In this document: positions 1-64,000 of the stretch, one piece after another
Numbering within the stretch: the stretch's first letter is position 1
Layout: every line of letters begins with the position of its first letter
NCBI RefSeq assembly: GCF_004804355.1
Contig: NZ_SRWZ01000004.1
Location: 1 to 64,000, forward strand
Reading direction: 5' to 3'
DNA from: Cognatitamlana onchidii
Lineage (GTDB): Bacteria > Bacteroidota > Bacteroidia > Flavobacteriales > Flavobacteriaceae
Length of the DNA: 64,000 nt
Notes under the pieces: generated by a model
The model's database searches: none
What the model was told of the DNA's origin: nothing
What the model saw: only the letters and a program-made list of their open reading frames with translations
Translations under genes and position numbers: made by a program

Positions 1-40
1 CTAAATTTACTTTCGGTTTAAAATTTATAAGGAATTGCTT

Positions 41-48
41 TATTTTTG
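41..48 (+). promoter_or_regulatory. Bacteroidetes -7 promoter box (leaderless start)
   Basis: TATTTTTG matches the Bacteroidetes -7 consensus TAnnTTTG. The ATG of the downstream prenyl synthase begins 5 nt after the last base of the box, about where transcription should begin, so the mRNA is probably leaderless. No clear -33 TTG is visible in the few upstream bases present. Confidence 0.6.
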
Positions 49-52
49 CGCG

Positions 53-1027
53 ATGCTTTCAATAGAAAAATACCAAAAGGAATTTATAGGATTCCTAGAA
101 AATTACGCCACTGCTAAAGAGCCCAGAAACCTTTATGAACCGATTACTTATATTCTTGGGTTAGGCGGTAAGCGGCTTCGTCCTGTTTTAACTTTAATGA
201 CGGCAGATATCTTTAATGCAAGTTATAAAACAGCCATGGATGCTGCCTTAAGTGTTGAGGTTTTTCATAATTTTTCGTTAGTACACGATGATATTATGGA
301 CGATGCACCTTTAAGAAGAGGACAAGCTACGGTTCATGAAAAATGGGATGTTAATACGGGTATTCTCTCTGGCGATGCCATGTTAATTATGGCTTATCAG
401 CTTTTTGAAAATTATGATGCACTCATCTTTCAAGAGTTGGCAAAGTTATTCAGTAAAACAGCGCTTGAAGTTTGTGAAGGCCAACAATATGACGTTGATT
501 TTGAAACCAGGAATGATGTAACCATTTCTGAGTATTTAAAAATGATTGAATATAAAACAGCGGTTTTAGTTGGAGCAGCCATGAAAATGGGTGCTATTGT
601 GGCTCGGGCTTCAGAACAAGACCAGAATAACATATATGAATTTGGTAAAAATTTAGGAATCGCATTTCAATTACAAGATGATTACCTAGATGCCTTTGGA
701 GATCCCAAAACATTTGGTAAACAAGTGGGGGGAGATATAATTGAAAACAAGAAAACCTTCTTATACCTGAAAGCATTGGAGTTTTTAAACGAAACCGATA
801 AGACCAAGTTAACTAATTTGTTTTCTACCAATCTAGATGATAATAGTGCTAAAATTGAACAGGTCAAAATATATTTTGAGCAATCAGGTTCTGCTTTGGC
901 TACAAAAGAAGCCATTCAACAATATACCAACAAGGCGTTCTCTGTTTTGGAAACTTTGAATGTTTCTGAAGATAAAAAAGAGTTGTTAAAAGCTTTTGGC
1001 CTTAGTTTAATGAATAGAACGGTTTAA
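53..1027 (+). CDS. Polyprenyl (isoprenyl) diphosphate synthase
   Basis: 324-aa trans-isoprenyl diphosphate synthase, condensing isopentenyl diphosphate onto allylic diphosphates in the cytosol. The first Asp-rich motif DDIMDDAPLRRG and the second DDYLDAFGD are both intact, as is the GGKRLRP substrate motif near the N terminus. The residue five before the first Asp is Phe, which in this family usually caps products at C15-C20, so a GGPP/FPP-type product (menaquinone or carotenoid precursors) is an inference. A TTG 18 bases upstream is in frame, but the promoter box lies across that stretch, so the ATG at 53 is chosen. The stop codon overlaps the next gene (TAATG), implying translational coupling. 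Confidence 0.93.
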   Translation: MLSIEKYQKEFIGFLENYATAKEPRNLYEPITYILGLGGKRLRPVLTLMTADIFNASYKTAMDAALSVEVFHNFSLVHDDIMDDAPLRRGQATVHEKWDVNTGILSGDAMLIMAYQLFENYDALIFQELAKLFSKTALEVCEGQQYDVDFETRNDVTISEYLKMIEYKTAVLVGAAMKMGAIVARASEQDQNNIYEFGKNLGIAFQLQDDYLDAFGDPKTFGKQVGGDIIENKKTFLYLKALEFLNETDKTKLTNLFSTNLDDNSAKIEQVKIYFEQSGSALATKEAIQQYTNKAFSVLETLNVSEDKKELLKAFGLSLMNRTV

Positions 1028-1377
1028 TGAAATTACCTAAAACGTTTAAAGGTTTAATAGAGCAAGCCAATCAACTAGATCTTTACCAGAAACTTATTGA
1101 ACAATTAAACAAGGATTTTAAGCTCGCGAATTTGGATTTAGAGTTTCATGAAGATGTGTTACCAGCGAGCTTAAAAGTACTGCTTCATGAAACCCTGTAT
1201 ATACTTATTCAAGAAAAATTTACAGAGTATTTGAACTTACTGTATATAATTGACGTTCCAGAAAATCAGGTAAAGTCTCTTAATGGGGACGCTATATTAA
1301 AATTATCTGAAGAGGTATCATTTCTTATTTTACTCAGAGAATGGCAAAAAGTTTGGTTTAAGAATAAATACGCTTAA
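1027..1377 (+). CDS. Conserved hypothetical protein coupled to prenyl synthase
   Basis: 116-aa soluble, largely alpha-helical protein with no signal peptide, no membrane segment and no motif I recognise. Its ATG shares a base with the stop codon of the prenyl synthase (TAATG), so the two are translated as a coupled pair. The last codons and stop codon form one side of a perfect 12-bp inverted repeat that probably acts as the terminator of the opposing scdA gene. Function unknown; the pairing suggests a role near isoprenoid synthesis but does not show one. Confidence 0.75.
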   Translation: MKLPKTFKGLIEQANQLDLYQKLIEQLNKDFKLANLDLEFHEDVLPASLKVLLHETLYILIQEKFTEYLNLLYIIDVPENQVKSLNGDAILKLSEEVSFLILLREWQKVWFKNKYA

Positions 1378-1384
1378 ACCAAAC
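1351..1384 (-). terminator. Intrinsic terminator of scdA, embedded in opposing CDS
   Basis: Perfect 12-bp inverted repeat GTTTGGTTTAAG / CTTAAACCAAAC with a 10-nt loop. Read on the minus strand the stem is followed directly by five T residues, the layout of a Rho-independent terminator 10 bases past the scdA stop. On the plus strand there is no T-run, so it works mainly for scdA. The stem covers the last codons and the stop of the plus-strand gene. Confidence 0.7.
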
Positions 1385-1393
1385 TATTTGAAA

Positions 1394-2119
1394 TTAAGAG
1401 TTTTTGGCCACACTATTTTCTAAAGCAATAGCTTTAGGATGCAAAATGTTATTTTCTAGATGCACATGCTGGTGCAGATCTTGTTCAAACTCTTCTAATT
1501 TTGCGTATAGGGCTCTAAAGGTATTACAGGCTCCTTCTGGCGGTGTATAATTATTTGATAATTGAGCAATGGTCTTAAATATATCTCCGGCAGATTCATG
1601 CTCTGTTTCCATCATATGAATGGGGTTATTTACGGTTTCAAATGGAGGTGTTTCAAGTTTAGTTCCTGATTTTTGAAGCGCTAAAAGCTTTTTTACATAA
1701 GGAAATAAAATGAGTTCTTCTTTTTTAAGGTGGGCCGCCAGTTCATTTGCTACCTCGGTAAACAAACTATTTATTTTAACCACTTCGCTGTAATGATGAC
1801 CATGAACCTTGGCAACTTTATTTGAGTATTGAAGGATTAGCGGAATAGATTCTTCTACATAGGTATGGTGAATGTTTACTATATGATCTAACAAGAAATC
1901 TAAACTCCAAGAGTTATAGTCATAGGCTTTTGGAGCATCGTCTACTTGTAGTAGTTCCGCTTTTAGTTGCTCGTAATTTTGGTTGTTCTTTTCGCATGCT
2001 TTTTCAATGGTTATACCACCACCACAACAAAAGTCGATGCCATATTTTTTAAAAACATGAGCTGTTTTAATATTGTTTGCCACGACCTGAGCAACTGTTT
2101 TATTTTCTAAAGTGTCCAT
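1394..2119 (-). CDS. scdA: Iron-sulfur cluster repair di-iron protein (RIC/ScdA/YtfE)
   Basis: 241-aa cytosolic protein of the RIC family, which repairs Fe-S clusters damaged by nitric oxide or peroxide using a hemerythrin-type di-iron centre. The N-terminal ScdA_N domain (about residues 1-60) shows the typical GIDFCCGGG motif with C31 and C32. The C-terminal hemerythrin-like domain holds conserved His/Glu motifs such as IHHTYVEE, HLKKEELILFPY, HMMETEHESAG and HVHLENNILHPKA. The gene sits beside the nitrous-oxide reductase island and has a promoter with an Fnr-type site, which fits induction under nitrosative conditions. Confidence 0.93.
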   Translation of the reverse strand: MDTLENKTVAQVVANNIKTAHVFKKYGIDFCCGGGITIEKACEKNNQNYEQLKAELLQVDDAPKAYDYNSWSLDFLLDHIVNIHHTYVEESIPLILQYSNKVAKVHGHHYSEVVKINSLFTEVANELAAHLKKEELILFPYVKKLLALQKSGTKLETPPFETVNNPIHMMETEHESAGDIFKTIAQLSNNYTPPEGACNTFRALYAKLEEFEQDLHQHVHLENNILHPKAIALENSVAKNS

Positions 2120-2159
2120 AATATAATTTAAGATAATTTTGTCTTTTATTGTTGTTTAA

Positions 2160-2202
2160 CAAAAGTATAGTCCACCTGTTTTAAAAAATATGACATTTGT
2201 TA
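2160..2202 (-). promoter_or_regulatory. scdA promoter with Fnr-type site
   Basis: The -7 box TACTTTTG is at 2167-2160 on the minus strand. Upstream lies TAAC-AAAT-GTCA (2202-2191), a degenerate Crp/Fnr-type TGAY-N4-RTCA site. Its centre is 36.5 bp from the last base of the box, i.e. about -41.5 from a start site 5 nt past the box, the class II activator position. The identical spacing at two other promoters in the island raises confidence. Confidence 0.6.
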
Positions 2203-2234
2203 GGATTTAGTTTTAGCTAAAAATTACGATTCTC

Positions 2235-4235
2235 TTAAAGAAATTTAATAGATGTATTGATGTAGAAGTTTCTACCTTGTCTAGGAATATTATTCCAATC
2301 AGCAAAAGTGGAATAATTCGTGTCTAAAATATTTTCAATCCCATATTTAAAAATAACGTTGGTCGTTTTAAAATAGACGATATTACCAAAATTTACGTTT
2401 AATATGGCATAAGCCGGTGTTTCGTTTTCTCCATAAAACGGACTGTATTTACTTTGATTGCCATTGCCCTCAAGCTGAAGCGCCGCATTAAATTTTGGTT
2501 TGTTGTAATTAACTTCTGCTAAATAAGAAAAAGGTTTTATAAGAGGTAGGTTTTTTTTATTGCTACCACTACCATGATTATAACCAATAGAACTATTAAA
2601 ACCTATAGTTTTAGTAAGTGCAATATTCGAGTTTAAATATATATTAAAAATATTGGCATAGTTTAAAGCGTCGTAAACTCGAACCCCATTCGCTCCAATG
2701 GTCATAGGGCTTATGGAAGGATTGATTTCCCCAATTATATAGTCTGAAATATGGAAAAAGGAAGTTTCAAGTCCTAAACTGAAAGTGTTAAATTTATGGT
2801 TGGTTCTGGCATTAAATTCTAAAGCTTTTTCGTTTTTTAGATTGGGGTTTCCTATATAATCATATCTATCAAAACTATTAAATAAGAAAAACCCATAGCC
2901 CTCACTAACAGAAGGAGCCCGCTCTCCATAACCCAATCCAATTGAGGCGTCAATATTTTGGTTTTTAAATCCATAATCTGCAGATACACTCTTTAAAAAC
3001 CGAGTTTGAGTATCTTGTAAATCTGGATAGAAAATTCTCAAACTGTTTAAACCAACCTCGTTGGCAATTCTATTTTTATGGTAGCCAAATCTTATGTTTG
3101 CTGATACGGTTTCACGCTCACTAATAGCAATACGATCTTTCACATAAATACCTGAGTAAAGTGTCCTAACATCGGGCCAGGTATACATAAACATATCAGG
3201 TTCGTTGGGGTTATTCGAAAACATGGTCATTTCAGCTAAAGAGCGGTTATAGTAACCATTTAAATTCGCCGAAATGTTATGGTTGTTTGCTTTTACTCTT
3301 GCTTTAGTATAAAAACCATAGGTGTCACTCCAACCCGGCATATCCATTCTTATAGGGACATCAGGTCGTTTACTATCGTCCATAATATGGGTTATAGTGT
3401 TCAAGTATAATTTGGTTTCTAAAGACTTTATAAATGTTGATTCGTTCTTGTAACGGTGGGACGCCGAGGCAATAAAAGCTTCTGCCAAAGACACATCCAT
3501 TGGTAAAGCAGGGTAACCAACATCTGTTGCTTTATCATAAATAATATTGGTTTCTAGAGTGTGGTTGTTTGAAAGTTTATAACCGCCCTGCAAGGAGATG
3601 TTATACTTTTGAAATTGAGAGTATCTAACCTCTTCATTACCCCCAGCTATATAGTTATCTGATTTTCTAAAAATACCATCTGTTGCTATGTAGAATTTGC
3701 TGCCAGAGTATTCAAAATCTAAACCTGCTATTCTATAATTACCATTTGTTTCATAACCTAAATCGGCATTTGTTTTTAATCCAGAACCATTAAATTTTGA
3801 CTGAGAAATTTGTAAATCGATACCGCCACCAATACAATGTCCGTTTTCGGTGCCTTCTTGTCCTGAGTTTATAGTTGCCTGTTCTAAGTTCGATACATCA
3901 ACGTATGAAGTTATGGGATCCATTTTATCTGTGCAGGCTCCAAATATTTGCATGCCATCAATAGTTACATTTAATCTATCGCTGGTCATATTGTTCATGG
4001 CAGGCTCCCAAGCGTAGTTTCCACGTTTTATCATGGTAACCTTATTAGATTTTTCTAAAAACACATCAATACTTGACAGTGTTTTTTCTTGCCTGTAATT
4101 ACTCAGTTTCCGCTCAGCCACAACTATAATCCTTTCCAGGTTAGTCGTGTCGCGTGCTACAAAAAGACTGTCTTGCTGTGCAAAAAGTACTTGCCCACCA
4201 ATCAAATAGAAACTAAAAATTATGAGATGCTTCAT
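2235..4235 (-). CDS. TonB-dependent outer-membrane copper receptor, OprC/NosA-like
   Basis: 666-aa TonB-dependent receptor with a signal peptide ending near QVLFAQ, a plug domain (about 35-145) and a 22-strand-type barrel ending in Phe-Leu. The plug holds GACTDKMDP, giving C101-x3-M105, and the barrel has THIMDD, giving H283-x-M285. This reproduces the CxxxM...HxM copper site of Pseudomonas OprC (C143, M147, H323, M325) with almost the same separation (182 versus 180 residues). OprC and P. stutzeri NosA import copper needed by N2O reductase, and this gene adjoins the nos genes. It lacks the N-terminal carboxypeptidase-like domain common in SusC-type receptors. It follows the Met-rich lipoprotein gene in the same direction. 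Confidence 0.88.
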   Translation of the reverse strand: MKHLIIFSFYLIGGQVLFAQQDSLFVARDTTNLERIIVVAERKLSNYRQEKTLSSIDVFLEKSNKVTMIKRGNYAWEPAMNNMTSDRLNVTIDGMQIFGACTDKMDPITSYVDVSNLEQATINSGQEGTENGHCIGGGIDLQISQSKFNGSGLKTNADLGYETNGNYRIAGLDFEYSGSKFYIATDGIFRKSDNYIAGGNEEVRYSQFQKYNISLQGGYKLSNNHTLETNIIYDKATDVGYPALPMDVSLAEAFIASASHRYKNESTFIKSLETKLYLNTITHIMDDSKRPDVPIRMDMPGWSDTYGFYTKARVKANNHNISANLNGYYNRSLAEMTMFSNNPNEPDMFMYTWPDVRTLYSGIYVKDRIAISERETVSANIRFGYHKNRIANEVGLNSLRIFYPDLQDTQTRFLKSVSADYGFKNQNIDASIGLGYGERAPSVSEGYGFFLFNSFDRYDYIGNPNLKNEKALEFNARTNHKFNTFSLGLETSFFHISDYIIGEINPSISPMTIGANGVRVYDALNYANIFNIYLNSNIALTKTIGFNSSIGYNHGSGSNKKNLPLIKPFSYLAEVNYNKPKFNAALQLEGNGNQSKYSPFYGENETPAYAILNVNFGNIVYFKTTNVIFKYGIENILDTNYSTFADWNNIPRQGRNFYINTSIKFL

Positions 4236-4271
4236 AAGAACCTGATTCTTAGCGATGATATTTTGATAATA

Positions 4272-4398
4272 GGTTGACTGAAAGGTGTTTGCAAAACGTC
4301 ATTACGAGAAACTTCAATTTCGAAGTAATCTCATAACTTAGTAAAACGATTTTAAAGATTCCTTCACGTTGTTCGGAATGACAACCTTTCAGTCAGCC
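4272..4398. repeat. Palindromic MITE/REP-like element
   Basis: About 127 bp with 14-bp terminal inverted repeats, GGTTGACTGAAAGG at 4272-4285 and its complement CCTTTCAGTCAGCC at 4385-4398 (one G-T mismatch). Inside is a second inverted pair, GTCATTACGAG (4298-4308) and TTCGGAATGAC (4372-4382), related to the GTCATTGCGAG-type dispersed palindromes found in many bacteria. It has no coding capacity and separates the Met-rich lipoprotein from the TonB receptor gene. Copy number elsewhere in the genome cannot be seen here. Confidence 0.65.
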
Positions 4399-4420
4399 TT
4401 TTCATAAGTTTAAGGGAATG

Positions 4421-5269
4421 CTAAAATTCCAATTCTAAATACAATGAGCTTTTTTCGTTTTGCTCAGTAATATCCTCTCCTTTTAAAAGTTCGTCTGCAG
4501 CGTTCATTAGTTTTAAGTTCAACACCCAATAGCCAGTCATGGTTAAGGACAAATCTGCATGATACATAGTGTCTATGGCATTAAAGCTTAAATCGGTGTT
4601 ATTCGGCGAACTATGATTCCCCATGCCTGGCATTCTTGGATCTAGTGCAATTTTAAAATTCTCAACAACCGGGAATGACATCATGTTTTCCATTTTGTAA
4701 AGCCCAACCATCATATCATTTATTCCAATGCTTGGTTTTATAGGTTCAATAAGTGCAACGATATAGCGTGTTTCGTCGGACCCCATGAAGCTTGTAACAT
4801 TTTGCTTTTCAGATTGCGTAACACTAATAGTGTCTTTAGCCGAGTACTCCTCACTGCCTATTGAATAATTAAAAGTCAAAGACCAACCAGAACCATCTGT
4901 ATTGGTCATTTGGTAAATTACAGAAGCTGTATATAAAGTTTTCTTGTTAGAAACTTTTGAGATGGTAGAGTGGGGACAAGAGTGTTGCATAGACGGCATC
5001 TGCATCATAGGCATCCAATTAATATTGGCGTTTTCAATGTAGCTGTCATCGCTATTATTTTTAATCCGAATGGTTACATTGTTGTATCCTGTTTTAAATG
5101 CGCCAGCTTCATTGTATAATTCAATGGTATGATTATCGTTGGCAATGGTTTTAATATTTACAAGGCCTTCAACTTCATTTATTTCTTCTGGAGTTTCAAC
5201 GTCTTCAGTCGAACAAGATATTGTGAATAATGTAATACACAGTAATGTGAAAATATATTTTAGTTTCAT
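4421..5269 (-). CDS. Met/His-rich lipoprotein, putative copper binding
   Basis: 282-aa lipoprotein: a hydrophobic leader ends in the lipobox FTISC with Cys19, so it should be anchored in the outer or inner membrane. Two regions of beta-rich sequence (about 35-135 and 160-275) resemble YtkA/FixH-like Ig folds. Both contain Met/His-rich loops, WMPMMQMPSMQHSCPHS (about residues 85-101) and a PRMPGMGNHSS loop, typical of Cu(I) handling in the periplasm. It lies between the small Cys-rich gene and the copper-type TonB receptor. Copper binding is inferred from composition and context. I do not recognise the family with certainty. Confidence 0.75.
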   Translation of the reverse strand: MKLKYIFTLLCITLFTISCSTEDVETPEEINEVEGLVNIKTIANDNHTIELYNEAGAFKTGYNNVTIRIKNNSDDSYIENANINWMPMMQMPSMQHSCPHSTISKVSNKKTLYTASVIYQMTNTDGSGWSLTFNYSIGSEEYSAKDTISVTQSEKQNVTSFMGSDETRYIVALIEPIKPSIGINDMMVGLYKMENMMSFPVVENFKIALDPRMPGMGNHSSPNNTDLSFNAIDTMYHADLSLTMTGYWVLNLKLMNAADELLKGEDITEQNEKSSLYLELEF

Positions 5270-5340
5270 TTTAATATTTTTTGTTAAATAGTATGTAGGG
5301 ATGCTTCGGGATACATTTCAAATGAGTCCGTAGCGGTATA

Positions 5341-5359
5341 GAAATCACATGATGATTTC
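5341..5359 (-). other. Intergenic hairpin in copper operon
   Basis: GAAATCA-CATGA-TGATTTC forms a 7-bp stem with 5-nt loop in the 114-bp spacer between the small Cys-rich gene and the Met-rich lipoprotein gene. There is no T-run after it on the minus strand, so it looks like a processing or stability element rather than a terminator. Confidence 0.35.
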
Positions 5360-5383
5360 GTTATTCTGACAATAAAAATTTAA

Positions 5384-5776
5384 CTAAAAAGAGGGGGGAG
5401 GTGTTTCAACCTCAAGTAAGGTTTTTGTAATCCGATTGGATGTATGTATAAGAATTTTTTTGGAGGAAATAATGTCATCTAGATTCTTGTTAATTACATC
5501 GTTTTTAACAAGGTAAAAAGTATCTAAGTAGGTTCGTTTGTTTTCTGGAGAAGGACTTTCTGTATTCGTGTCTGTGTTATTCTTTGCTAATTGCTTTTTT
5601 AAGTGGCATTTACCGTTACAGCCTTGTTGGTCCTCTTTTTGAATACAAAGCGTTTTAGCTATAAAATCTTGATTGATAACGAAGTCGCCAACAATAGCGA
5701 GTGTATTAATATTGTTAGCTAGCAAGATGCTAACCAATAGTAAAGAAGTGATTTTATATGCAATCCCCTTAATCAT
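5384..5776 (-). CDS. Small Cys-motif membrane/periplasmic protein of copper operon
   Basis: 130-aa protein with one N-terminal hydrophobic segment (about 8-30), then a soluble part. This part holds CIQKEDQQGCNGKCHLKKQL (C43, C52, C56 and H57), a potential metal site. Similar small proteins with a CNGKCHL core occur beside TonB receptors in Bacteroidetes as far as I recall, but no function is established. It is the first gene of a unit with the Met-rich lipoprotein and the OprC-like receptor. The promoter box ends 5 nt before the ATG, so the transcript appears leaderless. Confidence 0.7.
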   Translation of the reverse strand: MIKGIAYKITSLLLVSILLANNINTLAIVGDFVINQDFIAKTLCIQKEDQQGCNGKCHLKKQLAKNNTDTNTESPSPENKRTYLDTFYLVKNDVINKNLDDIISSKKILIHTSNRITKTLLEVETPPPSF

Positions 5777-5780
5777 GCCG

Positions 5781-5823
5781 CGAAGATAGTCTTTTTATGT
5801 TTTTTAAAAAATGATACATGTCA
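5781..5823 (-). promoter_or_regulatory. Copper-operon promoter with Fnr-type site
   Basis: TATCTTCG at 5788-5781 (minus strand) is a one-mismatch -7 box. TGAC-ATGT-ATCA (5823-5812) is a near-perfect Fnr/Dnr-type palindrome. Site centre (5817.5) to the last base of the box is 36.5 bp, the same as at the scdA and cytochrome c promoters. With a start 5 nt past the box, transcription begins at the A of the ATG and the site is centred at -41.5. Confidence 0.65.
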
Positions 5824-5835
5824 TTCTATTTAGTT

Positions 5836-6618
5836 TTAGAAATCTTTCTTCTTGGCTTTAAATATGATACGGGTAACAGGTAAAACCACCCATATGATGA
5901 GTGTTACAAACGAAATAATTAGACCAAAATTAGTACCAAAAAACTTTTTGAATATGGCTCCAGTATACCCCAGAAGTGCAGAAATGTCTAGTTTTAAAAG
6001 TATTAATGTTCTTGACAAATCAATGGGATTAAGCAAAGTACCCACCAACGATAGCTTATCTAACGGATATTCTTCAAATAGAATTAAGGACATTAAAAAC
6101 AAGCCGTCGTAAATAATGGCTAAAAATAGCCATAATAGGATGGCAAAGCCAAAACCTTTTATTTTGTTTACTTGCGAAAGAGCAATATTAAATGCCAGCG
6201 CTGTAAAAATAAAGGTTAAGAACGATTCTGTAATTAGAAGTAGTGAAAAGTCCCAAATTGCATTCGATTTAAACAAGCCATAGAAAACAAATGGAATACC
6301 TAAACCTAAAATTAAGCTTAACGATAATGATATGGCAACGCCCAAATACTGGCCTAAAAATATAGATGAGCGTTTTAAAGGTTGCGCCAATAATAATTCT
6401 GTAAATTCTTTTGAATTATAATAATACATTACTCCGAATATGGTACCTATTAGCGGAACCAAAACAATGATTACATTCATTAATGTAATTACTGCTTTTG
6501 ATAAATTGTTATTTAAAAACAACAATACAATTCCCAAGAGTAAATAAAACGCGAAATACACATAGCTCCAGCGGCTGCGCATTAAATCGTAAAAACTATA
6601 TTTTAATATTTTAAGCAT
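5836..6618 (-). CDS. nosY: NosY, ABC-2 permease for N2O reductase maturation
   Basis: 260-aa inner-membrane permease with about six transmembrane helices, the partner of the NosF ATPase. NosDFY supplies sulfur and/or copper for CuZ assembly of N2O reductase. The ATG at 6618 (MLKILKYSF) overlaps the end of nosF by 8 bases; a longer in-frame reading starting at 6654 lies deep inside nosF and is less likely. The region around residue 90 (LAQPLKRSSIFLGQYLG) is typical of ABC-2 permeases. Last gene of the cytochrome c-nos operon; an independent promoter for the next unit lies just beyond it. Confidence 0.9.
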   Translation of the reverse strand: MLKILKYSFYDLMRSRWSYVYFAFYLLLGIVLLFLNNNLSKAVITLMNVIIVLVPLIGTIFGVMYYYNSKEFTELLLAQPLKRSSIFLGQYLGVAISLSLSLILGLGIPFVFYGLFKSNAIWDFSLLLITESFLTFIFTALAFNIALSQVNKIKGFGFAILLWLFLAIIYDGLFLMSLILFEEYPLDKLSLVGTLLNPIDLSRTLILLKLDISALLGYTGAIFKKFFGTNFGLIISFVTLIIWVVLPVTRIIFKAKKKDF

Positions 6619-7318
6619 AATTTTCTTGTAAAATGGAAGCAATGGCATGCTCAAAATCTGGTTGATTGGTTTTAGATTTTAAGTTGCTTATGCTGCCTTT
6701 AAAATATATTTGACCTTCCAACAGAAACACAATTTCATCAGATACTTCTTCAACGAAACTCATGATGTGTGATGTAATTAGTATGGTTTTGCCTTTAATT
6801 TTTTCGGCTTGAATCAAGTCTTTTAGCCTTATAAGTGAAATTGGGTCGAGGCCTGTTGTAGGTTCGTCTAAAATAATAATTGGGCTATCAAACATAAAGG
6901 TTAAAACAATATTGACTTTTTGTTTGGTTCCACCCGACAAGTTTCCGAGTTTTTTATCTAAAAAAGGTTCTAGTTTAAAAAGTGCAATTAAGGATTGGTC
7001 TAAATCTGTTTTGCCCCTTAAATCCTTAATCATTTTGATGAGTTCCTTAACTTTTAAGTTGTTTGGGAAATTGGCAATTTGCGGTAAATAATCAATTTGA
7101 TATTTGTATTCTGAACTTTTATTTATGTTCTTTCCCAGAACTTCAATAGTCCCTTTGTTAGGAATTACCATTCCTAATATAGATTTTATTAAAGTGGTTT
7201 TGCCTGACCCGTTTGGACCAAGTACTGCAAAAATACCGCCGTTGACAATGCTTAGATCAACACCTTTTAAAACGTGGTTTTTTCCGAATTTTTTATGTAA
7301 ATCTTGAATGTTTACCAT
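6611..7318 (-). CDS. nosF: NosF, ABC transporter ATPase for N2O reductase maturation
   Basis: 235-aa ABC ATPase with Walker A GPNGSGKTT (about 34-42), signature LSGGTKQK (about 132-139), Walker B IIILDEPTTGLD and switch His in LITSHIMS. It powers the NosDFY complex at the inner membrane. It overlaps nosD by 7 bases upstream and nosY by 8 bases downstream, so the three are translationally coupled. Identification rests on the nosD and nosY neighbours, since the ATPase alone resembles many ABC-2 partners. Confidence 0.93.
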   Translation of the reverse strand: MVNIQDLHKKFGKNHVLKGVDLSIVNGGIFAVLGPNGSGKTTLIKSILGMVIPNKGTIEVLGKNINKSSEYKYQIDYLPQIANFPNNLKVKELIKMIKDLRGKTDLDQSLIALFKLEPFLDKKLGNLSGGTKQKVNIVLTFMFDSPIIILDEPTTGLDPISLIRLKDLIQAEKIKGKTILITSHIMSFVEEVSDEIVFLLEGQIYFKGSISNLKSKTNQPDFEHAIASILQENYA

Positions 7319-8547
7319 ACGATTTGTTTTGTGAGCGGATTATGGTCCAACAGGTTATCTGGAGTAAAAACAGGTGATACTTTTTCAGAAAAATCAATAA
7401 TGTCAATAAACAGGCTACGAAGCAAAATGATGGTTTCTGGTGTTCTGTTAACGATGTAAGAAAACAGTTTTACTGGTCTGTAAGGTACATCGCCAATACC
7501 ATCTTTGTTTAAGTCGTAGCCTGTGTAATTACTCCAATAGTTTTTGTCGAACTTATTATCGTTTACCTTGCTGTTGTATGAAATATCAAAGGAATTATAA
7601 AGGAAATTATTTTCTAAAAAATGGTTGCCATAACAAGCGCCTCTTACTTTAATGGCCCAACCATTATTTGTGAAATTGTTGTTTTTGTATTCTATTCGGT
7701 TTGAACCTTCAATGTTGATGCCAATGGTGTTTTCTTTAAAGGTATTGCCCCTAATTTCTGCGTCATTAATTTCCTTTAAAAGCATACCGTAAGAGGCCGT
7801 TCCCCAATTTTTTTGAAAGGTGTTATTTAGCATTTTTATTTTCTTGGAAAACATAACAGCAACACCAGCACCGTTGTTCTCAAAAACATTGTCTTGATAC
7901 ACATCATCATTTGAGAACATAAAATGCAGTCCGTAGCGGAGGTTCTCGGCGCTTACATTATTCTTAATGATACAATTATTAGAAAATTCTAAATAAATGC
8001 CATCTCGAACATGCTCAACATAATTGTGTTCAATATCTATATAGTTGCTATACCACAGCTGAATGCCGTTGCCGGAGTTGTATTCTTCGACGGCATCACC
8101 AATAACTTTGTTATGAAAAATGCGCCCGTAGTTTGATTTTTCAATATAGATTCCGAAAAACATCTTTTCTAAAACTACATTCTGAATGGTAAAATGTTTG
8201 CTTTTTCTTACGCGTATAGCTGCATAATCTTCAGTGTAACTACTTCCAACGTTGATTATAAATAAGCCATCAACCCTAACGTTGTCGGATGTAATTGTAA
8301 TAATCTCGCCTTTTAATTCGCCGTCAATGACAGGGTAATCTTGACCAATTATGGCTAGGGGTTTGTCAATGTTAATATTGTACTCTTTATAGGTTCCTTT
8401 TTTTACATAAATGGTGTCAAAATCTTTGGCATGCGCTATGGCCTCCTTTAAAGACGTCCATGTACAGGTTTGGCATACCTCAGTGTTTTGAGCATAACTT
8501 ACGTAGGCCAATAGAATGGCCGTTAAAAAAAGGATAGTTTGTTTCAT
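7312..8547 (-). CDS. nosD: NosD, periplasmic beta-helix copper maturation protein
   Basis: 411-aa secreted protein with signal peptide (cleavage near VSYAQ) and a right-handed parallel beta-helix built from Asn-rich PbH1/CASH repeats (about 80-330). NosD binds the NosFY transporter on the periplasmic side and assists CuZ-centre assembly of NosZ. The N-terminal VCQTCTW cysteine pair (around residue 24-27) may bind metal or form a disulfide. It sits 3 bases after nosL and overlaps nosF, as in most nos operons. Confidence 0.93.
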   Translation of the reverse strand: MKQTILFLTAILLAYVSYAQNTEVCQTCTWTSLKEAIAHAKDFDTIYVKKGTYKEYNINIDKPLAIIGQDYPVIDGELKGEIITITSDNVRVDGLFIINVGSSYTEDYAAIRVRKSKHFTIQNVVLEKMFFGIYIEKSNYGRIFHNKVIGDAVEEYNSGNGIQLWYSNYIDIEHNYVEHVRDGIYLEFSNNCIIKNNVSAENLRYGLHFMFSNDDVYQDNVFENNGAGVAVMFSKKIKMLNNTFQKNWGTASYGMLLKEINDAEIRGNTFKENTIGINIEGSNRIEYKNNNFTNNGWAIKVRGACYGNHFLENNFLYNSFDISYNSKVNDNKFDKNYWSNYTGYDLNKDGIGDVPYRPVKLFSYIVNRTPETIILLRSLFIDIIDFSEKVSPVFTPDNLLDHNPLTKQIVW

Positions 8548-8550
8548 GCG

Positions 8551-8988
8551 TTACTTGCTAAAATGAGCTAAAAGTGTTTTCCATGAATATATTTTTCCAT
8601 CTTTTTGTTCTTGCATGTTTTGGGCTTCTTCTGGGGTTTTAAAAGCCGATAAAAATGCACCCATGGGACTAGGTATGTTCTTACTTATTAAAAAGGTTGC
8701 TTTAGTAGCGTCAATGAAGGCTTCAGGTTCTAGGAAATTGTTTGATAAATACAGCTGAATTTGTTTGGTATCAAATTCATCCATGAAATGTATCATGCAT
8801 TCGGTAGCATCAAATTTATAAACTTTGCCTTTTTTTGTGACTATTTCTGCGGCGTGAACTTTATCAACAATAGTCATTTTACAAAAATGGCAGCTGTCAT
8901 TACCATAATCAATGGGTTTTGGCGAAACATTGCAGCCTACACTGACTAAAAGTAATGCAAGAATAGAATAGTGTTTTAGTGTTTGCAT
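8551..8988 (-). CDS. nosL: NosL, copper chaperone lipoprotein
   Basis: 145-aa lipoprotein with lipobox SVGC (Cys19), followed by the NosL signature CHFCKMTI that includes the Cu(I)-binding Cys and Met residues, and a later TECMIHFMDEF segment. NosL delivers copper to apo-N2O reductase in the periplasm. It lies between the four-helix membrane protein and nosD in the nos operon. Length is typical for the family. Confidence 0.93.
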   Translation of the reverse strand: MQTLKHYSILALLLVSVGCNVSPKPIDYGNDSCHFCKMTIVDKVHAAEIVTKKGKVYKFDATECMIHFMDEFDTKQIQLYLSNNFLEPEAFIDATKATFLISKNIPSPMGAFLSAFKTPEEAQNMQEQKDGKIYSWKTLLAHFSK

Positions 8989-9026
8989 GTTTTAGTGTTT
9001 TAAATTGAAAAGGTGTTTTTACATAC

Positions 9027-9620
9027 TTATGCAGTTTGTTTGTTATTTTTTTTGCCAATGAGAAAGGCAACAAAAGAAGCAGCAATACCCAAACCTAAAA
9101 ATATGGCCCCTAATTGCGGGTACGAATGTGCTTTAAAATTAAGAATGTCTTTGCTACCAAATAAGGGTGGTTGAAAGCCCATGACAGAACCATCTGGATT
9201 TGTAAATTTCATGATGGCTTTAGGGTCAAGATCATGGCCATAATCATGTTCCCATAAATAGAAATCATATAATCCGGCAGCGCCCATAACAATCATTAAA
9301 ATGAACCAAGCCAAAAACCACTTGTAATTTCCTTTAAACCCAATTAATAGGCCTAAGATGGTTGTAATAACAATGGCTATTGGAAATATTTTGAATTCAG
9401 GAATAGACTCTGGGATGTATTTCATGCCTACGTAATGATTCATAAGATTGATGTTTTTGATGTCATGCGGATGCACATCAGAAAAGTCATTAATATGAAT
9501 ATACATACCCAACGGAATTGGATATTGAGGCGCTTCAAGGGTTATTTTCCAAAGCGGAAAAAGAAATAATCCTAAAGGTAATATTGATGCGATAAGCATT
9601 ACGATGTTTGACCTTTTCAT
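9027..9620 (-). CDS. Four-helix membrane protein of nos operon
   Basis: 197-aa protein with four predicted membrane helices (about 8-25, 80-95, 101-123 and 170-192). A periplasmic loop after helix 1 holds DVHPHD, and a second after helix 3 holds WEHDYGHDLDP; these His/Asp clusters could bind metal. It follows nosZ directly, the place taken by nosB in other clade-II clusters, but I cannot show homology to NosB. A longer reading from a TTG at 9644 adds eight residues; the ATG at 9620 is chosen because it begins MKRSN and leads straight into helix 1. Possible roles are quinol or electron transfer to NosZ, or maturation; neither is shown. Confidence 0.75.
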   Translation of the reverse strand: MKRSNIVMLIASILPLGLFLFPLWKITLEAPQYPIPLGMYIHINDFSDVHPHDIKNINLMNHYVGMKYIPESIPEFKIFPIAIVITTILGLLIGFKGNYKWFLAWFILMIVMGAAGLYDFYLWEHDYGHDLDPKAIMKFTNPDGSVMGFQPPLFGSKDILNFKAHSYPQLGAIFLGLGIAASFVAFLIGKKNNKQTA

Positions 9621-9663
9621 AATTTCAAGAAGTCTAAAGTTCAATTCCTAGCGTTTTAAAAGA

Positions 9664-9728
9664 AAGGCGAGAGCGAAAAATGCTCTCGCCTTATGTAAGA
9701 GAATAAACACTAAAACAAAATTCTCTTA
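9664..9728 (-). other. Tandem hairpins downstream of nosZ
   Basis: Two stems lie in the spacer after the nosZ stop. The first met is TAAGAGAAT/ATTCTCTTA (9728-9720 with 9704-9696, 15-nt loop). The second is AAGGCGAGAGC/GCTCTCGCCTT (9692-9682 with 9674-9664, 7-nt loop), GC-rich for this genome and followed on the minus strand by TTCTTTT. Together they look like a partial terminator or 3'-end stabiliser that would keep nosZ mRNA in excess over the accessory genes. Confidence 0.65.
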
Positions 9729-9735
9729 TGTTGTT

Positions 9736-11706
9736 TTATTCAATATCTTCTCCTAACGACCATCTTAATGGTGTGCTTGAATTTGTTGGAGACACACGAA
9801 CATATCCCTGCATTTCTTGGTGCAATGCAGAACAGAAATCAGTACAGTAGAAAGGCCATACGCCAACTTCTTTAGGTTCCCAAAGGAATGTTTCGGTTTG
9901 TCCTGGCATAATTAAAAGTTCTGATGTGTTTGCGCCAATTATACTAACGCCATGAGGCACATCGTAATCTTGCTCAAGGTTGGTAATATGGAAATATACT
10001 TTATCTCCCACTTGTATACCTTCAATGTTGTCTGGAGAAAAGTGAGATCGAATAGTGGTCATGTAAATATGAACTGTTTTACCGTCTCTAACCACCTTAG
10101 TGTCTGCTTCACTCTTGGTCGCATAAGGGTGGTTGTTTTCTTCTAGTTTGAATAGTTTTTTAGAACGTGGTTTAATTAAGTCGGCAGGGCATCCAGCGGC
10201 ATAATGGGGCTCGCCAACCGTTGGAAAATCCAATAAGAGTTCCATTTTATCTCCCGAAATATCATATAATTGGGCAGATTGGGTAACCTCGGGACCCGTT
10301 GGTAAATAGCGGTCTTTTGTGATTTTGTTCATCGCAACAACATATTTCCCAAAAGGTTTTTGCGAGTTACCCCCAGGAATCATTAAGTGTCCTACAGAGT
10401 AGAAACATGGTTGTCTGTCAATAACTTCCCAAGTTCCTAATTTCCATTTTACAACTTCCGAAGAAATAAAGAACGTAGTGTATGCGTTTCCTTTACCATC
10501 AAACTCTGTGTGTAAGGGTCCTAAGCCTGGTTGTTCAACAACACCGGCTAAAGATGCTTCAAAGTCAATGATTGGAATACCGTACGCATCACCTGCAAAA
10601 CTTTGGTTTTCAATGGCAGCAAGCATTTTTGTAAAAGAATGAACCGTTAAGTTTGCAGAAAGTTTTCCGCTACCAACAATATATTCTCCACTAGGATCTA
10701 CATCACAACCATGAGGCGATTTTGGTGTTGGCATTAAGTAAACAGCCCCAGGAACGTCAAGCGGGTTTACAGTGAGTACTTCAGTTTTCATTGTTGAAGT
10801 CGCCGAATGAGTAGACTCATCATAAACATTGTGTGCATACTTGGTAGGCATCATTTTTCCACCACCGTTATTTACATAGTCTTCAATTTTTTTCCAGTTA
10901 ACAGCGGCAATAAAATCTTTATCATTTTGAGACGCGTTTACTTCCATTAATGTACTAGCTTCCTCAGTATTGTAAGTACTAAAGAAGAACCAGCCATGCG
11001 ATTTTCCGCGTCCAGGGTGTGATAAATCATAATCAAATCCTGGCATGATTAATTGGAATTTAATATCCATATGTCCGTGTTCTGGATCTACAGAAATAAA
11101 CGAAAGCGCCCCTTTAAAGTTGCCTTTGTAATCTTTAATTGGCATGTCTTTTTGTGGAATTGGCACTGAGAAACGCGTACCAGCCACAACATACTCCGTG
11201 TTTTCTGTAACAAATGACGAACTATGGTTACCTGCACTATTAGGCACTTCTATAATTTCGGTAGTTTCAAAAGTTGACAAATCAATTTTGGCAATACGTG
11301 GGGTATTATTACCATTTATAAATACCCAACGCCCATCAATGACACCGTTTGTTTGAGAAATATCAGGGTGGTGAGAATCATCCCAAGGCACAAAACCGTG
11401 AGAGGTGTTTAACATAGGTTTGGTTTCTTCATTATAACCATAAGCTTTTTCTGCATCTTGAGAGAATACAGGAATTACTTTAAATAAGCGTCCAGATGGA
11501 AGTCCGTAAACAGATAATTGCCCACTGAAACCACCAGAAATGAAGGCGTAAAATTCATCATGCTCTCCTGGAGCCACATATACCTTTTCAGCCACGTTTC
11601 CTGCTAGAGCTCCAGATTTATTGCCCGATTGGTCTGAATTGTTACAACTTGTAAATGCTACAAGAAGACTTAACAGTGCAACGGCAGATTTAATAAGATT
11701 TTTCAT
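9736..11706 (-). CDS. nosZ: Nitrous-oxide reductase NosZ (clade II type)
   Basis: 656-aa N2O reductase that reduces N2O to N2 in the periplasm, the last step of denitrification. The N-terminal seven-bladed propeller carries seven candidate CuZ histidines: H112-H113 (DDSHHP), H161, H332 (SPHGCD), H399 (LHTEF), H440 (VGHLMIPG) and H501 (GEPHYA), matching the order of the known set. The C-terminal cupredoxin domain has the CuA ligands H585, C621, C625, H629 and M632 (CTDFCSALHQEM). The leader is a Sec type with no twin-arginine motif, the mark of clade II enzymes, and it ends in AFTSC (Cys21), so the protein may be a lipoprotein. All catalytic ligands appear intact. It follows the fasciclin gene by 28 bases. 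Confidence 0.97.
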   Translation of the reverse strand: MKNLIKSAVALLSLLVAFTSCNNSDQSGNKSGALAGNVAEKVYVAPGEHDEFYAFISGGFSGQLSVYGLPSGRLFKVIPVFSQDAEKAYGYNEETKPMLNTSHGFVPWDDSHHPDISQTNGVIDGRWVFINGNNTPRIAKIDLSTFETTEIIEVPNSAGNHSSSFVTENTEYVVAGTRFSVPIPQKDMPIKDYKGNFKGALSFISVDPEHGHMDIKFQLIMPGFDYDLSHPGRGKSHGWFFFSTYNTEEASTLMEVNASQNDKDFIAAVNWKKIEDYVNNGGGKMMPTKYAHNVYDESTHSATSTMKTEVLTVNPLDVPGAVYLMPTPKSPHGCDVDPSGEYIVGSGKLSANLTVHSFTKMLAAIENQSFAGDAYGIPIIDFEASLAGVVEQPGLGPLHTEFDGKGNAYTTFFISSEVVKWKLGTWEVIDRQPCFYSVGHLMIPGGNSQKPFGKYVVAMNKITKDRYLPTGPEVTQSAQLYDISGDKMELLLDFPTVGEPHYAAGCPADLIKPRSKKLFKLEENNHPYATKSEADTKVVRDGKTVHIYMTTIRSHFSPDNIEGIQVGDKVYFHITNLEQDYDVPHGVSIIGANTSELLIMPGQTETFLWEPKEVGVWPFYCTDFCSALHQEMQGYVRVSPTNSSTPLRWSLGEDIE

Positions 11707-11734
11707 TGTATTTTGAGTTATTTAGAGTTAGTGA

Positions 11735-12307
11735 TTATTCAGATGGGGGTAAAAGCACTTTATCAATGACATGTACGATGCCATTACCAGCTCTTACACT
11801 TGCAATGATATTAGCGCCACCAATAACAGCTTTGCCATCCACAACTTCAACCTGAACATATTGATTATTGGCCTGTCCTAGTTTTTTAAGCTTAGTTAAA
11901 ATGGCTGGGCTTAAATTGCCAGGTGTTACATGGTACTTTAAAATATTAGCCAATGTTGCTTTATTTTCTGGTTTAACCAGATTTTCAACGGTACCTTCTG
12001 GCAGGGCAGCGAAGGCTGCATCGGTTGGAGCAAAAACAGTAAGTGGTCCCACATTAACTAGGGCATTCTCAACTTGAGCAGCTTGAACAGCAGCAACTAA
12101 CGTTTTATGGTCTGGCGATCCTATAGCTATTTGTAGGCAGTTAGGCATACCTTCATCATCTTGAATAAAGGCCTGTCCAGTTTTGGAGTTTGGTGCTTCA
12201 GCTTCGTTAGCTGTAGAGGTCTGAGGGGCATCTTTGTTACTGTTTTTACAGGAGTAGATAAAAGCTACTAATGCAAAAACCATAAATACTTGTTTAATGG
12301 TTTTCAT
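11735..12307 (-). CDS. Fasciclin (FAS1) domain lipoprotein in nos operon
   Basis: 190-aa lipoprotein (FIYSC, Cys20) with a single FAS1/BIGH3 domain at about 55-188. Recognisable blocks are LVAAVQAA, GPLTVFAPTDAAFAALP and the closing GIVHVIDKVLLPP. FAS1 domains are usually adhesion or protein-interaction modules. Its place between the cytochrome c and nosZ genes suggests a periplasmic role with NosZ or its electron donor, but no biochemical role is known to me. Confidence 0.85.
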   Translation of the reverse strand: MKTIKQVFMVFALVAFIYSCKNSNKDAPQTSTANEAEAPNSKTGQAFIQDDEGMPNCLQIAIGSPDHKTLVAAVQAAQVENALVNVGPLTVFAPTDAAFAALPEGTVENLVKPENKATLANILKYHVTPGNLSPAILTKLKKLGQANNQYVQVEVVDGKAVIGGANIIASVRAGNGIVHVIDKVLLPPSE

Positions 12308-12320
12308 ATTTAGTTGGGTA

Positions 12321-12821
12321 TTATAGTGTTCTAAAGTATTCTAGTACAGCTCTGGCATCTTCCTCAGAAAGGTTTTGATTTGCCATTGGCGAACCGTTAA
12401 ACTCAATTAATAGCGCTCTGGCAAGCGGGTCTTTCTGAGTCATTTCGTCTGGGTTAAGAATCATATTCATAACCCATTCGGGTGTTCTTCTTTTTAGAAT
12501 GTCTTTTGGAGCAGGGCCAATAAACTTTTTATCAGCTCTATGGCAGGCCGTACACATTTTTTTGAAAACATCTTCGCCTTTGGCCGCCATTTCTTTGTTT
12601 ATTTCCGCATTTAGAGCTAGCGATGTAATAGGACCAATACCTTTGTTGCTTAAATCTATGGTTTTCGAAGCGGGTACTTTTTCGGCTTTTGTTGTTGTGG
12701 TAGCCTCTGTTGTCGTTTTTTTGTCATAAGAAAAACTTTCTTTTTTCTTTTTCTCTTTTCCGCCGCAACTTAGCAGAAATACAATAAGTAATGTAGATAG
12801 GATTTTTATTGTTGTTTTCAT
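12321..12821 (-). CDS. c-type cytochrome lipoprotein, probable electron donor to NosZ
   Basis: 166-aa lipoprotein (lipobox LLSCG, Cys19) with a Lys/Thr-rich linker and one monohaem cytochrome c domain. The haem motif CTACH lies near residue 95 and a distal Met is likely in GSPMANQ or DEMTQ. First gene of the nos operon. In clade II systems lacking NosR a small cytochrome c often carries electrons to the CuA site, so this role is inferred. Its promoter has a perfect Fnr-type palindrome. Confidence 0.9.
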   Translation of the reverse strand: MKTTIKILSTLLIVFLLSCGGKEKKKKESFSYDKKTTTEATTTTKAEKVPASKTIDLSNKGIGPITSLALNAEINKEMAAKGEDVFKKMCTACHRADKKFIGPAPKDILKRRTPEWVMNMILNPDEMTQKDPLARALLIEFNGSPMANQNLSEEDARAVLEYFRTL

Positions 12822-12840
12822 AAAAGTGTAGTTTATATTA

Positions 12841-12915
12841 CAAAGCTATTTGGTTACGACAAGAAATAATATGATAAAAATCATATTTAGGATATCATTA
12901 TCTTTTTTATTTTTG
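12841..12915. promoter_or_regulatory. Divergent nos / Rrf2 promoter region with perfect Fnr-type palindrome
   Basis: AATATGAT-AAAA-ATCATATT (12868-12887) is a perfect 20-bp palindrome with the Fnr core TGAT-N4-ATCA. On the minus strand the nos -7 box TAGCTTTG is at 12848-12841, 36.5 bp from the palindrome centre to its last base. On the plus strand TATTTTTG (12908-12915) serves the Rrf2 gene at 37.5 bp. One site thus sits near -41.5 of both divergent promoters. An Rrf2/NsrR operator is an alternative reading. Confidence 0.72.
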
Positions 12916-12933
12916 TTGTTAAATTGCTATATA

Positions 12934-13365
12934 ATGTTTTCAAATTCATCAAAGTATGCCATAAAGGCGGTTCTCTATTTATCTTTGCATTCTAATTCTA
13001 CCCGAAAAATCATGGCGAAGGACATTGCTCAGCCAATTAATGTGCCTCCGGCTTATATTGCTAAGTTATTACAGGAACTTGTGAGAACAGACTTGGTGTC
13101 GTCGGTTAGAGGACCTAAGGGTGGTTTTTTTATGAGTAAAGAGAATAACAACCAAAAAGTAATTGATGTTTTAAACGTTATTGATGGCGAGAAGAAGTTT
13201 ACGGGGTGCCTTCTTAGTTTGGAAGCCTGCAATGAGGAAAAACCATGTCCGCTGCATAACATTCTGAGTACTTCAAGACAACATATGATAAAAGTACTTA
13301 ATGAACATAGTATTGCCGATTTGGCGCTGGCTGTTAAAAATGGAAAAGCCTATTTACCTTTGTAG
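12934..13365 (+). CDS. Rrf2-family Fe-S transcriptional regulator
   Basis: 143-aa winged-helix regulator with the Rrf2 start KYAIKAVLYLSLHS, recognition region PPAYIAKLLQELVR and wing RGPKGGF. The Fe-S ligand set is C92-x6-C99-x5-C105 followed by H108, close to the IscR/NsrR pattern, so it probably senses NO, oxygen or Fe-S status. The ATG at 12934 is chosen because MFSNSSKYA begins the domain; a longer reading from 12850 runs through the promoter and operator. It is divergent from the nos operon and shares a regulatory palindrome with it. Confidence 0.88.
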   Translation: MFSNSSKYAIKAVLYLSLHSNSTRKIMAKDIAQPINVPPAYIAKLLQELVRTDLVSSVRGPKGGFFMSKENNNQKVIDVLNVIDGEKKFTGCLLSLEACNEEKPCPLHNILSTSRQHMIKVLNEHSIADLALAVKNGKAYLPL

Positions 13366-13366
13366 T

Positions 13367-13900
13367 TTAAAAATAGAATCTCACAAAAGGGGCCCATGGA
13401 TCTGCATAAATGCTTCGATCATCATCGTATAATACATCATAACGTATCCCAACGGCAACATTGTTACTTCTATATCCCAGTCCAAGATATAATGCTGGAA
13501 GCCAATAGTTTTCATTTCTGATATTCAGGCTTGTATCGTAGTTTCTATCAACATTGAGTTGCTCAAATTCTGCCGATATTTGTAGTTGAGGTATCACATT
13601 ATACAGACCGATAATACTGGCTCCTAAAACAGTAGAATTATATACGTTTTTTTGACTGTTGTATGTAAAATTTAACCCCAAACCTAAGGCAAATTGTTGG
13701 TCGAACTGGTAAATGGCGCTGGGGGCTAGGGTTCCGCTAAAAAAACCACTTCCAAAGTTTAGTCCAATGCCTCCTCCATACCGCATATGACTCCAGAAAT
13801 CATGTTTCGTTTCTTGAGCTGAAGAGATTTTAGCAGATAGAAAAAATACGATCAGAATTAAACATGTTTTTTTACTAATAGAAATAAATAGGCGTAACAT
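13367..13900 (-). CDS. Outer-membrane beta-barrel protein
   Basis: 177-aa protein with signal peptide (cleavage near ISSAQ) and alternating beta strands ending in FVRFYF, with terminal Phe, typical of small eight-strand outer-membrane barrels. Its stop codon is 1 base past that of the convergent Rrf2 gene, and its start is divergent from sucA. Homologues beside sucA may carry misleading database names taken from that neighbour; nothing in the sequence suggests an enzyme. Function unknown. Confidence 0.8.
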   Translation of the reverse strand: MLRLFISISKKTCLILIVFFLSAKISSAQETKHDFWSHMRYGGGIGLNFGSGFFSGTLAPSAIYQFDQQFALGLGLNFTYNSQKNVYNSTVLGASIIGLYNVIPQLQISAEFEQLNVDRNYDTSLNIRNENYWLPALYLGLGYRSNNVAVGIRYDVLYDDDRSIYADPWAPFVRFYF

Positions 13901-13910
13901 ATTGAGATTT

Positions 13911-13926
13911 TGTTAAAAATTTAACA
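13911..13926. other. 16-bp palindrome upstream of OMP gene
   Basis: TGTTAAAAATTTAACA has two perfect 7-bp arms around an AA centre, 10 bases upstream of the minus-strand outer-membrane protein start. It could be an operator or an mRNA 5' hairpin. No regulator is suggested by the sequence. Confidence 0.3.
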
Positions 13927-14005
13927 GCTTTTTAGGTATATGTGTTAAAAGGTGATTAGCAACCATAAATATAGTCAAAGAAACATCTAATTTTAGTAAA
14001 AGTTG

Positions 14006-14013
14006 TATTTTTG
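14006..14013 (+). promoter_or_regulatory. sucA -7 promoter box
   Basis: TATTTTTG, an exact match to TAnnTTTG, ends 41 bases before the sucA ATG. A convincing -33 TTG is not obvious. Confidence 0.55.
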
Positions 14014-14053
14014 GGAAATATTTTGAAATACCTATTCGGAATTAAAACTTACA

Positions 14054-16798
14054 ATGGATAAATTTTCATTTTTAAATGCAGCGCATACAGCATATTTTGC
14101 TGATTTATACGACCAATATTTACAAAACCCAGATGCCGTAGAACCAAGTTGGAGAGCCTTTTTTCAAGGGTATGATTTTGGTAGCGAAAATTATTGTGTA
14201 AATGGGGAAATTATAGAAGGCGTATCTACTCAAATACCTGAACACGTTCAAAAAGAATTTAATGTGGTTAGGTTAATTGATGGGTACAGAATGAGAGGGC
14301 ATTTGTTTACAAAAACGAATCCTGTTCGAGAGCGTCGTACCTATACTCCGACTTTAGATATAAGTAATTTTGATTTATCTGAAAGCGATTTAGATACGGT
14401 GTTTAATGCCGGGGAAGTACTGGGTGTTGGAGCAAAAACACTGCGCGAAATTATTAGCCACCTTGAGCGTATTTACTGTAGTTCAATTGGGGTTGAATAT
14501 ATGTATCTAAGAAACCCTGAAGTGATTTCATGGTGGCAATCTCAATTAAATCAAAACGATAACCAGCCTAGTTACTCTGCAGATACCAAAAAGTACATTT
14601 TATCAAAGCTAAACCAAGCGGTTACCTTTGAAAACTTCTTGCAAACTAAGTACGTAGGGCAAAAGCGTTTTTCCCTTGAAGGAGGAGAATCTTTAATTCC
14701 TGCAATTAGTAATGTGCTTTTTTATGCGGTTGAAAAATATGGGGTTAAAGAGTGTGTGCTTGGAATGGCTCATAGAGGTCGTTTAAGTACTTTAGTTAAT
14801 ATCTTTAGAAAGCCCATGAACGAGCTATTTAGCGAGTTTGATGGTAAAGATTTTGAAGATGAAAATATTGATGGCGATGTTAAGTACCATTTGGGTTTAA
14901 CTTTAGATAAAACCTATCAAAATGGGAAAAACATCAAAATGAATTTGGTGCCTAATCCGTCGCATTTAGAAACGGTTGCCCCAGTAGCCGAAGGTATTAC
15001 TCGTGCTAAGATTGATGATGATTACAATGGAGATGACTCTAAAATTATTCCAATTATTGTGCACGGGGACGCTGCAATTGCAGGCCAGGGAGTTGCTTAT
15101 GAAGTTGGGCAAATGAGCCAGCTAAATGGGTATAAAACAGGTGGGACCATCCATATCGTTGTGAACAATCAAATAGGATTTACGACGAACTATTTAGATG
15201 CTCGTTCAAGTACTTATTGTACCGATGTTGCAAAGGTTACTTTGTCTCCAGTGCTTCATGTAAATTCAGACGATGCTGAAGCCGTAGTTCACGCCGTGGA
15301 AATGGCATTAGAATATAGAATGCGCTATAAAAAAGATGTGTATATCGATTTGCTAGGGTATAGAAAATATGGTCACAACGAAGGTGATGAGCCAAGGTTT
15401 ACGCAACCAAAACTTTATAAGAATATTTCAAAGCATAAAAACCCATTTAAGATTTATTCGGATAAGTTGATTGCAGAAAATGCAATTGACAAAAACTATT
15501 CAGAGCAGATTGTAAATGAGTTTAAGGGAACTTTAGAAAGAGAATATGCTATTTCAAAAGAAGCAGAATCTTCTAAAGTAAGAGAGTTTATGCAAGAACG
15601 TTGGAATGGTTTTGAACGTAAAGGAATCGATGCCATGTTAGATGGGGAAAACACCACGTATCCAAAAGATAAGCTTGAGAATATTTCTAGAGTGGTGTCC
15701 ACTGTACCAGAAGGTGTTAAGTTTTTAAGAAAGGCAGAGCGAATTCTTCAAGGCAGAGCGAAAATGGTATTTGAAACAGATACACTAGATTGGGGTATGG
15801 CAGAAACATTAGCCTATGGTAGTTTAATGGAAGAAGGTTATAATGTGCGTATTTCTGGGCAAGATGTAGAACGCGGTACTTTTAGTCATCGACATGCTAT
15901 CCTTCGTGATGAAATATCAGAAGAACGTATAAACCTGCTCAATACAAACCCAGATAATAAGGGTAAAATGGATATCTATAATTCATTTTTATCAGAATAT
16001 GGTGTTTTAGGTTTCGATTATGGGTATGCTATGGCTAATCCGAATACACTAACTATCTGGGAAGCGCAGTTTGGCGATTTTAGTAATGGTGCTCAAATTA
16101 TTTTTGATCAGTACTTATCTGCAGCAGAGGATAAATGGAAATCGCAAAACGGCATTGTTGTACTGCTGCCGCATGGATATGAAGGGCAAGGTTCTGAGCA
16201 TTCATCGGCCAGAATGGAACGTTATTTACAACTTTGTGGTAATGATAATATGATTGTTGTCGATTGTACGACTCCAGCCAACTTTTTTCATTTACTGCGC
16301 CGACAAATGAAGCGAGATTTTAGAAAGCCTCTGGTTGTTTTGACACCTAAGAGTTTATTAAGGCACCCTAAGGCAGTATCTTCAATAGAGGAATTAGCGA
16401 GTGGAACATTCCAGGAAGTCATAGACGATACCATTGCACCCAATAATGTGAAGAAATTAGTGTTCTGTACGGGTAAGTTTTACTATGAATTACTAGCAGA
16501 ACGTGAAGAGTTAAAAAGAGATGATATTGCTTTAGTAAGGGTAGAACAGCTATTCCCGTTGCATGAGGAGAAACTACAAGCAGTGATTGATAGATATCCA
16601 AATGTTGAAAGATATGTTTGGGCACAAGAAGAACCAAAAAACATGGGGGCATGGAGTTATATGCTTCAACGTATGAATTTGGTTAATCTTGAAGTATGCT
16701 CAAGACCGTATAATTCTGTTCCTGCTCCAGGATCGAGTACAAGAGATAAAGCTAGACAAAGACGCGTAATAAACGATGTCTTTGAAACAAAGAATTAA
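14054..16798 (+). CDS. sucA: 2-oxoglutarate dehydrogenase E1 component
   Basis: 914-aa thiamine-diphosphate enzyme that decarboxylates 2-oxoglutarate in the TCA cycle and passes the succinyl group to SucB. Features include the N-terminal E1o segment (FLNAAHTAYFADLYDQY), LGMAHRGRLSTLVN, NPSHLE, HGDAAIAGQG, the TPP/Mg site around GYKTGGTIHIVVNNQIGFTT (residues about 350-370), and the C-terminal GYEGQGSEHSSAR. Length matches the family. It starts at the conserved MDKFSFLN and is followed after 36 bases by sucB. Confidence 0.98.
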   Translation: MDKFSFLNAAHTAYFADLYDQYLQNPDAVEPSWRAFFQGYDFGSENYCVNGEIIEGVSTQIPEHVQKEFNVVRLIDGYRMRGHLFTKTNPVRERRTYTPTLDISNFDLSESDLDTVFNAGEVLGVGAKTLREIISHLERIYCSSIGVEYMYLRNPEVISWWQSQLNQNDNQPSYSADTKKYILSKLNQAVTFENFLQTKYVGQKRFSLEGGESLIPAISNVLFYAVEKYGVKECVLGMAHRGRLSTLVNIFRKPMNELFSEFDGKDFEDENIDGDVKYHLGLTLDKTYQNGKNIKMNLVPNPSHLETVAPVAEGITRAKIDDDYNGDDSKIIPIIVHGDAAIAGQGVAYEVGQMSQLNGYKTGGTIHIVVNNQIGFTTNYLDARSSTYCTDVAKVTLSPVLHVNSDDAEAVVHAVEMALEYRMRYKKDVYIDLLGYRKYGHNEGDEPRFTQPKLYKNISKHKNPFKIYSDKLIAENAIDKNYSEQIVNEFKGTLEREYAISKEAESSKVREFMQERWNGFERKGIDAMLDGENTTYPKDKLENISRVVSTVPEGVKFLRKAERILQGRAKMVFETDTLDWGMAETLAYGSLMEEGYNVRISGQDVERGTFSHRHAILRDEISEERINLLNTNPDNKGKMDIYNSFLSEYGVLGFDYGYAMANPNTLTIWEAQFGDFSNGAQIIFDQYLSAAEDKWKSQNGIVVLLPHGYEGQGSEHSSARMERYLQLCGNDNMIVVDCTTPANFFHLLRRQMKRDFRKPLVVLTPKSLLRHPKAVSSIEELASGTFQEVIDDTIAPNNVKKLVFCTGKFYYELLAEREELKRDDIALVRVEQLFPLHEEKLQAVIDRYPNVERYVWAQEEPKNMGAWSYMLQRMNLVNLEVCSRPYNSVPAPGSSTRDKARQRRVINDVFETKN

Positions 16799-16834
16799 TT
16801 AACTAGAATTTAGATACCAGTAAAATTATAAAGA

Positions 16835-18046
16835 ATGATTTTAGAAATGAAAGTCCCTTCACCAGGGGAATCTATTACAGAAGTTGAAATAGCAACATGG
16901 TTAGTTGAAGACGGAGATTATGTTGAAAAGGACCAAGCTATTGCTGAGGTTGATAGTGATAAGGCTACGCTTGAATTACCTGCAGAGGTTAGCGGAACCA
17001 TTACCCTAAAAGCAGAGGAAGGAGATGCCGTTGAAGTAGGGGCTGTGGTTTGTCTTATCGATACCAGTGCCGAGAAGCCAGAAGGGGGAGAAGCTCCTAA
17101 AGAGGAAAAGAAAGAAGAAAGTGTAAAGCAAGAAGTTGCAACTGCTCCTGTTACAGAAACAAAAACCTATGCAACAGGTAGTGCAAGTCCTGCTGCTAAA
17201 AAGATTTTGGCAGAAAAAGGGATAGATGCTGCTTCTATTGCTGGTACTGGGAAAGATGGAAGAGTAACTAAAGAAGACGCTGTAAAGGCTGTACCTTCGA
17301 TGGGGACACCAACTGGAGGTAGTAGAGGAACCTCTCGAAGTAAAATGTCTATGTTAAGACGTAAGGTAGCTGAGAGGTTGGTAGAGGCCAAAAACACCAC
17401 AGCGATGCTAACCACTTTTAATGAGGTGGATATGTCTCCAATTTTTGCGTTACGTTCTGAGTATAAAGAAACCTTTAAGGCAAAACATGGGGTGAGTTTA
17501 GGGTTTATGAGTTTCTTTACTTTGGCCGTGGTGAGAGCATTAAAAATGTATCCTGCGGTAAATTCTATGATTGATGGTAAAGAGATGCTATCGTATGATT
17601 TTTGCGACATTAGTATTGCTGTATCGGGACCAAAAGGTTTAATGGTTCCTGTTATTAGAAATGCAGAGAATTTAAGTTTTAGAGGTGTAGAATCGGAAGT
17701 TAAAAGATTAGCTATTCGAGCAAGAGATGGACAAATTACTGTTGATGAAATGACAGGAGGCACTTTTACCATTACTAATGGAGGGGTTTTTGGAAGCATG
17801 CTGTCTACGCCAATTATTAATCCACCACAAAGTGGTATTTTAGGGATGCATAACATTGTTGAAAGACCAGTGGCTGTTGATGGTAAAGTGGAAATAAGAC
17901 CAATTATGTATGTGGCTCTTTCATACGATCATAGAATTATTGATGGCAAGGAAAGTGTTGGCTTTTTAGTGGCTGTAAAAGAAGCGCTAGAAAATCCAGT
18001 TGAAATTTTAATGGATAACAACGTTAAGAAAGCGTTGGAGCTCTAG
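16835..18046 (+). CDS. sucB: 2-oxoglutarate dehydrogenase E2, dihydrolipoyl succinyltransferase
   Basis: 403-aa E2 core enzyme. Order of domains: lipoyl domain (1-75) with the lipoylated Lys in [11 protein letters not shown], an acidic Ala/Glu linker, the peripheral subunit binding domain (about 110-145, [14 protein letters not shown]), and the catalytic domain with active-site YDHRIIDG near residue 370. Forms an operon with sucA; E3 is not nearby. A strong terminator follows. Confidence 0.98.
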
Positions 18047-18076
18047 GCTATTTTTTATTAAATAGACGAAAAGAAA

Positions 18077-18104
18077 GGGTGCTGTGGTTACAGCACCCTT
18101 TTTT
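18077..18104 (+). terminator. Intrinsic terminator of sucAB
   Basis: GGGTGCTGT-GGTT-ACAGCACCC, a perfect 9-bp stem with a 4-nt loop followed by TTTTTT, 30 bases after the sucB stop. Confidence 0.92.
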
Positions 18105-18128
18105 GTAGGTTTTTTTGAGGTTAACTAA

Positions 18129-18230
18129 CTAAATAAAGAGCATTAAAAGGTTTATGCATATTACTGCAACAACAATGATAACTAATCCCACAAAACAACA
18201 TTTGTCAAGAATTATATTTCGTTTTTTCAT
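18129..18230 (-). CDS. Small single-span membrane protein (33 aa)
   Basis: ATG at 18230 opens a 33-codon frame ending TAG at 18129. The product starts MKKRNIILDKCC and continues with an uninterrupted hydrophobic helix (about residues 13-33, with C25). A basic N terminus followed by one transmembrane helix ending at the stop codon is a typical small membrane protein. It lies downstream of the tandem hairpin units that follow the LuxR response regulator. Too short for homology arguments, so translation is plausible, not proven. Confidence 0.45.
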   Translation of the reverse strand: MKKRNIILDKCCFVGLVIIVVAVICINLLMLFI

Positions 18231-18267
18231 GATAGATGTTTTCAACATAACATTTAATAAGTTTAGT

Positions 18268-18387
18268 TAAAAACACCCTGCACCATTACAGTGCAGAGTG
18301 AAATAAAAAAATTCTCTCTCAAAAGAATTAATAGCACTGTAAAAGTAAATCGTAAGACCTAAAAATAAAATACGCACTTCTACGTAT
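18268..18387 (-). ncRNA. Tandem non-coding unit 2 (possible sRNA) with terminator
   Basis: Read on the minus strand the unit begins with inverted repeat ATACG-N8-CGTAT (18387-18370) and contains the block TTTACAGTGCTATTAAT (18343-18327). It ends in hairpin CACTCTGCAC-TGTAATG-GTGCAGGGTG (18300-18274, one mismatch) followed by TTTTT, a Rho-independent terminator. All three elements recur in unit 1 at a 147-149 bp offset. No open frame of note. It is either an sRNA gene or a duplicated regulatory/terminator element; no canonical TAnnTTTG box is seen. Confidence 0.45.
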
Positions 18388-18414
18388 TTTTAAAGTGGTT
18401 ATATAAGTTTTATC

Positions 18415-18534
18415 AAAAAGAAAGCTCTAAATCATTACAATTTAGAGCTTTCCATAAATTCTCCCTAAGAACTATTAATAGCAATGTAAAGTTAAGCTGT
18501 TAATCCGTTATAAACAATACGCAGTACTACGTAT
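18415..18534 (-). ncRNA. Tandem non-coding unit 1 (possible sRNA) with terminator
   Basis: Starts 3 bases after the response-regulator stop. ATACGTAGTACTGCGTAT (18534-18517) is an 18-bp palindrome with one mismatched pair. The block TTTACATTGCTATTAAT (18490-18474) matches unit 2 with one change. The unit ends in a perfect 13-bp hairpin GAAAGCTCTAAAT-TGTAATG-ATTTAGAGCTTTC (18452-18420) followed by TTTTT. The stem differs completely from that of unit 2 while the loop is identical, so the structure is conserved rather than the sequence. It also serves as terminator for the response-regulator gene. Confidence 0.5.
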
Positions 18535-18537
18535 ATT

Positions 18538-19170
18538 TTACAAAAAAATTTTATTTGTGTTGGTCCAAAGGTATAGAGCCGTTGGTTTATTGTCAAGCCC
18601 CAGTTTGTTTACCATATTACTACGGTGCTTATCGACCGTCCTCACAGAAATAGATAACTCATCAGCAATTTCTTGGCTGGTTTTATTTTCAGAGATGAGT
18701 TTTGCTATTTTTAACTCAGATTTTGTTAAAGTATCCAAAATTTCAGGCCTTTGAGATCCATCGCTTGGATTCAGATAAGAGGCTATTTCTTCACTAAAAT
18801 ATGGATTGCCATTTACAACATGGGCAATGCAGGTTTCAATTTCTTCAATAGCAAATTCTTTAAAAATATAACCGTAAACATCGAAAGCTTTAGCTTTGTC
18901 ATATAATTCCTCTTCTTTGTCGAATGTTATTAGAATAACTTTGGTAGGGAGTTTGTTTTTTTTGCAGGCTTCGGCTATCTCTAAACCAGTCCTGTTAGGC
19001 ATTCTTATATCTAGAATTGCAATTTCAGGTTTGTGCTTTACTATAAGGTTATAAGCCGAATTGCCATCATTAGCACTTCCAACAATATTGAATCCTTTTG
19101 AGGTTAAAAAATCAGTAAGTCCACGTAGCATGAGTGGGTGATCATCAGCAATGACAATAGATGTATTCAT
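18538..19170 (-). CDS. LuxR/NarL-family response regulator
   Basis: 210-aa two-component regulator. Receiver domain (1-120) has the acidic pair DD9-10, phosphoacceptor D54 in ILDIRMP, Thr in LITFD and conserved Lys in YIFKEF. The C-terminal LuxR helix-turn-helix (about 145-205) reads LTKSELKIAKLISENKTSQEIADEL then SVRTVDKHRSNM. No histidine kinase is adjacent, so it is an orphan here. Two tandem palindrome-hairpin units follow its stop codon and may be its targets, which is inference. Confidence 0.93.
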   Translation of the reverse strand: MNTSIVIADDHPLMLRGLTDFLTSKGFNIVGSANDGNSAYNLIVKHKPEIAILDIRMPNRTGLEIAEACKKNKLPTKVILITFDKEEELYDKAKAFDVYGYIFKEFAIEEIETCIAHVVNGNPYFSEEIASYLNPSDGSQRPEILDTLTKSELKIAKLISENKTSQEIADELSISVRTVDKHRSNMVNKLGLDNKPTALYLWTNTNKIFL

Positions 19171-19194
19171 TAAATCTAAGAGAGAGCTATTTAG

Positions 19195-19638
19195 TTATTG
19201 TAATTTTAAATATAAATATTTCTTTTCATAATCAATAACAGCTTTTGCTTTTTTTAAGATATCTGCCCCAATAATGCCATCGACAGGTTTAGAGTTATGG
19301 TTTGCCAAAGCCGTATTTACATGGGTTAAATTAAAAAGTACAAGAGCCACTTTGTTATTCGACCACTTCCCAATTTTCACTTTGTTTTTTTTTGCCATTT
19401 TAGTTTCCATGTCAATGGCACCAGCACCTGCAGCCTTAATAATGGAGTCTTCGGCATTTAGTTTAAAGGTTTCAATGCCTTCAAAACCTACACATGAACT
19501 TGATGCCCCAGTATCCAAAATAAACAGACCCTTTTTTCCATTTATGGATGCCTTAATCTCAAAATGATTGGTCTTCGTAAGATGTAGTTTTACCTTACTA
19601 TAACCTTTTTCTAACAGAAATTCTTGAAGTGACTGCAT
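19195..19638 (-). CDS. Retropepsin-like aspartic protease-fold protein
   Basis: 147-aa single-domain aspartyl protease-like protein with the catalytic motif FILDTGASSS (Asp about residue 42) and the flap/hydrophobic IIGADIL motif typical of clan AA. No signal peptide, so cytoplasmic. The ATG at 19638 (MQSLQEF) is preferred over a TTG 18 bases upstream, because the -7 box at 19661-19654 predicts transcription starting around 19649. Substrate unknown. It is 24 bases upstream of the response regulator gene on the same strand. Confidence 0.8.
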   Translation of the reverse strand: MQSLQEFLLEKGYSKVKLHLTKTNHFEIKASINGKKGLFILDTGASSSCVGFEGIETFKLNAEDSIIKAAGAGAIDMETKMAKKNKVKIGKWSNNKVALVLFNLTHVNTALANHNSKPVDGIIGADILKKAKAVIDYEKKYLYLKLQ

Positions 19639-19653
19639 GTAATTGACTTTTAG

Positions 19654-19661
19654 CAAATATA
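19654..19661 (-). promoter_or_regulatory. -7 promoter box of retropepsin/response-regulator unit
   Basis: TATATTTG on the minus strand, exact TAnnTTTG match, about 16 bases before the ATG at 19638. Confidence 0.55.
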
Positions 19662-19721
19662 ATCATGCAAAAACAATTATTTTTACAAAAATGAATTAGG
19701 TTCAATTTAAGATTATAAGTA

Positions 19722-20489
19722 TTGATAATTACAGATACGCATACACATTTGTATAGCGAAAGCTTTGATAATGATAGACAAAATATAATTGATCAAGCCA
19801 TTAAAAACGGGGTTTCAAGATTTTTCATTCCTGCAATCGATTCGACTTATACAGAGGCAATGTTAACATTAGAAGCGAATTATCCAGATAATATGTTTTT
19901 AATGATGGGGTTGCACCCAACGCATGTTAAGGAAAATTACATTCAAGAATTAACCCATGTAGAGCAAATGCTGAAAAGACATAAATTTTATGCAGTAGGC
20001 GAAATAGGGATTGATTTGTATTGGGATCGCTCAACATTAGAGGTTCAAAAAAAAGCGTTTAAGCATCAGATACAATTAGCTAAAACACATGATTTGCCAA
20101 TTGTTATTCATTGTAGAGAGGCATTTGATGAAATTTTTGAGGTTTTAGAAGAAGAGAAAGATGATAATTTGCATGGTATTTTTCATTGTTTCACAGGTAA
20201 TTTAGAACAGGCACATCAAGCAATATCCTATAATATGAAATTGGGTATCGGAGGCGTTGTAACTTTTAAAAATGGAAAGATTGACCAATTTTTAGATCGA
20301 ATCGATTTAAAGCATATTGTTTTGGAAACAGATGCGCCTTATTTAGCACCTGTGCCATATAGAGGTAAAAGGAATGAGAGTCTTTATATTTTAAAGGTTC
20401 TGGAGAAACTTGAAATATTGTATGGTTTGAATGCCGAGACCATTGCAAAAGTGACTACTCAAAATTCATTTGAAGTTTTTAAAGTGTAA
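19722..20489 (+). CDS. TatD-family metal-dependent hydrolase/DNase
   Basis: 255-aa TIM-barrel metallohydrolase. Metal ligands: THTHL near the N terminus, GEIGIDLYW, the His in VIHCREAF, the His in GIFHCFTG, and the Asp in LETDAPYLAP. TatD proteins are 3'-5' exonuclease/DNases acting in DNA repair. The start is TTG at 19722 because the conserved IITDTHTH begins immediately after it and no upstream ATG is in frame. The asparaginase gene begins 3 bases after the stop. Confidence 0.93.
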   Translation: MIITDTHTHLYSESFDNDRQNIIDQAIKNGVSRFFIPAIDSTYTEAMLTLEANYPDNMFLMMGLHPTHVKENYIQELTHVEQMLKRHKFYAVGEIGIDLYWDRSTLEVQKKAFKHQIQLAKTHDLPIVIHCREAFDEIFEVLEEEKDDNLHGIFHCFTGNLEQAHQAISYNMKLGIGGVVTFKNGKIDQFLDRIDLKHIVLETDAPYLAPVPYRGKRNESLYILKVLEKLEILYGLNAETIAKVTTQNSFEVFKV

Positions 20490-20492
20490 CCT

Positions 20493-21524
20493 ATGTTTAA
20501 AGGAAAAGCAAATATCTTACTAATCTATACTGGAGGAACTATTGGAATGATAAAAGATTTTAAAACAGGCGCGCTAAAAGCCTTTGACTTTAAGACCTTG
20601 CTTGAAAAAATTCCAGAATTAAAGTTGATAGATTGTAATATTGCTACGGTATCGTTGGAACGGCCAATTGATTCTAGCAATATGAGTCCTGAATATTGGA
20701 TCCAAATAGCCGAAATTATAGAAAGCAAATATGATGCATTTGATGGATTTGTAGTGTTACATGGAAGTGATACCATGAGTTATACAGCATCGGCTTTAAG
20801 TTTTATGCTTGAAAACTTGTCAAAACCTGTCATTTTTACTGGGTCTCAGTTGCCAATAGGAGACTTAAGAACAGACGCTAAGGAAAACTTAATAACCTCT
20901 ATACAAGTGGCCTCATTGCAACAGGATGGTCTGCCAATGGTTAAGGAGGTTTGTTTATACTTTGAGTATAAATTATATCGAGCCAATAGGACCACAAAGT
21001 TAAATGCAGAGCATTTTCAGGCGTTTGCATCCTTTAATTATCCAGAACTTGCTGAATCCGGGGTTCATTTAAAAATTAATCAAAGTCACTTATTGCAGCC
21101 AGATCGAGATAAGACCTTGAGTGTTTTTAAGAACTTAGATGCTAATATTACTATCATTAAGTTATTTCCTGGGATTACAGAAACTGTAATTCGTAGTGTT
21201 CTAGGAACAAAAAATATAAAAGCTGTAATTTTAGAAACTTATGGCTCGGGAAATTGCACTACAGAAAGTTGGTTTTTAGATATTCTAAAAACATATATTA
21301 ATAAAGGTGTATTTATAATAAACATAACGCAGTGCTTAGGAGGAAGAGTAATGATGGGTCAATATGAAACTAGCAGTGCATTAGAAAAATTGGGCATTAT
21401 ATCTGGAAAAGATATGACTACCGAGGCTGCAGTTGGTAAGCTAATGTATCTTTTAGGTAAAAATATATCAACAAATTCTTTTCTCCGTGAATACGAAAGA
21501 CCATTAAGAGGAGAATTATCTTGA
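20493..21524 (+). CDS. ansA: Type I L-asparaginase
   Basis: 343-aa cytoplasmic asparaginase hydrolysing Asn to Asp and ammonia. First catalytic motif YTGGTIGM (about 12-19) and second LHGSDTMSYTASALSFML (about 90-107) are intact; GSQLPIGDLRTDAKEN follows. No signal peptide, as expected of type I enzymes. Immediately downstream of tatD, forming a two-gene operon. Confidence 0.95.
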   Translation: MFKGKANILLIYTGGTIGMIKDFKTGALKAFDFKTLLEKIPELKLIDCNIATVSLERPIDSSNMSPEYWIQIAEIIESKYDAFDGFVVLHGSDTMSYTASALSFMLENLSKPVIFTGSQLPIGDLRTDAKENLITSIQVASLQQDGLPMVKEVCLYFEYKLYRANRTTKLNAEHFQAFASFNYPELAESGVHLKINQSHLLQPDRDKTLSVFKNLDANITIIKLFPGITETVIRSVLGTKNIKAVILETYGSGNCTTESWFLDILKTYINKGVFIINITQCLGGRVMMGQYETSSALEKLGIISGKDMTTEAAVGKLMYLLGKNISTNSFLREYERPLRGELS

Positions 21525-21549
21525 AATTGAAAGATTTAGATGAGGTGCT

Positions 21550-22965
21550 TTAATTCCAAATCCACCATTCTGCCTTAACTCCAAAATAAGTGCCCCAAGT
21601 TTTAGGACCAGTAAATTCCAAGTAAGGCGAGTATAAAGACTCTTTTGCATAGTCGTTATAGCGAGCTATACTACATACAAACCTGAGATGTGGTCGTGCC
21701 CAAACATTATTTTTACCAGTAGGGACATAAATAGGGACTATGCTAAGCTTGGTAACATTGGCGGTCGGGTTGGTTCCATCTTTTCGTTGAGAGTAGTGCA
21801 GTTCTGTTGCCAAATGAAAAAAATCAGAAAAATAAATTTCATCACGAGCACCAATGGTAATATCTAATTTCCTGTTAAACACCTCTCTCCCAAAGTAAGT
21901 CTCTGCTATATGATTAGTGTTTGCAGCTCCCTTACTTGAAGTGAGCACTAAATATGGGTTTAGTGTATTTTTACTTGATAAGTTTAAAACAGCGTGATTA
22001 ACTATAGCCAAAGAATAGGCTTTTTTAAAACTAAGACTCTCTAGGTTGGGAGCGCCGTATGTTAACCATGTTCTGGAGAGTCCTCCGTCCCCACCATTTG
22101 CAATGCCACTTCCATAACGGATAGTTAAATCGTTAAAAGAGCCTTTCTTCATTTTTTTAAGACTTTTGTGCCATCTAGCACCAATTACAAAACCTTTGTC
22201 AGAAGGAAAGTTTACACGTTGCTCAATACTGTCAATTTCAACGTCAAAATCTCCATCAGGCATATTATGGTACTCACCAAGTAACGTTATTCTGTTAGAG
22301 TCATCAATATCAATGTCATGTTCTAAAATATAAACCATACGTTGTCTAAGCGCTGTGCTTGGAGTCCCTGTTTTTATGTTGAGGTAAAAATAGGGAGGTA
22401 CTGTAGCAGTTGTGTCTGTTGATGATACGAAAAGCTGAGTGTATCGGGTCTTTTTATACTCAATACCAAAACCCTGTCCAGAGTGGTCGTTAAAATAAAA
22501 ATGATCTATTAAATGCGCGTCGGGACCTCTATACAATCGTGCACCAATCCAAATATTCAAATCTTTTCCAGCAATATTTCTCGCTTGAACAAACATTTCT
22601 GGTATGGCTAAGGTTAAGCCTCCTAAGCTAGATGTTGAGCTATTGGCAAAAGTTGTCAAGCTATTTGAGAAAAGAGAAAAACGTACTTGAGCATTTATTT
22701 TAGTTTCGTCCCCTTCTTTAGGTGTAAAATGAAAAGACGGCGCAATTTCTAAATAATCCTGTTCTTCCATGCGGCCTCCAATGCTTCCCATGTTATTTAG
22801 ATTTAATCGCCTACCAATTGTTCTGCCGTTATCAAAAGACCAGTCTACACCAACTCTACCATACGAACCAACAGACACCTTTTTATTTGAGATGTGGTCA
22901 TAGGCAATTTGCCCCTGAATTTTAGAAAAGGAGCATAATATCAGGACAATGATAATTTTTTTCAT
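21550..22965 (-). CDS. LamB/maltoporin-like outer-membrane porin
   Basis: 471-aa outer-membrane protein with signal peptide (cleavage near KIQGQ). Similarity to the LamB family is seen in GARLYRGPDAHLIDHFYF, which resembles the maltoporin block WxGxRxYxRxDxHxxDxYY, and in the aromatic C terminus WWIWN. Probably a sugar-selective trimeric channel. It stands alone, convergent with the asparaginase gene, with no sugar operon next to it. Confidence 0.82.
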   Translation of the reverse strand: MKKIIIVLILCSFSKIQGQIAYDHISNKKVSVGSYGRVGVDWSFDNGRTIGRRLNLNNMGSIGGRMEEQDYLEIAPSFHFTPKEGDETKINAQVRFSLFSNSLTTFANSSTSSLGGLTLAIPEMFVQARNIAGKDLNIWIGARLYRGPDAHLIDHFYFNDHSGQGFGIEYKKTRYTQLFVSSTDTTATVPPYFYLNIKTGTPSTALRQRMVYILEHDIDIDDSNRITLLGEYHNMPDGDFDVEIDSIEQRVNFPSDKGFVIGARWHKSLKKMKKGSFNDLTIRYGSGIANGGDGGLSRTWLTYGAPNLESLSFKKAYSLAIVNHAVLNLSSKNTLNPYLVLTSSKGAANTNHIAETYFGREVFNRKLDITIGARDEIYFSDFFHLATELHYSQRKDGTNPTANVTKLSIVPIYVPTGKNNVWARPHLRFVCSIARYNDYAKESLYSPYLEFTGPKTWGTYFGVKAEWWIWN

Positions 22966-23321
22966 AAAAGTAGATTACTTGTTTTTTGCATTCATTGAAT
23001 GGCCAGTTTCAATAAAAACATCTTGAAAATACGATAACGCCAATAAAGTTAGTAAAAACATATCTAGCATCGATACATTATGGTGATACGTACAAAATTA
23101 TTTCTGCGATAGGCGGATTGAAAACCAAAATCCTGTTTCTATATTAATACACAAGTAGTTACTAGATGATTTATTTGAAGTGTTGTAGTTTTAACTTAAG
23201 AGAAGTATTTGATGGCGCATGTTTCAAAAGAATATTCTAATAAAATTAACCCATAAAATTTTAGCGTTCAAACTTTTTTTTGTTATTTGACCCCAGTAAA
23301 TTTAAGTTGTCAACTATAAAT
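22966..23321. other. Gene-free interval
   Basis: About 355 bases between the LamB-like gene and tRNA-Ser. I see no convincing frame, repeat or terminator. A weak TAAATTTA at about 23297 could be the tRNA promoter -7 box. Confidence 0.4.
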
Positions 23322-23409
23322 AGAGAGGTGGCCGAGTGGTCGAAGGCGCACGCCTGGAAAGTGTGTATACCTCAAAAGGGTATCGAGGGTTCGAATCCCT
23401 TCCTCTCTG
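23322..23409 (+). tRNA. tRNA-Ser (anticodon GGA)
   Basis: 88-nt tRNA with acceptor stem AGAGAGG/CCTCTCT, discriminator G, a D arm GGCCGAGTGGTCGAAGGC, anticodon stem CACGC/GTGTG with loop CTGGAAA (GGA at 23356-23358), a long variable arm and T arm with TTCGAAT. The long variable arm and anticodon identify serine. CCA is not encoded. Confidence 0.96.
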
Positions 23410-23484
23410 CTGTTATTTTTTACAATTTAATTGCTTTTTTTTTTTATCTTTAACGCTTTAACTAATAAAATTAAGATCTAGAAC

Positions 23485-24255
23485 ATGAAAAGATTATTTT
23501 CTATCCTTGCCATTACAGGAATGATGGTATTTGGAACTGCTAATGCAACTACAATTGCAAACACGACTACAGCGGTAACTACTGTAGCAAGTATGACTCA
23601 AGATGATGCAGCACCAGCTGAAGAACTTGGATTTCATCAAGAATTAAAAAAGAGATTTATTGAAGGAGGCCCAGGCTTTATGGGAATTGTATTATTATGT
23701 TTAATTCTAGGGTTAGCAATTGCTATAGAAAGAATTATCTTTTTAAACCTTTCTACTACTAACACAAAGAAGTTGACTCAAGATGTTGAGGATGCTTTGG
23801 CTTCTGGAGGTGTTGAAGCGGCCAAAGAAGTTTGTAGAAATACAAAAGGACCTATTGCATCTATTTATTATCAAGGTTTAGATCGTACAGACGAAGGTCT
23901 TGATGCTGCTGAGAAAGCTGTTGTAGCTTACGGAGGTGTTCAAATGGGGCAATTGGAGAAAAATGTTTCTTGGATTTCATTATTTATCGCATTGGCACCA
24001 ATGCTTGGTTTCATGGGAACGGTAATTGGTATGATTCAAGCTTTTGATAAAATTGAAGCTGCTGGTGATATGCAACCATCACTTGTTGCTGGTGGTATTA
24101 AAGTAGCACTTTTAACAACGGTTTTTGGTCTTGTGGTAGCTATTATTCTTCAAATTTTTTACAATTATATTATTGCTAAGATTGATAGTATTGTTAACAA
24201 CATGGAAGACGCTTCTATAACGTTAATGGATCTATTAATCAGAAACAAAAAGTAA
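23485..24255 (+). CDS. exbB: ExbB/TolQ/MotA-type proton channel protein
   Basis: 256-aa inner-membrane stator with an N-terminal signal-like helix (about 3-22), a periplasmic linker, then three core helices (about 62-85, 160-182 and 200-225). The conserved MotA/TolQ block runs through LEKNVSWISLFIALAPMLG and GTVIGMIQAFD. With ExbD it uses proton flow to energise TonB-dependent transport. First of four same-strand genes. The N-terminal leader is common in Bacteroidetes ExbB proteins. Confidence 0.92.
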   Translation: MKRLFSILAITGMMVFGTANATTIANTTTAVTTVASMTQDDAAPAEELGFHQELKKRFIEGGPGFMGIVLLCLILGLAIAIERIIFLNLSTTNTKKLTQDVEDALASGGVEAAKEVCRNTKGPIASIYYQGLDRTDEGLDAAEKAVVAYGGVQMGQLEKNVSWISLFIALAPMLGFMGTVIGMIQAFDKIEAAGDMQPSLVAGGIKVALLTTVFGLVVAIILQIFYNYIIAKIDSIVNNMEDASITLMDLLIRNKK

Positions 24256-24275
24256 TAATTTAAAACTAAAAAATT

Positions 24276-24707
24276 ATGGGTTTACATAAAATATTAAAAA
24301 TTGCAGCCTTTGCTCTGGCGATTATTGGTGCTATTTTCGCACTGATGATTATGACCGGAGATGAAGATACTGCACAAAGTATGAGCGGTAACATGCTTTA
24401 CATTGCCTATATTGTTTTAGGTATTGTGTTATTACTCGTTGTGCTTTTCGTAATTAAAGGACTTTTTTCTGGAAACTTAAAGAAAACGTTAATGACTGTT
24501 GGGGCTTTTGTGCTTGTCATATTGATCTCATACGGAATGTCTTCTGGATCAGATTTAGATTTAAAGCCCTTTATAGATAAAGGCGTAGATATTGACGAAG
24601 GAACGTCGAAAACTGTAGGAGCTGGTTTGTATGCATTTTATATCCTTGCAATTTTAGCAATTGGATCGATGCTATATGGTGGCGCGAAAAAATTATTTAA
24701 TAGATAA
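24276..24707 (+). CDS. Four-helix membrane protein between exbB and exbD
   Basis: 143-aa membrane protein with about four hydrophobic helices (8-27, 42-64, 72-90, 115-135) and no recognised motif. It is inserted between the stator gene and the first exbD with spacers of 20 and 5 bases, so it is almost certainly co-expressed and may belong to the ExbB-ExbD complex. Function unknown. Confidence 0.8.
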   Translation: MGLHKILKIAAFALAIIGAIFALMIMTGDEDTAQSMSGNMLYIAYIVLGIVLLLVVLFVIKGLFSGNLKKTLMTVGAFVLVILISYGMSSGSDLDLKPFIDKGVDIDEGTSKTVGAGLYAFYILAILAIGSMLYGGAKKLFNR

Positions 24708-24712
24708 GTATT

Positions 24713-25300
24713 ATGGCAAAAAGAGCAGCACCAGAAGTTAATGCGGGCTCCATGGCCGACATTGCGTTTCTACTTTTAATATTCTTCTTAGTAACTACAA
24801 CTATTGAAACAGATTCGGGTATTAACCGTAAGCTTCCTCCCATGGAAGAATCTGATGAAGATGTAATTATCAAGCAAAAAAATATTTTCACTGTTTTATT
24901 AAATGGTAAAGATCAGTTGCTTGTTGAAGATGAGATTATGGAACTTAAAGATCTAAGAGCTGCCGCTAGGGAGTTTTTAGATAATGGCGGTGATGGGTCG
25001 TGCGATTACTGTAAAGGACGAAGAGATCCTGCATCATCTGATAATCCTGATAAGGCAATTATTTCTTTGAAGAACGAAAGAGAGACATCTTATAAAACGT
25101 ATATAGCCGTTCAAAATGAGTTAGTGGCGGCATATAATGAATTGAGAGATGCTAGGGCACAGGCTCAATATGGCACTTCTTTTAAAGAGATGGAAGCCAA
25201 TTATAAGGATGTTAACTGGCCAGGTAATAAAGAGAAGTTAAAGGAGAAAATTGATCAGATTAAGACCGATTACCCTCAAAAGCTTTCTGAAGTACAATAA
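24713..25300 (+). CDS. exbD: ExbD-like biopolymer transport protein 1, with CxxC insert
   Basis: 195-aa protein with a short cytoplasmic N terminus, one membrane helix (about 16-32, with the conserved Asp in GSMADIAFLLLIFFL) and a periplasmic domain. Longer than typical ExbD (~140 aa). An insert around residues 92-115 reads GDGSCDYCKGRRDP, a CxxC pair, followed by a helical, charged C terminus. The Asp in the helix is the proton-carrying residue of the family. Confidence 0.9.
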   Translation: MAKRAAPEVNAGSMADIAFLLLIFFLVTTTIETDSGINRKLPPMEESDEDVIIKQKNIFTVLLNGKDQLLVEDEIMELKDLRAAAREFLDNGGDGSCDYCKGRRDPASSDNPDKAIISLKNERETSYKTYIAVQNELVAAYNELRDARAQAQYGTSFKEMEANYKDVNWPGNKEKLKEKIDQIKTDYPQKLSEVQ

Positions 25301-25323
25301 TTTAAAATTTAACACATTTATAT

Positions 25324-25800
25324 ATGGGTAAATTTAATAAGAAAAAAGACGGAGGCGTTCCCGCGGTAAACACGGCAGCTTTACCAGATATTGTATTCAT
25401 GTTATTATTCTTTTTTATGGTGGCCACAGTAATGAGGCAAAACACTTTAATGATTGAAAATAATTTGCCATTTGCAGATCAGGTAGAAAAGTTAGATAAG
25501 AAGGATTTGGTCATGTATATTTATGCAGGAAAGCCAAGTTCAAATTATAAGCAATATGGTACAGAAGCAAAAATTCAGCTTAATGATAAGTTTGCCGATG
25601 TTAATGAGATTGCTGCTTTTATCGCTGCAGAACGGGCGTCTAAAAGAGAAGAATTAGTGCCATTTTTAACTACAGCTCTAAAGGTTGATAGTGACGCAAA
25701 TATGGGGTTAATTGGAGATATTAAGCAAGAACTGCGTAAGGTTAATGCTCTTAAAATAAATTATACTACCAAAAAAGGTAGTGTGTTTGGAAGAGATTAA
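25324..25800 (+). CDS. exbD: ExbD-like biopolymer transport protein 2
   Basis: 158-aa ExbD paralogue with the helix NTAALPDIVFMLLFFFMV containing the conserved Asp, and a periplasmic domain ending INYTTKKGS. Paired ExbD genes are common in Bacteroidetes and Xanthomonas. It follows the first exbD by 23 bases and is closed by an intrinsic terminator. Confidence 0.92.
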   Translation: MGKFNKKKDGGVPAVNTAALPDIVFMLLFFFMVATVMRQNTLMIENNLPFADQVEKLDKKDLVMYIYAGKPSSNYKQYGTEAKIQLNDKFADVNEIAAFIAAERASKREELVPFLTTALKVDSDANMGLIGDIKQELRKVNALKINYTTKKGSVFGRD

Positions 25801-25824
25801 TTTTACTTTCTTAATTTTATAAAT

Positions 25825-25855
25825 AAGGCGTTTTGATTTTCAAAGCGCCTTTTTA
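25825..25855 (+). terminator. Intrinsic terminator of exbBDD operon
   Basis: AAGGCGTTTTG-ATTTT-CAAAGCGCCTT, 11-bp stem with one T-G wobble, continuing into a T-run to 25855, 25 bases after the exbD stop. Confidence 0.88.
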
Positions 25856-25910
25856 GTTTCACAAAATTAGTACCCTATTCTGTTTAGGGTTTTGCAAATT
25901 GTTCTATTCA

Positions 25911-26603
25911 ATGAAATATGTTTGTTTTGTTTGTTATTGTTTTCTATTAATTCCTTTATGTAACAGTCAAGAGCTAAGTGAGAAGGCTGGGGATTCGTTG
26001 TATCGAGAGGATCAGTTCTACATTGGGATTACCTATAATTTGCTGGGAAAAAAACCAGCAGGGGTAACACAAAGTGGTTTTTCTTTTGGTCTTCACTTGG
26101 GATTTATACGTGATATGCCAATTAATAAAAAGAGAAATAAAGCATTTGGTATTGGCTTAGGGTATTCAACCAATGGCTATAATCAAAACATATTAATGTC
26201 ACGCGGGGCTGATGGCAAGTTTGATTACGAACTATTGGGAAGTTCTGGGACTTACTCCAGAAATAAATTTAACACACACGTTATTGAGTTACCTATTCAA
26301 TATAGGTGGCGAACTTCAACACCTTCAGATTATGCTTTTTGGAGGGTTTATGCAGGTGTTAAATTGGGTTATATGGTTTCTAATATTTCTAGGTACAAGG
26401 GCGAATTAGGAAACTTAACTTTCTATAATAATCAGGATTTTAATGATTTTCAGTACGGGCTAACGCTCAGTGCCGGTTATAATACCTGGAATTTTCATGT
26501 CTATTACGGTCTAAACAATCTTTTAGATGGAAACGCAAAGCTAAATGGTGGTAGTATCGATATGAATGCTATTAAGTTGGGACTAATGTTTTATATACTT
26601 TAG
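25911..26603 (+). CDS. Outer-membrane beta-barrel (PorT-like) protein
   Basis: 230-aa protein with a signal peptide (cleavage near PLCNSQ) and an OMP_b-brl type barrel of amphipathic strands such as AFGIGLGYSTNGYNQNIL, ending MFYIL. It resembles the PorT family found beside motility/T9SS genes, but membership is not certain. Start taken at the ATG 25911, since the TTG 12 bases upstream is a weaker option. It lies after the exb terminator and so is likely transcribed separately. Confidence 0.78.
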   Translation: MKYVCFVCYCFLLIPLCNSQELSEKAGDSLYREDQFYIGITYNLLGKKPAGVTQSGFSFGLHLGFIRDMPINKKRNKAFGIGLGYSTNGYNQNILMSRGADGKFDYELLGSSGTYSRNKFNTHVIELPIQYRWRTSTPSDYAFWRVYAGVKLGYMVSNISRYKGELGNLTFYNNQDFNDFQYGLTLSAGYNTWNFHVYYGLNNLLDGNAKLNGGSIDMNAIKLGLMFYIL

Positions 26604-26628
26604 AATCCAACACTACTACGGTATAAAA

Positions 26629-27234
26629 CTATATCCAATAAGGGGTTAGGATTAATTGGGGAAGAGCTCCCAGAACAAGGCCTAAAATTAGCTCGGCAAA
26701 GCTGTGAGCTTTCATGTGTAATCTTGAGGTTGCAACAGCTCCTAATATAATGCTTGTTAAGGCAAGTGTTTTATTAATATTTATGCTAAAATGAATACTT
26801 AGGGCAATAAAAAACATAAATAGCCCGGAAACACCTATCATATGCATACTTGCTTTAACTTTTAGTAAGACTAGAATAAGACAACTTAAAGCAGAGAATA
26901 GAATCCCTAGAAAGAAGAAGTACAACTCAATAGCTTGTGTTGGCGTGAGTATTTTTCGAATCACTACAAATAGAACCAAACAGTTTAGAACAAGTGGAAT
27001 AATACGCTCTTTAGTCGATTTTAAGTATATTGAATTAACTTTGCCTAAGATTTTTAGAAGGAAATAAAGTACAATAGGCAGAAGAACCGTTAGTATTAAA
27101 ACAGAGATTAATTTAGCTTTTATAACTTCTGGTGCAATATATCGTGGTGATTTTGAAAAATAGAAAATGACACCGGCTAAAGGCATTACTATTGGATGGA
27201 AAATATAAGAAATACTTTTAAGTAGTTTTGCCAT
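26629..27234 (-). CDS. PAP2-like integral membrane protein
   Basis: 201-aa protein with five to six helices. SMHMIG and TSRLHMKAHSFAE resemble the second and third phosphatase motifs of PAP2 enzymes (PSGH and SRxxxxxH), while the first (KxxxxxxRP) is only approximated by KSTKERIIP, so activity is uncertain. Its ATG overlaps the rpoN stop (TAATG), implying coupling to the sigma factor gene. Related proteins dephosphorylate undecaprenyl or lipid-A phosphates. Confidence 0.65.
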   Translation of the reverse strand: MAKLLKSISYIFHPIVMPLAGVIFYFSKSPRYIAPEVIKAKLISVLILTVLLPIVLYFLLKILGKVNSIYLKSTKERIIPLVLNCLVLFVVIRKILTPTQAIELYFFFLGILFSALSCLILVLLKVKASMHMIGVSGLFMFFIALSIHFSININKTLALTSIILGAVATSRLHMKAHSFAELILGLVLGALPQLILTPYWI

Positions 27235-28694
27235 TATATTTTTTTGCGTAACCTCGCTACAGGAATGTCCAGTTGCTCCCTATATTTAGCAACTGTGCGC
27301 CTTGCAATTGGATATCCTTTTTCTTTTAAAATGGAGGCCAGGGTCTCATCAGTTAAAGGCTTTTTCTTGTCCTCTTCATCAATAACCGTTTCTAATATTT
27401 TTTTTATTTCACGCGTTGAAACATCCTCTCCTTGGTCATTTTTCATGGATTCAGAGAAGAACTCTTTAATTAGTTTTGTTCCGTAAGGGGTATCCACATA
27501 TTTGCTATTGGCAACCCTGGAAACGGTTGAAACATCCATATTTATCTCGTCGGCTATATCTTTAAGAATCATGGGTTTCAAGTTGCGCTCATCTCCAGTT
27601 AAAAAATATTCTTTCTGATAATGCATTATGGCACTCATGGTAACAAATAAGGTTTGTTGCCGCTGTTTTATCGCTTCAATAAACCATTTTGCGGCATCAA
27701 GCTTCTGCTTAATAAAAACAATAGCGTCTTTTTGCGATTTAGACTTCTCTTTTGAGTCTTTGTAACCCTTTAGCATATTATTGTATTCTCTGGAAACATG
27801 AAGGGCTGGTGCATTTCTGCCGTTAAGGGTTAGTTCTAGTTCGCCGTCAACTATTTTAATGGCAAAATCAGGAACCACATGTTCAGCTATTCTATTATTT
27901 CCAGCATAAGAACCCCCAGGTTTTGGGTTTAAATGCTCAATTTCTGAAATTGCACCTTTTAGTTGGCTTTCAGAAATATCAAACTTTTGAAGTAGCTTTT
28001 TGTAGTGCTTTTTGGTAAATTGATCAAAGGCTCTGTCAATAATAGCTATGGCTAGTTCAGTATTTTCATTTTGTTGTTTTCTATGCAGCTGAATGCTTAA
28101 ACATTCTTGTAAATCTCTGGCTCCTACCCCTGCCGGGTCTAATTGATGTACAATTTTTAAAACCTTTTCAATGTGTTCTTCGGTAGTATAAACATTTTGA
28201 GTAAATGCCAGATCGTCCATAATATCACATAATTCTCTTCTTATGTATCCACTTTCATCAACACTTCCAACAAGAAATTCAGCAATATCACGTTCTTCTT
28301 CAGATAGTCTGTAGGTGTTTAATTGATTGATTAAATGTTGCGTGAACGAAGTGCCTGCTGCATAGGGCATGCTTTTTTCATCATCGTCAGTACTATAATT
28401 ATTCGCTTGCGTTCTATAATCAGGTATTTCATCATCACTTAAGTACTCATCAACATTTATGTCGTCTGCATCGATGGATTCATTATCATTTAAATCATCG
28501 GAAGAATTATCCAAGTCTTTATCTAAATCGTTTACATTGTCTTCTTTTCCACCTTCTAGAGCTGGATTCTCTTCCAGTTCTTGTTTTAAACGTTGTTCAA
28601 AAGCTTGTGTGGGCAACTGGATCAATTTCATTAATTGAATTTGCTGCGGAGACAGTTTTTGGGATAATTTAAATTGTAAATGTTGTTTCAGCAT
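27234..28694 (-). CDS. rpoN: RNA polymerase sigma-54 factor
   Basis: 486-aa sigma-54. N-terminal region I is Gln/Leu rich (QHLQFKLSQKLSPQQIQLMKLIQLP), then an acidic region II (about 50-115), the core-binding domain, the helix-turn-helix (IADEINMDVSTVSRVANSKY) and the C-terminal RpoN box ARRTVAKYRE. All required regions are present. Target activators are not in the window. Upstream promoter is a clear -33/-7 pair. Confidence 0.97.
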   Translation of the reverse strand: MLKQHLQFKLSQKLSPQQIQLMKLIQLPTQAFEQRLKQELEENPALEGGKEDNVNDLDKDLDNSSDDLNDNESIDADDINVDEYLSDDEIPDYRTQANNYSTDDDEKSMPYAAGTSFTQHLINQLNTYRLSEEERDIAEFLVGSVDESGYIRRELCDIMDDLAFTQNVYTTEEHIEKVLKIVHQLDPAGVGARDLQECLSIQLHRKQQNENTELAIAIIDRAFDQFTKKHYKKLLQKFDISESQLKGAISEIEHLNPKPGGSYAGNNRIAEHVVPDFAIKIVDGELELTLNGRNAPALHVSREYNNMLKGYKDSKEKSKSQKDAIVFIKQKLDAAKWFIEAIKQRQQTLFVTMSAIMHYQKEYFLTGDERNLKPMILKDIADEINMDVSTVSRVANSKYVDTPYGTKLIKEFFSESMKNDQGEDVSTREIKKILETVIDEEDKKKPLTDETLASILKEKGYPIARRTVAKYREQLDIPVARLRKKI

Positions 28695-28714
28695 ATTTTT
28701 GGATTGCTTAATAT

Positions 28715-28743
28715 CAAAAATAAATAAATTACATTAAATACAA
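28715..28743 (-). promoter_or_regulatory. rpoN promoter (-33 TTG and -7 TATTTTTG)
   Basis: Minus-strand TTG (28743-28741), 18-bp spacer, then TATTTTTG (28722-28715), close to the Bacteroidetes sigma-A consensus. The ATG is at 28694, giving a leader of about 16 nt. Confidence 0.65.
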
Positions 28744-28789
28744 CCATTACTTTTTGAGCTTTTACCCAATATAATAACGTCCTAAAATT

Positions 28790-29446
28790 TTAGTTAGAAA
28801 TTGGCCTTAAAGTAACTGCTGTGTAGTGAAAGTCGAGATGAATTATACCTGTTTTCGGTTCGTTGGAGTTATAATTTTCTTTGTCGATCTGGGCATCCTT
28901 ACCCATATATTTCAGTGGAATTCTAATACGCTCTATTTCGAATGCTACATCAATATTCTTCGGGAGTACGTCCGAATTTTTGTGGTAAAAAAGGTTTACC
29001 GTATACATACCATCTTTTTTAGTGCTTATTTCATATTGCGAAATCCTTTTTTGTACGGTATCTATAGAAACTGTGGCAATGGAAAAATCAGCCTTTTTAT
29101 TAGTAGGAATAATGTTAACTACTTTATAATTGCTTTTAGGATCAGTCCCCCTATCTACTGTTATAAAAGGATTCTCAAATAATTGATTTAAGGATACATC
29201 TAACCCTTTTTTGGGTATCAATACAAAATCTTCAGAAAAGACTCTAGTATTTTGTCCAACTTGATATTCAATTCTAGCGCGTTTCTCAGGAATATTAACA
29301 AAACTGATATCCACATTTAGTTTTACTTCAGCAGAAAAAGACTGAATGGAATCAAGTCGGTTTTGAATATATAAAATATCTGTATCAATACTTTGCGCAT
29401 TAAGTAAGCTAGTGGTAAGGATGTAAATGATTGATAAATAACGCAT
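28790..29446 (-). CDS. Secreted LolA-like fold protein
   Basis: 218-aa protein with signal peptide (cleavage near LLNAQS). The remaining sequence, with a first helix DTDILYIQNRLDSIQSFSAEV followed by repeated beta strands, resembles LolA/LolB/MucB-type open barrels that bind lipid acyl chains. It overlaps the ABC permease gene by one base (TAATG). The operon of ATPase, permease and LolA-like protein suggests lipid or lipoprotein traffic at the envelope; inferred only. Confidence 0.6.
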   Translation of the reverse strand: MRYLSIIYILTTSLLNAQSIDTDILYIQNRLDSIQSFSAEVKLNVDISFVNIPEKRARIEYQVGQNTRVFSEDFVLIPKKGLDVSLNQLFENPFITVDRGTDPKSNYKVVNIIPTNKKADFSIATVSIDTVQKRISQYEISTKKDGMYTVNLFYHKNSDVLPKNIDVAFEIERIRIPLKYMGKDAQIDKENYNSNEPKTGIIHLDFHYTAVTLRPISN

Positions 29447-30276
29447 TAGGCAACGTCTTTTTTGGTGAAAATGATTGTTCCTATAAATATGGTAACAAGG
29501 GTATATAGAATAAGAATTGAGGTGTTCATATAAACTTGGTTCCAGGGAATATTATAATAGAATAGATATTGCCACGTATCGTTGAGTTTTACGTACAGCC
29601 AAGTATCTAAAAAATAATTTCCAAAATCTACTTTTAATAGCAAATTAGACAGTATTAAGAAAAAAGCACTGACAATCCATGTTGTGGTTGCTTCTTCAAA
29701 AATTATAGCAAAAGTCAAGCTAATCACTGAAAAGAATACCATGGAAATAGCTCCGGTGGCAAAAGCCCATTTTAAACGGCTAAAAGCCTCGGAAGATTCA
29801 AAAAAGTTCAAAGTATCCAAATAAACAATAAGGTCTCCTTTTCCAAAAATGCTATACGAAAGCATAAAGGTAGTAACAGCCAAAAACAAAACAATCAGTA
29901 TTGTAAATACGATAGCAACCACGTATTTAGTCAGAATAAACTTTGTTTTTGAAACTGGCTGAAGCATAATGCTCAGGATGGTTCTTTCCTTATATTCTGA
30001 GGTTAGTGTACCAGATATGATAATAATTAGGATTAATGGTAAATGAAACCATAGGGTGTTTAATATAAGATAGCTAAGTAGGTTTCCATTGAGTAAATTA
30101 CCTTCAAAATGAAATGATTGCTGAAGGTTGTCTAATAAAATGTCTAGCACATTTTGACCTTGAGAGAACGCACTAAACAGAATAATAATTTCAATCAAAA
30201 AAATGGCCGCTAAGGCATAGTATGTTTTTTTCTGTTTAAATAGTTTAAACGTCTCAGTAAGCATTAAATGTCTCAT
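29446..30276 (-). CDS. ABC-2 type transporter permease
   Basis: 276-aa membrane protein with six helices and the ABC-2 signature area LILIIIISGTLTSEYKERTILSIMLQPVSKTKF near residues 78-110 (coupling helix after helix 2). It pairs with the ATPase encoded 6 bases upstream. Resembles the GldF/NatB class but shows no motif assigning a substrate. A second Met at residue 5 is an alternative start. Confidence 0.85.
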   Translation of the reverse strand: MRHLMLTETFKLFKQKKTYYALAAIFLIEIIILFSAFSQGQNVLDILLDNLQQSFHFEGNLLNGNLLSYLILNTLWFHLPLILIIIISGTLTSEYKERTILSIMLQPVSKTKFILTKYVVAIVFTILIVLFLAVTTFMLSYSIFGKGDLIVYLDTLNFFESSEAFSRLKWAFATGAISMVFFSVISLTFAIIFEEATTTWIVSAFFLILSNLLLKVDFGNYFLDTWLYVKLNDTWQYLFYYNIPWNQVYMNTSILILYTLVTIFIGTIIFTKKDVA

Positions 30277-30282
30277 CCGGTT

Positions 30283-31131
30283 TTAATTTTCAAACAATTT
30301 GTCCATACTAATCTCTGGAGTAAATGCACTTATTTTAATATTTTCTTGCTGCAGTTTTTCAAAGACTTCCCATATGTGGTCTGGGCTAAGAGTAACGATG
30401 GCCTGATTACCATTTATTTTTGCATTAAAGGTTTTTAAAACATTTGAAGACGATATATTAGAAGCCATTATCTGGTATGCAACTGTACTCTGTCTTAAAA
30501 TATCTTCTGTGGTACCTGATTTAATTACGACGCCATTCTTTAAAACCACAAGTTTATCGCAAATTTTACTAAGCTCATTAATAATATGAGATGACATAAG
30601 AACAGCAAGTTTCTTTTCTTTAGCAAGTGTTACAATTAACTTTTTAAGAGACGTTATACCCATTGGGTCCAACCCAGAAAATGGTTCATCTAATATAAGA
30701 CATTCGGGGTTATTAAGTAAAGCAATTGCGATACCCAATCGTTGTTTCATACCCATAGAAAAGTTTTTAACAGGGTCTTTTCTGTCTATGGAAAGTCCAA
30801 CTTCGTTAAGCTTGTTATTTATAAACGTGGAATTAGCTTTTAAACCTTGTATTTTGGCAAAAACTTTCAAGTTTTCGGAAGCATTTAAATATTCGTATAA
30901 GGCTGGTTTTTCAATAATACCTCCAATGGGTTTAACTCGGTTAGAGCTAATTGTAACTTCACCAGTGTCAGGTGTTAATACATTAAGAAGAATTTTAAAT
31001 AAAGTTGACTTCCCGGATCCATTAGCTCCAAGGATTCCAAGTATTTCACCTGCATTGCAAGCAATAGATACCTTATCTAGCGCTTTTAAAGACTTAAACG
31101 ATTTTGATAGGTTATGTCCAGTAAGTATCAT
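30283..31131 (-). CDS. ABC transporter ATPase
   Basis: 282-aa ATPase with Walker A GANGSGKST, signature FSMGMKQ, Walker B CLILDEPFSGLD and switch His in MSSHIIN. The C-terminal ~70 residues form a small extra domain as in BcrA/NatA-type exporters. The start overlaps the preceding gene (ATGA). Similar proteins are sometimes labelled GldA, but the usual gldFG partners are absent. Confidence 0.9.
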   Translation of the reverse strand: MILTGHNLSKSFKSLKALDKVSIACNAGEILGILGANGSGKSTLFKILLNVLTPDTGEVTISSNRVKPIGGIIEKPALYEYLNASENLKVFAKIQGLKANSTFINNKLNEVGLSIDRKDPVKNFSMGMKQRLGIAIALLNNPECLILDEPFSGLDPMGITSLKKLIVTLAKEKKLAVLMSSHIINELSKICDKLVVLKNGVVIKSGTTEDILRQSTVAYQIMASNISSSNVLKTFNAKINGNQAIVTLSPDHIWEVFEKLQQENIKISAFTPEISMDKLFEN

Positions 31132-31694
31132 AAACCTGTTTGCTGCTGCAGCTTTCTGAAATCGAATTTAGCTTCATAACCTTTTTCTAGAAACGTTCTT
31201 TTCCAGAAATACTTTTTAAACAAAAACAAAGGGTCTTTTATCATAAAATAAGGAATATAATGATACCATTTAATACCTTTAGAGATGTAGTAGTTACTCA
31301 CTTGTTCTTCAAGGCCAAGCTCTTTGGCAGCTACTAAGGCAGCATTTCGCTGACATTTAGAGCCTATATAAAGGTTGCATATTCTTTTTGTAACTCCATA
31401 AATGTAAAATTGATCTTTAGCTCTTTTATAGTTCTGATAACGAGACCAGCCATCCATGATAACAAGGAAAATATGAACGAATGAAAATAAAAAACAAACA
31501 AGCCAAAAACCAATTACCCATTTTGACGACTCAAAAAAAGCAGCTTTTAAACGGATCCAGTAAAACCAAGATTCTAAGATAAACAGAAACAGAGAGTAGT
31601 ATAGAAGTCTTCCTACTTCTAGGTAAGACCAAAAAGGCGAAGGTTGGTGGGGAAGCTCTTTTTTTCTTATGCTATTTAAGGCTATGGACTGCAA
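31128..31694 (-). CDS. Conserved hypothetical membrane protein, first gene of ABC operon
   Basis: 188-aa protein with two hydrophobic helices (about 30-50 and 60-82), followed by a cytoplasmic, aromatic- and Lys-rich region (YHYIPYFMIKDPLFLFKKYF). No known family recognised. The only available start is TTG at 31694, since an in-frame stop lies a few codons upstream and there is no ATG before residue 80. Its stop overlaps the ATPase start (ATGA), placing it firmly in the ABC operon. Confidence 0.65.
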   Translation of the reverse strand: MQSIALNSIRKKELPHQPSPFWSYLEVGRLLYYSLFLFILESWFYWIRLKAAFFESSKWVIGFWLVCFLFSFVHIFLVIMDGWSRYQNYKRAKDQFYIYGVTKRICNLYIGSKCQRNAALVAAKELGLEEQVSNYYISKGIKWYHYIPYFMIKDPLFLFKKYFWKRTFLEKGYEAKFDFRKLQQQTGL

Positions 31695-31768
31695 CTCTAA
31701 TTTTTAAGTTAAAGTAGTATAATTTTTATGCAGAAACAAACCTTGGCTATTATTAAATGTTATAAACC

Positions 31769-33202
31769 TTAGAATTCGGCATTTAGGGGAGTTCTTGGAT
31801 AAGGAATAACATCTCTAATATTGCTCATGCCGGTTGCAAACATAACTAAGCGTTCGAAACCTAAACCAAATCCAGAATGTATGGCGGTTCCATATTTGCG
31901 CAAATCTAGATACCACCATAGCTCTTCCTCGGGAATATTAATAGCGGCCATTTTTTGTTTAAGTACCTCTAGGCGTTCTTCACGTTGCGCTCCTCCAACA
32001 ATTTCCCCAATTCCAGGGAATAAAATATCCATAGCTCGAACTGTTTTACCATCGTCATTAAGGCGCATATAAAAAGCTTTAATATTGGCAGGGTAATCAA
32101 ATAGAATGACAGGACACTTAAAGTGTTTTTCAACAAGGTAGCGTTCGTGTTCACTTTGTAAATCTGTACCCCATTGGTCTATTAGGTATTTAAACTTCTT
32201 TTTCTTGTTGGGCTTGCAATTTCTAAGAATATCAATTGCTTCCGTATAGCTTACGCGTTTAAAATGATTATCCGTAACAAAGTTCAATTTTTCAATTAAA
32301 GTCATGTCGTTACGCTCATTCTGGGGTTTTCTCTTATCTTCATCCTGCAGGCGCTTGTCCAGAAACTCTAAGTCTTCACGGTTATTGGTAAGTATATGTT
32401 TAATGACCGATTTCATGAAATCTTCGGCTAAGTCCATATTACCAGCTAAATCCATAAAAGCAACTTCTGGTTCAATCATCCAAAATTCTGCAAGGTGACG
32501 TGACGTATTAGAGTTTTCTGCTCGGAATGTAGGGCCAAACGTGTAAACTTTTCCTAATGACATAGCGTAGGTTTCAGCTTCTAACTGACCAGAAACCGTT
32601 AAATTAGTTTCTTTACCAAAAAAATCTTTTGAATAGTCAACTTCTCCCTCCTCTGTTAAAGGGGTGTTTTTGGGGTCTAGGTTACTTACTTTAAACATCT
32701 CGCCAGCACCTTCTGCATCACTTCCAGTTATAATAGGCGTATGCATGTAGTAAAATCCATTGTCATTAAAGTATTTGTGAATCGCAAAAGAAAGAGACGA
32801 ACGTAAACGCATTACGGCGCTAAAAGTATTTGTTCGTGTTCTTAAATGTGCATGCTCCCTAAGAAACTCAAAAGAATGTTTCTTCGGTTGGATTGGATAG
32901 GTTTCAGGGTCTGAATCTCCTAATATTTCTAATTCTTTAACTTGTATTTCAACATGTTGTCCTTTTCCTTCACTTTCTGTTAGGTCACCTTTTACAGAGA
33001 TAGCCGCTCCAGTTGTGATGCGTTTTAGAGTTTCCTCATCAAAACTTTCAAAATCAACAACACATTGTATATTTTTTATAGTAGAGCCATCATTTAGTGC
33101 AATAAATCTGTTTGCCCGAAATGTTCTTACCCATCCTTTAATTTCTACTTCTTGTTCAGTTAGATCTTGAGCTAATAATTCTGAAACTGTTTTATTGAGC
33201 AT
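31769..33202 (-). CDS. asnS: Asparaginyl-tRNA synthetase
   Basis: 477-aa class IIb synthetase charging tRNA-Asn. N-terminal OB-fold anticodon-binding domain (about 15-100, with [11 protein letters not shown]), then the class II core with motif 2 [11 protein letters not shown] and motif 3 [11 protein letters not shown]. Length and motifs favour Asn over Asp or Lys enzymes. Monocistronic or paired with the upstream RND gene. Confidence 0.97.
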
Positions 33203-33320
33203 AAATACTAGTTTTGAAATGTAAATATAAAGGATTCAATGATTAAAATTATAAATATAAAATCAAAAAATAAGCGGAAATTTAACGAATTGAGCATAAT
33301 TATCTAAAAATATGTAATTT

Positions 33321-35723
33321 CTATTCATTATACGTAATCTCATCGCCCTCTTCGTCAGGTATGATATCAATGGGGGGTTTTCTTAACACTTCTTTATTTG
33401 CAATATTTCTTTCTAATGATAATAATAGAGAGGGTAATAATAGTAGGTTTGATAGCATTGCAAATAGTAACGTTGCCGAAACAAGTGCTCCCAACGCTAC
33501 CGTACCACCAAAACTAGAAATAGTAAATACTGAAAAACCAAAAAATAGCACTATTGAGGTATAGAACATACTTACACCGGTTTCTCTTAATGCACCATAA
33601 ACAGATACTTTTATTTTCCAGTTATTGGCTTGTAACTCCTGTCGGTATTTTGCCAAAAAGTGTATCGTATCGTCTACAGAAATTCCAAAGGCAATACTAA
33701 AAACTAAGATTGTAGATGGTTTTATAGGAACTCCCAAATAGCCCATTAAACCAGCAGTAACTAAAAGTGGTAATAAATTAGGAATAAGCGAGATTATAAT
33801 CATTCTGGCCGACCGAAATAAATAGGCCATAAAAAAGGCAATTAGTATAATGGCTAGGGACAGGGAAATGGCTAAATTCTTCACTAAATACTTGGTTCCT
33901 TTTTGAAATACGAAAGCCTTACCGGTCATGGTGACATTGAATTTTTCACTTGGAAAAACTTTATCAATTTCGCTTTGTAAGTTCTCTTCAATACGCTCCA
34001 TTTTATCGGTGCCTATGTCTTTCATAAAGGTGGTTATCCTAGCATATTGTCCTGTACTATCAACAAAATTTTTAAGCAAATCGACGTTCGAAGACGAATT
34101 TTTGGCGTATGATAAAATAAAGCTATTCTCTTGGGAAGTAGGGAGTTGATAATACTTGGTTTTACCATTGTAATAAGCTTGCTTAGAGTATTTTACTAAC
34201 CCTACAACAGAAATAGGTTTTGATAGTTCGGGAGTTTCAATAATCTTATCCTCTAAGGCATCCATGCGCTTAAGAGTAGACAGTTTCATAACACCTTTCT
34301 TACGTTTGGTATCAACCATAATCTCTAGTGGCATAATACCATTAAATTCGTCTTCAAAAAAACGAATATCTTTAACAAACTCGGAGTTTTGTGGCATGTC
34401 TTCAATTAAGCTACCAGAAATTTTTATTTGGTAAATTCCAATAATGCTAACTATTAATAAAATAACAGCTGTAGCATATATTGTAATACGCCTGTGTTTT
34501 ACCATGCGTTCCATCCAATCAACAAAACCACCAATCCAACGTCTATTAAGGTGTTCTAAATGGCGATCTTTAGGATAAGGTAAAAAAGTGTATACAATAG
34601 GTATAATAAGTAGACATAAAATAAAAATAGCTAGTATGCTTAGAGAAGCTACAACACCAAATTCTTTTAAGAGCTTACTTTCAGTTAAAATAAAGGTGGC
34701 AAATCCAGAGGCTGTCGTAACATTTGTCATCAAGGTGGCATTACCTACTTTGGTAATAACACGTTGTAATGATTTAACTTTATTACCATGCAGTTTAACT
34801 TCATGCTGATATTTATTGATTAAAAATATACAGTTTGGTATACCTATAACAATAATTAAAGGAGGAATAAGTGCTGTAAGAACTGTAATTTCGTAATTTA
34901 AAGCGCCAATAATGCCCAATGTCCACATAACACCGATACAAACTACAATTAAAGAAATTAAAGTGGCTCTAAAAGACCTAAAAAAGAAAAAGAAAATTAG
35001 CGATGTCACTAATAAAGCGGCAAATACAAATAATCCAATCTCATCGACAATATTTTGAGAGTTTAATGTTCTTATATAAGGCATCCCAGATACTCTTACA
35101 TTGAGATTGTTGTCGTTTTCAAAGGATTCAATTAAAGGTAAGAGTGTATTGGTTACGAAGTCTTTCCTAATCGGTGTATTTACAATATCCTTTTCCAGAT
35201 AAATAGCTATTCTAATAGTTTTTGTTTCCTTATTGAACAAGAAATTATCATAAAAGGGATATTGTTGAAATAATTCTTTCTGAAGTAAACTAATTTGCTC
35301 TAGGGAACTAATAGAATCTTTTATAAAGGGTTCGAGTGCAAAGCGCTCATTTTGGGTGTCTTTAATAAGCTTCTGAAGATCTTTAATTGAAATGACTGTT
35401 TCGACAGCATCAAATTGTTTAAACGTTTCTGAAAGCTTATTCCAAGCATTTAATTTTTCAACAGAAAAAACGGTACTGTCTTTAATGCCTAAAACAATAA
35501 GGTTCCCTTCTTCTCCAAAGGTTTTTAAAAACTCATTATAGGCAATATTTACTTCATGATCGTCGGGTAGGAGGTTAGCCTCGTTATTGGTAAGACGCAT
35601 GTTTTCCCATTTCAAGCTCAATAGAAATGTGGCAATGGCTATGGCAATAAGAATAATGATTTTATTCCTTAAAATTATTCTTGCTGTAACGTCCCAAAAA
35701 TCTTTGGTTAAAAGTTTAATCAT
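33321..35723 (-). CDS. RND-superfamily (MMPL-type) exporter
   Basis: 800-aa inner-membrane transporter with 12 helices in two 6-helix sets (1 + 5, twice) and two large periplasmic loops (about 45-215 and 430-625). The second core has SVDDTIHFLAKY, the usual MMPL/SSD motif. Members move lipids, sterols or hydrophobic compounds by proton motive force; substrate here unknown. No adaptor or outer-membrane channel gene is adjacent. A palindrome overlaps the promoter. Confidence 0.88.
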   Translation of the reverse strand: MIKLLTKDFWDVTARIILRNKIIILIAIAIATFLLSLKWENMRLTNNEANLLPDDHEVNIAYNEFLKTFGEEGNLIVLGIKDSTVFSVEKLNAWNKLSETFKQFDAVETVISIKDLQKLIKDTQNERFALEPFIKDSISSLEQISLLQKELFQQYPFYDNFLFNKETKTIRIAIYLEKDIVNTPIRKDFVTNTLLPLIESFENDNNLNVRVSGMPYIRTLNSQNIVDEIGLFVFAALLVTSLIFFFFFRSFRATLISLIVVCIGVMWTLGIIGALNYEITVLTALIPPLIIVIGIPNCIFLINKYQHEVKLHGNKVKSLQRVITKVGNATLMTNVTTASGFATFILTESKLLKEFGVVASLSILAIFILCLLIIPIVYTFLPYPKDRHLEHLNRRWIGGFVDWMERMVKHRRITIYATAVILLIVSIIGIYQIKISGSLIEDMPQNSEFVKDIRFFEDEFNGIMPLEIMVDTKRKKGVMKLSTLKRMDALEDKIIETPELSKPISVVGLVKYSKQAYYNGKTKYYQLPTSQENSFILSYAKNSSSNVDLLKNFVDSTGQYARITTFMKDIGTDKMERIEENLQSEIDKVFPSEKFNVTMTGKAFVFQKGTKYLVKNLAISLSLAIILIAFFMAYLFRSARMIIISLIPNLLPLLVTAGLMGYLGVPIKPSTILVFSIAFGISVDDTIHFLAKYRQELQANNWKIKVSVYGALRETGVSMFYTSIVLFFGFSVFTISSFGGTVALGALVSATLLFAMLSNLLLLPSLLLSLERNIANKEVLRKPPIDIIPDEEGDEITYNE

Positions 35724-35742
35724 GCTCTAAAATAAAGATTCG

Positions 35743-35781
35743 CAAAGGTAGAAAAAAGAGGCATAATACCTCATTATGAGG
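35743..35781 (-). promoter_or_regulatory. RND gene promoter with overlapping palindrome
   Basis: -7 box TACCTTTG at 35750-35743 (minus strand), 20 bases before the ATG. A perfect 13-bp palindrome CCTCATTATGAGG at 35769-35781 lies about where the -33 region should be, a position suited to repression. Confidence 0.5.
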
Positions 35782-35874
35782 CGTTAAATAAATGGGTGCG
35801 GACTAATTTAAAACTGGAATAACTTAAAATGCTTCAGTTTTCGCAGGCTTTAGGTAGTAAGAAATAAAAACCAT

Positions 35875-35905
35875 AAAAAAAGGAGCGATATTTAATATCG
35901 CTCCT
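35875..35905 (-). terminator. Intrinsic terminator of pyrH-frr
   Basis: AGGAGCGATAT-TAA-ATATCGCTCCT on the minus strand, perfect 11-bp stem with 3-nt loop, followed by a run of T, 6 bases past the frr stop. Confidence 0.92.
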
Positions 35906-35910
35906 TTTTT

Positions 35911-36468
35911 TTACACGGTCATGATTTCATTTTCCTTATGTTCAAAGAGCTGATCTGCGTTTTTCACATATTTGTCTGTTAGCTCTTGAATATCGATTTC
36001 GGCATTTTTTTTCAAGTCTTCCGATATATCATCGTTTTTTTTCACGTCGTTCATAGCGTCTTTTCTTGCCGTTCTAATACTAACTTTGGCGTCTTCAGCT
36101 TCAGATTTCGCTTGCTTTGCAAGATCTTTACGACGTTCTTCGGTTAAAGGAGGGACATTAATAATAATTGTTTCTCCATTATTCATTGGGTTAAACCCCA
36201 GGTTTGCATAGGCAATACCTCGTTCTATTTCCTGAAGCATACTCTTTTCCCATGGTTGAACCGTTATGGTGCGTCCATCCGGAGTGTTTACATTAGCTAC
36301 TTGGCTTAAAGGCGTTTGCGTACCATAATAATCAACCATAACACTTCCTAACATGGAAGGACTTGCTTTACCTGCTCTAATGTTTAGAAATTGTTTTTTA
36401 AGATGTGCAATAGCATTATCCATTGCTTCTTTTGTGGTATCTAATATAAATTGTATGTCTTCGTTCAT
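35911..36468 (-). CDS. frr: Ribosome recycling factor
   Basis: 185-aa RRF that, with EF-G, splits post-termination ribosomes. The long helical domain I and small domain II are intact, with LNIRAGKASPSML and VNVPPLTEERRKDL-type blocks. It follows pyrH by 52 bases, a conserved order. Confidence 0.98.
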   Translation of the reverse strand: MNEDIQFILDTTKEAMDNAIAHLKKQFLNIRAGKASPSMLGSVMVDYYGTQTPLSQVANVNTPDGRTITVQPWEKSMLQEIERGIAYANLGFNPMNNGETIIINVPPLTEERRKDLAKQAKSEAEDAKVSIRTARKDAMNDVKKNDDISEDLKKNAEIDIQELTDKYVKNADQLFEHKENEIMTV

Positions 36469-36520
36469 TGTCTTATACGTTTTTAAGTTACAAAGGCTTG
36501 TTCAAAAACTACGCCAAGTA

Positions 36521-37228
36521 TTATACATTTACTACCGTTCCAATATTTTCGCCAGAAACAACCTTTAGTAAGTTGCCTTTCTTGTTCATATCAAAAACAA
36601 TAATGGGCAATTCATTTTCTTGACTTAAGGTAAATGCCGTAGTATCCATAACTTTTAATCCTTTTCTTAATACGTCGTCAAATGAAATACTTTTAAATTT
36701 CACAGCGTTATTGTCTTTTTCAGGATCGGCATTGTAAATACCATCAACTCTGGTTCCTTTTAAAATAACATCGGCTTCAATTTCAATAGCTCTAAGCACA
36801 GCTGCCGAATCTGTAGTAAAATAAGGATTTCCTGTTCCACCGCCAAAAATTACAACACGCCCTTTTTCAAGATGTCTCATAGCCTTTCTTCTTATAAAAG
36901 GTTCGGCTACTTCATTAATCTTTATAGCTGTTTGAAGTCTAGTTGGTATATTTGCATCTTCCAAAGCACCTTGAAGTGCCAAACCATTAATAACCGTGGC
37001 CAACATACCCATGTGATCACCTTGAACACGATCCATGCCTTTACTAGCACCAGCTAAACCTCTAAAGATATTACCACCACCAATAACGATAGCTACTTCA
37101 ATGCCTTTATCTGTAATAGTTTTAATGTCTTGAGCATATTCTGCTAACCTTTCTGGATCAATACCATATTGGCGTGTTCCCATTAAGGCTTCACCTGATA
37201 GTTTGAGGAGTATTCTTTTATATTTCAA
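36521..37228 (-). CDS. pyrH: UMP kinase
   Basis: 235-aa amino-acid-kinase-fold enzyme phosphorylating UMP to UDP. Motifs KLSGEAL (near residue 8), [10 protein letters not shown] and [14 protein letters not shown] are intact. First gene of pyrH-frr, with a -7 box about 53 bases upstream. Confidence 0.98.
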
Positions 37229-37280
37229 AATAAGTGTTTTGATTTGTGACGTTTTCGCAAGTGCAAAAACTAGAGTTGTG

Positions 37281-37288
37281 CAAAACTA
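37281..37288 (-). promoter_or_regulatory. pyrH -7 promoter box
   Basis: TAGTTTTG on the minus strand, exact TAnnTTTG match, giving a leader of about 48 nt. Confidence 0.5.
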
Positions 37289-37336
37289 CACATTTTTTTT
37301 TTCTTTTGAATTTTTATAAACCTTATATTTTAAGAT

Positions 37337-37370
37337 AAAAAAGCCACTATTCATAATTGAATAGTGGCTT
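37337..37370 (-). terminator. Intrinsic terminator of rplM-rpsI-rpsB-tsf
   Basis: AAGCCACTATTCA-ATTA-TGAATAGTGGCTT, perfect 13-bp stem with 4-nt loop followed by T residues on the minus strand, 36 bases past the tsf stop. Confidence 0.92.
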
Positions 37371-37406
37371 TGTATAATGGTTTTCGCTTAGGCGAAATGA
37401 GATAAA

Positions 37407-38381
37407 TTATCCTACTGAAGCACGTTTAAAACCTGAAATTTCAACCTCACCGAAAGTAGATACATATTCAGCAACGGTTTTCTTTTCGTCTTTAATAAAC
37501 TTTTGATCTAATAAACATTGTTCTTGATCTAAAGTCGTGTTATCAGAGATGAAACGATCCATTTTACCTGGTAAAATTCTATCCCAGATTTTTTCTGGTT
37601 TACCTTCAGCTGCTAATTCTGCTTTAGCGTCAGCTTCAGCTTTTGCCAAAACTTCAGGAGTTAACTGTTGCATTGAAATGTATTGAGGTACATTTTTAAG
37701 TGTTTTACCTAAACGACCTAATTCAATATTGTCTTTTTCAATAACTGCAATTCTTGCTTCTGTTTCTGAAGCTACATATGCAGGATCAAAATCTTTGTAA
37801 GATAATGAAGTTGCTCCCATTGAAGCGACTTGCATAGCAACATCTTTAACTAAAACTTCGGCGTTATCTACTTTAGCGGTTAAACCAACCAAAGCAGCAA
37901 TTTTGTTAATGTGAACATAAGAACCAACAAAAGGAGCTTCTAATTTTTCAAAAGCTTTGATGTCTAGTTTTTCACCTATAACTCCAGTTTGCTCAACTAG
38001 TTTTTCTGCAACGGTCATTCCTCCAAAATCGGCTGCTAAAAAGGCGTCTTTAGAATCGTACTTTAAGGCTACTTCAGCTAATTCGTTAGCTAAAGCTAAA
38101 AAGTTTTCATTCTTACCAACAAAGTCAGTTTCACATCCTAAAACAATAGCAACGCCAGCAGTTTGGTTTGCATTAATTTTAGAAACAGCAGCACCTTCAG
38201 AAGAATCTCTATCGGCTCTTTTTTCAGCTACTTTTTGACCTTTTTTACGTAATACTTCTATGGCTTTGTCAAAGTCTCCTTCAGCTTCAACTAAAGCTTT
38301 TTTGCAGTCCATCATTCCTGCACCAGTTGCTTGTCTTAATTTATTAACTTCAGCAGCTGTAACTTTTACTGTAGTACTCAT
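37407..38381 (-). CDS. tsf: Elongation factor Ts
   Basis: 324-aa nucleotide exchange factor for EF-Tu. The N-terminal UBA domain (VNKLRQATGAGMMDCKKAL), the core region with CETDFVGKN, and a C-terminal coiled coil and tail are present. Longer than E. coli EF-Ts (283 aa) but usual for Bacteroidetes. Follows rpsB after an 85-base spacer with a hairpin. Confidence 0.97.
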   Translation of the reverse strand: MSTTVKVTAAEVNKLRQATGAGMMDCKKALVEAEGDFDKAIEVLRKKGQKVAEKRADRDSSEGAAVSKINANQTAGVAIVLGCETDFVGKNENFLALANELAEVALKYDSKDAFLAADFGGMTVAEKLVEQTGVIGEKLDIKAFEKLEAPFVGSYVHINKIAALVGLTAKVDNAEVLVKDVAMQVASMGATSLSYKDFDPAYVASETEARIAVIEKDNIELGRLGKTLKNVPQYISMQQLTPEVLAKAEADAKAELAAEGKPEKIWDRILPGKMDRFISDNTTLDQEQCLLDQKFIKDEKKTVAEYVSTFGEVEISGFKRASVG

Positions 38382-38399
38382 TGTAATTATAATTTAAAA

Positions 38400-38443
38400 A
38401 AGTCGTTCAATTTATTTCTGCGAAGAAAAGAACTAAACGACTT
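38400..38443 (-). other. rpsB-tsf intergenic hairpin
   Basis: AAGTCGTT (38400-38407) and AACGACTT (38436-38443) form an 8-bp stem enclosing a smaller TTTCT/AGAAA stem. There is no T-run, so it is probably a processing or partial-attenuation structure between rpsB and tsf. Confidence 0.4.
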
Positions 38444-38466
38444 ATTTGTGTTGTATTAATGTTATT

Positions 38467-39249
38467 CTATTCTTCTTCTTCAGCAACAGCTTTAGGAGCT
38501 GGAGCCGCTTTTGCTTTAGGAGCTTGTTCTTTCTCTTTAGCTGCTGCACTAGCTTCTTTCTCAGCTTTACGCTCTGCTAAACCTTGAGATATTGCAGATG
38601 TTACGTGAGTTAAAATTTTATCAATTGATTTAGAAGCGTCATCATTTGCAGGGATAACATAATCAACCTGACGTGGGTCTGAGTTGGTATCAACCATAGC
38701 AAAAATTGGAATGTTTAATTTTTGAGCTTCTTTAATCGCGATGTGCTCACGCTTAATATCTACAACAAATAAAGCGCCTGGTAAACGTGTCATATCGCTA
38801 ATAGACCCTAAGTTTTTCTCTAACTTAGCTCTTAAACGATCAACTTGTAAACGCTCCTTTTTAGATAATGTGTTAAACGTACCGTCTTTCTTCATTCTAT
38901 CAATAGAAGCCATTTTTTTAACAGCTTTTCTAATAGTAACAAAGTTTGTTAACATACCACCTGGCCATCTTTCAGTGATGTAAGGCATGTTAATTTCTCC
39001 AGCTTTTTCAGCAACAATATCTTTTGCTTGTTTTTTTGTTGCAACAAATAAAATTTTACGACCTGAAGCAGCAATTTTTGCTAATGCTGCACCAGCTTCA
39101 TCAATTTTAGCTGCTGTTTTGTAAAGGTTTATAATATGGATACCGTTACGTTCCATATAAACGTAAGGAGCCATGTTTGGGTCCCACTTACGTGTAAGGT
39201 GTCCGAAGTGTACACCTGCTTCAAGTAATTCTTTTACTTCTACTGCCAT
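38467..39249 (-). CDS. rpsB: 30S ribosomal protein S2
   Basis: 260-aa S2 with the family start VKELLEAGVHFGH, GRKILFVATKKQ, PYITERWPGGMLTNF and DTNSDPRQVDYVIPANDD blocks, and an Ala/Lys/Glu tail of the Bacteroidetes type. The ATG at 39249 (MAVEVKELL) is the family start; a reading from 39282 adds 11 unlike residues. Confidence 0.97.
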   Translation of the reverse strand: MAVEVKELLEAGVHFGHLTRKWDPNMAPYVYMERNGIHIINLYKTAAKIDEAGAALAKIAASGRKILFVATKKQAKDIVAEKAGEINMPYITERWPGGMLTNFVTIRKAVKKMASIDRMKKDGTFNTLSKKERLQVDRLRAKLEKNLGSISDMTRLPGALFVVDIKREHIAIKEAQKLNIPIFAMVDTNSDPRQVDYVIPANDDASKSIDKILTHVTSAISQGLAERKAEKEASAAAKEKEQAPKAKAAPAPKAVAEEEE

Positions 39250-39473
39250 TTTGTAATAGTTTACGTTCTGTTGAATTAGCAATGTTCCATTTGGCTTTTC
39301 GCTCTTGGCTTCATTTAGATGCTAAACTAATTCCTGTCTTTTGTTAAAAGTTCAGGACAACAATAACTGTTTTAAATATTTAAGCTGAAATTTTTTCAGC
39401 TTCTTTTATTAATATGATTGAATATGTTTGGAGTAACTGATAAACAGATACTGAAACAAGTTCAGCATGTATA
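39250..39473 (-). other. rpsI-rpsB spacer with hairpins and dispersed-repeat fragment
   Basis: 224 bases with no gene. It contains CTGAAACAAGTTCAG (39451-39465), a short palindrome like the CTGAAACAAGTTCAG-type dispersed repeat I recall from flavobacterial genomes. It also contains a perfect 9-bp hairpin AAGCTGAAA-TTT-TTTCAGCTT (39382-39402) and CCTG...CAGG arms around 39332-39356. No TAnnTTTG box is evident. It may be a structured S2 autoregulatory leader or simply a repeat insertion. Confidence 0.4.
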
Positions 39474-39860
39474 TTAACGCTTTGAGAATTGGAATTTCTT
39501 ACGAGCTTTCTTCTGACCGAATTTTTTACGCTCTACCATTCTTGGATCTCTTGTTAATAAGCCTTCTGGTTTTAAGATAGATCTGTTCTCAGCATCAACT
39601 TCGCACATTGCACGAGAAATTGCCAAACGAACAGCTTCTGCTTGTCCAGTAATACCACCTCCATATACATTTACTGTAATATCAAAGTTGGCGTCATTGT
39701 TAGTCAAAGCTAATGGTTGTTTTACTTTGTACTGTAAAGTAGCTGTAGTAAAATAATTAGCTAAGTCTTTTTTATTAATTGTAATGTTACCTTTTCCTGG
39801 GGCAACATAAGCGCGCGCAACAGCCGTTTTTCTACGGCCAATTTTGTGAATTACATCCAT
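39474..39860 (-). CDS. rpsI: 30S ribosomal protein S9
   Basis: 128-aa S9 with HKIGRRKTAVARAYV start, GGGITGQAEAVRLAISRA and the basic C terminus KKARKKFQFSKR that reaches the P-site. Overlaps the rplM stop by one base. Confidence 0.98.
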   Translation of the reverse strand: MDVIHKIGRRKTAVARAYVAPGKGNITINKKDLANYFTTATLQYKVKQPLALTNNDANFDITVNVYGGGITGQAEAVRLAISRAMCEVDAENRSILKPEGLLTRDPRMVERKKFGQKKARKKFQFSKR

Positions 39861-40315
39861 TATTTGAATTCGTTTAAGTTAATTGTTTTTGGCTTTTGAG
39901 CGTCGTGTTTATGCTCTGAACCAACAACAACTGTTAGGTTACGGAATAAATCTGCTCCTAATTTGTTTTTAGGTAACATTCCTTTAACTGATTTTTCTAC
40001 TACTCTTGCAGGGTTTTTTCCGTACAATTCTGTAGCAGTTAAACTTCTTTGACCTCCTGGGTAACCTGTGTGACGAATGTATGATTTCTCAGTCCATTTG
40101 TTTCCAGATAACGTGATTTTTTCAGCATTGATAATAATTACATTATCTCCGCAATCAACATGAGGTGTGAAGTTTGGCTTGTGTTTACCTCTTAAAAGTT
40201 TTGCAACTTTAGAAGCTAAACGACCAAGCGCCTGACCTTCAGCATCAACCAAAACCCACTCCTTATTTACAGTAGCTTTGTTTGCTGAAATCGTTTTGTA
40301 GCTTAATGTGTCCAC
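39860..40315 (-). CDS. rplM: 50S ribosomal protein L13 (GTG start)
   Basis: 151-aa L13 with [33 protein letters not shown] and the GYPGGQ loop. The start is GTG at 40315, beginning M(V)DTLSYKT as in relatives. A TTG 39 bases upstream gives a 13-residue extension, but it sits about where transcription starts after the -7 box at 40372-40365. First gene of the rplM-rpsI-rpsB-tsf series. Confidence 0.95.
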
Positions 40316-40364
40316 ACTAATGATTTTTTTAATTATTAAACATTCCTCTCTCAAAAAGAGTTTG

Positions 40365-40372
40365 CAAATTTA
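40365..40372 (-). promoter_or_regulatory. rplM operon -7 promoter box
   Basis: TAAATTTG on the minus strand, exact TAnnTTTG, about 50 bases before the GTG start, leaving a leader of about 45 nt. Confidence 0.6.
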
Positions 40373-40448
40373 CGATAAACTATTGGATTACCAAACCTAG
40401 TTAAGGTTTTTTTAAGCTTGAAAATCAGACGTCTGTAACATAAAAAGA

Positions 40449-41411
40449 CTAACTCCTGAAAGTTGCCCGTTTTAATCTGTCATTAATGGATTTTCCCAGA
40501 CCATAATCAGGAAATTGTTCTGCAATAATAAGGTCCAGTTCTTGACGATCCAAATCATGCATAGCATCATAAAGTTTTGATGCTGCCTCGCTTAGGTCAC
40601 CTTCCTTAGAAAGTATAATTTGAGAGGTAACCGAAGCATCATTTACTTCTGTTTTAAAAACAAGAATACCAATACGTTTACCACCATGTATTCTTATGAC
40701 TTCTGAAATATTATCTGTTAAAAATGTTTGTGTAGTAGGCGCATAATGGCGATCTAGCATCCCGGGTGCATCAGGGCTTATTTCTTTTTTGTTTCTAATA
40801 GCTACTTTGCCAACCACGGCCTCTATATCCTCGATGGCTAAAGCTCCCAATCTATAAATAACAGGTTCATTCCCTTCAAAACCTATTATTGTTGACTCTA
40901 TGCCATTAGCACAAGGGCCTCCATCAAGAACTTGGCCAATAGTATCCTTAAAATAGCGTTCTACATGTTCTGGTTTCGTTGGACTGATGCTTCCAAAAGG
41001 GTTCGCGCTTGGTGCGGCTAATGGGAATGATAAGGCTTTTAAAAGTTCTAAGGTTATCGGGTGTTTTGGCACTCTAACCGCGACAGTGTTTTTTCCAGCT
41101 GTGATTAAATCTGGAATACATGTTTGTTTTTTAAGGACCATTGTCATAGATCCGGGCCAAAAGGCATCTGCTAACAGACGTGCTTTTTCGGGAATATGGC
41201 TTACTATACTTTCTAAAGCATCAATTGATGGTATATGAACAATGAGTGGGTTAAAAAACGGACGTTTTTTTGTTTCAAAAATAAGCTTAACAGCCTTTTC
41301 GCTGTAGATATTTCCTGCCAAACCATACACCGTTTCCGTAGGGATGGCCACCAGTTGGTCATTACTTAAAAGCTTAGCGGCTTGCTGTATGTCTTTTGAA
41401 ATTATACTCAT
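40449..41411 (-). CDS. L-threonylcarbamoyladenylate synthase (Sua5/YwlC type)
   Basis: 320-aa enzyme making threonylcarbamoyl-AMP from Thr, bicarbonate and ATP for the t6A37 tRNA modification. The YrdC domain (about 1-200) has AIPTETVYGLAGN, KKRPFFNPLIVH and APSANPFGSISPT; a C-terminal Sua5 domain (about 230-320) follows. The ATG at 41411 is chosen, consistent with the -7 box TAGTTTTG at 41437-41430. Confidence 0.94.
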   Translation of the reverse strand: MSIISKDIQQAAKLLSNDQLVAIPTETVYGLAGNIYSEKAVKLIFETKKRPFFNPLIVHIPSIDALESIVSHIPEKARLLADAFWPGSMTMVLKKQTCIPDLITAGKNTVAVRVPKHPITLELLKALSFPLAAPSANPFGSISPTKPEHVERYFKDTIGQVLDGGPCANGIESTIIGFEGNEPVIYRLGALAIEDIEAVVGKVAIRNKKEISPDAPGMLDRHYAPTTQTFLTDNISEVIRIHGGKRIGILVFKTEVNDASVTSQIILSKEGDLSEAASKLYDAMHDLDRQELDLIIAEQFPDYGLGKSINDRLKRATFRS

Positions 41412-41429
41412 TGATAAAAAAATAGATTG

Positions 41430-41437
41430 CAAAACTA
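41430..41437 (-). promoter_or_regulatory. -7 promoter box of threonylcarbamoyl-AMP synthase gene
   Basis: TAGTTTTG on the minus strand, about 19 bases before the ATG. Confidence 0.5.
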
Positions 41438-41550
41438 GTTAAAATTGATGTAATTATAATTTCTTCCTTTTAAGGAATGAAAATTTAAGCTTTATCAATG
41501 TAGTAAGGTCCTAAATATATGGGCATAGCAAGTAAGCCGCTAATTTTGCC

Positions 41551-41558
41551 TATTTTTG
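41551..41558 (+). promoter_or_regulatory. ygiQ -7 promoter box (near-leaderless)
   Basis: TATTTTTG ends 8 bases before the ATG at 41566, so the mRNA leader is only about 3 nt. Confidence 0.55.
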
Positions 41559-41565
41559 CAACGCT

Positions 41566-43515
41566 ATGAAGGAGTTGAAATTATCAAATTGGTTGCCCAC
41601 CACTAATAAAGAGGTAAAAATTCGCGGATGGGATGCGCTTGATGTTATTCTATTTAGTGGGGATGCTTATGTAGATCATCCGTCGTTTGGACCTGCGGTT
41701 ATCGGGCGTATTTTAGAAAGTTATGGGCTTCGTGTTGCTATTGTACCCCAGCCCAATGTGAATGATAATCTTCAAGACTTTGTTAAATTAGGAGCTCCTA
41801 AATTATTTTTTGGTGTTACAGGTGGTTGTATGGATCCCATGATTAGTAACTATAACGCCAACAAAAAGAGACGCGATAAGGATGCCTATACCCCAAATGG
41901 CGATATTGGATTTAGACCAGATTATGCCACAACAGTCTATTCTAAAATTTTAAAAGAAAAATGGCCCGATATTCCTGTTTTAATAGGGGGGATTGAGGCT
42001 TCTTTACGCAGGGTGACTCATTACGATTATTGGAGCGATAAGTTATTGCCAACTATTTTGGAAAGCTCTAAAGCCGATATGTTGGTGTATGGTATGGGTG
42101 AGCAACCGTTAAGGGAGGTGGTACGTTTGTTGCAGAAAGGGGTACCTTTTAGTAGTATCACTACGATAAAACAAACAGCTGTTTTATTGAATAAGGATGC
42201 TAAAATCCCAAAGAATAGTAATTGGGAGGATGTTGAGATTGTCTCACATGAAACGTGCTTGAAAGATAAAAAGGCTTATGCAGCCAATTTTAAGATTATC
42301 GAGCAAGAGAGTAATAAGTTGGCTGCACGACGTATTTTTCAAAAGGTGGGGGACAGAACCTTGATGATTAATCCTCCGTATCCAACTATGACAGAAGCTG
42401 AGATTGATGCTTCTTTTGATTTACCTTACACACGTTTACCGCATCCAAAATATAACAAGCGTGGGCCTATCCCTGCTTTTGAAATGATTAAATTCTCCAT
42501 TAATATCCATCGAGGGTGTTTTGGGGGGTGTAGTTTTTGTACGATTTCTGCACATCAAGGAAAGTTTATAGCATCACGTAGTCAAGAATCTGTGCTACGA
42601 GAAGTCGATATGGTGGCCAATATGCCGGATTTTAAAGGGTATTTATCTGATATAGGCGGACCAAGTGCCAATATGTACAAAATGAAAGGTAAAGTACAAG
42701 AGATTTGCGATAAGTGCGTTGCTCCTTCTTGTATTTCACCTGTAATTTGTAGTAATTTAGACACCTCTCATAAACCACTAACCGAATTATATCAGGCAGT
42801 TGATAGGCATCCCAAAGTGAAGAAATCATTTATAGGTAGTGGAATTAGGCATGATATGTTAGTGCCAGAGTTTAATAAAAATGCCGATGCCAAGGAATTG
42901 GATGATTACACAGAGGAGGTTATGACCAAACATGTGTCTGGGAGACTAAAAGTAGCACCAGAGCATACCAGTGATCCCGTTTTAAAGTTGATGCGTAAAC
43001 CATCATTCGCCTATTTTCATAAGTTTAAGGAACGTTTTGATAAAATCAACATCAAACATAAGCTAAAGCTACAGCTTATTCCCTATTTCATATCGAATCA
43101 TCCTGCTTGCGAGGCCGAAGACATGGCGAATTTAGCAGCAGAAACTAAGGATATGGGTTTTCAGCTAGAACAGGTACAAGGCTTTACACCAACCCCCATG
43201 ACAGTAGCTACGGTTATATACTATAGTGGTTATCATCCATATACGCTCAAAAAAGTAAAAACGCCAAAAACGAGAAAGGAAAAAGATGAACAACATCGGT
43301 TTTTCTTTTGGTATAAAGATGAAAATAAGACTTGGATAAAAAACACGTTAAATAAGCTAGGGCGCCAGGACTTATTGGATGTTTTGTTGCCTAAAAAAGA
43401 AGAAAAATGGCGAAAAAACAAGCCAGGAAAGCCTAAGCATACGTTCGACGATGCCGTGCCTTTTAATCAACGAAAGAAAAAGGTGAAATATCAGAAAAAG
43501 AGGGGGCGTCGATAG
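41566..43515 (+). CDS. ygiQ: YgiQ family radical SAM protein
   Basis: 649-aa radical SAM protein of the YgiQ (UPF0313) family. N-terminal cobalamin-binding-like region with VIGRILESYGLRVAI, then the radical SAM core with cluster motif CFGGCSFC (CxxxCxxC, near residue 315). The tail is strongly basic (KKKVKYQKKRGRR). The reaction is not known for the family. Near-leaderless promoter. Confidence 0.93.
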   Translation: MKELKLSNWLPTTNKEVKIRGWDALDVILFSGDAYVDHPSFGPAVIGRILESYGLRVAIVPQPNVNDNLQDFVKLGAPKLFFGVTGGCMDPMISNYNANKKRRDKDAYTPNGDIGFRPDYATTVYSKILKEKWPDIPVLIGGIEASLRRVTHYDYWSDKLLPTILESSKADMLVYGMGEQPLREVVRLLQKGVPFSSITTIKQTAVLLNKDAKIPKNSNWEDVEIVSHETCLKDKKAYAANFKIIEQESNKLAARRIFQKVGDRTLMINPPYPTMTEAEIDASFDLPYTRLPHPKYNKRGPIPAFEMIKFSINIHRGCFGGCSFCTISAHQGKFIASRSQESVLREVDMVANMPDFKGYLSDIGGPSANMYKMKGKVQEICDKCVAPSCISPVICSNLDTSHKPLTELYQAVDRHPKVKKSFIGSGIRHDMLVPEFNKNADAKELDDYTEEVMTKHVSGRLKVAPEHTSDPVLKLMRKPSFAYFHKFKERFDKINIKHKLKLQLIPYFISNHPACEAEDMANLAAETKDMGFQLEQVQGFTPTPMTVATVIYYSGYHPYTLKKVKTPKTRKEKDEQHRFFFWYKDENKTWIKNTLNKLGRQDLLDVLLPKKEEKWRKNKPGKPKHTFDDAVPFNQRKKKVKYQKKRGRR

Positions 43516-43526
43516 GCATTGCAAAA

Positions 43527-44315
43527 TTAGGACTTAATAATACCATTTTCTATAAAACTAATCTTGTTGTTTACGGTGTCTTCTAAAAGCTTGTCTCCGA
43601 TGACTACACTTCCCTTGGGAGCTTCGTTATGAAATAAGTGAAACTGAATAGCAGCATGTTTTACTCTTTTCGCAAACACCCCTTTATTTATAAGTCGTTG
43701 AGCGAATTCATAGTCTTCATAACCCCACCCTTTAAAACCTTCATTATAACCGTTAATAGCCATGGCATCTTTCCTCCAATAGGATAAATTACAGCCTCTC
43801 AGTTTACCTGAGTTTTTATTTTGTGGTTTGCTAAATTTGCTAAAAAAGGGAAGCCTTATAAGGCGGTTTCTTTTTTTAATATCTTTTGAAAAGTAGGAGA
43901 TTTGGTATTTTCCTTTATTAAGAAAGCTCTCAGTAATACAAGCATTTAGCGTTACTCGTGTTCCAAATAAAAAAGTATTGTGCTGCGCATTTGCTCTATG
44001 ATCTTTGATAAAATGTTTATGAAGTATAACATCGCCATCCACCTGAATAATATAGTCACTTTGCGCCTCTGCAATAGCTCTGTTTAGAATTATACTTTTT
44101 CTAAAACCATCATCTTCTTGCCATAAATGAGTTATTGGAAAACTTAATTTGCTACGAAACGAATTAATAAGTTGTTTTGTTTTGTCCCGAGAGCCGTCAT
44201 CAGCAATAATTAATTCATTTGGAAACTCGCTTTGTCTTGCCAGACTTTTTAAAACTAAATTAAGAGCTTTGGGCCAGTTGTAAGTGGATACAATAATTGC
44301 TATGCTTGGCTTCAT
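43527..44315 (-). CDS. Glycosyltransferase family 2
   Basis: 262-aa GT-A transferase. Nucleotide-sugar region IIVSTYNWPKAL, LIIADDGS and the metal motif QVDGDV (DxD-like), then GCNLSYWRKDAMAINGYNE and GWGYEDYEFAQRL, the galactosyltransferase C-terminal block. No membrane helix, so peripheral at the inner membrane. Third gene of a minus-strand trio likely adding sugars to LPS or other surface glycans. Confidence 0.9.
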   Translation of the reverse strand: MKPSIAIIVSTYNWPKALNLVLKSLARQSEFPNELIIADDGSRDKTKQLINSFRSKLSFPITHLWQEDDGFRKSIILNRAIAEAQSDYIIQVDGDVILHKHFIKDHRANAQHNTFLFGTRVTLNACITESFLNKGKYQISYFSKDIKKRNRLIRLPFFSKFSKPQNKNSGKLRGCNLSYWRKDAMAINGYNEGFKGWGYEDYEFAQRLINKGVFAKRVKHAAIQFHLFHNEAPKGSVVIGDKLLEDTVNNKISFIENGIIKS

Positions 44316-44317
44316 AA

Positions 44318-45274
44318 TTAAAGTTTAAAGACAGTATCTACCCAATTTGAAACATGGTAATTTTGTAAAATGACTGAATCTATAGGCTTTGACTCGGATG
44401 TAAAAAAAGAGTCTGGAATTTGAATATTATTGATATCTTCCACTATGAAAATTTGATCGGGAGAATAAAAAGCATAAGTCGCAATATCCTTATTTAAGGT
44501 TATGAGCTTTTTTCCGTAAGCCAAGGCCTCAAAAACTCTAAAGGAAAGTCCTTGCTGTTTGGGGCGCTGTAAGTCTAGAACTACTTTACATTTTTTTAAA
44601 AACTCAAGCATTTCAACAATTGAATAAGGCTTATGTATGATGTCAATGCTTTTATCATTAAAAACATCTGTTGGTTTGGGACTGTAAAGAATTATCTTAA
44701 ACGAGATGTTCCTTGAATTAAAGTATTCAGAAAATAATGAAACGCTCTTTTTTCTTTTATCCAGCGAGCTAATATTAAAAACATTGTAAGAGATGTTTGT
44801 ATTTAAATTGGTTTCGATGGCTGTGTATATAAAGTTGTTTATTTTTTTAAAACCATATTGCTTGCAGTCTCTGTTTTCAAAAGAATAGACTTCTTCAAAA
44901 AGGTCGATATTCTTTTTCATCTTTGGGCATCTGGACAAGCTATCGTTTAAAAAAGTAATCATTTTATGAGAGTTCTTTTTTAATTCAACTAAAATATTCT
45001 TGTTAAGAAAATCGGACTTGATTACTAAAATTTGGTCTTGTTTTGGAAGCGCTTTTATTTTATTTCGCAGCTGCGTTTCCAAGTGCAACTGTTTTAGGTT
45101 GTATTTAGTTAAGGTTTTCAAGAAAAAATTATAAACTCTATGAAAAACGGTTGGGTATTGATAGGTTAAATCATCAAAATTAATGGATGTCGTTTCAACA
45201 CCTTTACTTTTAAGCGTTTCAACAATATAATTATTAAACCCCCAGTTGTCTAAACTTACTACAGCAATCCTCAT
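44318..45274 (-). CDS. Probable GT-B glycosyltransferase-like protein
   Basis: 318-aa cytosolic protein without signal peptide. The start MRIAVVSLDNWGFNNYIVETL suggests a Rossmann fold, and the C-terminal QQGLSFRVFEALAYGKKLIT resembles the donor-binding helix of GT-B enzymes (spore maturation CgeB/GT4 type). The overall match is weak. It is set between two GT2 genes with spacers of 2 bases each, which supports a role in glycan assembly. Confidence 0.6.
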   Translation of the reverse strand: MRIAVVSLDNWGFNNYIVETLKSKGVETTSINFDDLTYQYPTVFHRVYNFFLKTLTKYNLKQLHLETQLRNKIKALPKQDQILVIKSDFLNKNILVELKKNSHKMITFLNDSLSRCPKMKKNIDLFEEVYSFENRDCKQYGFKKINNFIYTAIETNLNTNISYNVFNISSLDKRKKSVSLFSEYFNSRNISFKIILYSPKPTDVFNDKSIDIIHKPYSIVEMLEFLKKCKVVLDLQRPKQQGLSFRVFEALAYGKKLITLNKDIATYAFYSPDQIFIVEDINNIQIPDSFFTSESKPIDSVILQNYHVSNWVDTVFKL

Positions 45275-45276
45275 AT

Positions 45277-46170
45277 TTACTTTAGTTTATTAAATTGTCT
45301 TAAGATATAATGTGTAAGGGCCAAGTCTTTCTTTTTAGTTATTAAAAATAGCTCATGCTTGTATTTAAAAAAGAGAGATAACTTCTTTATTTTGGTTTTT
45401 AGATTAATGTTTTGGTAAACCTCATTTAGTTCAAAAAGAATTGGTTTAGCTCCATTATTATCAGGGCATTTTTTGTAAAACGCGTCTATTCGTAATTGCC
45501 TTTTGGTAATTTTATTTTCTTTAGACTTTCGGTTCTTGTTTAAAGCTAACGAGTTGCTATCATGAATACGGTATTTAATTAATGCGTCGTTAAAATAAAC
45601 AATACCTCCATTGAAAGATGCAACAAAGGCAATCCACCAATCATGAGGGACAAGCTTAGGAAAAGGAAATAATTGCGCGGTTAATTCTTTTTTAAACATC
45701 ATAGCATGACCAGAAACAGAGTTCGCTAAGCAAAGGTTTAAGGGGTTAGTTGTACTAATCATATTTTTTGAGCTCGACATCTTTTTTTCAGTAGATTCTA
45801 AATTGGAATTCACAAACAACGAATCACAATAAATAAGCGCATGGTCTTCAATGTTATTGTAAAGCTTTTCAATTTTAGTTAGATCCCATATATCATCTTG
45901 ATCTGATAAAAGAATATAATTTCCGTTGGCCAAAGAAATCCCTTTTTCAAAGTTTTTAACATAACCTAAGTTACTTTCGTTAATGTGCCACTTAATTCTT
46001 GAATCCTTATCTGCGTAGGTTTTTAGTATTTTAATTGTTGAATCAGTTGATCTGTCATCAGAAATAATCAATTCAAAATCTTTAAACGATTGGTTTAAGA
46101 TACTGTCTATTTGCTCAGAAATATATTTCTCACCATTATACGAACATAAAACTATTGAAACTTTTGGCAT
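45277..46170 (-). CDS. Glycosyltransferase family 2 (rhamnosyltransferase-like)
   Basis: 297-aa GT-A enzyme: VSIVLCSYNGEKYISEQIDS, IISDDRSTDST and LLSDQDDIWD, the DQDD being the family's metal/acceptor motif common in rhamnosyl-type GT2 proteins, then VPHDWWIAF. First gene of the trio, with its own -7 box in the gap after polA. Confidence 0.92.
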   Translation of the reverse strand: MPKVSIVLCSYNGEKYISEQIDSILNQSFKDFELIISDDRSTDSTIKILKTYADKDSRIKWHINESNLGYVKNFEKGISLANGNYILLSDQDDIWDLTKIEKLYNNIEDHALIYCDSLFVNSNLESTEKKMSSSKNMISTTNPLNLCLANSVSGHAMMFKKELTAQLFPFPKLVPHDWWIAFVASFNGGIVYFNDALIKYRIHDSNSLALNKNRKSKENKITKRQLRIDAFYKKCPDNNGAKPILFELNEVYQNINLKTKIKKLSLFFKYKHELFLITKKKDLALTHYILRQFNKLK

Positions 46171-46213
46171 AAAGGGGTGTTGAGACTGCTTTGCGATTAC
46201 AATTTAATTATGC

Positions 46214-46221
46214 CAAAGGTA
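46214..46221 (-). promoter_or_regulatory. -7 promoter box of glycosyltransferase operon
   Basis: TACCTTTG on the minus strand, exact TAnnTTTG, in the 75-base gap after the polA stop and 44 bases before the first GT start. Confidence 0.5.
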
Positions 46222-46245
46222 TAGATTTTTTGAATAGTTTGTAAA

Positions 46246-49101
46246 TTAATGCGCCTCCAACCAATTGTTACCAATACCTAACTCAACATCTAAAGGAACG
46301 TCAAGGATGTAAGCATTTTCCATTTGGGTTTTTACCAAAGTTTTAATGGTGTCTAGTTCTGGTTTGTACACATCAAACACTAATTCGTCGTGCACTTGTA
46401 ATAGCATTTTAGTTTTATAATTACCTTCCTGAAGTTTGTTGAAAATATTTATCATTGCTATTTTTATAATATCTGCAGCACTACCTTGTATAGGGGCATT
46501 AACCGCATTTCGTTCTGCAGCACCACGAACTACAGCATTACGAGAATTAATATCCTTTAAATAGCGCCTTCGCCCTAAAACAGTTTGTACATAGCCATGG
46601 TCTCTCGCGAAATCTACTTGTTCACTCATATAGCTTCTCAATTTAGGGTAGGTAGCATAATAAGTATCAATTAATTCTTTAGATTCTGCTCTTGAAAGAT
46701 TGGTTTGATTACTCAACCCAAAGGCTGATACGCCATAAATAATCCCGAAGTTTACTGTTTTGGCATTGCTACGTTGTTCGCGAGTTACCGCTTCAATAGG
46801 AACATTAAACACTTTTGAGGCTGTTGAGGCGTGAATATCTTCACCATTTTGAAAAGCCGAAATCATCGTTTCTTCTTTGCTAAGAGCAGCTATAATACGT
46901 AATTCTATCTGTGAGTAATCAGCAGCTAATAGTATGTAGTTTTCATTTCTAGGGATAAAGGCCTTTCGTACTTGTCGGCCACGTTCTGTTCGAATCGGGA
47001 TATTTTGTAAATTAGGATTATTACTACTTAAGCGTCCAGTGGCTGCAACGGTTTGCATATAATCGGTATGTACATGGTTTGTAGTCTCATCTACTTGAGT
47101 GGGTAACGCGTCTACGTAGGTGCTCTTTAACTTGGAAAGCCCTCTAAAATCAAGAATATTTTGAATTATCTCATGGTCTTTTGCTAAATAACTCAGCACA
47201 TCTTCAGCCGTAGAATATTGTCCAGATTTCGTTTTTTTAGGCTTATCCACTAACTTCATTTTTTCAAATAGAATAATACCTAATTGTTTCGGTGAAGCAA
47301 TGTTGAATTCTTCGCCCGCTTCTGCATATATTTTCCTTTCTAAAGCTTCGATGTCTTTGTTCAATTGCTCAGACAAGCCATTCAAAAAGTTTTTATCTAG
47401 GTTAATACCTTCTAATTCCATGTTAGCTAAAACACGTAATAAGGGAATTTCAATATCATCAAATAGCTTTTGGGTATTGGCTTCACCTAATTCATTCTGA
47501 AAATGTTCTTTTAATTGAAGCGTAATATCGGCATCTTCAACCGCATATTCTGTTTGCTTGTCTAAAGGCACATCTCTCATGGATAATTGATTTTTGCCTT
47601 TTTTGCCAATCAATGTTTCAATAGAAATAGGGGTGTAGTTTAAATAAGTTTCTGCTAATACATCCATATTATGACGCATATCTGGATTAATCAGGTAATG
47701 CGCTAGCATGGTGTCAAAGAGTTTGCCTTTAACCTCAACATTATATTTGGCTAATACTTTAATATCATACTTTAAATTCTGACCGATTTTTTCAATGGTT
47801 TCACTTTCAAAAAACGGACGCAATTGTTCTATTAGTTCTTGGCCTTTGTCCTTGTCTTCTGGAAATGGTAGGTAAAACCCCTTACCAGTTTCCCACGAAA
47901 ACGCAATGCCAACCAATTGGGCAGTTAAAGGATTTAATCCCGTAGTTTCAGTATCAAAACACACCGACTTTTGATTCATTAAGTTTTTAAGGAACAGTTT
48001 TGTGGCCATTCCAGAAGCAATACTCTGGTAAAAATGCGAAGTGGTTTCGGCAGTCTTTCTTTCTAATACCGAGCTTGTTTCGGTATCTGATTCATTAGAT
48101 GGGTCTGCTCCAAACAATGAAAACTGGCCTGATCCAGCAGATTTTGTTTCTTTAGGTGTTAGTCTGTTTTCGGTTTTGTTAGCCAATGTTTCTTTGGTTT
48201 GAGGTATTTCTGAAGCTTCAGTTGCAAAGGTTTTTAAGAAATTATCAGTAAGACGTCTAAACTCTAAATTCTGAAAAATTTCTTTTACTTTTTCTATGTC
48301 CGGGTGGTCCAACTCAAAGTCTTTAGCATCAAATTTCACAGGAACATCTAGCATGATAGTTGCTAGCTTTTTAGAGAGTAATCCTAACTCGCCGTTGGCT
48401 TCTACTTTTTCTTTCATTTTACCTTTTAACTGATCGGTATTTGCCAACAAGCCTTCCATACTGCCAAATTGTGCAATGAATTTTTTTGCGGTTTTTTCAC
48501 CAACACCAGGTAGCCCAGGGATATTATCACTGCTATCTCCCATCATCCCCAAAAAGTCTATCACTTGCATAGGGCTTTCTACTTCAAACTTTTTTTGTAC
48601 TTCAGGAATGCCCCAAGTTTCGTAACCTCCGCCAAAAACTGGACGATACATAAAAATGTTCTCTGTAACTAATTGTGCAAAATCCTTATCTGGTGTTACC
48701 ATGTATGTTTTATAGCCTTCTTTTTCAGCTTGACGAGATAGTGTTCCAATCACGTCGTCGGCTTCATAACCCTCCTTTACCATTATAGGAATGTGCATCG
48801 CCTTCAAAATCTCATAAATGTATGGAACAGCAGTTTTTATACCTTCAGGGGTTTCATCTCTGTTGGCCTTATAATCCTCAAACATTTCAACTCGGTCGGC
48901 ACTACCGCCTTTATCAAAACAAACAGCTAAATGGTCTGGTCGCTCGCGCTTAATCACATCTAATAAAGAGTTCATAAACCCCATAATAGCTGAGGTGTCT
49001 TCTCCTTTTGAGTTGATTCTTGGGTTCTTTATAAAGGCATAGTACCCCCGAAAAATTAAGGCATAGGCATCTACTAAAAAAAGGCGTTTTTGGTCCGACA
49101 T
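46246..49101 (-). CDS. polA: DNA polymerase I
   Basis: 951-aa three-domain enzyme. 5' nuclease (1-290) with TPDKDFAQLV and GLPGVGEKTA; an acidic linker (about 295-345); 3'-5' exonuclease with DTETTGLN (all key acidic residues seem present: FDTETTGL, NLKYDIKVL and YAVEDADITLQL); polymerase with DYSQIELRI, KTVNFGIIYG and QVHDELVFDV. Complete, with proofreading likely active. Confidence 0.98.
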   Translation of the reverse strand: MSDQKRLFLVDAYALIFRGYYAFIKNPRINSKGEDTSAIMGFMNSLLDVIKRERPDHLAVCFDKGGSADRVEMFEDYKANRDETPEGIKTAVPYIYEILKAMHIPIMVKEGYEADDVIGTLSRQAEKEGYKTYMVTPDKDFAQLVTENIFMYRPVFGGGYETWGIPEVQKKFEVESPMQVIDFLGMMGDSSDNIPGLPGVGEKTAKKFIAQFGSMEGLLANTDQLKGKMKEKVEANGELGLLSKKLATIMLDVPVKFDAKDFELDHPDIEKVKEIFQNLEFRRLTDNFLKTFATEASEIPQTKETLANKTENRLTPKETKSAGSGQFSLFGADPSNESDTETSSVLERKTAETTSHFYQSIASGMATKLFLKNLMNQKSVCFDTETTGLNPLTAQLVGIAFSWETGKGFYLPFPEDKDKGQELIEQLRPFFESETIEKIGQNLKYDIKVLAKYNVEVKGKLFDTMLAHYLINPDMRHNMDVLAETYLNYTPISIETLIGKKGKNQLSMRDVPLDKQTEYAVEDADITLQLKEHFQNELGEANTQKLFDDIEIPLLRVLANMELEGINLDKNFLNGLSEQLNKDIEALERKIYAEAGEEFNIASPKQLGIILFEKMKLVDKPKKTKSGQYSTAEDVLSYLAKDHEIIQNILDFRGLSKLKSTYVDALPTQVDETTNHVHTDYMQTVAATGRLSSNNPNLQNIPIRTERGRQVRKAFIPRNENYILLAADYSQIELRIIAALSKEETMISAFQNGEDIHASTASKVFNVPIEAVTREQRSNAKTVNFGIIYGVSAFGLSNQTNLSRAESKELIDTYYATYPKLRSYMSEQVDFARDHGYVQTVLGRRRYLKDINSRNAVVRGAAERNAVNAPIQGSAADIIKIAMINIFNKLQEGNYKTKMLLQVHDELVFDVYKPELDTIKTLVKTQMENAYILDVPLDVELGIGNNWLEAH

Positions 49102-49124
49102 TTTGTTTGTTTTTGATAGAAAAC

Positions 49125-49132
49125 CAAATGTA
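49125..49132 (-). promoter_or_regulatory. polA -7 promoter box
   Basis: TACATTTG on the minus strand, 23 bases before the ATG. The remaining ~250 bases up to the metallophosphoesterase promoter hold nothing else recognisable. Confidence 0.5.
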
Positions 49133-49382
49133 CATGAAATTTTTCATTTAAAAATTTGCAGGAAATTAAATGAACGCTTTTTATGGGTAATCGCAGTTAT
49201 TGCTCGGGTATAATAGGTTTAATGCTTTTTTGAAACAATGTTTTCTTTTATAGAAGAGAGATATAAAAAGCACCTAGTAAAAGAACAGAATAACTATTAA
49301 AGGATTTGAAAAATAAGGTTTAGTAATTCTTAACAATTAGTTAAATTAAAACGACATGCTCAGGAAAGACTAATAATACCTT

Positions 49383-49390
49383 TATATTTG
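49383..49390 (+). promoter_or_regulatory. Metallophosphoesterase -7 promoter box
   Basis: TATATTTG ends 12 bases before the ATG at 49402. Confidence 0.55.
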
Positions 49391-49401
49391 GGTAAAAAAG
49401 T

Positions 49402-50634
49402 ATGCTGCGCTGGGCTCTTATTATCCTTGTTTTTATAGTTGTTGATGTTTATGCTTTTCAGGCATTTAGAACCATTTCTAAAAACCTCTGGTTAACGATA
49501 CTTTATTGGGTTATAACACTGTTGGTGTTGGGGAATTTCATATTTCGATTTTATGGTTTAAATAGAAGTGAGTTTGGAAACCCCCAAGCCTATGCTTTTG
49601 CATTTGTTCTTGCGTTATTGGTACCGAAAATGATTGTTTTAGCTATTTTATTTGCTGAGGATGTTTTTAGAGTGCCTCAAGCCTTGTTTAGGTATTTCAC
49701 CGAAGGCTCCAACGCCGGTATCAAATACTTGCCATCAAGAAGAGCTTTTATTTCAAAAATAGCATTAGGTATTGCAGCCATTCCGTTTGGTTCGATTCTT
49801 TACGGTATTTATAAGGGCAAGTATAACTTTAAAGTTTTAAAGTATACCTTGAGTTTTGAGGATTTACCGGAAGCTTTTGATGGTTATAAACTTACTCAAA
49901 TTAGCGATATTCATTCAGGGAGTTTTGATAGGCCAGATATGGTAAGCTATGCGGTAGATTTGATCAATCAACAAGAAAGTGATGTCATTCTATTTACTGG
50001 AGATATGGTAAATAATAAAGCAACAGAGATGAAACCTTATCTAGAAACTTTTGGAAAGTTAAAAGCAAAGAACGGTTTGTATTCTGTTTTAGGGAATCAT
50101 GATTATGGTGATTATGTAAGGTGGGAATCTGAAGATGCCAAAAAGCAAAACCTAAGAGATCTAAAAGCTATTCAGAAACAAATAGGTTTTAATCTGTTAC
50201 TCAATGAAAGCATTTATCTTGAGAGAGACCACCAAAGAATTGCGCTTTTAGGTGTTGAAAACTGGGGAGCAGGTGGTTTTAAAAAGGCAGGAGATTTAAA
50301 GAAGGCCGCTGCACAGGTTAATGAAAACGACTTTAAGATATTATTGAGTCACGATCCTTCTCATTGGGAAAAACAAGTAATTGATGATGACTATCATTAC
50401 CACTTAACTTTAAGTGGGCATACGCATGGTATGCAGTTCGGTATAGAAATACCAGGGTGGTTTAAGTGGAGTCCCGTAAAATGGCGCTATAAGTACTGGG
50501 CAGGAATTTATAAAGAAGCAGGTCAGTATATTAATGTTAATCGTGGTTTTGGCTATTTAGGATTCCCAGGAAGAGTTGGTATATGGCCTGAAATAACTGT
50601 TATTGAGTTAAAAAGGAAGGGTGTAAATACATAA
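49402..50634 (+). CDS. Membrane-anchored metallophosphoesterase
   Basis: 410-aa protein with four N-terminal membrane helices (about 3-20, 28-46, 60-80, 110-130) and a calcineurin-like phosphoesterase domain with all metal motifs: DIHSGSFD, FTGDMVNNK, LGNHDYGD, LSHDPSHW and GHTHGMQFG. It resembles the YaeI/UDP-diacylglucosamine or lipid phosphoesterase class, but substrate is not known. Confidence 0.9.
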   Translation: MLRWALIILVFIVVDVYAFQAFRTISKNLWLTILYWVITLLVLGNFIFRFYGLNRSEFGNPQAYAFAFVLALLVPKMIVLAILFAEDVFRVPQALFRYFTEGSNAGIKYLPSRRAFISKIALGIAAIPFGSILYGIYKGKYNFKVLKYTLSFEDLPEAFDGYKLTQISDIHSGSFDRPDMVSYAVDLINQQESDVILFTGDMVNNKATEMKPYLETFGKLKAKNGLYSVLGNHDYGDYVRWESEDAKKQNLRDLKAIQKQIGFNLLLNESIYLERDHQRIALLGVENWGAGGFKKAGDLKKAAAQVNENDFKILLSHDPSHWEKQVIDDDYHYHLTLSGHTHGMQFGIEIPGWFKWSPVKWRYKYWAGIYKEAGQYINVNRGFGYLGFPGRVGIWPEITVIELKRKGVNT

Positions 50635-50740
50635 TTGATAATGTGCTTGTTGGTGTAAATAAATTGATTATTTTTATAGGAATAAGAGAAGCGCTTGTTT
50701 TGTATCGTATCGCAATTATTAGTAATATTAAAAAAATACG

Positions 50741-50748
50741 TAGGTTTG
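50741..50748 (+). promoter_or_regulatory. -7 promoter box of thioredoxin-fold gene
   Basis: TAGGTTTG, exact match to TAnnTTTG, 33 bases before the ATG at 50782. Confidence 0.5.
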
Positions 50749-50781
50749 TAATACTTGTACTTGACTAATAAACAATAAAGT

Positions 50782-51078
50782 ATGTCAAAATTTGGGGAAC
50801 TTATAGATGTTGAAATTCCGGTTTTGTTAGATTTTTATACAGAATGGAATGATGAGTCAGAGTCTATGCATCTTGTTTTAAGAGATGTTGCTGCCGCTTT
50901 AGGAGATAAGGCTAAAGTTATTAAAATTGATGTAGATAAAAATAAGGAGCTAGCGGAAGCGTTACGAGTTAAGAGCTTGCCAACCTTAATTATTTACAAG
51001 GATGGCGAGATGAAATGGAGGCAAAGCGGAGAACAAGACGCCAATACGCTAATCGGAATTATTCAGGATTATTTCTAG
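50782..51078 (+). CDS. Thioredoxin-fold protein lacking the CxxC active site
   Basis: 98-aa thioredoxin-like protein. The fold signature is clear (VLLDFYTEW, KVIKIDVDKN, cis-Pro motif SLPTLIIYKDG), but the WCGPCK active site reads WNDESE, so both cysteines are missing and no disulfide reductase activity is possible. The cis-Pro and length are normal, so it is a conserved structural form rather than a decayed gene. It may bind proteins as a scaffold or chaperone. Own promoter. Confidence 0.88.
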   Translation: MSKFGELIDVEIPVLLDFYTEWNDESESMHLVLRDVAAALGDKAKVIKIDVDKNKELAEALRVKSLPTLIIYKDGEMKWRQSGEQDANTLIGIIQDYF

Positions 51079-51113
51079 GATCTAGCTAAAATTATTTCAC
51101 AATTCTTCAAGAG

Positions 51114-51764
51114 CTATACGATGCTTTTAAAACTATAGCCCTTGGTGCTAAAGTATTCTAACGTTTTTGGAAGCGCATACATCATTTTTTTCGAAGCTTT
51201 AACACTATCATGAAATACAATAATACTTCCAGAGTTTGCTTTTGAAATAATGTGTTTTAAACAGGTTTCAGGACTCGTTGCAGCATCCCAGTCAAAAGAC
51301 AAGACATTCCACATGACTATTTTATAACCTAAATCTATTAGTTTCTTACCTTGTTTACGTTTTATCTGCCCATAAGGAGGTCTGAACAAACGACCAAATT
51401 TGTCTTTAGGGTTTGGAAGCAGGTTGTCCATAATTTCTTGAGACATGGCAATATTTTCTAAATATGGTTTGGTTTTAGTTTGCCATCCTTTAATGTGATT
51501 GTATGTATGATTACCAATTTTGTGACCACTGGCAAGGATGTTAGAGAAAATATCAGGGTGTTTTTCAATGTTTGCCCCAATGCAAAAAAAAGTAGCTTTG
51601 GCCTGATATTGCTTTAGAGTATTTAGCGTCCAATTAGTAATTTCGGGCGTCGGACCATCATCAAACGTTAGATAAATTGTTTTCTCTTTAGCAGGCATAT
51701 TCCAAATATAATTTGGAAACATGGCCTTGATTAAAGGAGGTGTTTTTGCTGGAACAAAACGCAT
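51114..51764 (-). CDS. Polysaccharide deacetylase (NodB domain)
   Basis: 216-aa CE4 esterase. Motif 1 LTFDDGPTP, motif 2 HxxxH in GNHTYNHIKGW, motif 3 RPPYGQIK, plus MWNVLSFDWD and FHDSVKAS, so all metal and catalytic residues are present. No clear signal peptide, so it may act on a lipid-linked or cytosolic substrate, or the start is farther upstream than it seems. It lies 12 bases downstream of the DUF2723 gene. Confidence 0.92.
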   Translation of the reverse strand: MRFVPAKTPPLIKAMFPNYIWNMPAKEKTIYLTFDDGPTPEITNWTLNTLKQYQAKATFFCIGANIEKHPDIFSNILASGHKIGNHTYNHIKGWQTKTKPYLENIAMSQEIMDNLLPNPKDKFGRLFRPPYGQIKRKQGKKLIDLGYKIVMWNVLSFDWDAATSPETCLKHIISKANSGSIIVFHDSVKASKKMMYALPKTLEYFSTKGYSFKSIV

Positions 51765-51776
51765 TTAACAAAAAAA

Positions 51777-54700
51777 TTAAGGTGATGCCGAGCCGTTGTT
51801 TTCTAGCTGTAGACCACTATCTACAGGAATATCCGTATCAGTTCGTTCAACTGCTTCAGGCGGTTCATCACCATAAAAATGCCTAAATGCTCTTAAGTGG
51901 TTGTTAAATACATCTCCTTCTTTTTCTGCAAATTCAATATCATATTTAATGAGCACATCCACTAGGCCTTTATATCGTTGAATATCTGTGTAAATATCCT
52001 CAAATAAACGTTCTTGATTGTTTACTTTTAATTTACTGTAGTAAGTAAGGTTCTCTTGGTATTTCCTAGCGACATCTTTAAATAACTCTTGAGCCTTTTC
52101 TTTGTTTCCAGTTTCGTAGTAGGTACTAATAAAAGGCTCAAGTAAGGTGTAGTAACCAAAATATTCAACAGGCATATTAATCATGGCAATATCGGCTATC
52201 TCTTCTGCTTTATCTAGTTTGCCTTCATTAATCAGTTGTTCGGTTAAACGGGCTAAATTACCTCGATAGGTAATTGAATTTTTTCTAGTTTCTACATCAT
52301 GATAAATGTCTGGGCTTCCACTATTACCCCAGTCCCATTTTTTTACCATGTTATACATAATATCACTGTCAACACGCCCCATATCAAAGGGGTTGGCTCT
52401 GTCAACAGGCGTTTCAATAGGCACTAATTTATAGCACATGCCATCCAGCTGTAAGTAGTCCTTCATCCAGATATAGTCGTCGTCTCCAAAACTACCTCCA
52501 GTAAAATATATAGGACGTTTCCAATCATTATTAGCAATAATGTCTAACATTAAAAGTCTGTTTTTGTAGAGTGCCCCTCCTGTAACTTCCAAATCAATAT
52601 AAGGTACAATTTTATCAGCATCCTTTGCCTTTACAATACCAAACTGTAAGGCATTTTCTTTGTTTACAGGCAGTCGTAAATGTCTTGTTGGCATGTAAGT
52701 GGCATTAGCATCTTGGCTTCTTACCTTAGCCATATCGACGCCTTGTTTTTGTAAAACGTACTTGTATTTGGTTCTAGGGTTGCTACTGCCTACAAAATCA
52801 AGGAATTTTTTAACCTCTAGAGTGTCTTTAATTACGGGCTGAATAATAATATAATCGTTAGTGCCATATTTGTACAAGTCATGAGTTAACTGAGAAGGAA
52901 TGGGGTCACTTTCGTAAGCCTTACGTTTCATTTGGTCGATATACCAGTCGGTTTGAAATAAACTGGTGTTTACTATCCTAACATCGGTTCTGTAGCCTTC
53001 TATCTCTTGAGCGTACCAAAGCGCGAACGTATCATTATCTCCAATGGTGAATAATATGGCGTTTTCGGCACAGGAATCTAGATATTTTTTGGCCATAGCT
53101 TGCGCTGTGTATTTGTTAGAACGGTCATGATCATCCCAATTGTTAGCTGCTAAAATTCCAGGAACTAAGGCTAAGCAAACGACAGTAATTATTGGAGCAG
53201 CCAATTTTTGAGGGACATATGTTTTAAGTGTGTCATAAATAGCATAAACCCCAAAACCTATCCATAGAGCAAATACATAAAAAGAACCCACTACAGAATA
53301 ATCACGTTCTCTGGGTTCAAAAGGTCTCACATTTGTGTAAACTTGAATAGCAACTCCAGTAAACAAGAAAAATACGAGCATAACCCAAAATCTATTCTTA
53401 TCTGTCTTTAATAAAAAGAAAAAACCAATAAGCCCTAATATAAGTGGAAGCATATAATAGGTGTTTCTGGCTTTGTTGTTTAAAACATCACTTGGTAAAT
53501 TGTCTTGAGATAATCCCAAATGCCACTCGTCTATTGGTTTGATTCCGGTAATCCAATTGCCATGATTGTCATATCGTCCTTGAATGTCGTCTTGTCTACC
53601 TGAGAAATTCCACATAAAATAGCGCCAATACATATAGCCTAATTGATATTCAAAGAGATAAAGAATATTACTAATTAAAGAAGGCTTTTCTATGATAATA
53701 TAATCTTTAAATTTTTTCAGGAAATTGTTATAGTCCTCATAGTCTACATTACCTCTCGCAACATCGGTTTGAAAATTTGAAATTGCAGAACGCAATTCAT
53801 TTTCCATTTGGTATTCTGGCTTTAGCTTAAAATTTAGATACCCAGAAAACATCATGTAGTTTTCGGCATGCTCAGGACTCCACATTCTGGGTAAAATAGA
53901 AGCGTGATCTGAGTTGTAGTTTTGCTTAGCGTTCTTATAGTCGTTAACAATAACATATTTACCCTTTTCTTCGTCCTTTTCGTATTTGGGTTTGTCATCA
54001 ATATACGGGTTGTTGTCATCTAAATAGGCATATTGATCTGTAAATTGCGGTCCATAAAACAGATGAGTTTCAGGATATTGTTCTAAGTTGTAATAGGCCA
54101 AAAGTTCTCTAGCACTAGAAGGGTTGTTTTCATTAATTACAACATTGGCATTAGCTCTTATAGGTAGCATGAGCCATGTGGAAAAACCAATAATTATAAA
54201 CGTAATGCACAAAATACCCGTGTTTAAATGCACAAAGTTTTTATTAAGCGTATACCTAATGGCATAAAATATTATAGCAACTAAAGTGACCCCGGCAATA
54301 ATAGATCCAGAATTAAAGGGAAGCCCAATGGTATTCACAAAAAATATTTCAAATACACTAAATATTTTTAGAATGTTGGGAGCTAATAATTTAAAGACAA
54401 ACAGTAAAATACCAACAGAAACGACATTCGCAATGATAAAGTTTTTTATGGTAATGGTTTTGTAATTCTTAAAGTAGTATAGCAATCCAATAGCAGGAAT
54501 GGTTAATAGTCCCATAAAGTGCACTCCAAATGAGAGTCCGATAATAAAGGCAATGAGTATAAGCCATCTGTTGCCTCGAGGCGTATTCATATCTTGTTCC
54601 CAACGTAATCCAAGCCAAAACAGTACCGACATAATAAGTGTTGCCATAGCATAAACCTCAGTTTCAACGGCATTAAACCAAAATGAATCTGTAAAGGCAA

Positions 54701-55094
54701 AGGCCAAACTACCAACAAGACCGCTACCTAAAATAGCAATGGTTTGACTTTGAGAAAGCAAGCCATTGCTTGCAACTAATTTTTTAAGTAGTAAGGTAAT
54801 GGTCCAAAACATGAATAAAATGGTAAACGCACTGGCAACGGCGCTCATCATATTCATCATAAAACCTATTTGAGATGGCTCAAAAGCAAATGTTGAGAAA
54901 AAGGCACCAAGCATCTGAAATAAAGGAGCTCCTGGCGGATGCCCAACTTGCAGTTTCGCTGAGGTTAATATGTATTCACCGGCATCCCAAAAGCTTACGG
55001 TGGGCTCAACGGTTAAACTGTATGTAACTAATGCTATTAAAAAAGAGAACCAGCCCAAAATGGTGTTCCATTTTTTATAGTCAAAATGTGCCAT
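51777..55094 (-). CDS. DUF2723 family membrane protein (glycosyltransferase-like)
   Basis: 1105-aa protein with about 12 or more membrane helices in the first 650 residues and a large C-terminal soluble region including TPR-like helices (about 960-1060). The first loop has DAGEYI and VGHPPGAP, the DUF2723/protein O-mannosyltransferase-like signature with a catalytic-type Asp. Bacteroidetes proteins of this family are suspected to transfer sugar from a lipid carrier, possibly in O-glycosylation; not proven. Followed closely by a polysaccharide deacetylase. Confidence 0.85.
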   Translation of the reverse strand: MAHFDYKKWNTILGWFSFLIALVTYSLTVEPTVSFWDAGEYILTSAKLQVGHPPGAPLFQMLGAFFSTFAFEPSQIGFMMNMMSAVASAFTILFMFWTITLLLKKLVASNGLLSQSQTIAILGSGLVGSLAFAFTDSFWFNAVETEVYAMATLIMSVLFWLGLRWEQDMNTPRGNRWLILIAFIIGLSFGVHFMGLLTIPAIGLLYYFKNYKTITIKNFIIANVVSVGILLFVFKLLAPNILKIFSVFEIFFVNTIGLPFNSGSIIAGVTLVAIIFYAIRYTLNKNFVHLNTGILCITFIIIGFSTWLMLPIRANANVVINENNPSSARELLAYYNLEQYPETHLFYGPQFTDQYAYLDDNNPYIDDKPKYEKDEEKGKYVIVNDYKNAKQNYNSDHASILPRMWSPEHAENYMMFSGYLNFKLKPEYQMENELRSAISNFQTDVARGNVDYEDYNNFLKKFKDYIIIEKPSLISNILYLFEYQLGYMYWRYFMWNFSGRQDDIQGRYDNHGNWITGIKPIDEWHLGLSQDNLPSDVLNNKARNTYYMLPLILGLIGFFFLLKTDKNRFWVMLVFFLFTGVAIQVYTNVRPFEPRERDYSVVGSFYVFALWIGFGVYAIYDTLKTYVPQKLAAPIITVVCLALVPGILAANNWDDHDRSNKYTAQAMAKKYLDSCAENAILFTIGDNDTFALWYAQEIEGYRTDVRIVNTSLFQTDWYIDQMKRKAYESDPIPSQLTHDLYKYGTNDYIIIQPVIKDTLEVKKFLDFVGSSNPRTKYKYVLQKQGVDMAKVRSQDANATYMPTRHLRLPVNKENALQFGIVKAKDADKIVPYIDLEVTGGALYKNRLLMLDIIANNDWKRPIYFTGGSFGDDDYIWMKDYLQLDGMCYKLVPIETPVDRANPFDMGRVDSDIMYNMVKKWDWGNSGSPDIYHDVETRKNSITYRGNLARLTEQLINEGKLDKAEEIADIAMINMPVEYFGYYTLLEPFISTYYETGNKEKAQELFKDVARKYQENLTYYSKLKVNNQERLFEDIYTDIQRYKGLVDVLIKYDIEFAEKEGDVFNNHLRAFRHFYGDEPPEAVERTDTDIPVDSGLQLENNGSASP

Positions 55095-55119
55095 GATTAT
55101 CTGTGTTTGTTTGCTTTGG

Positions 55120-55127
55120 CGAATTTA
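55120..55127 (-). promoter_or_regulatory. Candidate -7 box of DUF2723 gene
   Basis: TAAATTCG on the minus strand, one mismatch to TAnnTTTG, 26 bases before the ATG. The same TTCG variant occurs at the copper-operon promoter. Confidence 0.35.
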
Positions 55128-55219
55128 GCAATAAATATGGTTCGGCAAATGTTTTTAAGTAAACGTTAAGTTTTCAAGATTATTTTTGAAAAAATATTTG
55201 TGCAAATAAAACTTTGTGC

Positions 55220-55227
55220 TAAATTTG
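55220..55227 (+). promoter_or_regulatory. tRNA-Gln -7 promoter box
   Basis: TAAATTTG, exact match, 40 bases before the tRNA-Gln gene. Confidence 0.55.
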
Positions 55228-55266
55228 CACCTCCTTAAGCGGATGGTAACTGCTTGAGATAAGTGA

Positions 55267-55339
55267 TGGCCTATGGTGTAACTGGCAACACGTCTGGTTT
55301 TGGTCCAGAAGAGTCTAGGTTCGAGCCCTAGTAGGCCAA
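55267..55339 (+). tRNA. tRNA-Gln (anticodon TTG)
   Basis: 73-nt tRNA: acceptor TGGCCTA/TAGGCCA, D arm with GGTGTAACTGGCAAC, anticodon stem TCTGG/CCAGA with loop TTTTGGT (TTG at 55300-55302), T arm CTAGG-TTCGAGC-CCTAG and discriminator A. CCA not encoded. Confidence 0.96.
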
Positions 55340-55348
55340 CTTAAATTT

Positions 55349-55379
55349 AAAGTCTTTGTGTTTTGCAAAGACTTTTTTT
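55349..55379 (+). terminator. Intrinsic terminator of tRNA-Gln
   Basis: AAAGTCTTTG-TGTTTTG-CAAAGACTTT, perfect 10-bp stem with 7-nt loop followed by a T-run to 55379. Confidence 0.9.
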
Positions 55380-55546
55380 ATTTCCCATAATTAAGATATT
55401 TTAATACTAAGATAACACTCATAAACTTGGGATTACAATAACTTAAAATTAAAGCCTTGTAATTTATATCTTGATAAAACTACAGTAACATTTAAAAAAG
55501 AGTAGCTTGTTTTATTTGTGACATTAATTAATAGAATAAAACAAAC

Positions 55547-58500
55547 ATGAAAAAAATTACTCTTTTTGCTAGTGTGCTAGCCCTGTCTTTTACCTCGGTT
55601 AAGGCTCAGGATTTTTTACAGCATGTCGCAAGTTATCAAACTAATGTTGAAGGTTCTGCTGAAACCGTAGCTTATGATGCAGAGAATAAGCAAGCCTTTT
55701 TTACAAACTCATCCGATAATAGCTTTACAATAGTTAATATCACAAATCCTGAAGCTCCAACTTTAGTAAAAAACATTGATTTATCAAGCTATGGGGCCGG
55801 ACCAAACTCCGTAGCGATACACGGAAGTGTAGTTGCGGTTGCAGTTGAAGCCGACCCTAAGCAAAATCCTGGTAAAGTGGTGTTTTTTGATTTGGATGGA
55901 AATTATCTTAACGAAATTAGGGCAGGAGCTTTACCTGATATGTTAACCTTTACACCTGATGGTATGAAGTTATTGGTTGCTAACGAAGGAGAGCCATCAA
56001 AAGATTATACCAATGACCCAGAAGGATCTATTTCAATTGTAGATTTGAGTGGAGGTGTACCATCAGCTACTGTAACGAACCTGAACTTTAATGCTTTTAA
56101 TGATAAAAAAGCAAGTTTAGTAAATAAAGGTATTAGGATTTTCGGAAATAATGGCGCTTCAACAGTATCTCAAGATTTAGAGCCTGAGTTTATCACAGTA
56201 ACTCCAGATGGCACAAAGGCCTATGTGAATTGCCAAGAAAACAATGCCTTAGTGGTTTTAGATGTGGTAAATAATAGCATTTTAGATATTTTGCCACTAG
56301 GTTATAAAAACCACATGTTAGGTACCCCTAGTGTTGAAAGTTATACCATTAACGAATTGGTAAACAATTGGCCTGCTTTAGGAACGCCTGTTTATGATGG
56401 TGGGCAACCAGAAGTGATGTTGGGTGGCTTTTCAGGATTATTTTACGATGCCAATAGTTCAACAGCTAGCGAGTATGTATTTTACGCTGTTCCAGACAGA
56501 GGTCCAAATGATGATGCGGTGGCTAAAGCAGAAGTAACACCAGCAGTTTCTCAAAATCTAAGGCCATTTAAATTACCGGATTACCAAGGCAGAATAGCTA
56601 AATTCACCTTAAACAAAAACACAGGTAATGTTACTTTAAATGAGCAAATATTACTAACAAGAAAGGATGGCACAACACCTATTACAGGACGAGGGAATAT
56701 TCCTGGATTTGATGAAGTTCCTGTAACCTATACGGATGCAGCAACAACGTATGCTAACGCTGATTATGTTGATGGTGATTCAGAAGAATATCATGAATTG
56801 CCTTATGATGCTTACGGGGGAGACTTTGAAGGTGTTTTAATAGATAAAGATGGAAACTTTTGGATGTGTGATGAATACAGACCTGCGGTTTATAAATTTG
56901 ATGAAACGGGTAAATTAATTGAGAGATATGTTCCAGAAGGAACGTCAGATTTAGGAACTACGCCGCAACCAGAAGGAACTTATGGGGCAGAAACTTTACC
57001 AGAAGTATACTCAAAAAGAAGAGCTAACAGAGGGTTTGAGGCCATTGCTTACGATGCTGTAAACCATATTATTTATGCTTTTATTCAGTCGCCTTTATAC
57101 AATCCATCAAGTGCTACAAAAAATAACTCTGACGTAATCAGAATTCTTGGTATCGATGCTTCAAATGGAACTCCAATGTCGGAATATGTGTATTTATTGG
57201 AAAGAAATAGAGATGCAGGTTATAGTTCTTCGCGAGTAGATAAAATGGGAGATGCTGTTTATACTGGAAATGGAAAATTTTTAGTGATTGAGAGAGATTC
57301 AGAAGGGCCAACCGTATCTACTGGTAAAAAATATGTTTTTGAAATTGACATTAATTTTGCTACCGATATTTTAGGTAATGGATTGTATGGTGGGAAAGAA
57401 TTAGAGGAATTAACAGCCGATGAAATTGCTGCAGAAGGTATTTTGGCTGTTCATAAAACCAAAGTGCTTAATTTACCATCTGTTGGTTATCAAGGTTCTG
57501 ATAAAGCGGAAGGGATAGCCTTATTGCCAAACAACGAAATTGCTATTATTAACGATAATGATTTTGGTTTAGCTGGAGCTGGAATTACCGATTCAAGTGT
57601 GCTGGGCATAATTTCTTTTGAAGATGATTATGGTTTTGATGCTTCGAATAAAGATGATGAAATTAACATCACGCAACACCCAACTTTAGGTATGTTTATG
57701 CCAGATGCTATAGCTTCTTACCAGGTTAATGGTATAAATTACATTGTAACCGCTAATGAGGGAGATGCGAGAGATTATGATGGATATTCTGAAGAAGTAC
57801 GTGTAAAAGATTTATCTCTTAATGCATCATATTACCCTAATGCTGCCAGTTTACAAGCAGATGGTGATTTGGGTCGTTTAAAAACGACTACCGCTACAGG
57901 AGATTATAATAACGACGGGGTGATTGAACAAGTGTATTCATACGGTGCTAGGTCTTTTTCTATATTCGATCAATATGGAAACTTAGTATTTGATAGTGCC
58001 GATAGTTTTGGTCAAAACATAGCCTTAGAAGAGGCATCTTTATTTAATGAAGATGAGGGCGAATTAGATGACAGGTCTGATGATAAAGGAGGTGAGCCTG
58101 AAGCTGTTGCTATTGGCACTATTGAAGGTGTTACCTATGCTTTTGTAGGTTTGGAAAGACAAAGTTCTATTTTGGTGTACGATATTACAAATCCTAAAGA
58201 TGTTGAGTTTATTACCTACTATAAGGGAAATAGAACGTCTGGTGATGTGTCGCCTGAAATTATAAAATTCATTCCAGCTATTGATAGCCCAAATAATCAA
58301 AATTTACTGTTGGTAGGCTATGAAGTGAGCGGGTCTATGGGGATAATTCAAATTAATGAAGATCTTTTAAGCATAAGCGAAGAGGTTGTTAAAAATGATT
58401 TTAGAATATACCCTAACCCTATTACCAACGGCAATTTAAGGTTTAGTGAAACACTTTCGGGGGCTATTTATAACATAAGTGGTCAACAGGTTTATCAGTT

Positions 58501-58597
58501 TAAAGACAAAACATTTTTAAACGTTTCTAATCTGCCATCAGGAGTTTATATTATAAAAACAGAGGCGCATGGTGTAAAGCGTTTTATGAAGTTGTAA
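55547..58597 (+). CDS. T9SS-secreted choice-of-anchor I / esterase-like phytase protein
   Basis: 1016-aa secreted protein. Signal peptide (cleavage near SVKAQ). An N-terminal propeller-like region (about 25-260) with ITNPEAPTLVKNI-type blades is interrupted by an esterase-like phytase domain (about 285-700; PDRGPNDD, FDEVPVTYTD, NRGFEAIAYD, AEGIALLPNNE). The propeller then resumes (about 730-940). A T9SS type A sorting domain (about 945-1016) starts with FRIYPNP and ends GVKRFMKL. It is therefore exported by the type IX system and anchored or released at the surface. Phosphate scavenging is a guess from the domain. Confidence 0.9.
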   Translation: MKKITLFASVLALSFTSVKAQDFLQHVASYQTNVEGSAETVAYDAENKQAFFTNSSDNSFTIVNITNPEAPTLVKNIDLSSYGAGPNSVAIHGSVVAVAVEADPKQNPGKVVFFDLDGNYLNEIRAGALPDMLTFTPDGMKLLVANEGEPSKDYTNDPEGSISIVDLSGGVPSATVTNLNFNAFNDKKASLVNKGIRIFGNNGASTVSQDLEPEFITVTPDGTKAYVNCQENNALVVLDVVNNSILDILPLGYKNHMLGTPSVESYTINELVNNWPALGTPVYDGGQPEVMLGGFSGLFYDANSSTASEYVFYAVPDRGPNDDAVAKAEVTPAVSQNLRPFKLPDYQGRIAKFTLNKNTGNVTLNEQILLTRKDGTTPITGRGNIPGFDEVPVTYTDAATTYANADYVDGDSEEYHELPYDAYGGDFEGVLIDKDGNFWMCDEYRPAVYKFDETGKLIERYVPEGTSDLGTTPQPEGTYGAETLPEVYSKRRANRGFEAIAYDAVNHIIYAFIQSPLYNPSSATKNNSDVIRILGIDASNGTPMSEYVYLLERNRDAGYSSSRVDKMGDAVYTGNGKFLVIERDSEGPTVSTGKKYVFEIDINFATDILGNGLYGGKELEELTADEIAAEGILAVHKTKVLNLPSVGYQGSDKAEGIALLPNNEIAIINDNDFGLAGAGITDSSVLGIISFEDDYGFDASNKDDEINITQHPTLGMFMPDAIASYQVNGINYIVTANEGDARDYDGYSEEVRVKDLSLNASYYPNAASLQADGDLGRLKTTTATGDYNNDGVIEQVYSYGARSFSIFDQYGNLVFDSADSFGQNIALEEASLFNEDEGELDDRSDDKGGEPEAVAIGTIEGVTYAFVGLERQSSILVYDITNPKDVEFITYYKGNRTSGDVSPEIIKFIPAIDSPNNQNLLLVGYEVSGSMGIIQINEDLLSISEEVVKNDFRIYPNPITNGNLRFSETLSGAIYNISGQQVYQFKDKTFLNVSNLPSGVYIIKTEAHGVKRFMKL

Positions 58598-58619
58598 ACT
58601 TGTTTTTATTGAAAATAAA

Positions 58620-58650
58620 AATCTCAATCAACTCCGATTGGGATTTTTTT
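58620..58650 (+). terminator. Intrinsic terminator after T9SS gene
   Basis: AATCTCAATC-AACTCC-GATTGGGATT, 10-bp stem with one wobble, then a T-run to 58650, 23 bases after the stop. Confidence 0.85.
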
Positions 58651-58823
58651 GAGCGCGTATCAAGGTTTGTACCTATATCGGTTTTGTGTATGGTTCTTTG
58701 CATAAAATCAACTATGATTTTCCGCCGTAACCGAAAGATAGCAAATTGCAATGAATTCCGATTAGGAATTCAGCTCCAATGAGCTATACACATCTTAAGT
58801 TTACAATCTCTTATTTTAGATTG
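58651..58823. other. Gene-free interval with short palindromes
   Basis: No plausible gene. Holds GAATTCC-GATTA-GGAATTC (58753-58771) directly followed by AGCTC-CAAT-GAGCT (58772-58785), and ACAATCT/AGATTGT arms at 58803-58824 overlapping the stop of the next minus-strand gene. It may be the remnant of an element. Confidence 0.4.
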
Positions 58824-59339
58824 TCAATCAGTTTTGCTTATTGGTGAATGATGTTCATGAACAATTCTCCATCCATTATCGGTTTTAAGAAAAAGGAGTG
58901 TCATTTGTTCATTGACAATAGCAAGGTCTTCTCCAAATTTTAAATGAAAATCAGTATGCGTAGTCACATTAGCGACATCTCCATAAACTGCAATTTTAGT
59001 ATCGTTTAAATCAAACTTTATTATTTCAGTTACTGACCCAAAAATGCCTCTTTCAAATTTTTCGTTTTCTTCTCCACCATTTCTCACTTCTCCATTTTTA
59101 AATTCTGTGAACTTTGGACTATATTGGTGAAAAGATATCAGTCTATCAAGATCTCCATCTCGTACACTCTGCAATATGCTGTCAAGCGTCATTTTTACTT
59201 CTTGTTTAGCTTCTGGAAATTCATCATTTAAAAGATCTATTTTAACACTTTCAATTTCGATTTGTTGTTCTTTTTCTTTGCATCCTGTGGTAATTAATCC
59301 AATACTCAAAGTAATCAGAAAGAATAATTTAGTTTTCAT
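58824..59339 (-). CDS. NTF2/SnoaL-like lipoprotein
   Basis: 171-aa lipoprotein (ITTGC, Cys20). The rest matches a cone-shaped NTF2-like/SnoaL fold: VKMTLDSILQSVRDGDLDRLISFH at the start, VANVTTHTDFHL and the closing MTLLFLKTDNGWRIVHEHHS. Such proteins bind small ligands or act in nutrient or toxin handling. Enzyme activity not deducible. Confidence 0.78.
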   Translation of the reverse strand: MKTKLFFLITLSIGLITTGCKEKEQQIEIESVKIDLLNDEFPEAKQEVKMTLDSILQSVRDGDLDRLISFHQYSPKFTEFKNGEVRNGGEENEKFERGIFGSVTEIIKFDLNDTKIAVYGDVANVTTHTDFHLKFGEDLAIVNEQMTLLFLKTDNGWRIVHEHHSPISKTD

Positions 59340-59412
59340 ATTTATATATTTTGTTGATTATTAGTTGTTTAAAAGATACAAAATATAAAATGAAATAGTT
59401 TTTTTGAATGTG

Positions 59413-60237
59413 CTACAACTTAAAAGTAATCACAGGTCGTTTAGCATGGTTAACTAAATCTTCACTAATACTACCATTAAAAAAATGCGAAAGACCTTGT
59501 CTGCCATGGGTACTCATGCCTATTAAATGTGCACCAATCGATTCAGAAAAATTCATGATGCCCTTTTCAATATTAGCGTCATTATAGATATTGATGGCGT
59601 AATTTGAAAAATTAGAAGCGTCAACAAAACTTTGCATACGTCGCATTGAACTCTGGGTTGTTATAAACTTATTAGGCGTGTTTACCATAAGCAAGTGGAT
59701 TTTAGCCTTAAAAATCACTGCAAAGTTTATGGCTTTTTTGTAGGAAGGGATGCTTTCCTTTTTAAAATCTGAAGCGAAAACAAAGTCCTTGACTTCAAAA
59801 GTTCGGTGTTCTTTTTTAATTACTAATACTGGGGTGTCCGATGTTCTTACAACTTTTTCAGTATTACTACCAATAAGCATTTCGGTTAATCCACTAGAAC
59901 CGTTTGAACCCATAATAACTAAGTCTATATCATGTTTTTTACACACATGATAAATGCCTTTAAAAATCTCATGAAAATCTACCGTTTCATGAACTACTAA
60001 GCCTTTGAGATAGGGTAATTCCTTTAATTTTTCAAACTTTTTATGAGCAAGTTTCATAAAAAACACGGCCTCTGGTAAATCACTGTAAGTATTTAAAGGG
60101 TCTACCTTATGTAATGGAATTTCTAAAATATGCAGGAGGTAAATTTCACAGTCATGTTTTCGTGCCAATTGGGCAGCAACTTTTAAAGCATTTTCTGCCT
60201 GAATAGAAAAATCAGTAGGAACGAGTATTTTTCGCAT
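59413..60237 (-). CDS. Tandem universal stress protein (UspA) family
   Basis: 274-aa protein with two Usp domains (1-145 and 150-274). Both carry the ATP-binding motif: MGSNGSSGLTEMLIGSNTE and STHGRQGLSHFFNGSIS (G-2x-G-9x-G-S/T type), and start ILVPTDFS and FVFASDFK. Probably an ATP-binding stress regulator. Possibly induced in the same conditions as nos genes, but the promoter shows no Fnr-type site. Confidence 0.93.
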   Translation of the reverse strand: MRKILVPTDFSIQAENALKVAAQLARKHDCEIYLLHILEIPLHKVDPLNTYSDLPEAVFFMKLAHKKFEKLKELPYLKGLVVHETVDFHEIFKGIYHVCKKHDIDLVIMGSNGSSGLTEMLIGSNTEKVVRTSDTPVLVIKKEHRTFEVKDFVFASDFKKESIPSYKKAINFAVIFKAKIHLLMVNTPNKFITTQSSMRRMQSFVDASNFSNYAINIYNDANIEKGIMNFSESIGAHLIGMSTHGRQGLSHFFNGSISEDLVNHAKRPVITFKL

Positions 60238-60300
60238 GTTTAGTGAGGTTAGTGATACCTAAATTTATGAAATATTCCTTTAGAAATCAATAAAATATTA

Positions 60301-60308
60301 TATATTTG
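60301..60308 (+). promoter_or_regulatory. rimP-nusA-infB -7 promoter box
   Basis: TATATTTG, exact match. Predicted transcription start is about 60313, giving a leader of about 60 nt that contains the attenuator-like hairpin. Confidence 0.65.
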
Positions 60309-60334
60309 CACCGTTGAAAGGCGAAATTAAAGAT

Positions 60335-60379
60335 ATGAGGGGACGGAAAGTCCCCTCTTTTTATACTAAAAAATGTTAA
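60335..60379 (+). CDS. Possible leader peptide (14 codons) upstream of rimP
   Basis: ATG at 60335 opens a 14-codon frame, MRGRKVPSFYTKKC, that runs through both arms of the leader hairpin and stops at TAA 60377-60379, overlapping the rimP start (ATG at 60373). It could couple ribosome movement to hairpin formation, but the frame may also be chance. No distinct ribosome binding site. Confidence 0.25.
   Translation: MRGRKVPSFYTKKC
60337..60362 (+). terminator. Leader terminator/attenuator of rimP-nusA-infB
   Basis: GAGGGGAC-GGAAA-GTCCCCTC, perfect 8-bp GC-rich stem (exceptional for this AT-rich DNA) followed by TTTTT, lying between the promoter and the rimP start. No gene precedes it on this strand, so it should terminate leader transcripts and make operon expression depend on read-through. 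Confidence 0.78.
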
Positions 60380-60834
60380 AAACCAAAGTTACAGAACTGC
60401 TTGATGCTGCGCTTAATGAGCGTTTAGATTTGTTTCTTATTGATTTTTTAATGAATAATGAAAACCATATTAAGGTGATTATTGATGGGGATCAAGGGGT
60501 GTTGGTTGAAGATTGCATATTTATTAGTCGCGCTATAGAACATAATTTAGATAGAGAAGAAGAAGATTTTTCTTTAGAAGTAATGTCGGCAGGAGCAGCG
60601 TCGCCACTAGTACACAAACGTCAATATAAAAAGAACCTAAATAGAACATTGAAAGTTAAAACAGGTTCGGAAGAAGTAGAAGGAACATTAACCGAAACTT
60701 CAGAAGACGATATTACGTTAGCATGGAAAGTTAGAGAACCTAAGCCTGTTGGTAAGGGTAAAGTAACCGTAAAAAAGGAAGTAAAGATTCCTTTTGAAAA
60801 TATTGTAGAAGCAAAAGTTATGATTAAATTTTAA
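60373..60834 (+). CDS. rimP: Ribosome maturation factor RimP
   Basis: 153-aa 30S assembly factor. N-terminal alpha-beta domain with VIIDGDQGVLVEDC (the conserved DGD and DC positions) and VMSAGAASPL, then a small SH3-like C-terminal domain. First gene of the conserved rimP-nusA-infB operon. Confidence 0.96.
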   Translation: MLKTKVTELLDAALNERLDLFLIDFLMNNENHIKVIIDGDQGVLVEDCIFISRAIEHNLDREEEDFSLEVMSAGAASPLVHKRQYKKNLNRTLKVKTGSEEVEGTLTETSEDDITLAWKVREPKPVGKGKVTVKKEVKIPFENIVEAKVMIKF

Positions 60835-60845
60835 TTTAAAGAGAT

Positions 60846-62078
60846 ATGGAAAATGTCGCGTTAATTGAATCATTTTCAGAGTTCAAAGACGATAAGCTAA
60901 TTGACAGAGTAACGTTAATGGCCATTTTAGAAGATGTATTTAGAAGTGCCCTAAAGAAGAAGTTTGGGGACGATGATAATTTTGATATCATTGTTAATCC
61001 AGATAAAGGAGACTTAGAGATATGGAGAAATAGAGTTGTTGTTGCCGATGGTGAGGTAGAGGAACCTAATCAAGAGATTTCATTATCTGAAGCAAGAAAA
61101 ATTGAACCAGATTTTGAAGTAGGAGAAGATGTATCTGAAGAAGTGAAGCTTATTGATTTGGGAAGACGTGCCATTTTAGCATTACGTCAAAACTTGATTT
61201 CTAAAATTCATGAACACGACAATACCATTATCTACAAACAATTTAAAGATTTAGTAGGGGAAATTTACACCGCAGAGGTACATCATATTCGTCATAGAGC
61301 AGTTATTTTGTTGGATGATGAAGGCAACGAAATTGTATTGCCTAAAGACAAACAAATACCTTCAGATTTTTTTAGAAAAGGAGATAACGTAAGAGGTGTT
61401 ATTGATAGTGTAGAGCTTAAAGGAGCGAAGCCAACTATTATTATGTCTAGAAGTTCACCCGTATTTTTAGAAAAACTGTTTGAACAAGAAATTCCAGAGG
61501 TGTTTGATGGTTTAATTACCATTAAAAATGTAGTTAGAATACCAGGGGAAAAGGCTAAAGTTGCGGTTGATTCTTACGATGATAGAATTGATCCTGTTGG
61601 GGCTTGTGTGGGTATGAAAGGTTCTAGAATTCATGGTATTGTTCGTGAGTTAGGAAACGAAAATATCGATGTTATAAACTATACAAATAACCTGCAGTTA
61701 TTTATAACTCGAGCATTAAGTCCTGCAAGAGTAACATCTATAAAATTAGATGAAGAGGCGAAACGTGCTGAGGTGATTTTAAAGCCAGAAGAGGTGAGTA
61801 AAGCCATTGGTAGAGGTGGACATAACATTCGTTTAGCAGGTCAATTAACAGGGTACGAAATTGACGTATTTAGAGAAGGTGCAGAAGAAGATGTTGAGTT
61901 AAGAGAATTCTCTGATGAAATTGATGGATGGATTATTGAAGAGTTTAGTAAAGCTGGTTTAGATACAGCTAAAAGTGTTCTTGAGCAGGATATTAATGAT
62001 CTTGTTAAAAGAACAGATTTAGAAGAAGAAACTATTAATGACGTTATTCGAATTCTTAGAGAAGAATTTGAAGAATAG
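60846..62078 (+). CDS. nusA: Transcription termination/antitermination factor NusA
   Basis: 410-aa NusA: N-terminal polymerase-binding domain (1-130), S1 domain (about 135-200), KH1 and KH2 (about 225-345, with GMKGSRIHGIVRELGNE and AIGRGGHNIRLAGQL). The C-terminal acidic repeats of E. coli are absent, as usual in Bacteroidetes. It modulates pausing and intrinsic termination, so its own leader hairpin may be a feedback target. Confidence 0.97.
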   Translation: MENVALIESFSEFKDDKLIDRVTLMAILEDVFRSALKKKFGDDDNFDIIVNPDKGDLEIWRNRVVVADGEVEEPNQEISLSEARKIEPDFEVGEDVSEEVKLIDLGRRAILALRQNLISKIHEHDNTIIYKQFKDLVGEIYTAEVHHIRHRAVILLDDEGNEIVLPKDKQIPSDFFRKGDNVRGVIDSVELKGAKPTIIMSRSSPVFLEKLFEQEIPEVFDGLITIKNVVRIPGEKAKVAVDSYDDRIDPVGACVGMKGSRIHGIVRELGNENIDVINYTNNLQLFITRALSPARVTSIKLDEEAKRAEVILKPEEVSKAIGRGGHNIRLAGQLTGYEIDVFREGAEEDVELREFSDEIDGWIIEEFSKAGLDTAKSVLEQDINDLVKRTDLEEETINDVIRILREEFEE

Positions 62079-62130
62079 TAGATAAAAGTGCAGATTTGCA
62101 TTAATGTTATGCCTTAACAGGTATAATGCA

Positions 62131-62138
62131 TATATTTG
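62131..62138 (+). promoter_or_regulatory. Possible internal promoter box before infB
   Basis: TATATTTG in the 80-base nusA-infB spacer, 20 bases before the infB start. It may give infB independent transcription. Confidence 0.4.
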
Positions 62139-62158
62139 AGTATTATTAAAGGCGATTT

Positions 62159-64000
62159 ATGGCTGAAACAATTAGATTAAATAAAGTATTACGCGAGCTG
62201 AATATTTCTTTAGATCGTGCTGTAGAGTTTTTGGACTCCAAAGGCATTGAGATAGAGAAGCGTCCAACTACAAAAATATCTCAGGAGACCTATAATGTTC
62301 TTTCAGATGAGTTTGAGACCGACGCGAATAAGAAAATGAAGTCGCAAGAGGTAAGTGAAGCTAAGCTTAAGGAAAAGGAAGACTTGCGCATTAAGCGTGA
62401 GCAAGAATTGGAAGCGAAGCAACGAGCGCAAGATGCCATAGATAGAGCCAAGCAAGAAGAGGTTGTAAAAGCATCCAAAACTATTTCGGGACCTAAGCAA
62501 GTTGGTAAAATTGACTTAAATCCTCAAAAGAAGGTTGAGGAAAAGCCAGCCGAAGCACCTAAAAAAGTTGTTCAAGAAAAATCACCAGAGCCAGTTAAAG
62601 AAGAGGTGATAAAAGCTAAGGCTCCAAAAGTGGAGTTAAAGCCAGTAGCAGAGAAGAAAGTTGCAGTAGAACCTGTAAAAGAGGCTGTTTCAGAAACGGT
62701 TAAGCCTGTTGAGCAACCTACAACTACCAATGAAGAAGGCAATGTAATTCCCGATGAAAAGGTTAAAACACAGTACCAAAAACTTACTGGTCCAAAAATT
62801 GCTGGAGATAAAATTGATTTATCTCAATTTAACAAGCCTAAAAAGAAAAAGGAAGATAAAAAACCAGATGCTAAGCAAGGGGATGCAACTAAGAAAAAGC
62901 GTCGTAGAATAAGCAAGGCTGGAGCACCAAATACTGGTGGACAAAATAGGCCAAATGGTGGTAGGGGGAATGATCGATTTAAAGGCAAAGGTCAAGGAAG
63001 ACGTAATGTTGTTAAAGAGGAGCCTTCTGAGGAAGATGTAAAAAAACAAGTTAGGGAAACGCTTGAAAAACTTCAAGGAAAATCTAGCAAGGGAAAAGGT
63101 GCCAAATATAGAAGAGATAAAAGAGATCAGCACAGAGAACAAACTGAGCTGGATCAACAAATAGAAGCAGCAGAAAGCAAAATACTAAAAGTAACAGAGT
63201 TTGTTACGGCTAGTGAAGTTGCTACGATGATGGACGTGAGTGTTACCCAAATTATATCGGCATGTATGTCGCTTGGTATGATGGTAACCATGAATCAGCG
63301 TTTAGATGCTGAAACCTTATCTATTGTTGCCGAAGAATTTGGTTATAAAGTTGAATTTGTAACGGCAGATATAGAGGAGTCTATTGAAGAGGTTGAAGAT
63401 AAGGCTGAAGACTTAGAACCTCGTGCGCCTATTGTTACCGTAATGGGACATGTAGATCATGGTAAAACATCACTTTTAGATTATATTAGAGAAGAGAATG
63501 TTATTGCGGGCGAGTCAGGTGGTATTACACAGCATATCGGTGCTTATGGTGTTCAGTTAGAAAATGGTCAGAAAATCGCATTTTTAGATACACCTGGTCA
63601 CGAGGCCTTTACAGCGATGCGTGCTCGTGGTGCTCAAGTTACTGATATTGCAATTATTGTAGCCGCTGCAGATGATGATATTATGCCGCAAACAAAAGAG
63701 GCCATTTCACATGCTCAAGCAGCAGGAGTGCCTATTGTATTTGCCATAAATAAAATAGATTTACCAGCTGCAAACCCAGAAAAAATTAAAGAAGGTTTAG
63801 CTAATATGAACTTATTAGTTGAAGATTGGGGTGGAAAAGTTCAGTCACATGACATTTCTGCTAAAATGGGTACTGGTGTTAAAGAACTATTAGAAAAAGT
63901 ATTGCTGGAAGCTGAGTTGTTAGAATTGAAAGCAAATCCGGATAAGCCAGCCGTAGGAACGGTGGTTGAAGCCTTCTTGGACAAGGGGCGTGGTTACGTT
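62159..64000 (+). CDS. infB: Translation initiation factor IF-2 (3'-truncated by window end)
   Basis: 614 residues are present and the frame is open at the window edge. N-terminal IF2N domain ([21 protein letters not shown]), a long Lys/Glu/Pro-rich charged linker (about 55-340), then a second IF2N-like domain (about 345-410). The GTPase domain has G1 GHVDHGKT (430-437), G3 DTPGH, G4 NKID and G5 SAK. The partial domain II follows ([16 protein letters not shown]). IF-2 brings initiator tRNA to the 30S subunit. Last visible gene of the operon. Confidence 0.97.

Follow-up and report, generated by a model that had tools for sequence, protein, structure and literature searches.

The window analyzed here, a 64,000-nucleotide stretch of the Cognatitamlana onchidii genome, carries a nos operon and a three-gene cassette adjoining it, all on the minus strand. 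The operon opens with the cytochrome c gene cytC (12321..12821), followed by genes for a fasciclin-domain protein (11735..12307), NosZ (9736..11706), a NosB-type membrane protein (9027..9644), the copper chaperone NosL (8551..8988), NosD (7312..8547), the ABC ATPase NosF (6611..7318), and the ABC-2 membrane protein NosY (5836..6630). It is a clade II (Sec-type) nos operon: Sec-dependent NosZ (TIGR04246, 937 bits; cut-off, 625) and NosD (TIGR04247, 450 bits; cut-off, 300) exceeded their NCBIfam cut-offs and NosL that of Pfam, with NosF and NosY named by position, the latter with a Pfam match below the cut-off. The NosB-type protein matched no family and was named from its position and its NHYxGM and YGH motifs, which the available portion of PMC9697520 describes for flavobacterial NosB. 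NirK, the sole nitrite reductase looked for, was absent from the genome.

The cassette comprises S130 (5384..5776), a putative CutF/CruR-like leader protein of 130 amino acids; LIP (4421..5269), a methionine-rich lipoprotein of 282 amino acids; and the TonB-dependent receptor P0001 (2235..4235 including the stop codon), of 666 amino acids. A gap of 114 nt (5270..5383) separates S130 from LIP, and one of 185 bp (4236..4420), containing an imperfect inverted repeat, precedes the receptor gene. This combination of a triple-cysteine small protein ending in PP, a methionine-rich lipoprotein, and the receptor is new. Judged from the sequences of related loci, its head gene is constant (79 of 79 loci with a receptor ORF of more than 430 amino acids) and its lipoprotein partner nearly so, LIP adjoining the receptor in 62 of 63 loci of tiers 1 to 3. 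LIP has a lipobox cysteine (C19) and four invariant residues (M213, M216, H219, and M244), and its fold consists of two Ig-like domains, weakly YtkA-like, with filamin as the best structural match (Z, 8.4). The PDB held no informative relative of LIP, and a profile match there to a copper resistance protein (E = 0.018) was not significant.

The predicted copper site of the receptor

A sequence-only reading of the window had recognized the copper-site signature of OprC in the receptor, and both its motifs and its spacing were borne out. C101-TDK-M105 (3921..3935; codons at 3933-3935 for C101 and 3921-3923 for M105) would form the plug half of the site, and H283-I-M285 (3381..3389; codons at 3387-3389 for H283 and 3381-3383 for M285) the barrel half. 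In a single HMM alignment the four residues are in register with C143, M147, H323, and M325 of OprC, and 182 residues separate C101 from H283, compared with 180 between C143 and H323 in OprC (PMC8610252). Searched alone against PDB sequences with phmmer (E <= 0.001), the receptor matched six distinct sequences, all of them OprC or its mutants, with a best E value of 1.2e-13 and the four ligands of OprC facing its four residues. With a 46-row receptor profile, OprC was retrieved at 5e-28 and was the sole match at 1e-5. The receptor model is OprC-like in fold across 590 residues, and OprC occupied Foldseek ranks 1 to 28; pLDDT falls below 50 at residues 107-109, directly after the CxxxM motif. 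Beyond the four residues, M246 (3498..3500) aligns with the silver-track ligand M286 of OprC and is a candidate methionine-track residue, and M297 and M299 lie in the same stretch of the sequence alignment as M339-M343 of OprC.

The likeness to OprC of Pseudomonas aeruginosa and NosA of Pseudomonas stutzeri, the proteins covered by TIGR01778, thus extends over motif register, spacing, and receptor fold, whereas identity is only about 18-20% in structural alignments. TIGR01778 was the best NCBIfam model for the receptor, at 110.7 bits, and since its equivalog cut-off of 472.45 was missed, we regard the receptor as a member of a divergent OprC-type subfamily.

Conservation among relatives was strict, and the concern that the four residues might vary among orthologues did not materialize. 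With four copies excluded as broken or cut (L067, L116, L123, and L124), C101, M105, H283, and M285 were invariant in all 77 flavobacterial receptors, at identities down to 23%, and, together with M246, they are among only 24 invariant columns of 666. A second set retained the site in 20 of 20 members; it includes the window's own receptor and L224, whose genome is already represented in the 77, and all of its 13 loci from Bacteroidota families other than that of the window kept the site. Loci L141-L220 give no independent support for C101 and M105 because they were found by a pattern containing CxxxM. The sole exception was M285V in one of the 46 rows of alignment A2 (L188). No relative was confirmed in viral contigs. 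As judged from alignment and conservation, CxxxM-HxM is not a chance motif in this receptor of a divergent Bacteroidota subfamily, which appears to carry a copper site of the OprC type. The sequence-only reading had gone further and taken the flavobacterial site for a parallel occurrence of the same solution. Convergence was rejected, the profile alignment to OprC spanning profile positions 45-642 of 661, and the site is best described as one of descent within the OprC superfamily. Its occurrence in a flavobacterial receptor is not new here, since CxxxM-HxM was published in 2024 for Bizionia argentinensis G2EC70, likewise a TonB-dependent receptor, in a paper that contains no occurrence of nosZ and whose available portion describes neither a cassette nor a leader gene (PMC11213822).

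The receptor might instead carry another metal or a chelate, such as zinc or chalkophore-bound copper, with the four residues merely part of the path. This is suggested by VIA-align, in which the Z scores of the receptor model for OprC (36.9) and the zinc receptor ZnuD (36.5) are tied, a result that we count against copper import. ZnuD shares the fold, but it gave no sequence match to the receptor in phmmer or profile searches, and its ligands are, we assume, different from those of the predicted site. The position of the ZnuD site is close to that of OprC (PMC8610252), and the copper receptor CrtA imports chelated copper according to the available part of PMC12914433. The cysteine, methionine, histidine, and methionine set is nevertheless the same as in OprC, no other PDB sequence was matched within the limits applied, and OprC leads the Foldseek list. 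In addition, two genes lie downstream of 11 of 12 tier-3 cassettes, and in the one representative pair tested they encode MbnP and MbnH, a copper context apart from nos. We consider another substrate quite improbable.

A small cysteine- and proline-bearing protein at the head of the cassette

S130 contains C44, the motif C53-x-G-x-C57-x-L59, and PPP at positions 126-128, and its N terminus is hydrophobic as judged by Kyte-Doolittle analysis only. In a 34-row alignment of small proteins with 16-60% identity to S130, seven residues are invariant, namely, three cysteines, a glycine, a leucine, and PP. All 82 small proteins have PP among their 12 C-terminal residues, a feature of only 28 of 1,097 other clustered ORFs (a group that includes antisense ORFs), and the spacing from cysteine motif to PP is 67.9 +/- 1.8 residues. 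S130 thus resembles the CutF-like proteins as delineated in the available portion of PMC9973294: it is shorter than 150 amino acids, has CxxxC (C53-NGK-C57, in which C, G, and C are unchanged across all 34 rows) and PP within its last 15 residues, and is followed within 1,000 nt by a same-strand gene, LIP, 114 nt downstream. List D of CutF-like proteins in that source contains many Bacteroidota entries, and among the neighboring genes, TonB-like ones rank in frequency directly after OEP genes. The spacing between cysteines and PP is 45 in CutF and 68 in S130. CutF raises copper oxidase expression in copper (PMC9973294, as far as available), whereas the target in the window is an importer, and the regulatory sign would therefore be expected to be opposite.

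A second parallel is the CruR-BfrG/CrtA operon of Bordetella pertussis, in which, according to the portions available of PMC9426467 and PMC12914433, a small exported Cys/PP leader also heads a copper receptor operon. CruR has CXXC and RAPP 45 residues apart, a pattern that S130, with CxxxC, TPPP, and 68 residues between cysteine motif and PP, does not match. Unlike the window receptor, BfrG/CrtA belongs to another sequence cluster that is described as having no conserved Cys or Met (PMC12914433, in part), and the third gene of that operon encodes a PepSY_TM protein, not a lipoprotein. P. aeruginosa oprC is itself preceded by a cruR homolog (PMC9426467, in the section available), and three proteobacterial OprC-like receptor loci, from seven records found, each lie downstream of a DUF2946-type gene of the CruR/CutF family. 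A small Cys/PP gene upstream and methionines in the same stretch of the receptor are features in common with OprC/NosA. The window cassette differs in its lipoprotein partner, its tie to clade II nos, and a head gene not recognizable as DUF2946; S130 matched no Pfam family at an E value of 0.1, and hence not PF11162, which, with the deviating cysteine-to-PP spacing, we count against the overall reading favored below.

S130 could also be an ordinary exported copper chaperone, a function that its three invariant cysteines and hydrophobic N terminus would fit equally well. We find this doubtful, given that the stretch between the cysteine motif and PP is poorly conserved in sequence yet nearly fixed in length, that PP is invariant near the C terminus of a protein whose gene heads the cassette, and that the fetched proteobacterial OprC-like genes follow DUF2946-type genes. 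The gap behind S130 adds a weak signal of RNA structure: over 45 S130-LIP gaps the mean z was -2.26, more structured than three of four control regions, and the signal is weak because the fourth, around the receptor ORF start, reached -2.75; alignment A4 appeared overly divergent for base-pair counting. Rfam gave no match in 1300-13500 at an E value of 0.1.

Promoter-like sites, linkage to nosZ, and putative copper supply

The composite site ATGAN6TCAT-22 nt-TAnnTTnG occurs exactly twice in the window with both strands scanned, before S130 (5781..5824) and before cytC (12841..12884), and recurs with fixed spacing in relatives. Across the loci, 33 of 36 cytC genes and 36 of 82 small genes were preceded by a site scoring 13-14 of 14, compared with 0 of 62 LIP genes and 1 of 79 receptor genes (63 of tiers 1 to 3 and 16 of tier 4); such scores occurred in 42 of 3,000 random windows of the same loci. 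A second count gave 1 of 80 before LIP and 1 of 81 before the receptor, and a score-13 site also preceded a fasciclin gene (1 of 29) and an Rrf2 gene (1 of 21). Counting against generality, the small gene had no score-13 site in 11 of 24 tier-1, 10 of 27 tier-2, 15 of 15 tier-3, and 10 of 16 tier-4 loci, including L122, a tier-3 locus beside nosZ. By this pattern, cassette and nos are preceded by a common promoter-like site. The promoter architecture proposed earlier to be shared with nos holds for the cassette, but the site precedes S130 rather than the receptor. The gap of 185 bp ahead of the receptor gene contains no composite site; its dyad-like appearance was considered as a promoter and rejected, the sequence being a dispersed repeat that is partially matched at three other places in the genome. 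The FNR consensus TTGAN6TCAA had a single exact match, inside the NosB gene, and was not used.

The tie of the receptor to the nos island, likewise proposed from the window alone, reaches beyond it. Among genomes with tier-1 or tier-2 receptors, 48 of 51 have nosZ, compared with 90 of 248 others, in counts that ignore shared ancestry, and for 20 of 24 tier-1 receptors the locus as fetched includes nosZ. Two receptor subfamilies nearly exclude each other among nosZ genomes, two genomes having both where 15.7 would be expected. This co-occurrence and near exclusion, like the composite site common to nos and cassette, are new. On the other side, none of the four receptor tiers is represented in 43 of the 138 nosZ genomes. 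Linkage and ancestry can inflate such counts, and the cassette might merely move or be inherited with nos without serving it. We give such hitch-hiking little credence, as the cassette is found downstream of nosY, upstream of cytC, and, separated by a fasciclin gene in reverse orientation, again downstream of nosY, as well as unlinked in some nosZ genomes, some of these with the same promoter-like site; the near exclusion of the two subfamilies also speaks against it.

A more serious alternative is a general copper importer for all cuproenzymes, foremost the cbb3 oxidase, placed beside nos as both serve at low oxygen. Of the 24 tier-1 receptors, 8 have a member of a CcoG family (one member tested, L064) in their 20-kb locus; nosZ is present in only 4 of 11 genomes with tier-3 (MbnP/MbnH-type) receptors; and 3 of 24 tier-1 genomes (G071, G093, and G115) keep the receptor without nosZ, which we count against a nos-dedicated function. 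OprC is found in nondenitrifiers (PMC8610252), and CrtA serves respiratory oxidases in the account partly available (PMC12914433). The tracking of nosZ by tiers 1 and 2 and the promoter-like site point to nos instead, and we regard a general importer as rather unlikely.

We thus favor, with some reserve, the reading that the receptor is the outer membrane door of a copper import operon, S130-LIP-receptor, within the N2O respiration program, and infer from sequence that the copper would be destined for N2O reductase. This enzyme requires copper and constitutes the known biological N2O sink, and N2O reduction by clade II Bacteroidota is widespread. A promoter of one kind, with a dyad 22 nt upstream of a Bacteroidota -7 box, would let a CRP/FNR-type activator switch on both nos and the cassette under anoxia. 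As a leader, S130 would sense copper through the CxGxC cysteines of its nascent chain, and stalling or release at the C-terminal PP would restrict receptor synthesis to times when copper is short, a control modeled on CruR acting for BfrG. At the surface, LIP may collect copper with its methionines and pass it to the receptor, where C101, M105, H283, and M285 would hold it; TonB energy would drive it into the periplasm, and NosL and NosDFY would then load NosZ. More tentatively, Bacteroidota N2O reducers may possess a copper line under two keys: a nos-type CRP/FNR promoter would report active N2O respiration, and a cotranslational copper-sensing leader of a Bacteroidota type would report copper shortage. 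Jointly they would unlock an OprC-type door accompanied by a copper-binding surface lipoprotein, a role in which the two receptor subfamilies would interchange.

The precedent in denitrifiers, on which the sequence-only reading had relied, is contested: nosA mattered in P. stutzeri JM300, but its loss in another strain altered neither NosZ activity nor copper content (both cited in PMC8610252). Outer membrane copper import for NosZ has been debated since NosA, with conflicting knockouts, and a dedicated, coregulated importer, if real, would offer a clean system to settle the debate and would predict strains that still reduce N2O under copper scarcity. The CruR/CutF papers, in the portions available, report no experiment in Bacteroidota, to which such a system would add a testable copper-sensing leader. 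We found no paper tying a CxxxM-HxM receptor to Bacteroidota nos in the open-licence literature, with few subscription papers covered. In their available text, PMC9697520 and PMC7477175 name nosZ, nosB/nosL, nosD, nosF, and nosY in flavobacterial nos clusters but no receptor, and PMC11148229 does not mention TonB. In B. argentinensis, the locus tag of G2EC70, as given in the accessible part of PMC11213822, lies between those of CcoG and NosL, and the same order is found in L064 (genome G107).

Copper motif and conservation of the receptor

The sequence-only reading proposed an OprC/NosA-type copper signature in a TonB-dependent receptor beside nos. The open reading frame is genuine (minus strand, 2235-4235), and C101, M105, H283, and M285 stand where that reading placed them, opposite the OprC ligands in the alignment. 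A phmmer search of PDB sequences with the receptor (E up to 0.001) yielded six distinct sequences, all OprC or OprC mutants (best E 1.2e-13), and paired these residues with OprC C143, M147, H323, and M325, numbered and assigned their roles as in the available text of PMC8610252. Likewise, a 46-row receptor profile reached OprC at E 5e-28 and no other PDB sequence at 1e-5. The best NCBIfam model was TIGR01778 (TonB-copper), at 110.7 bits, far under its cut-off of 472.45. A search of its own genome with the receptor gave no second match.

The AlphaFold2 model built with receptor alignment A2 had a mean pLDDT of 82.5 and a pTM of 0.82, with residues 107-109, directly after the CxxxM motif, below a pLDDT of 50. 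Foldseek placed OprC chains at ranks 1-28 (best E 2.5e-39), and in VIA-align OprC (Z 36.9, rmsd 2.5, 590 residues) tied with ZnuD (Z 36.5).

Receptor matches were found in 121 of 299 genomes of the family and sorted into tiers by identity to the receptor: tier 1 (59-100%, 24 genomes), tier 2 (47-57%, 27 genomes), tier 3 (39-43%, 12 genomes), and tier 4 (about 25%); G169 and G137, with weak pieces only, were excluded. The tier-4 profile A3 matched in 93/299 genomes, and tier 4 comprises the 60 at or above 778 bits, the remainder scoring below 300 bits; three candidates were scored per genome, and further copies are possible. From 80 retrieved neighbourhoods, 77 receptors were aligned (61 of tiers 1-3, 16 of tier 4), excluding the broken or cut L067, L116, L123, and L124. 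All four motif residues are invariant in 77/77, among only 24 invariant columns of 666, and M246, aligned with the OprC track residue M286, is also present in every receptor. M83, M297, M299, M336, and M348 are invariant in tiers 1-3 and absent from 16/16 tier-4 rows, while M95 occurs in 6 of these 16. A phylum-wide search found the four residues in 20/20 high-scoring loci, one being the window's own, one already among the 77, and 13 from other families. A single row of the 46-row alignment A2 has V in place of M285. The motif in a flavobacterial receptor is already known, from Bizionia argentinensis G2EC70 (2024), where the available text of PMC11213822 does not mention nosZ.

Some receptor genes are damaged. 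A tier-1 receptor beside nos (L067, G130:C1:419229-421217) contains one in-frame stop and may be decaying, with nosZ still open. A short C-terminal remnant lies directly behind the nos operon in G121 (L124, C1 around 2189259), and G272 holds a broken tier-2-like piece (L123, C22 around 297085). Elsewhere, both of these genomes encode a further CxxxM-HxM receptor (of tier 3 and tier 4), in keeping with replacement.

A lipoprotein and a leader-like gene precede the receptor

The Met-rich lipoprotein LIP (about 280 residues) adjoins the receptor in 62/63 loci of tiers 1-3, the remaining locus being truncated by a contig end, and was not found in the 16 retrieved tier-4 loci. Lipobox C19 and M213, M216, H219, and M244 are kept in 62/62. 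The mature protein starts with acidic residues (CSTED in the window, CS[ST]DDD in many of 40 relatives), resembling SDDDD and SDDFE, which the available text of PMC5080379 describes as signals for surface export. Its model (pLDDT 90.6) consists of two Ig-like domains, and Pfam YtkA-like matched 50/51 members at E 0.1, with the window's LIP under the cut-off.

In 79/79 loci with a receptor ORF above 430 aa, the first gene of the unit encodes a small protein of roughly 130 residues. The window's, S130, is single-copy in its genome, and at E 0.1 neither Pfam nor NCBIfam had a family that matched it. Over 34 rows (16-60% identity to S130), only C44, C53, G55, C57, L59, P127, and P128 are invariant. 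PP falls within the final 12 residues in 82/82 homologues versus 28/1097 other clustered ORFs, some of them antisense, and lies 67.9 +/- 1.8 residues from the Cys motif across poorly conserved residues. This make-up is that of CruR (PMC9426467, available text) and CutF (PMC9973294, available text), copper-operon leaders that sense copper with a Cys motif of the nascent chain and act on the ribosome through two prolines at the C-terminus. According to the same sources, CruR heads a copper TBDT operon that is switched off by copper, and a cruR homologue precedes Pseudomonas aeruginosa oprC; CutF-like proteins are frequent in Bacteroidota and beside TonB-like genes, an association already known, and some CutF-like genes precede nitrous-oxide reductase or NosR genes with very short gaps.

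Plasmid-borne OprC-like receptors were represented by seven records, of which three were retrieved (Thioclava, Pandoraea, and Cupriavidus; C-to-H distances of 183, 180, and 180 residues). All three have a DUF2946-type gene just upstream, the Thioclava one at 21.6 bits, under the cut-off of 23.7. The Pandoraea gene carries that annotation and the Thioclava gene is entered as hypothetical; for the Cupriavidus record no annotation was displayed. The profile of Bacteroidota small proteins did not find the Thioclava and Pandoraea proteins. These findings lead us to interpret S130 as a CutF/CruR-like leader of a Bacteroidota type, presumably acting by sensing and stalling.

In 11/12 tier-3 loci (L110-L115, L117-L121), two gene families follow the cassette; in L110 they are represented by MbnP and by a di-haem enzyme of MbnH type. 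NosZ is absent from 7 of these 11 genomes and present in 4, as in the twelfth tier-3 genome, G251. MbnP/MbnH place the cassette in a copper setting other than nos and make up a second copper module with this receptor family.

Several further elements lie near the cassette. Between LIP and receptor lies a dispersed imperfect inverted repeat (4236-4420), to which three sites on other contigs are partial matches. Directly behind the receptor, a RIC-type iron-sulfur repair protein (1394-2119; TIGR03652 over cut-off) is encoded, a family present in 10/24 tier-1 loci. A 395-aa protein (L061:7811-8995) is encoded near the receptor in eight tier-1 loci and a 141-aa protein (L062:8551-8973) between nosY and S130 in nine; one member of each was tested and had no Pfam match.

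Shared promoter-like site and association with nos

The composite site ATGAN6TCAT-22 nt-TAnnTTnG occurs exactly twice on both strands of the 64-kb window, before cytC, the cytochrome c gene of nos (12841-12884), and before S130 (5781-5824). We take the dyad to be of CRP/FNR type and TAnnTTTG to be the Bacteroidota -7 box. In relatives, scores of at least 13/14 were reached before cytC in 33/36 cases and before the small gene in 36/82 (tier 1, 13/24; tier 2, 17/27; tier 3, 0/15; tier 4, 6/16), before LIP in 0/62, and before the receptor in 1/63 (tiers 1-3) and 0/16 (tier 4); windows of 500 nt drawn at random from these loci gave 42/3000, true sites included. A spacing of 22 yielded 69 cytC and small-gene matches, every other spacing from 15 to 30 only 0-6. 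In named-genome loci, many from the same species, spacings of 21-23 gave 42/43 for cytC, 50/79 for the small gene, and 61/3000 for random windows.

NosZ (TIGR04246) exceeded the cut-off in 138/299 family genomes, five more with sub-cut-off pieces only being counted as lacking it. It is present in 21/24 tier-1, 27/27 tier-2, and 45/60 tier-4 genomes, G145 and G213 among the other 15 having pieces. Ignoring kinship, nosZ accompanies tiers 1 and 2 in 48/51 genomes versus 90/248 others (Fisher 2e-15), and any tier in 95/119 versus 43/180. Tiers 1/2 and tier 4 rarely meet, in 2 nosZ genomes versus 15.7 expected (p 3e-8) and, over all 299, in 2 versus 10.2 expected (p 8e-4), kinship again ignored. 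The retrieved locus itself includes nosZ in 20/24 tier-1 and 11/27 tier-2 cases, in several gene orders. Phylum-wide, 51/296 genomes have the receptor (profile A1, E 1e-30), 99 have nosZ over the cut-off, and 35 by hand count have both (Fisher 2e-8, kinship ignored).

The main rival explanation is a general copper importer. In its favor, 8/24 tier-1 receptors have a gene for CcoG in their locus, and published work indicates that NosA is not always needed (PMC8610252, available text). Against a link with nos stand 43 nosZ genomes without the receptor and three tier-1 genomes without nosZ. Alongside the observed parts, their conservation, the shared site, and the co-occurrence, we infer that copper supply to NosZ most likely proceeds as follows. 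Anoxia or N2O would switch on nos and cassette together, and the leader would let transcription or translation continue only at copper shortage. Surface LIP would gather copper, the receptor would hold it at C101/M105/H283/M285 and then import it, and NosL and NosDFY would load NosZ. Searches of the open-licence PMC literature, outside which most subscription papers fall, met no report that ties the cassette with the receptor to nos or describes its promoter or leader.

Within the nos operon, a fasciclin-domain protein (11735-12307) is encoded between cytochrome c and nosZ; it occurs in 20 tier-1 loci, equal to the number with nosZ. Three small genomes carry two adjacent NosZ-like ORFs (G128:C10:24902-29000, G207:C68:2582-6631, and G233:C7:42-4068), one scoring 657-662 bits and the other, whose reading frame is open over 740-771 aa, scoring 387-404 bits.
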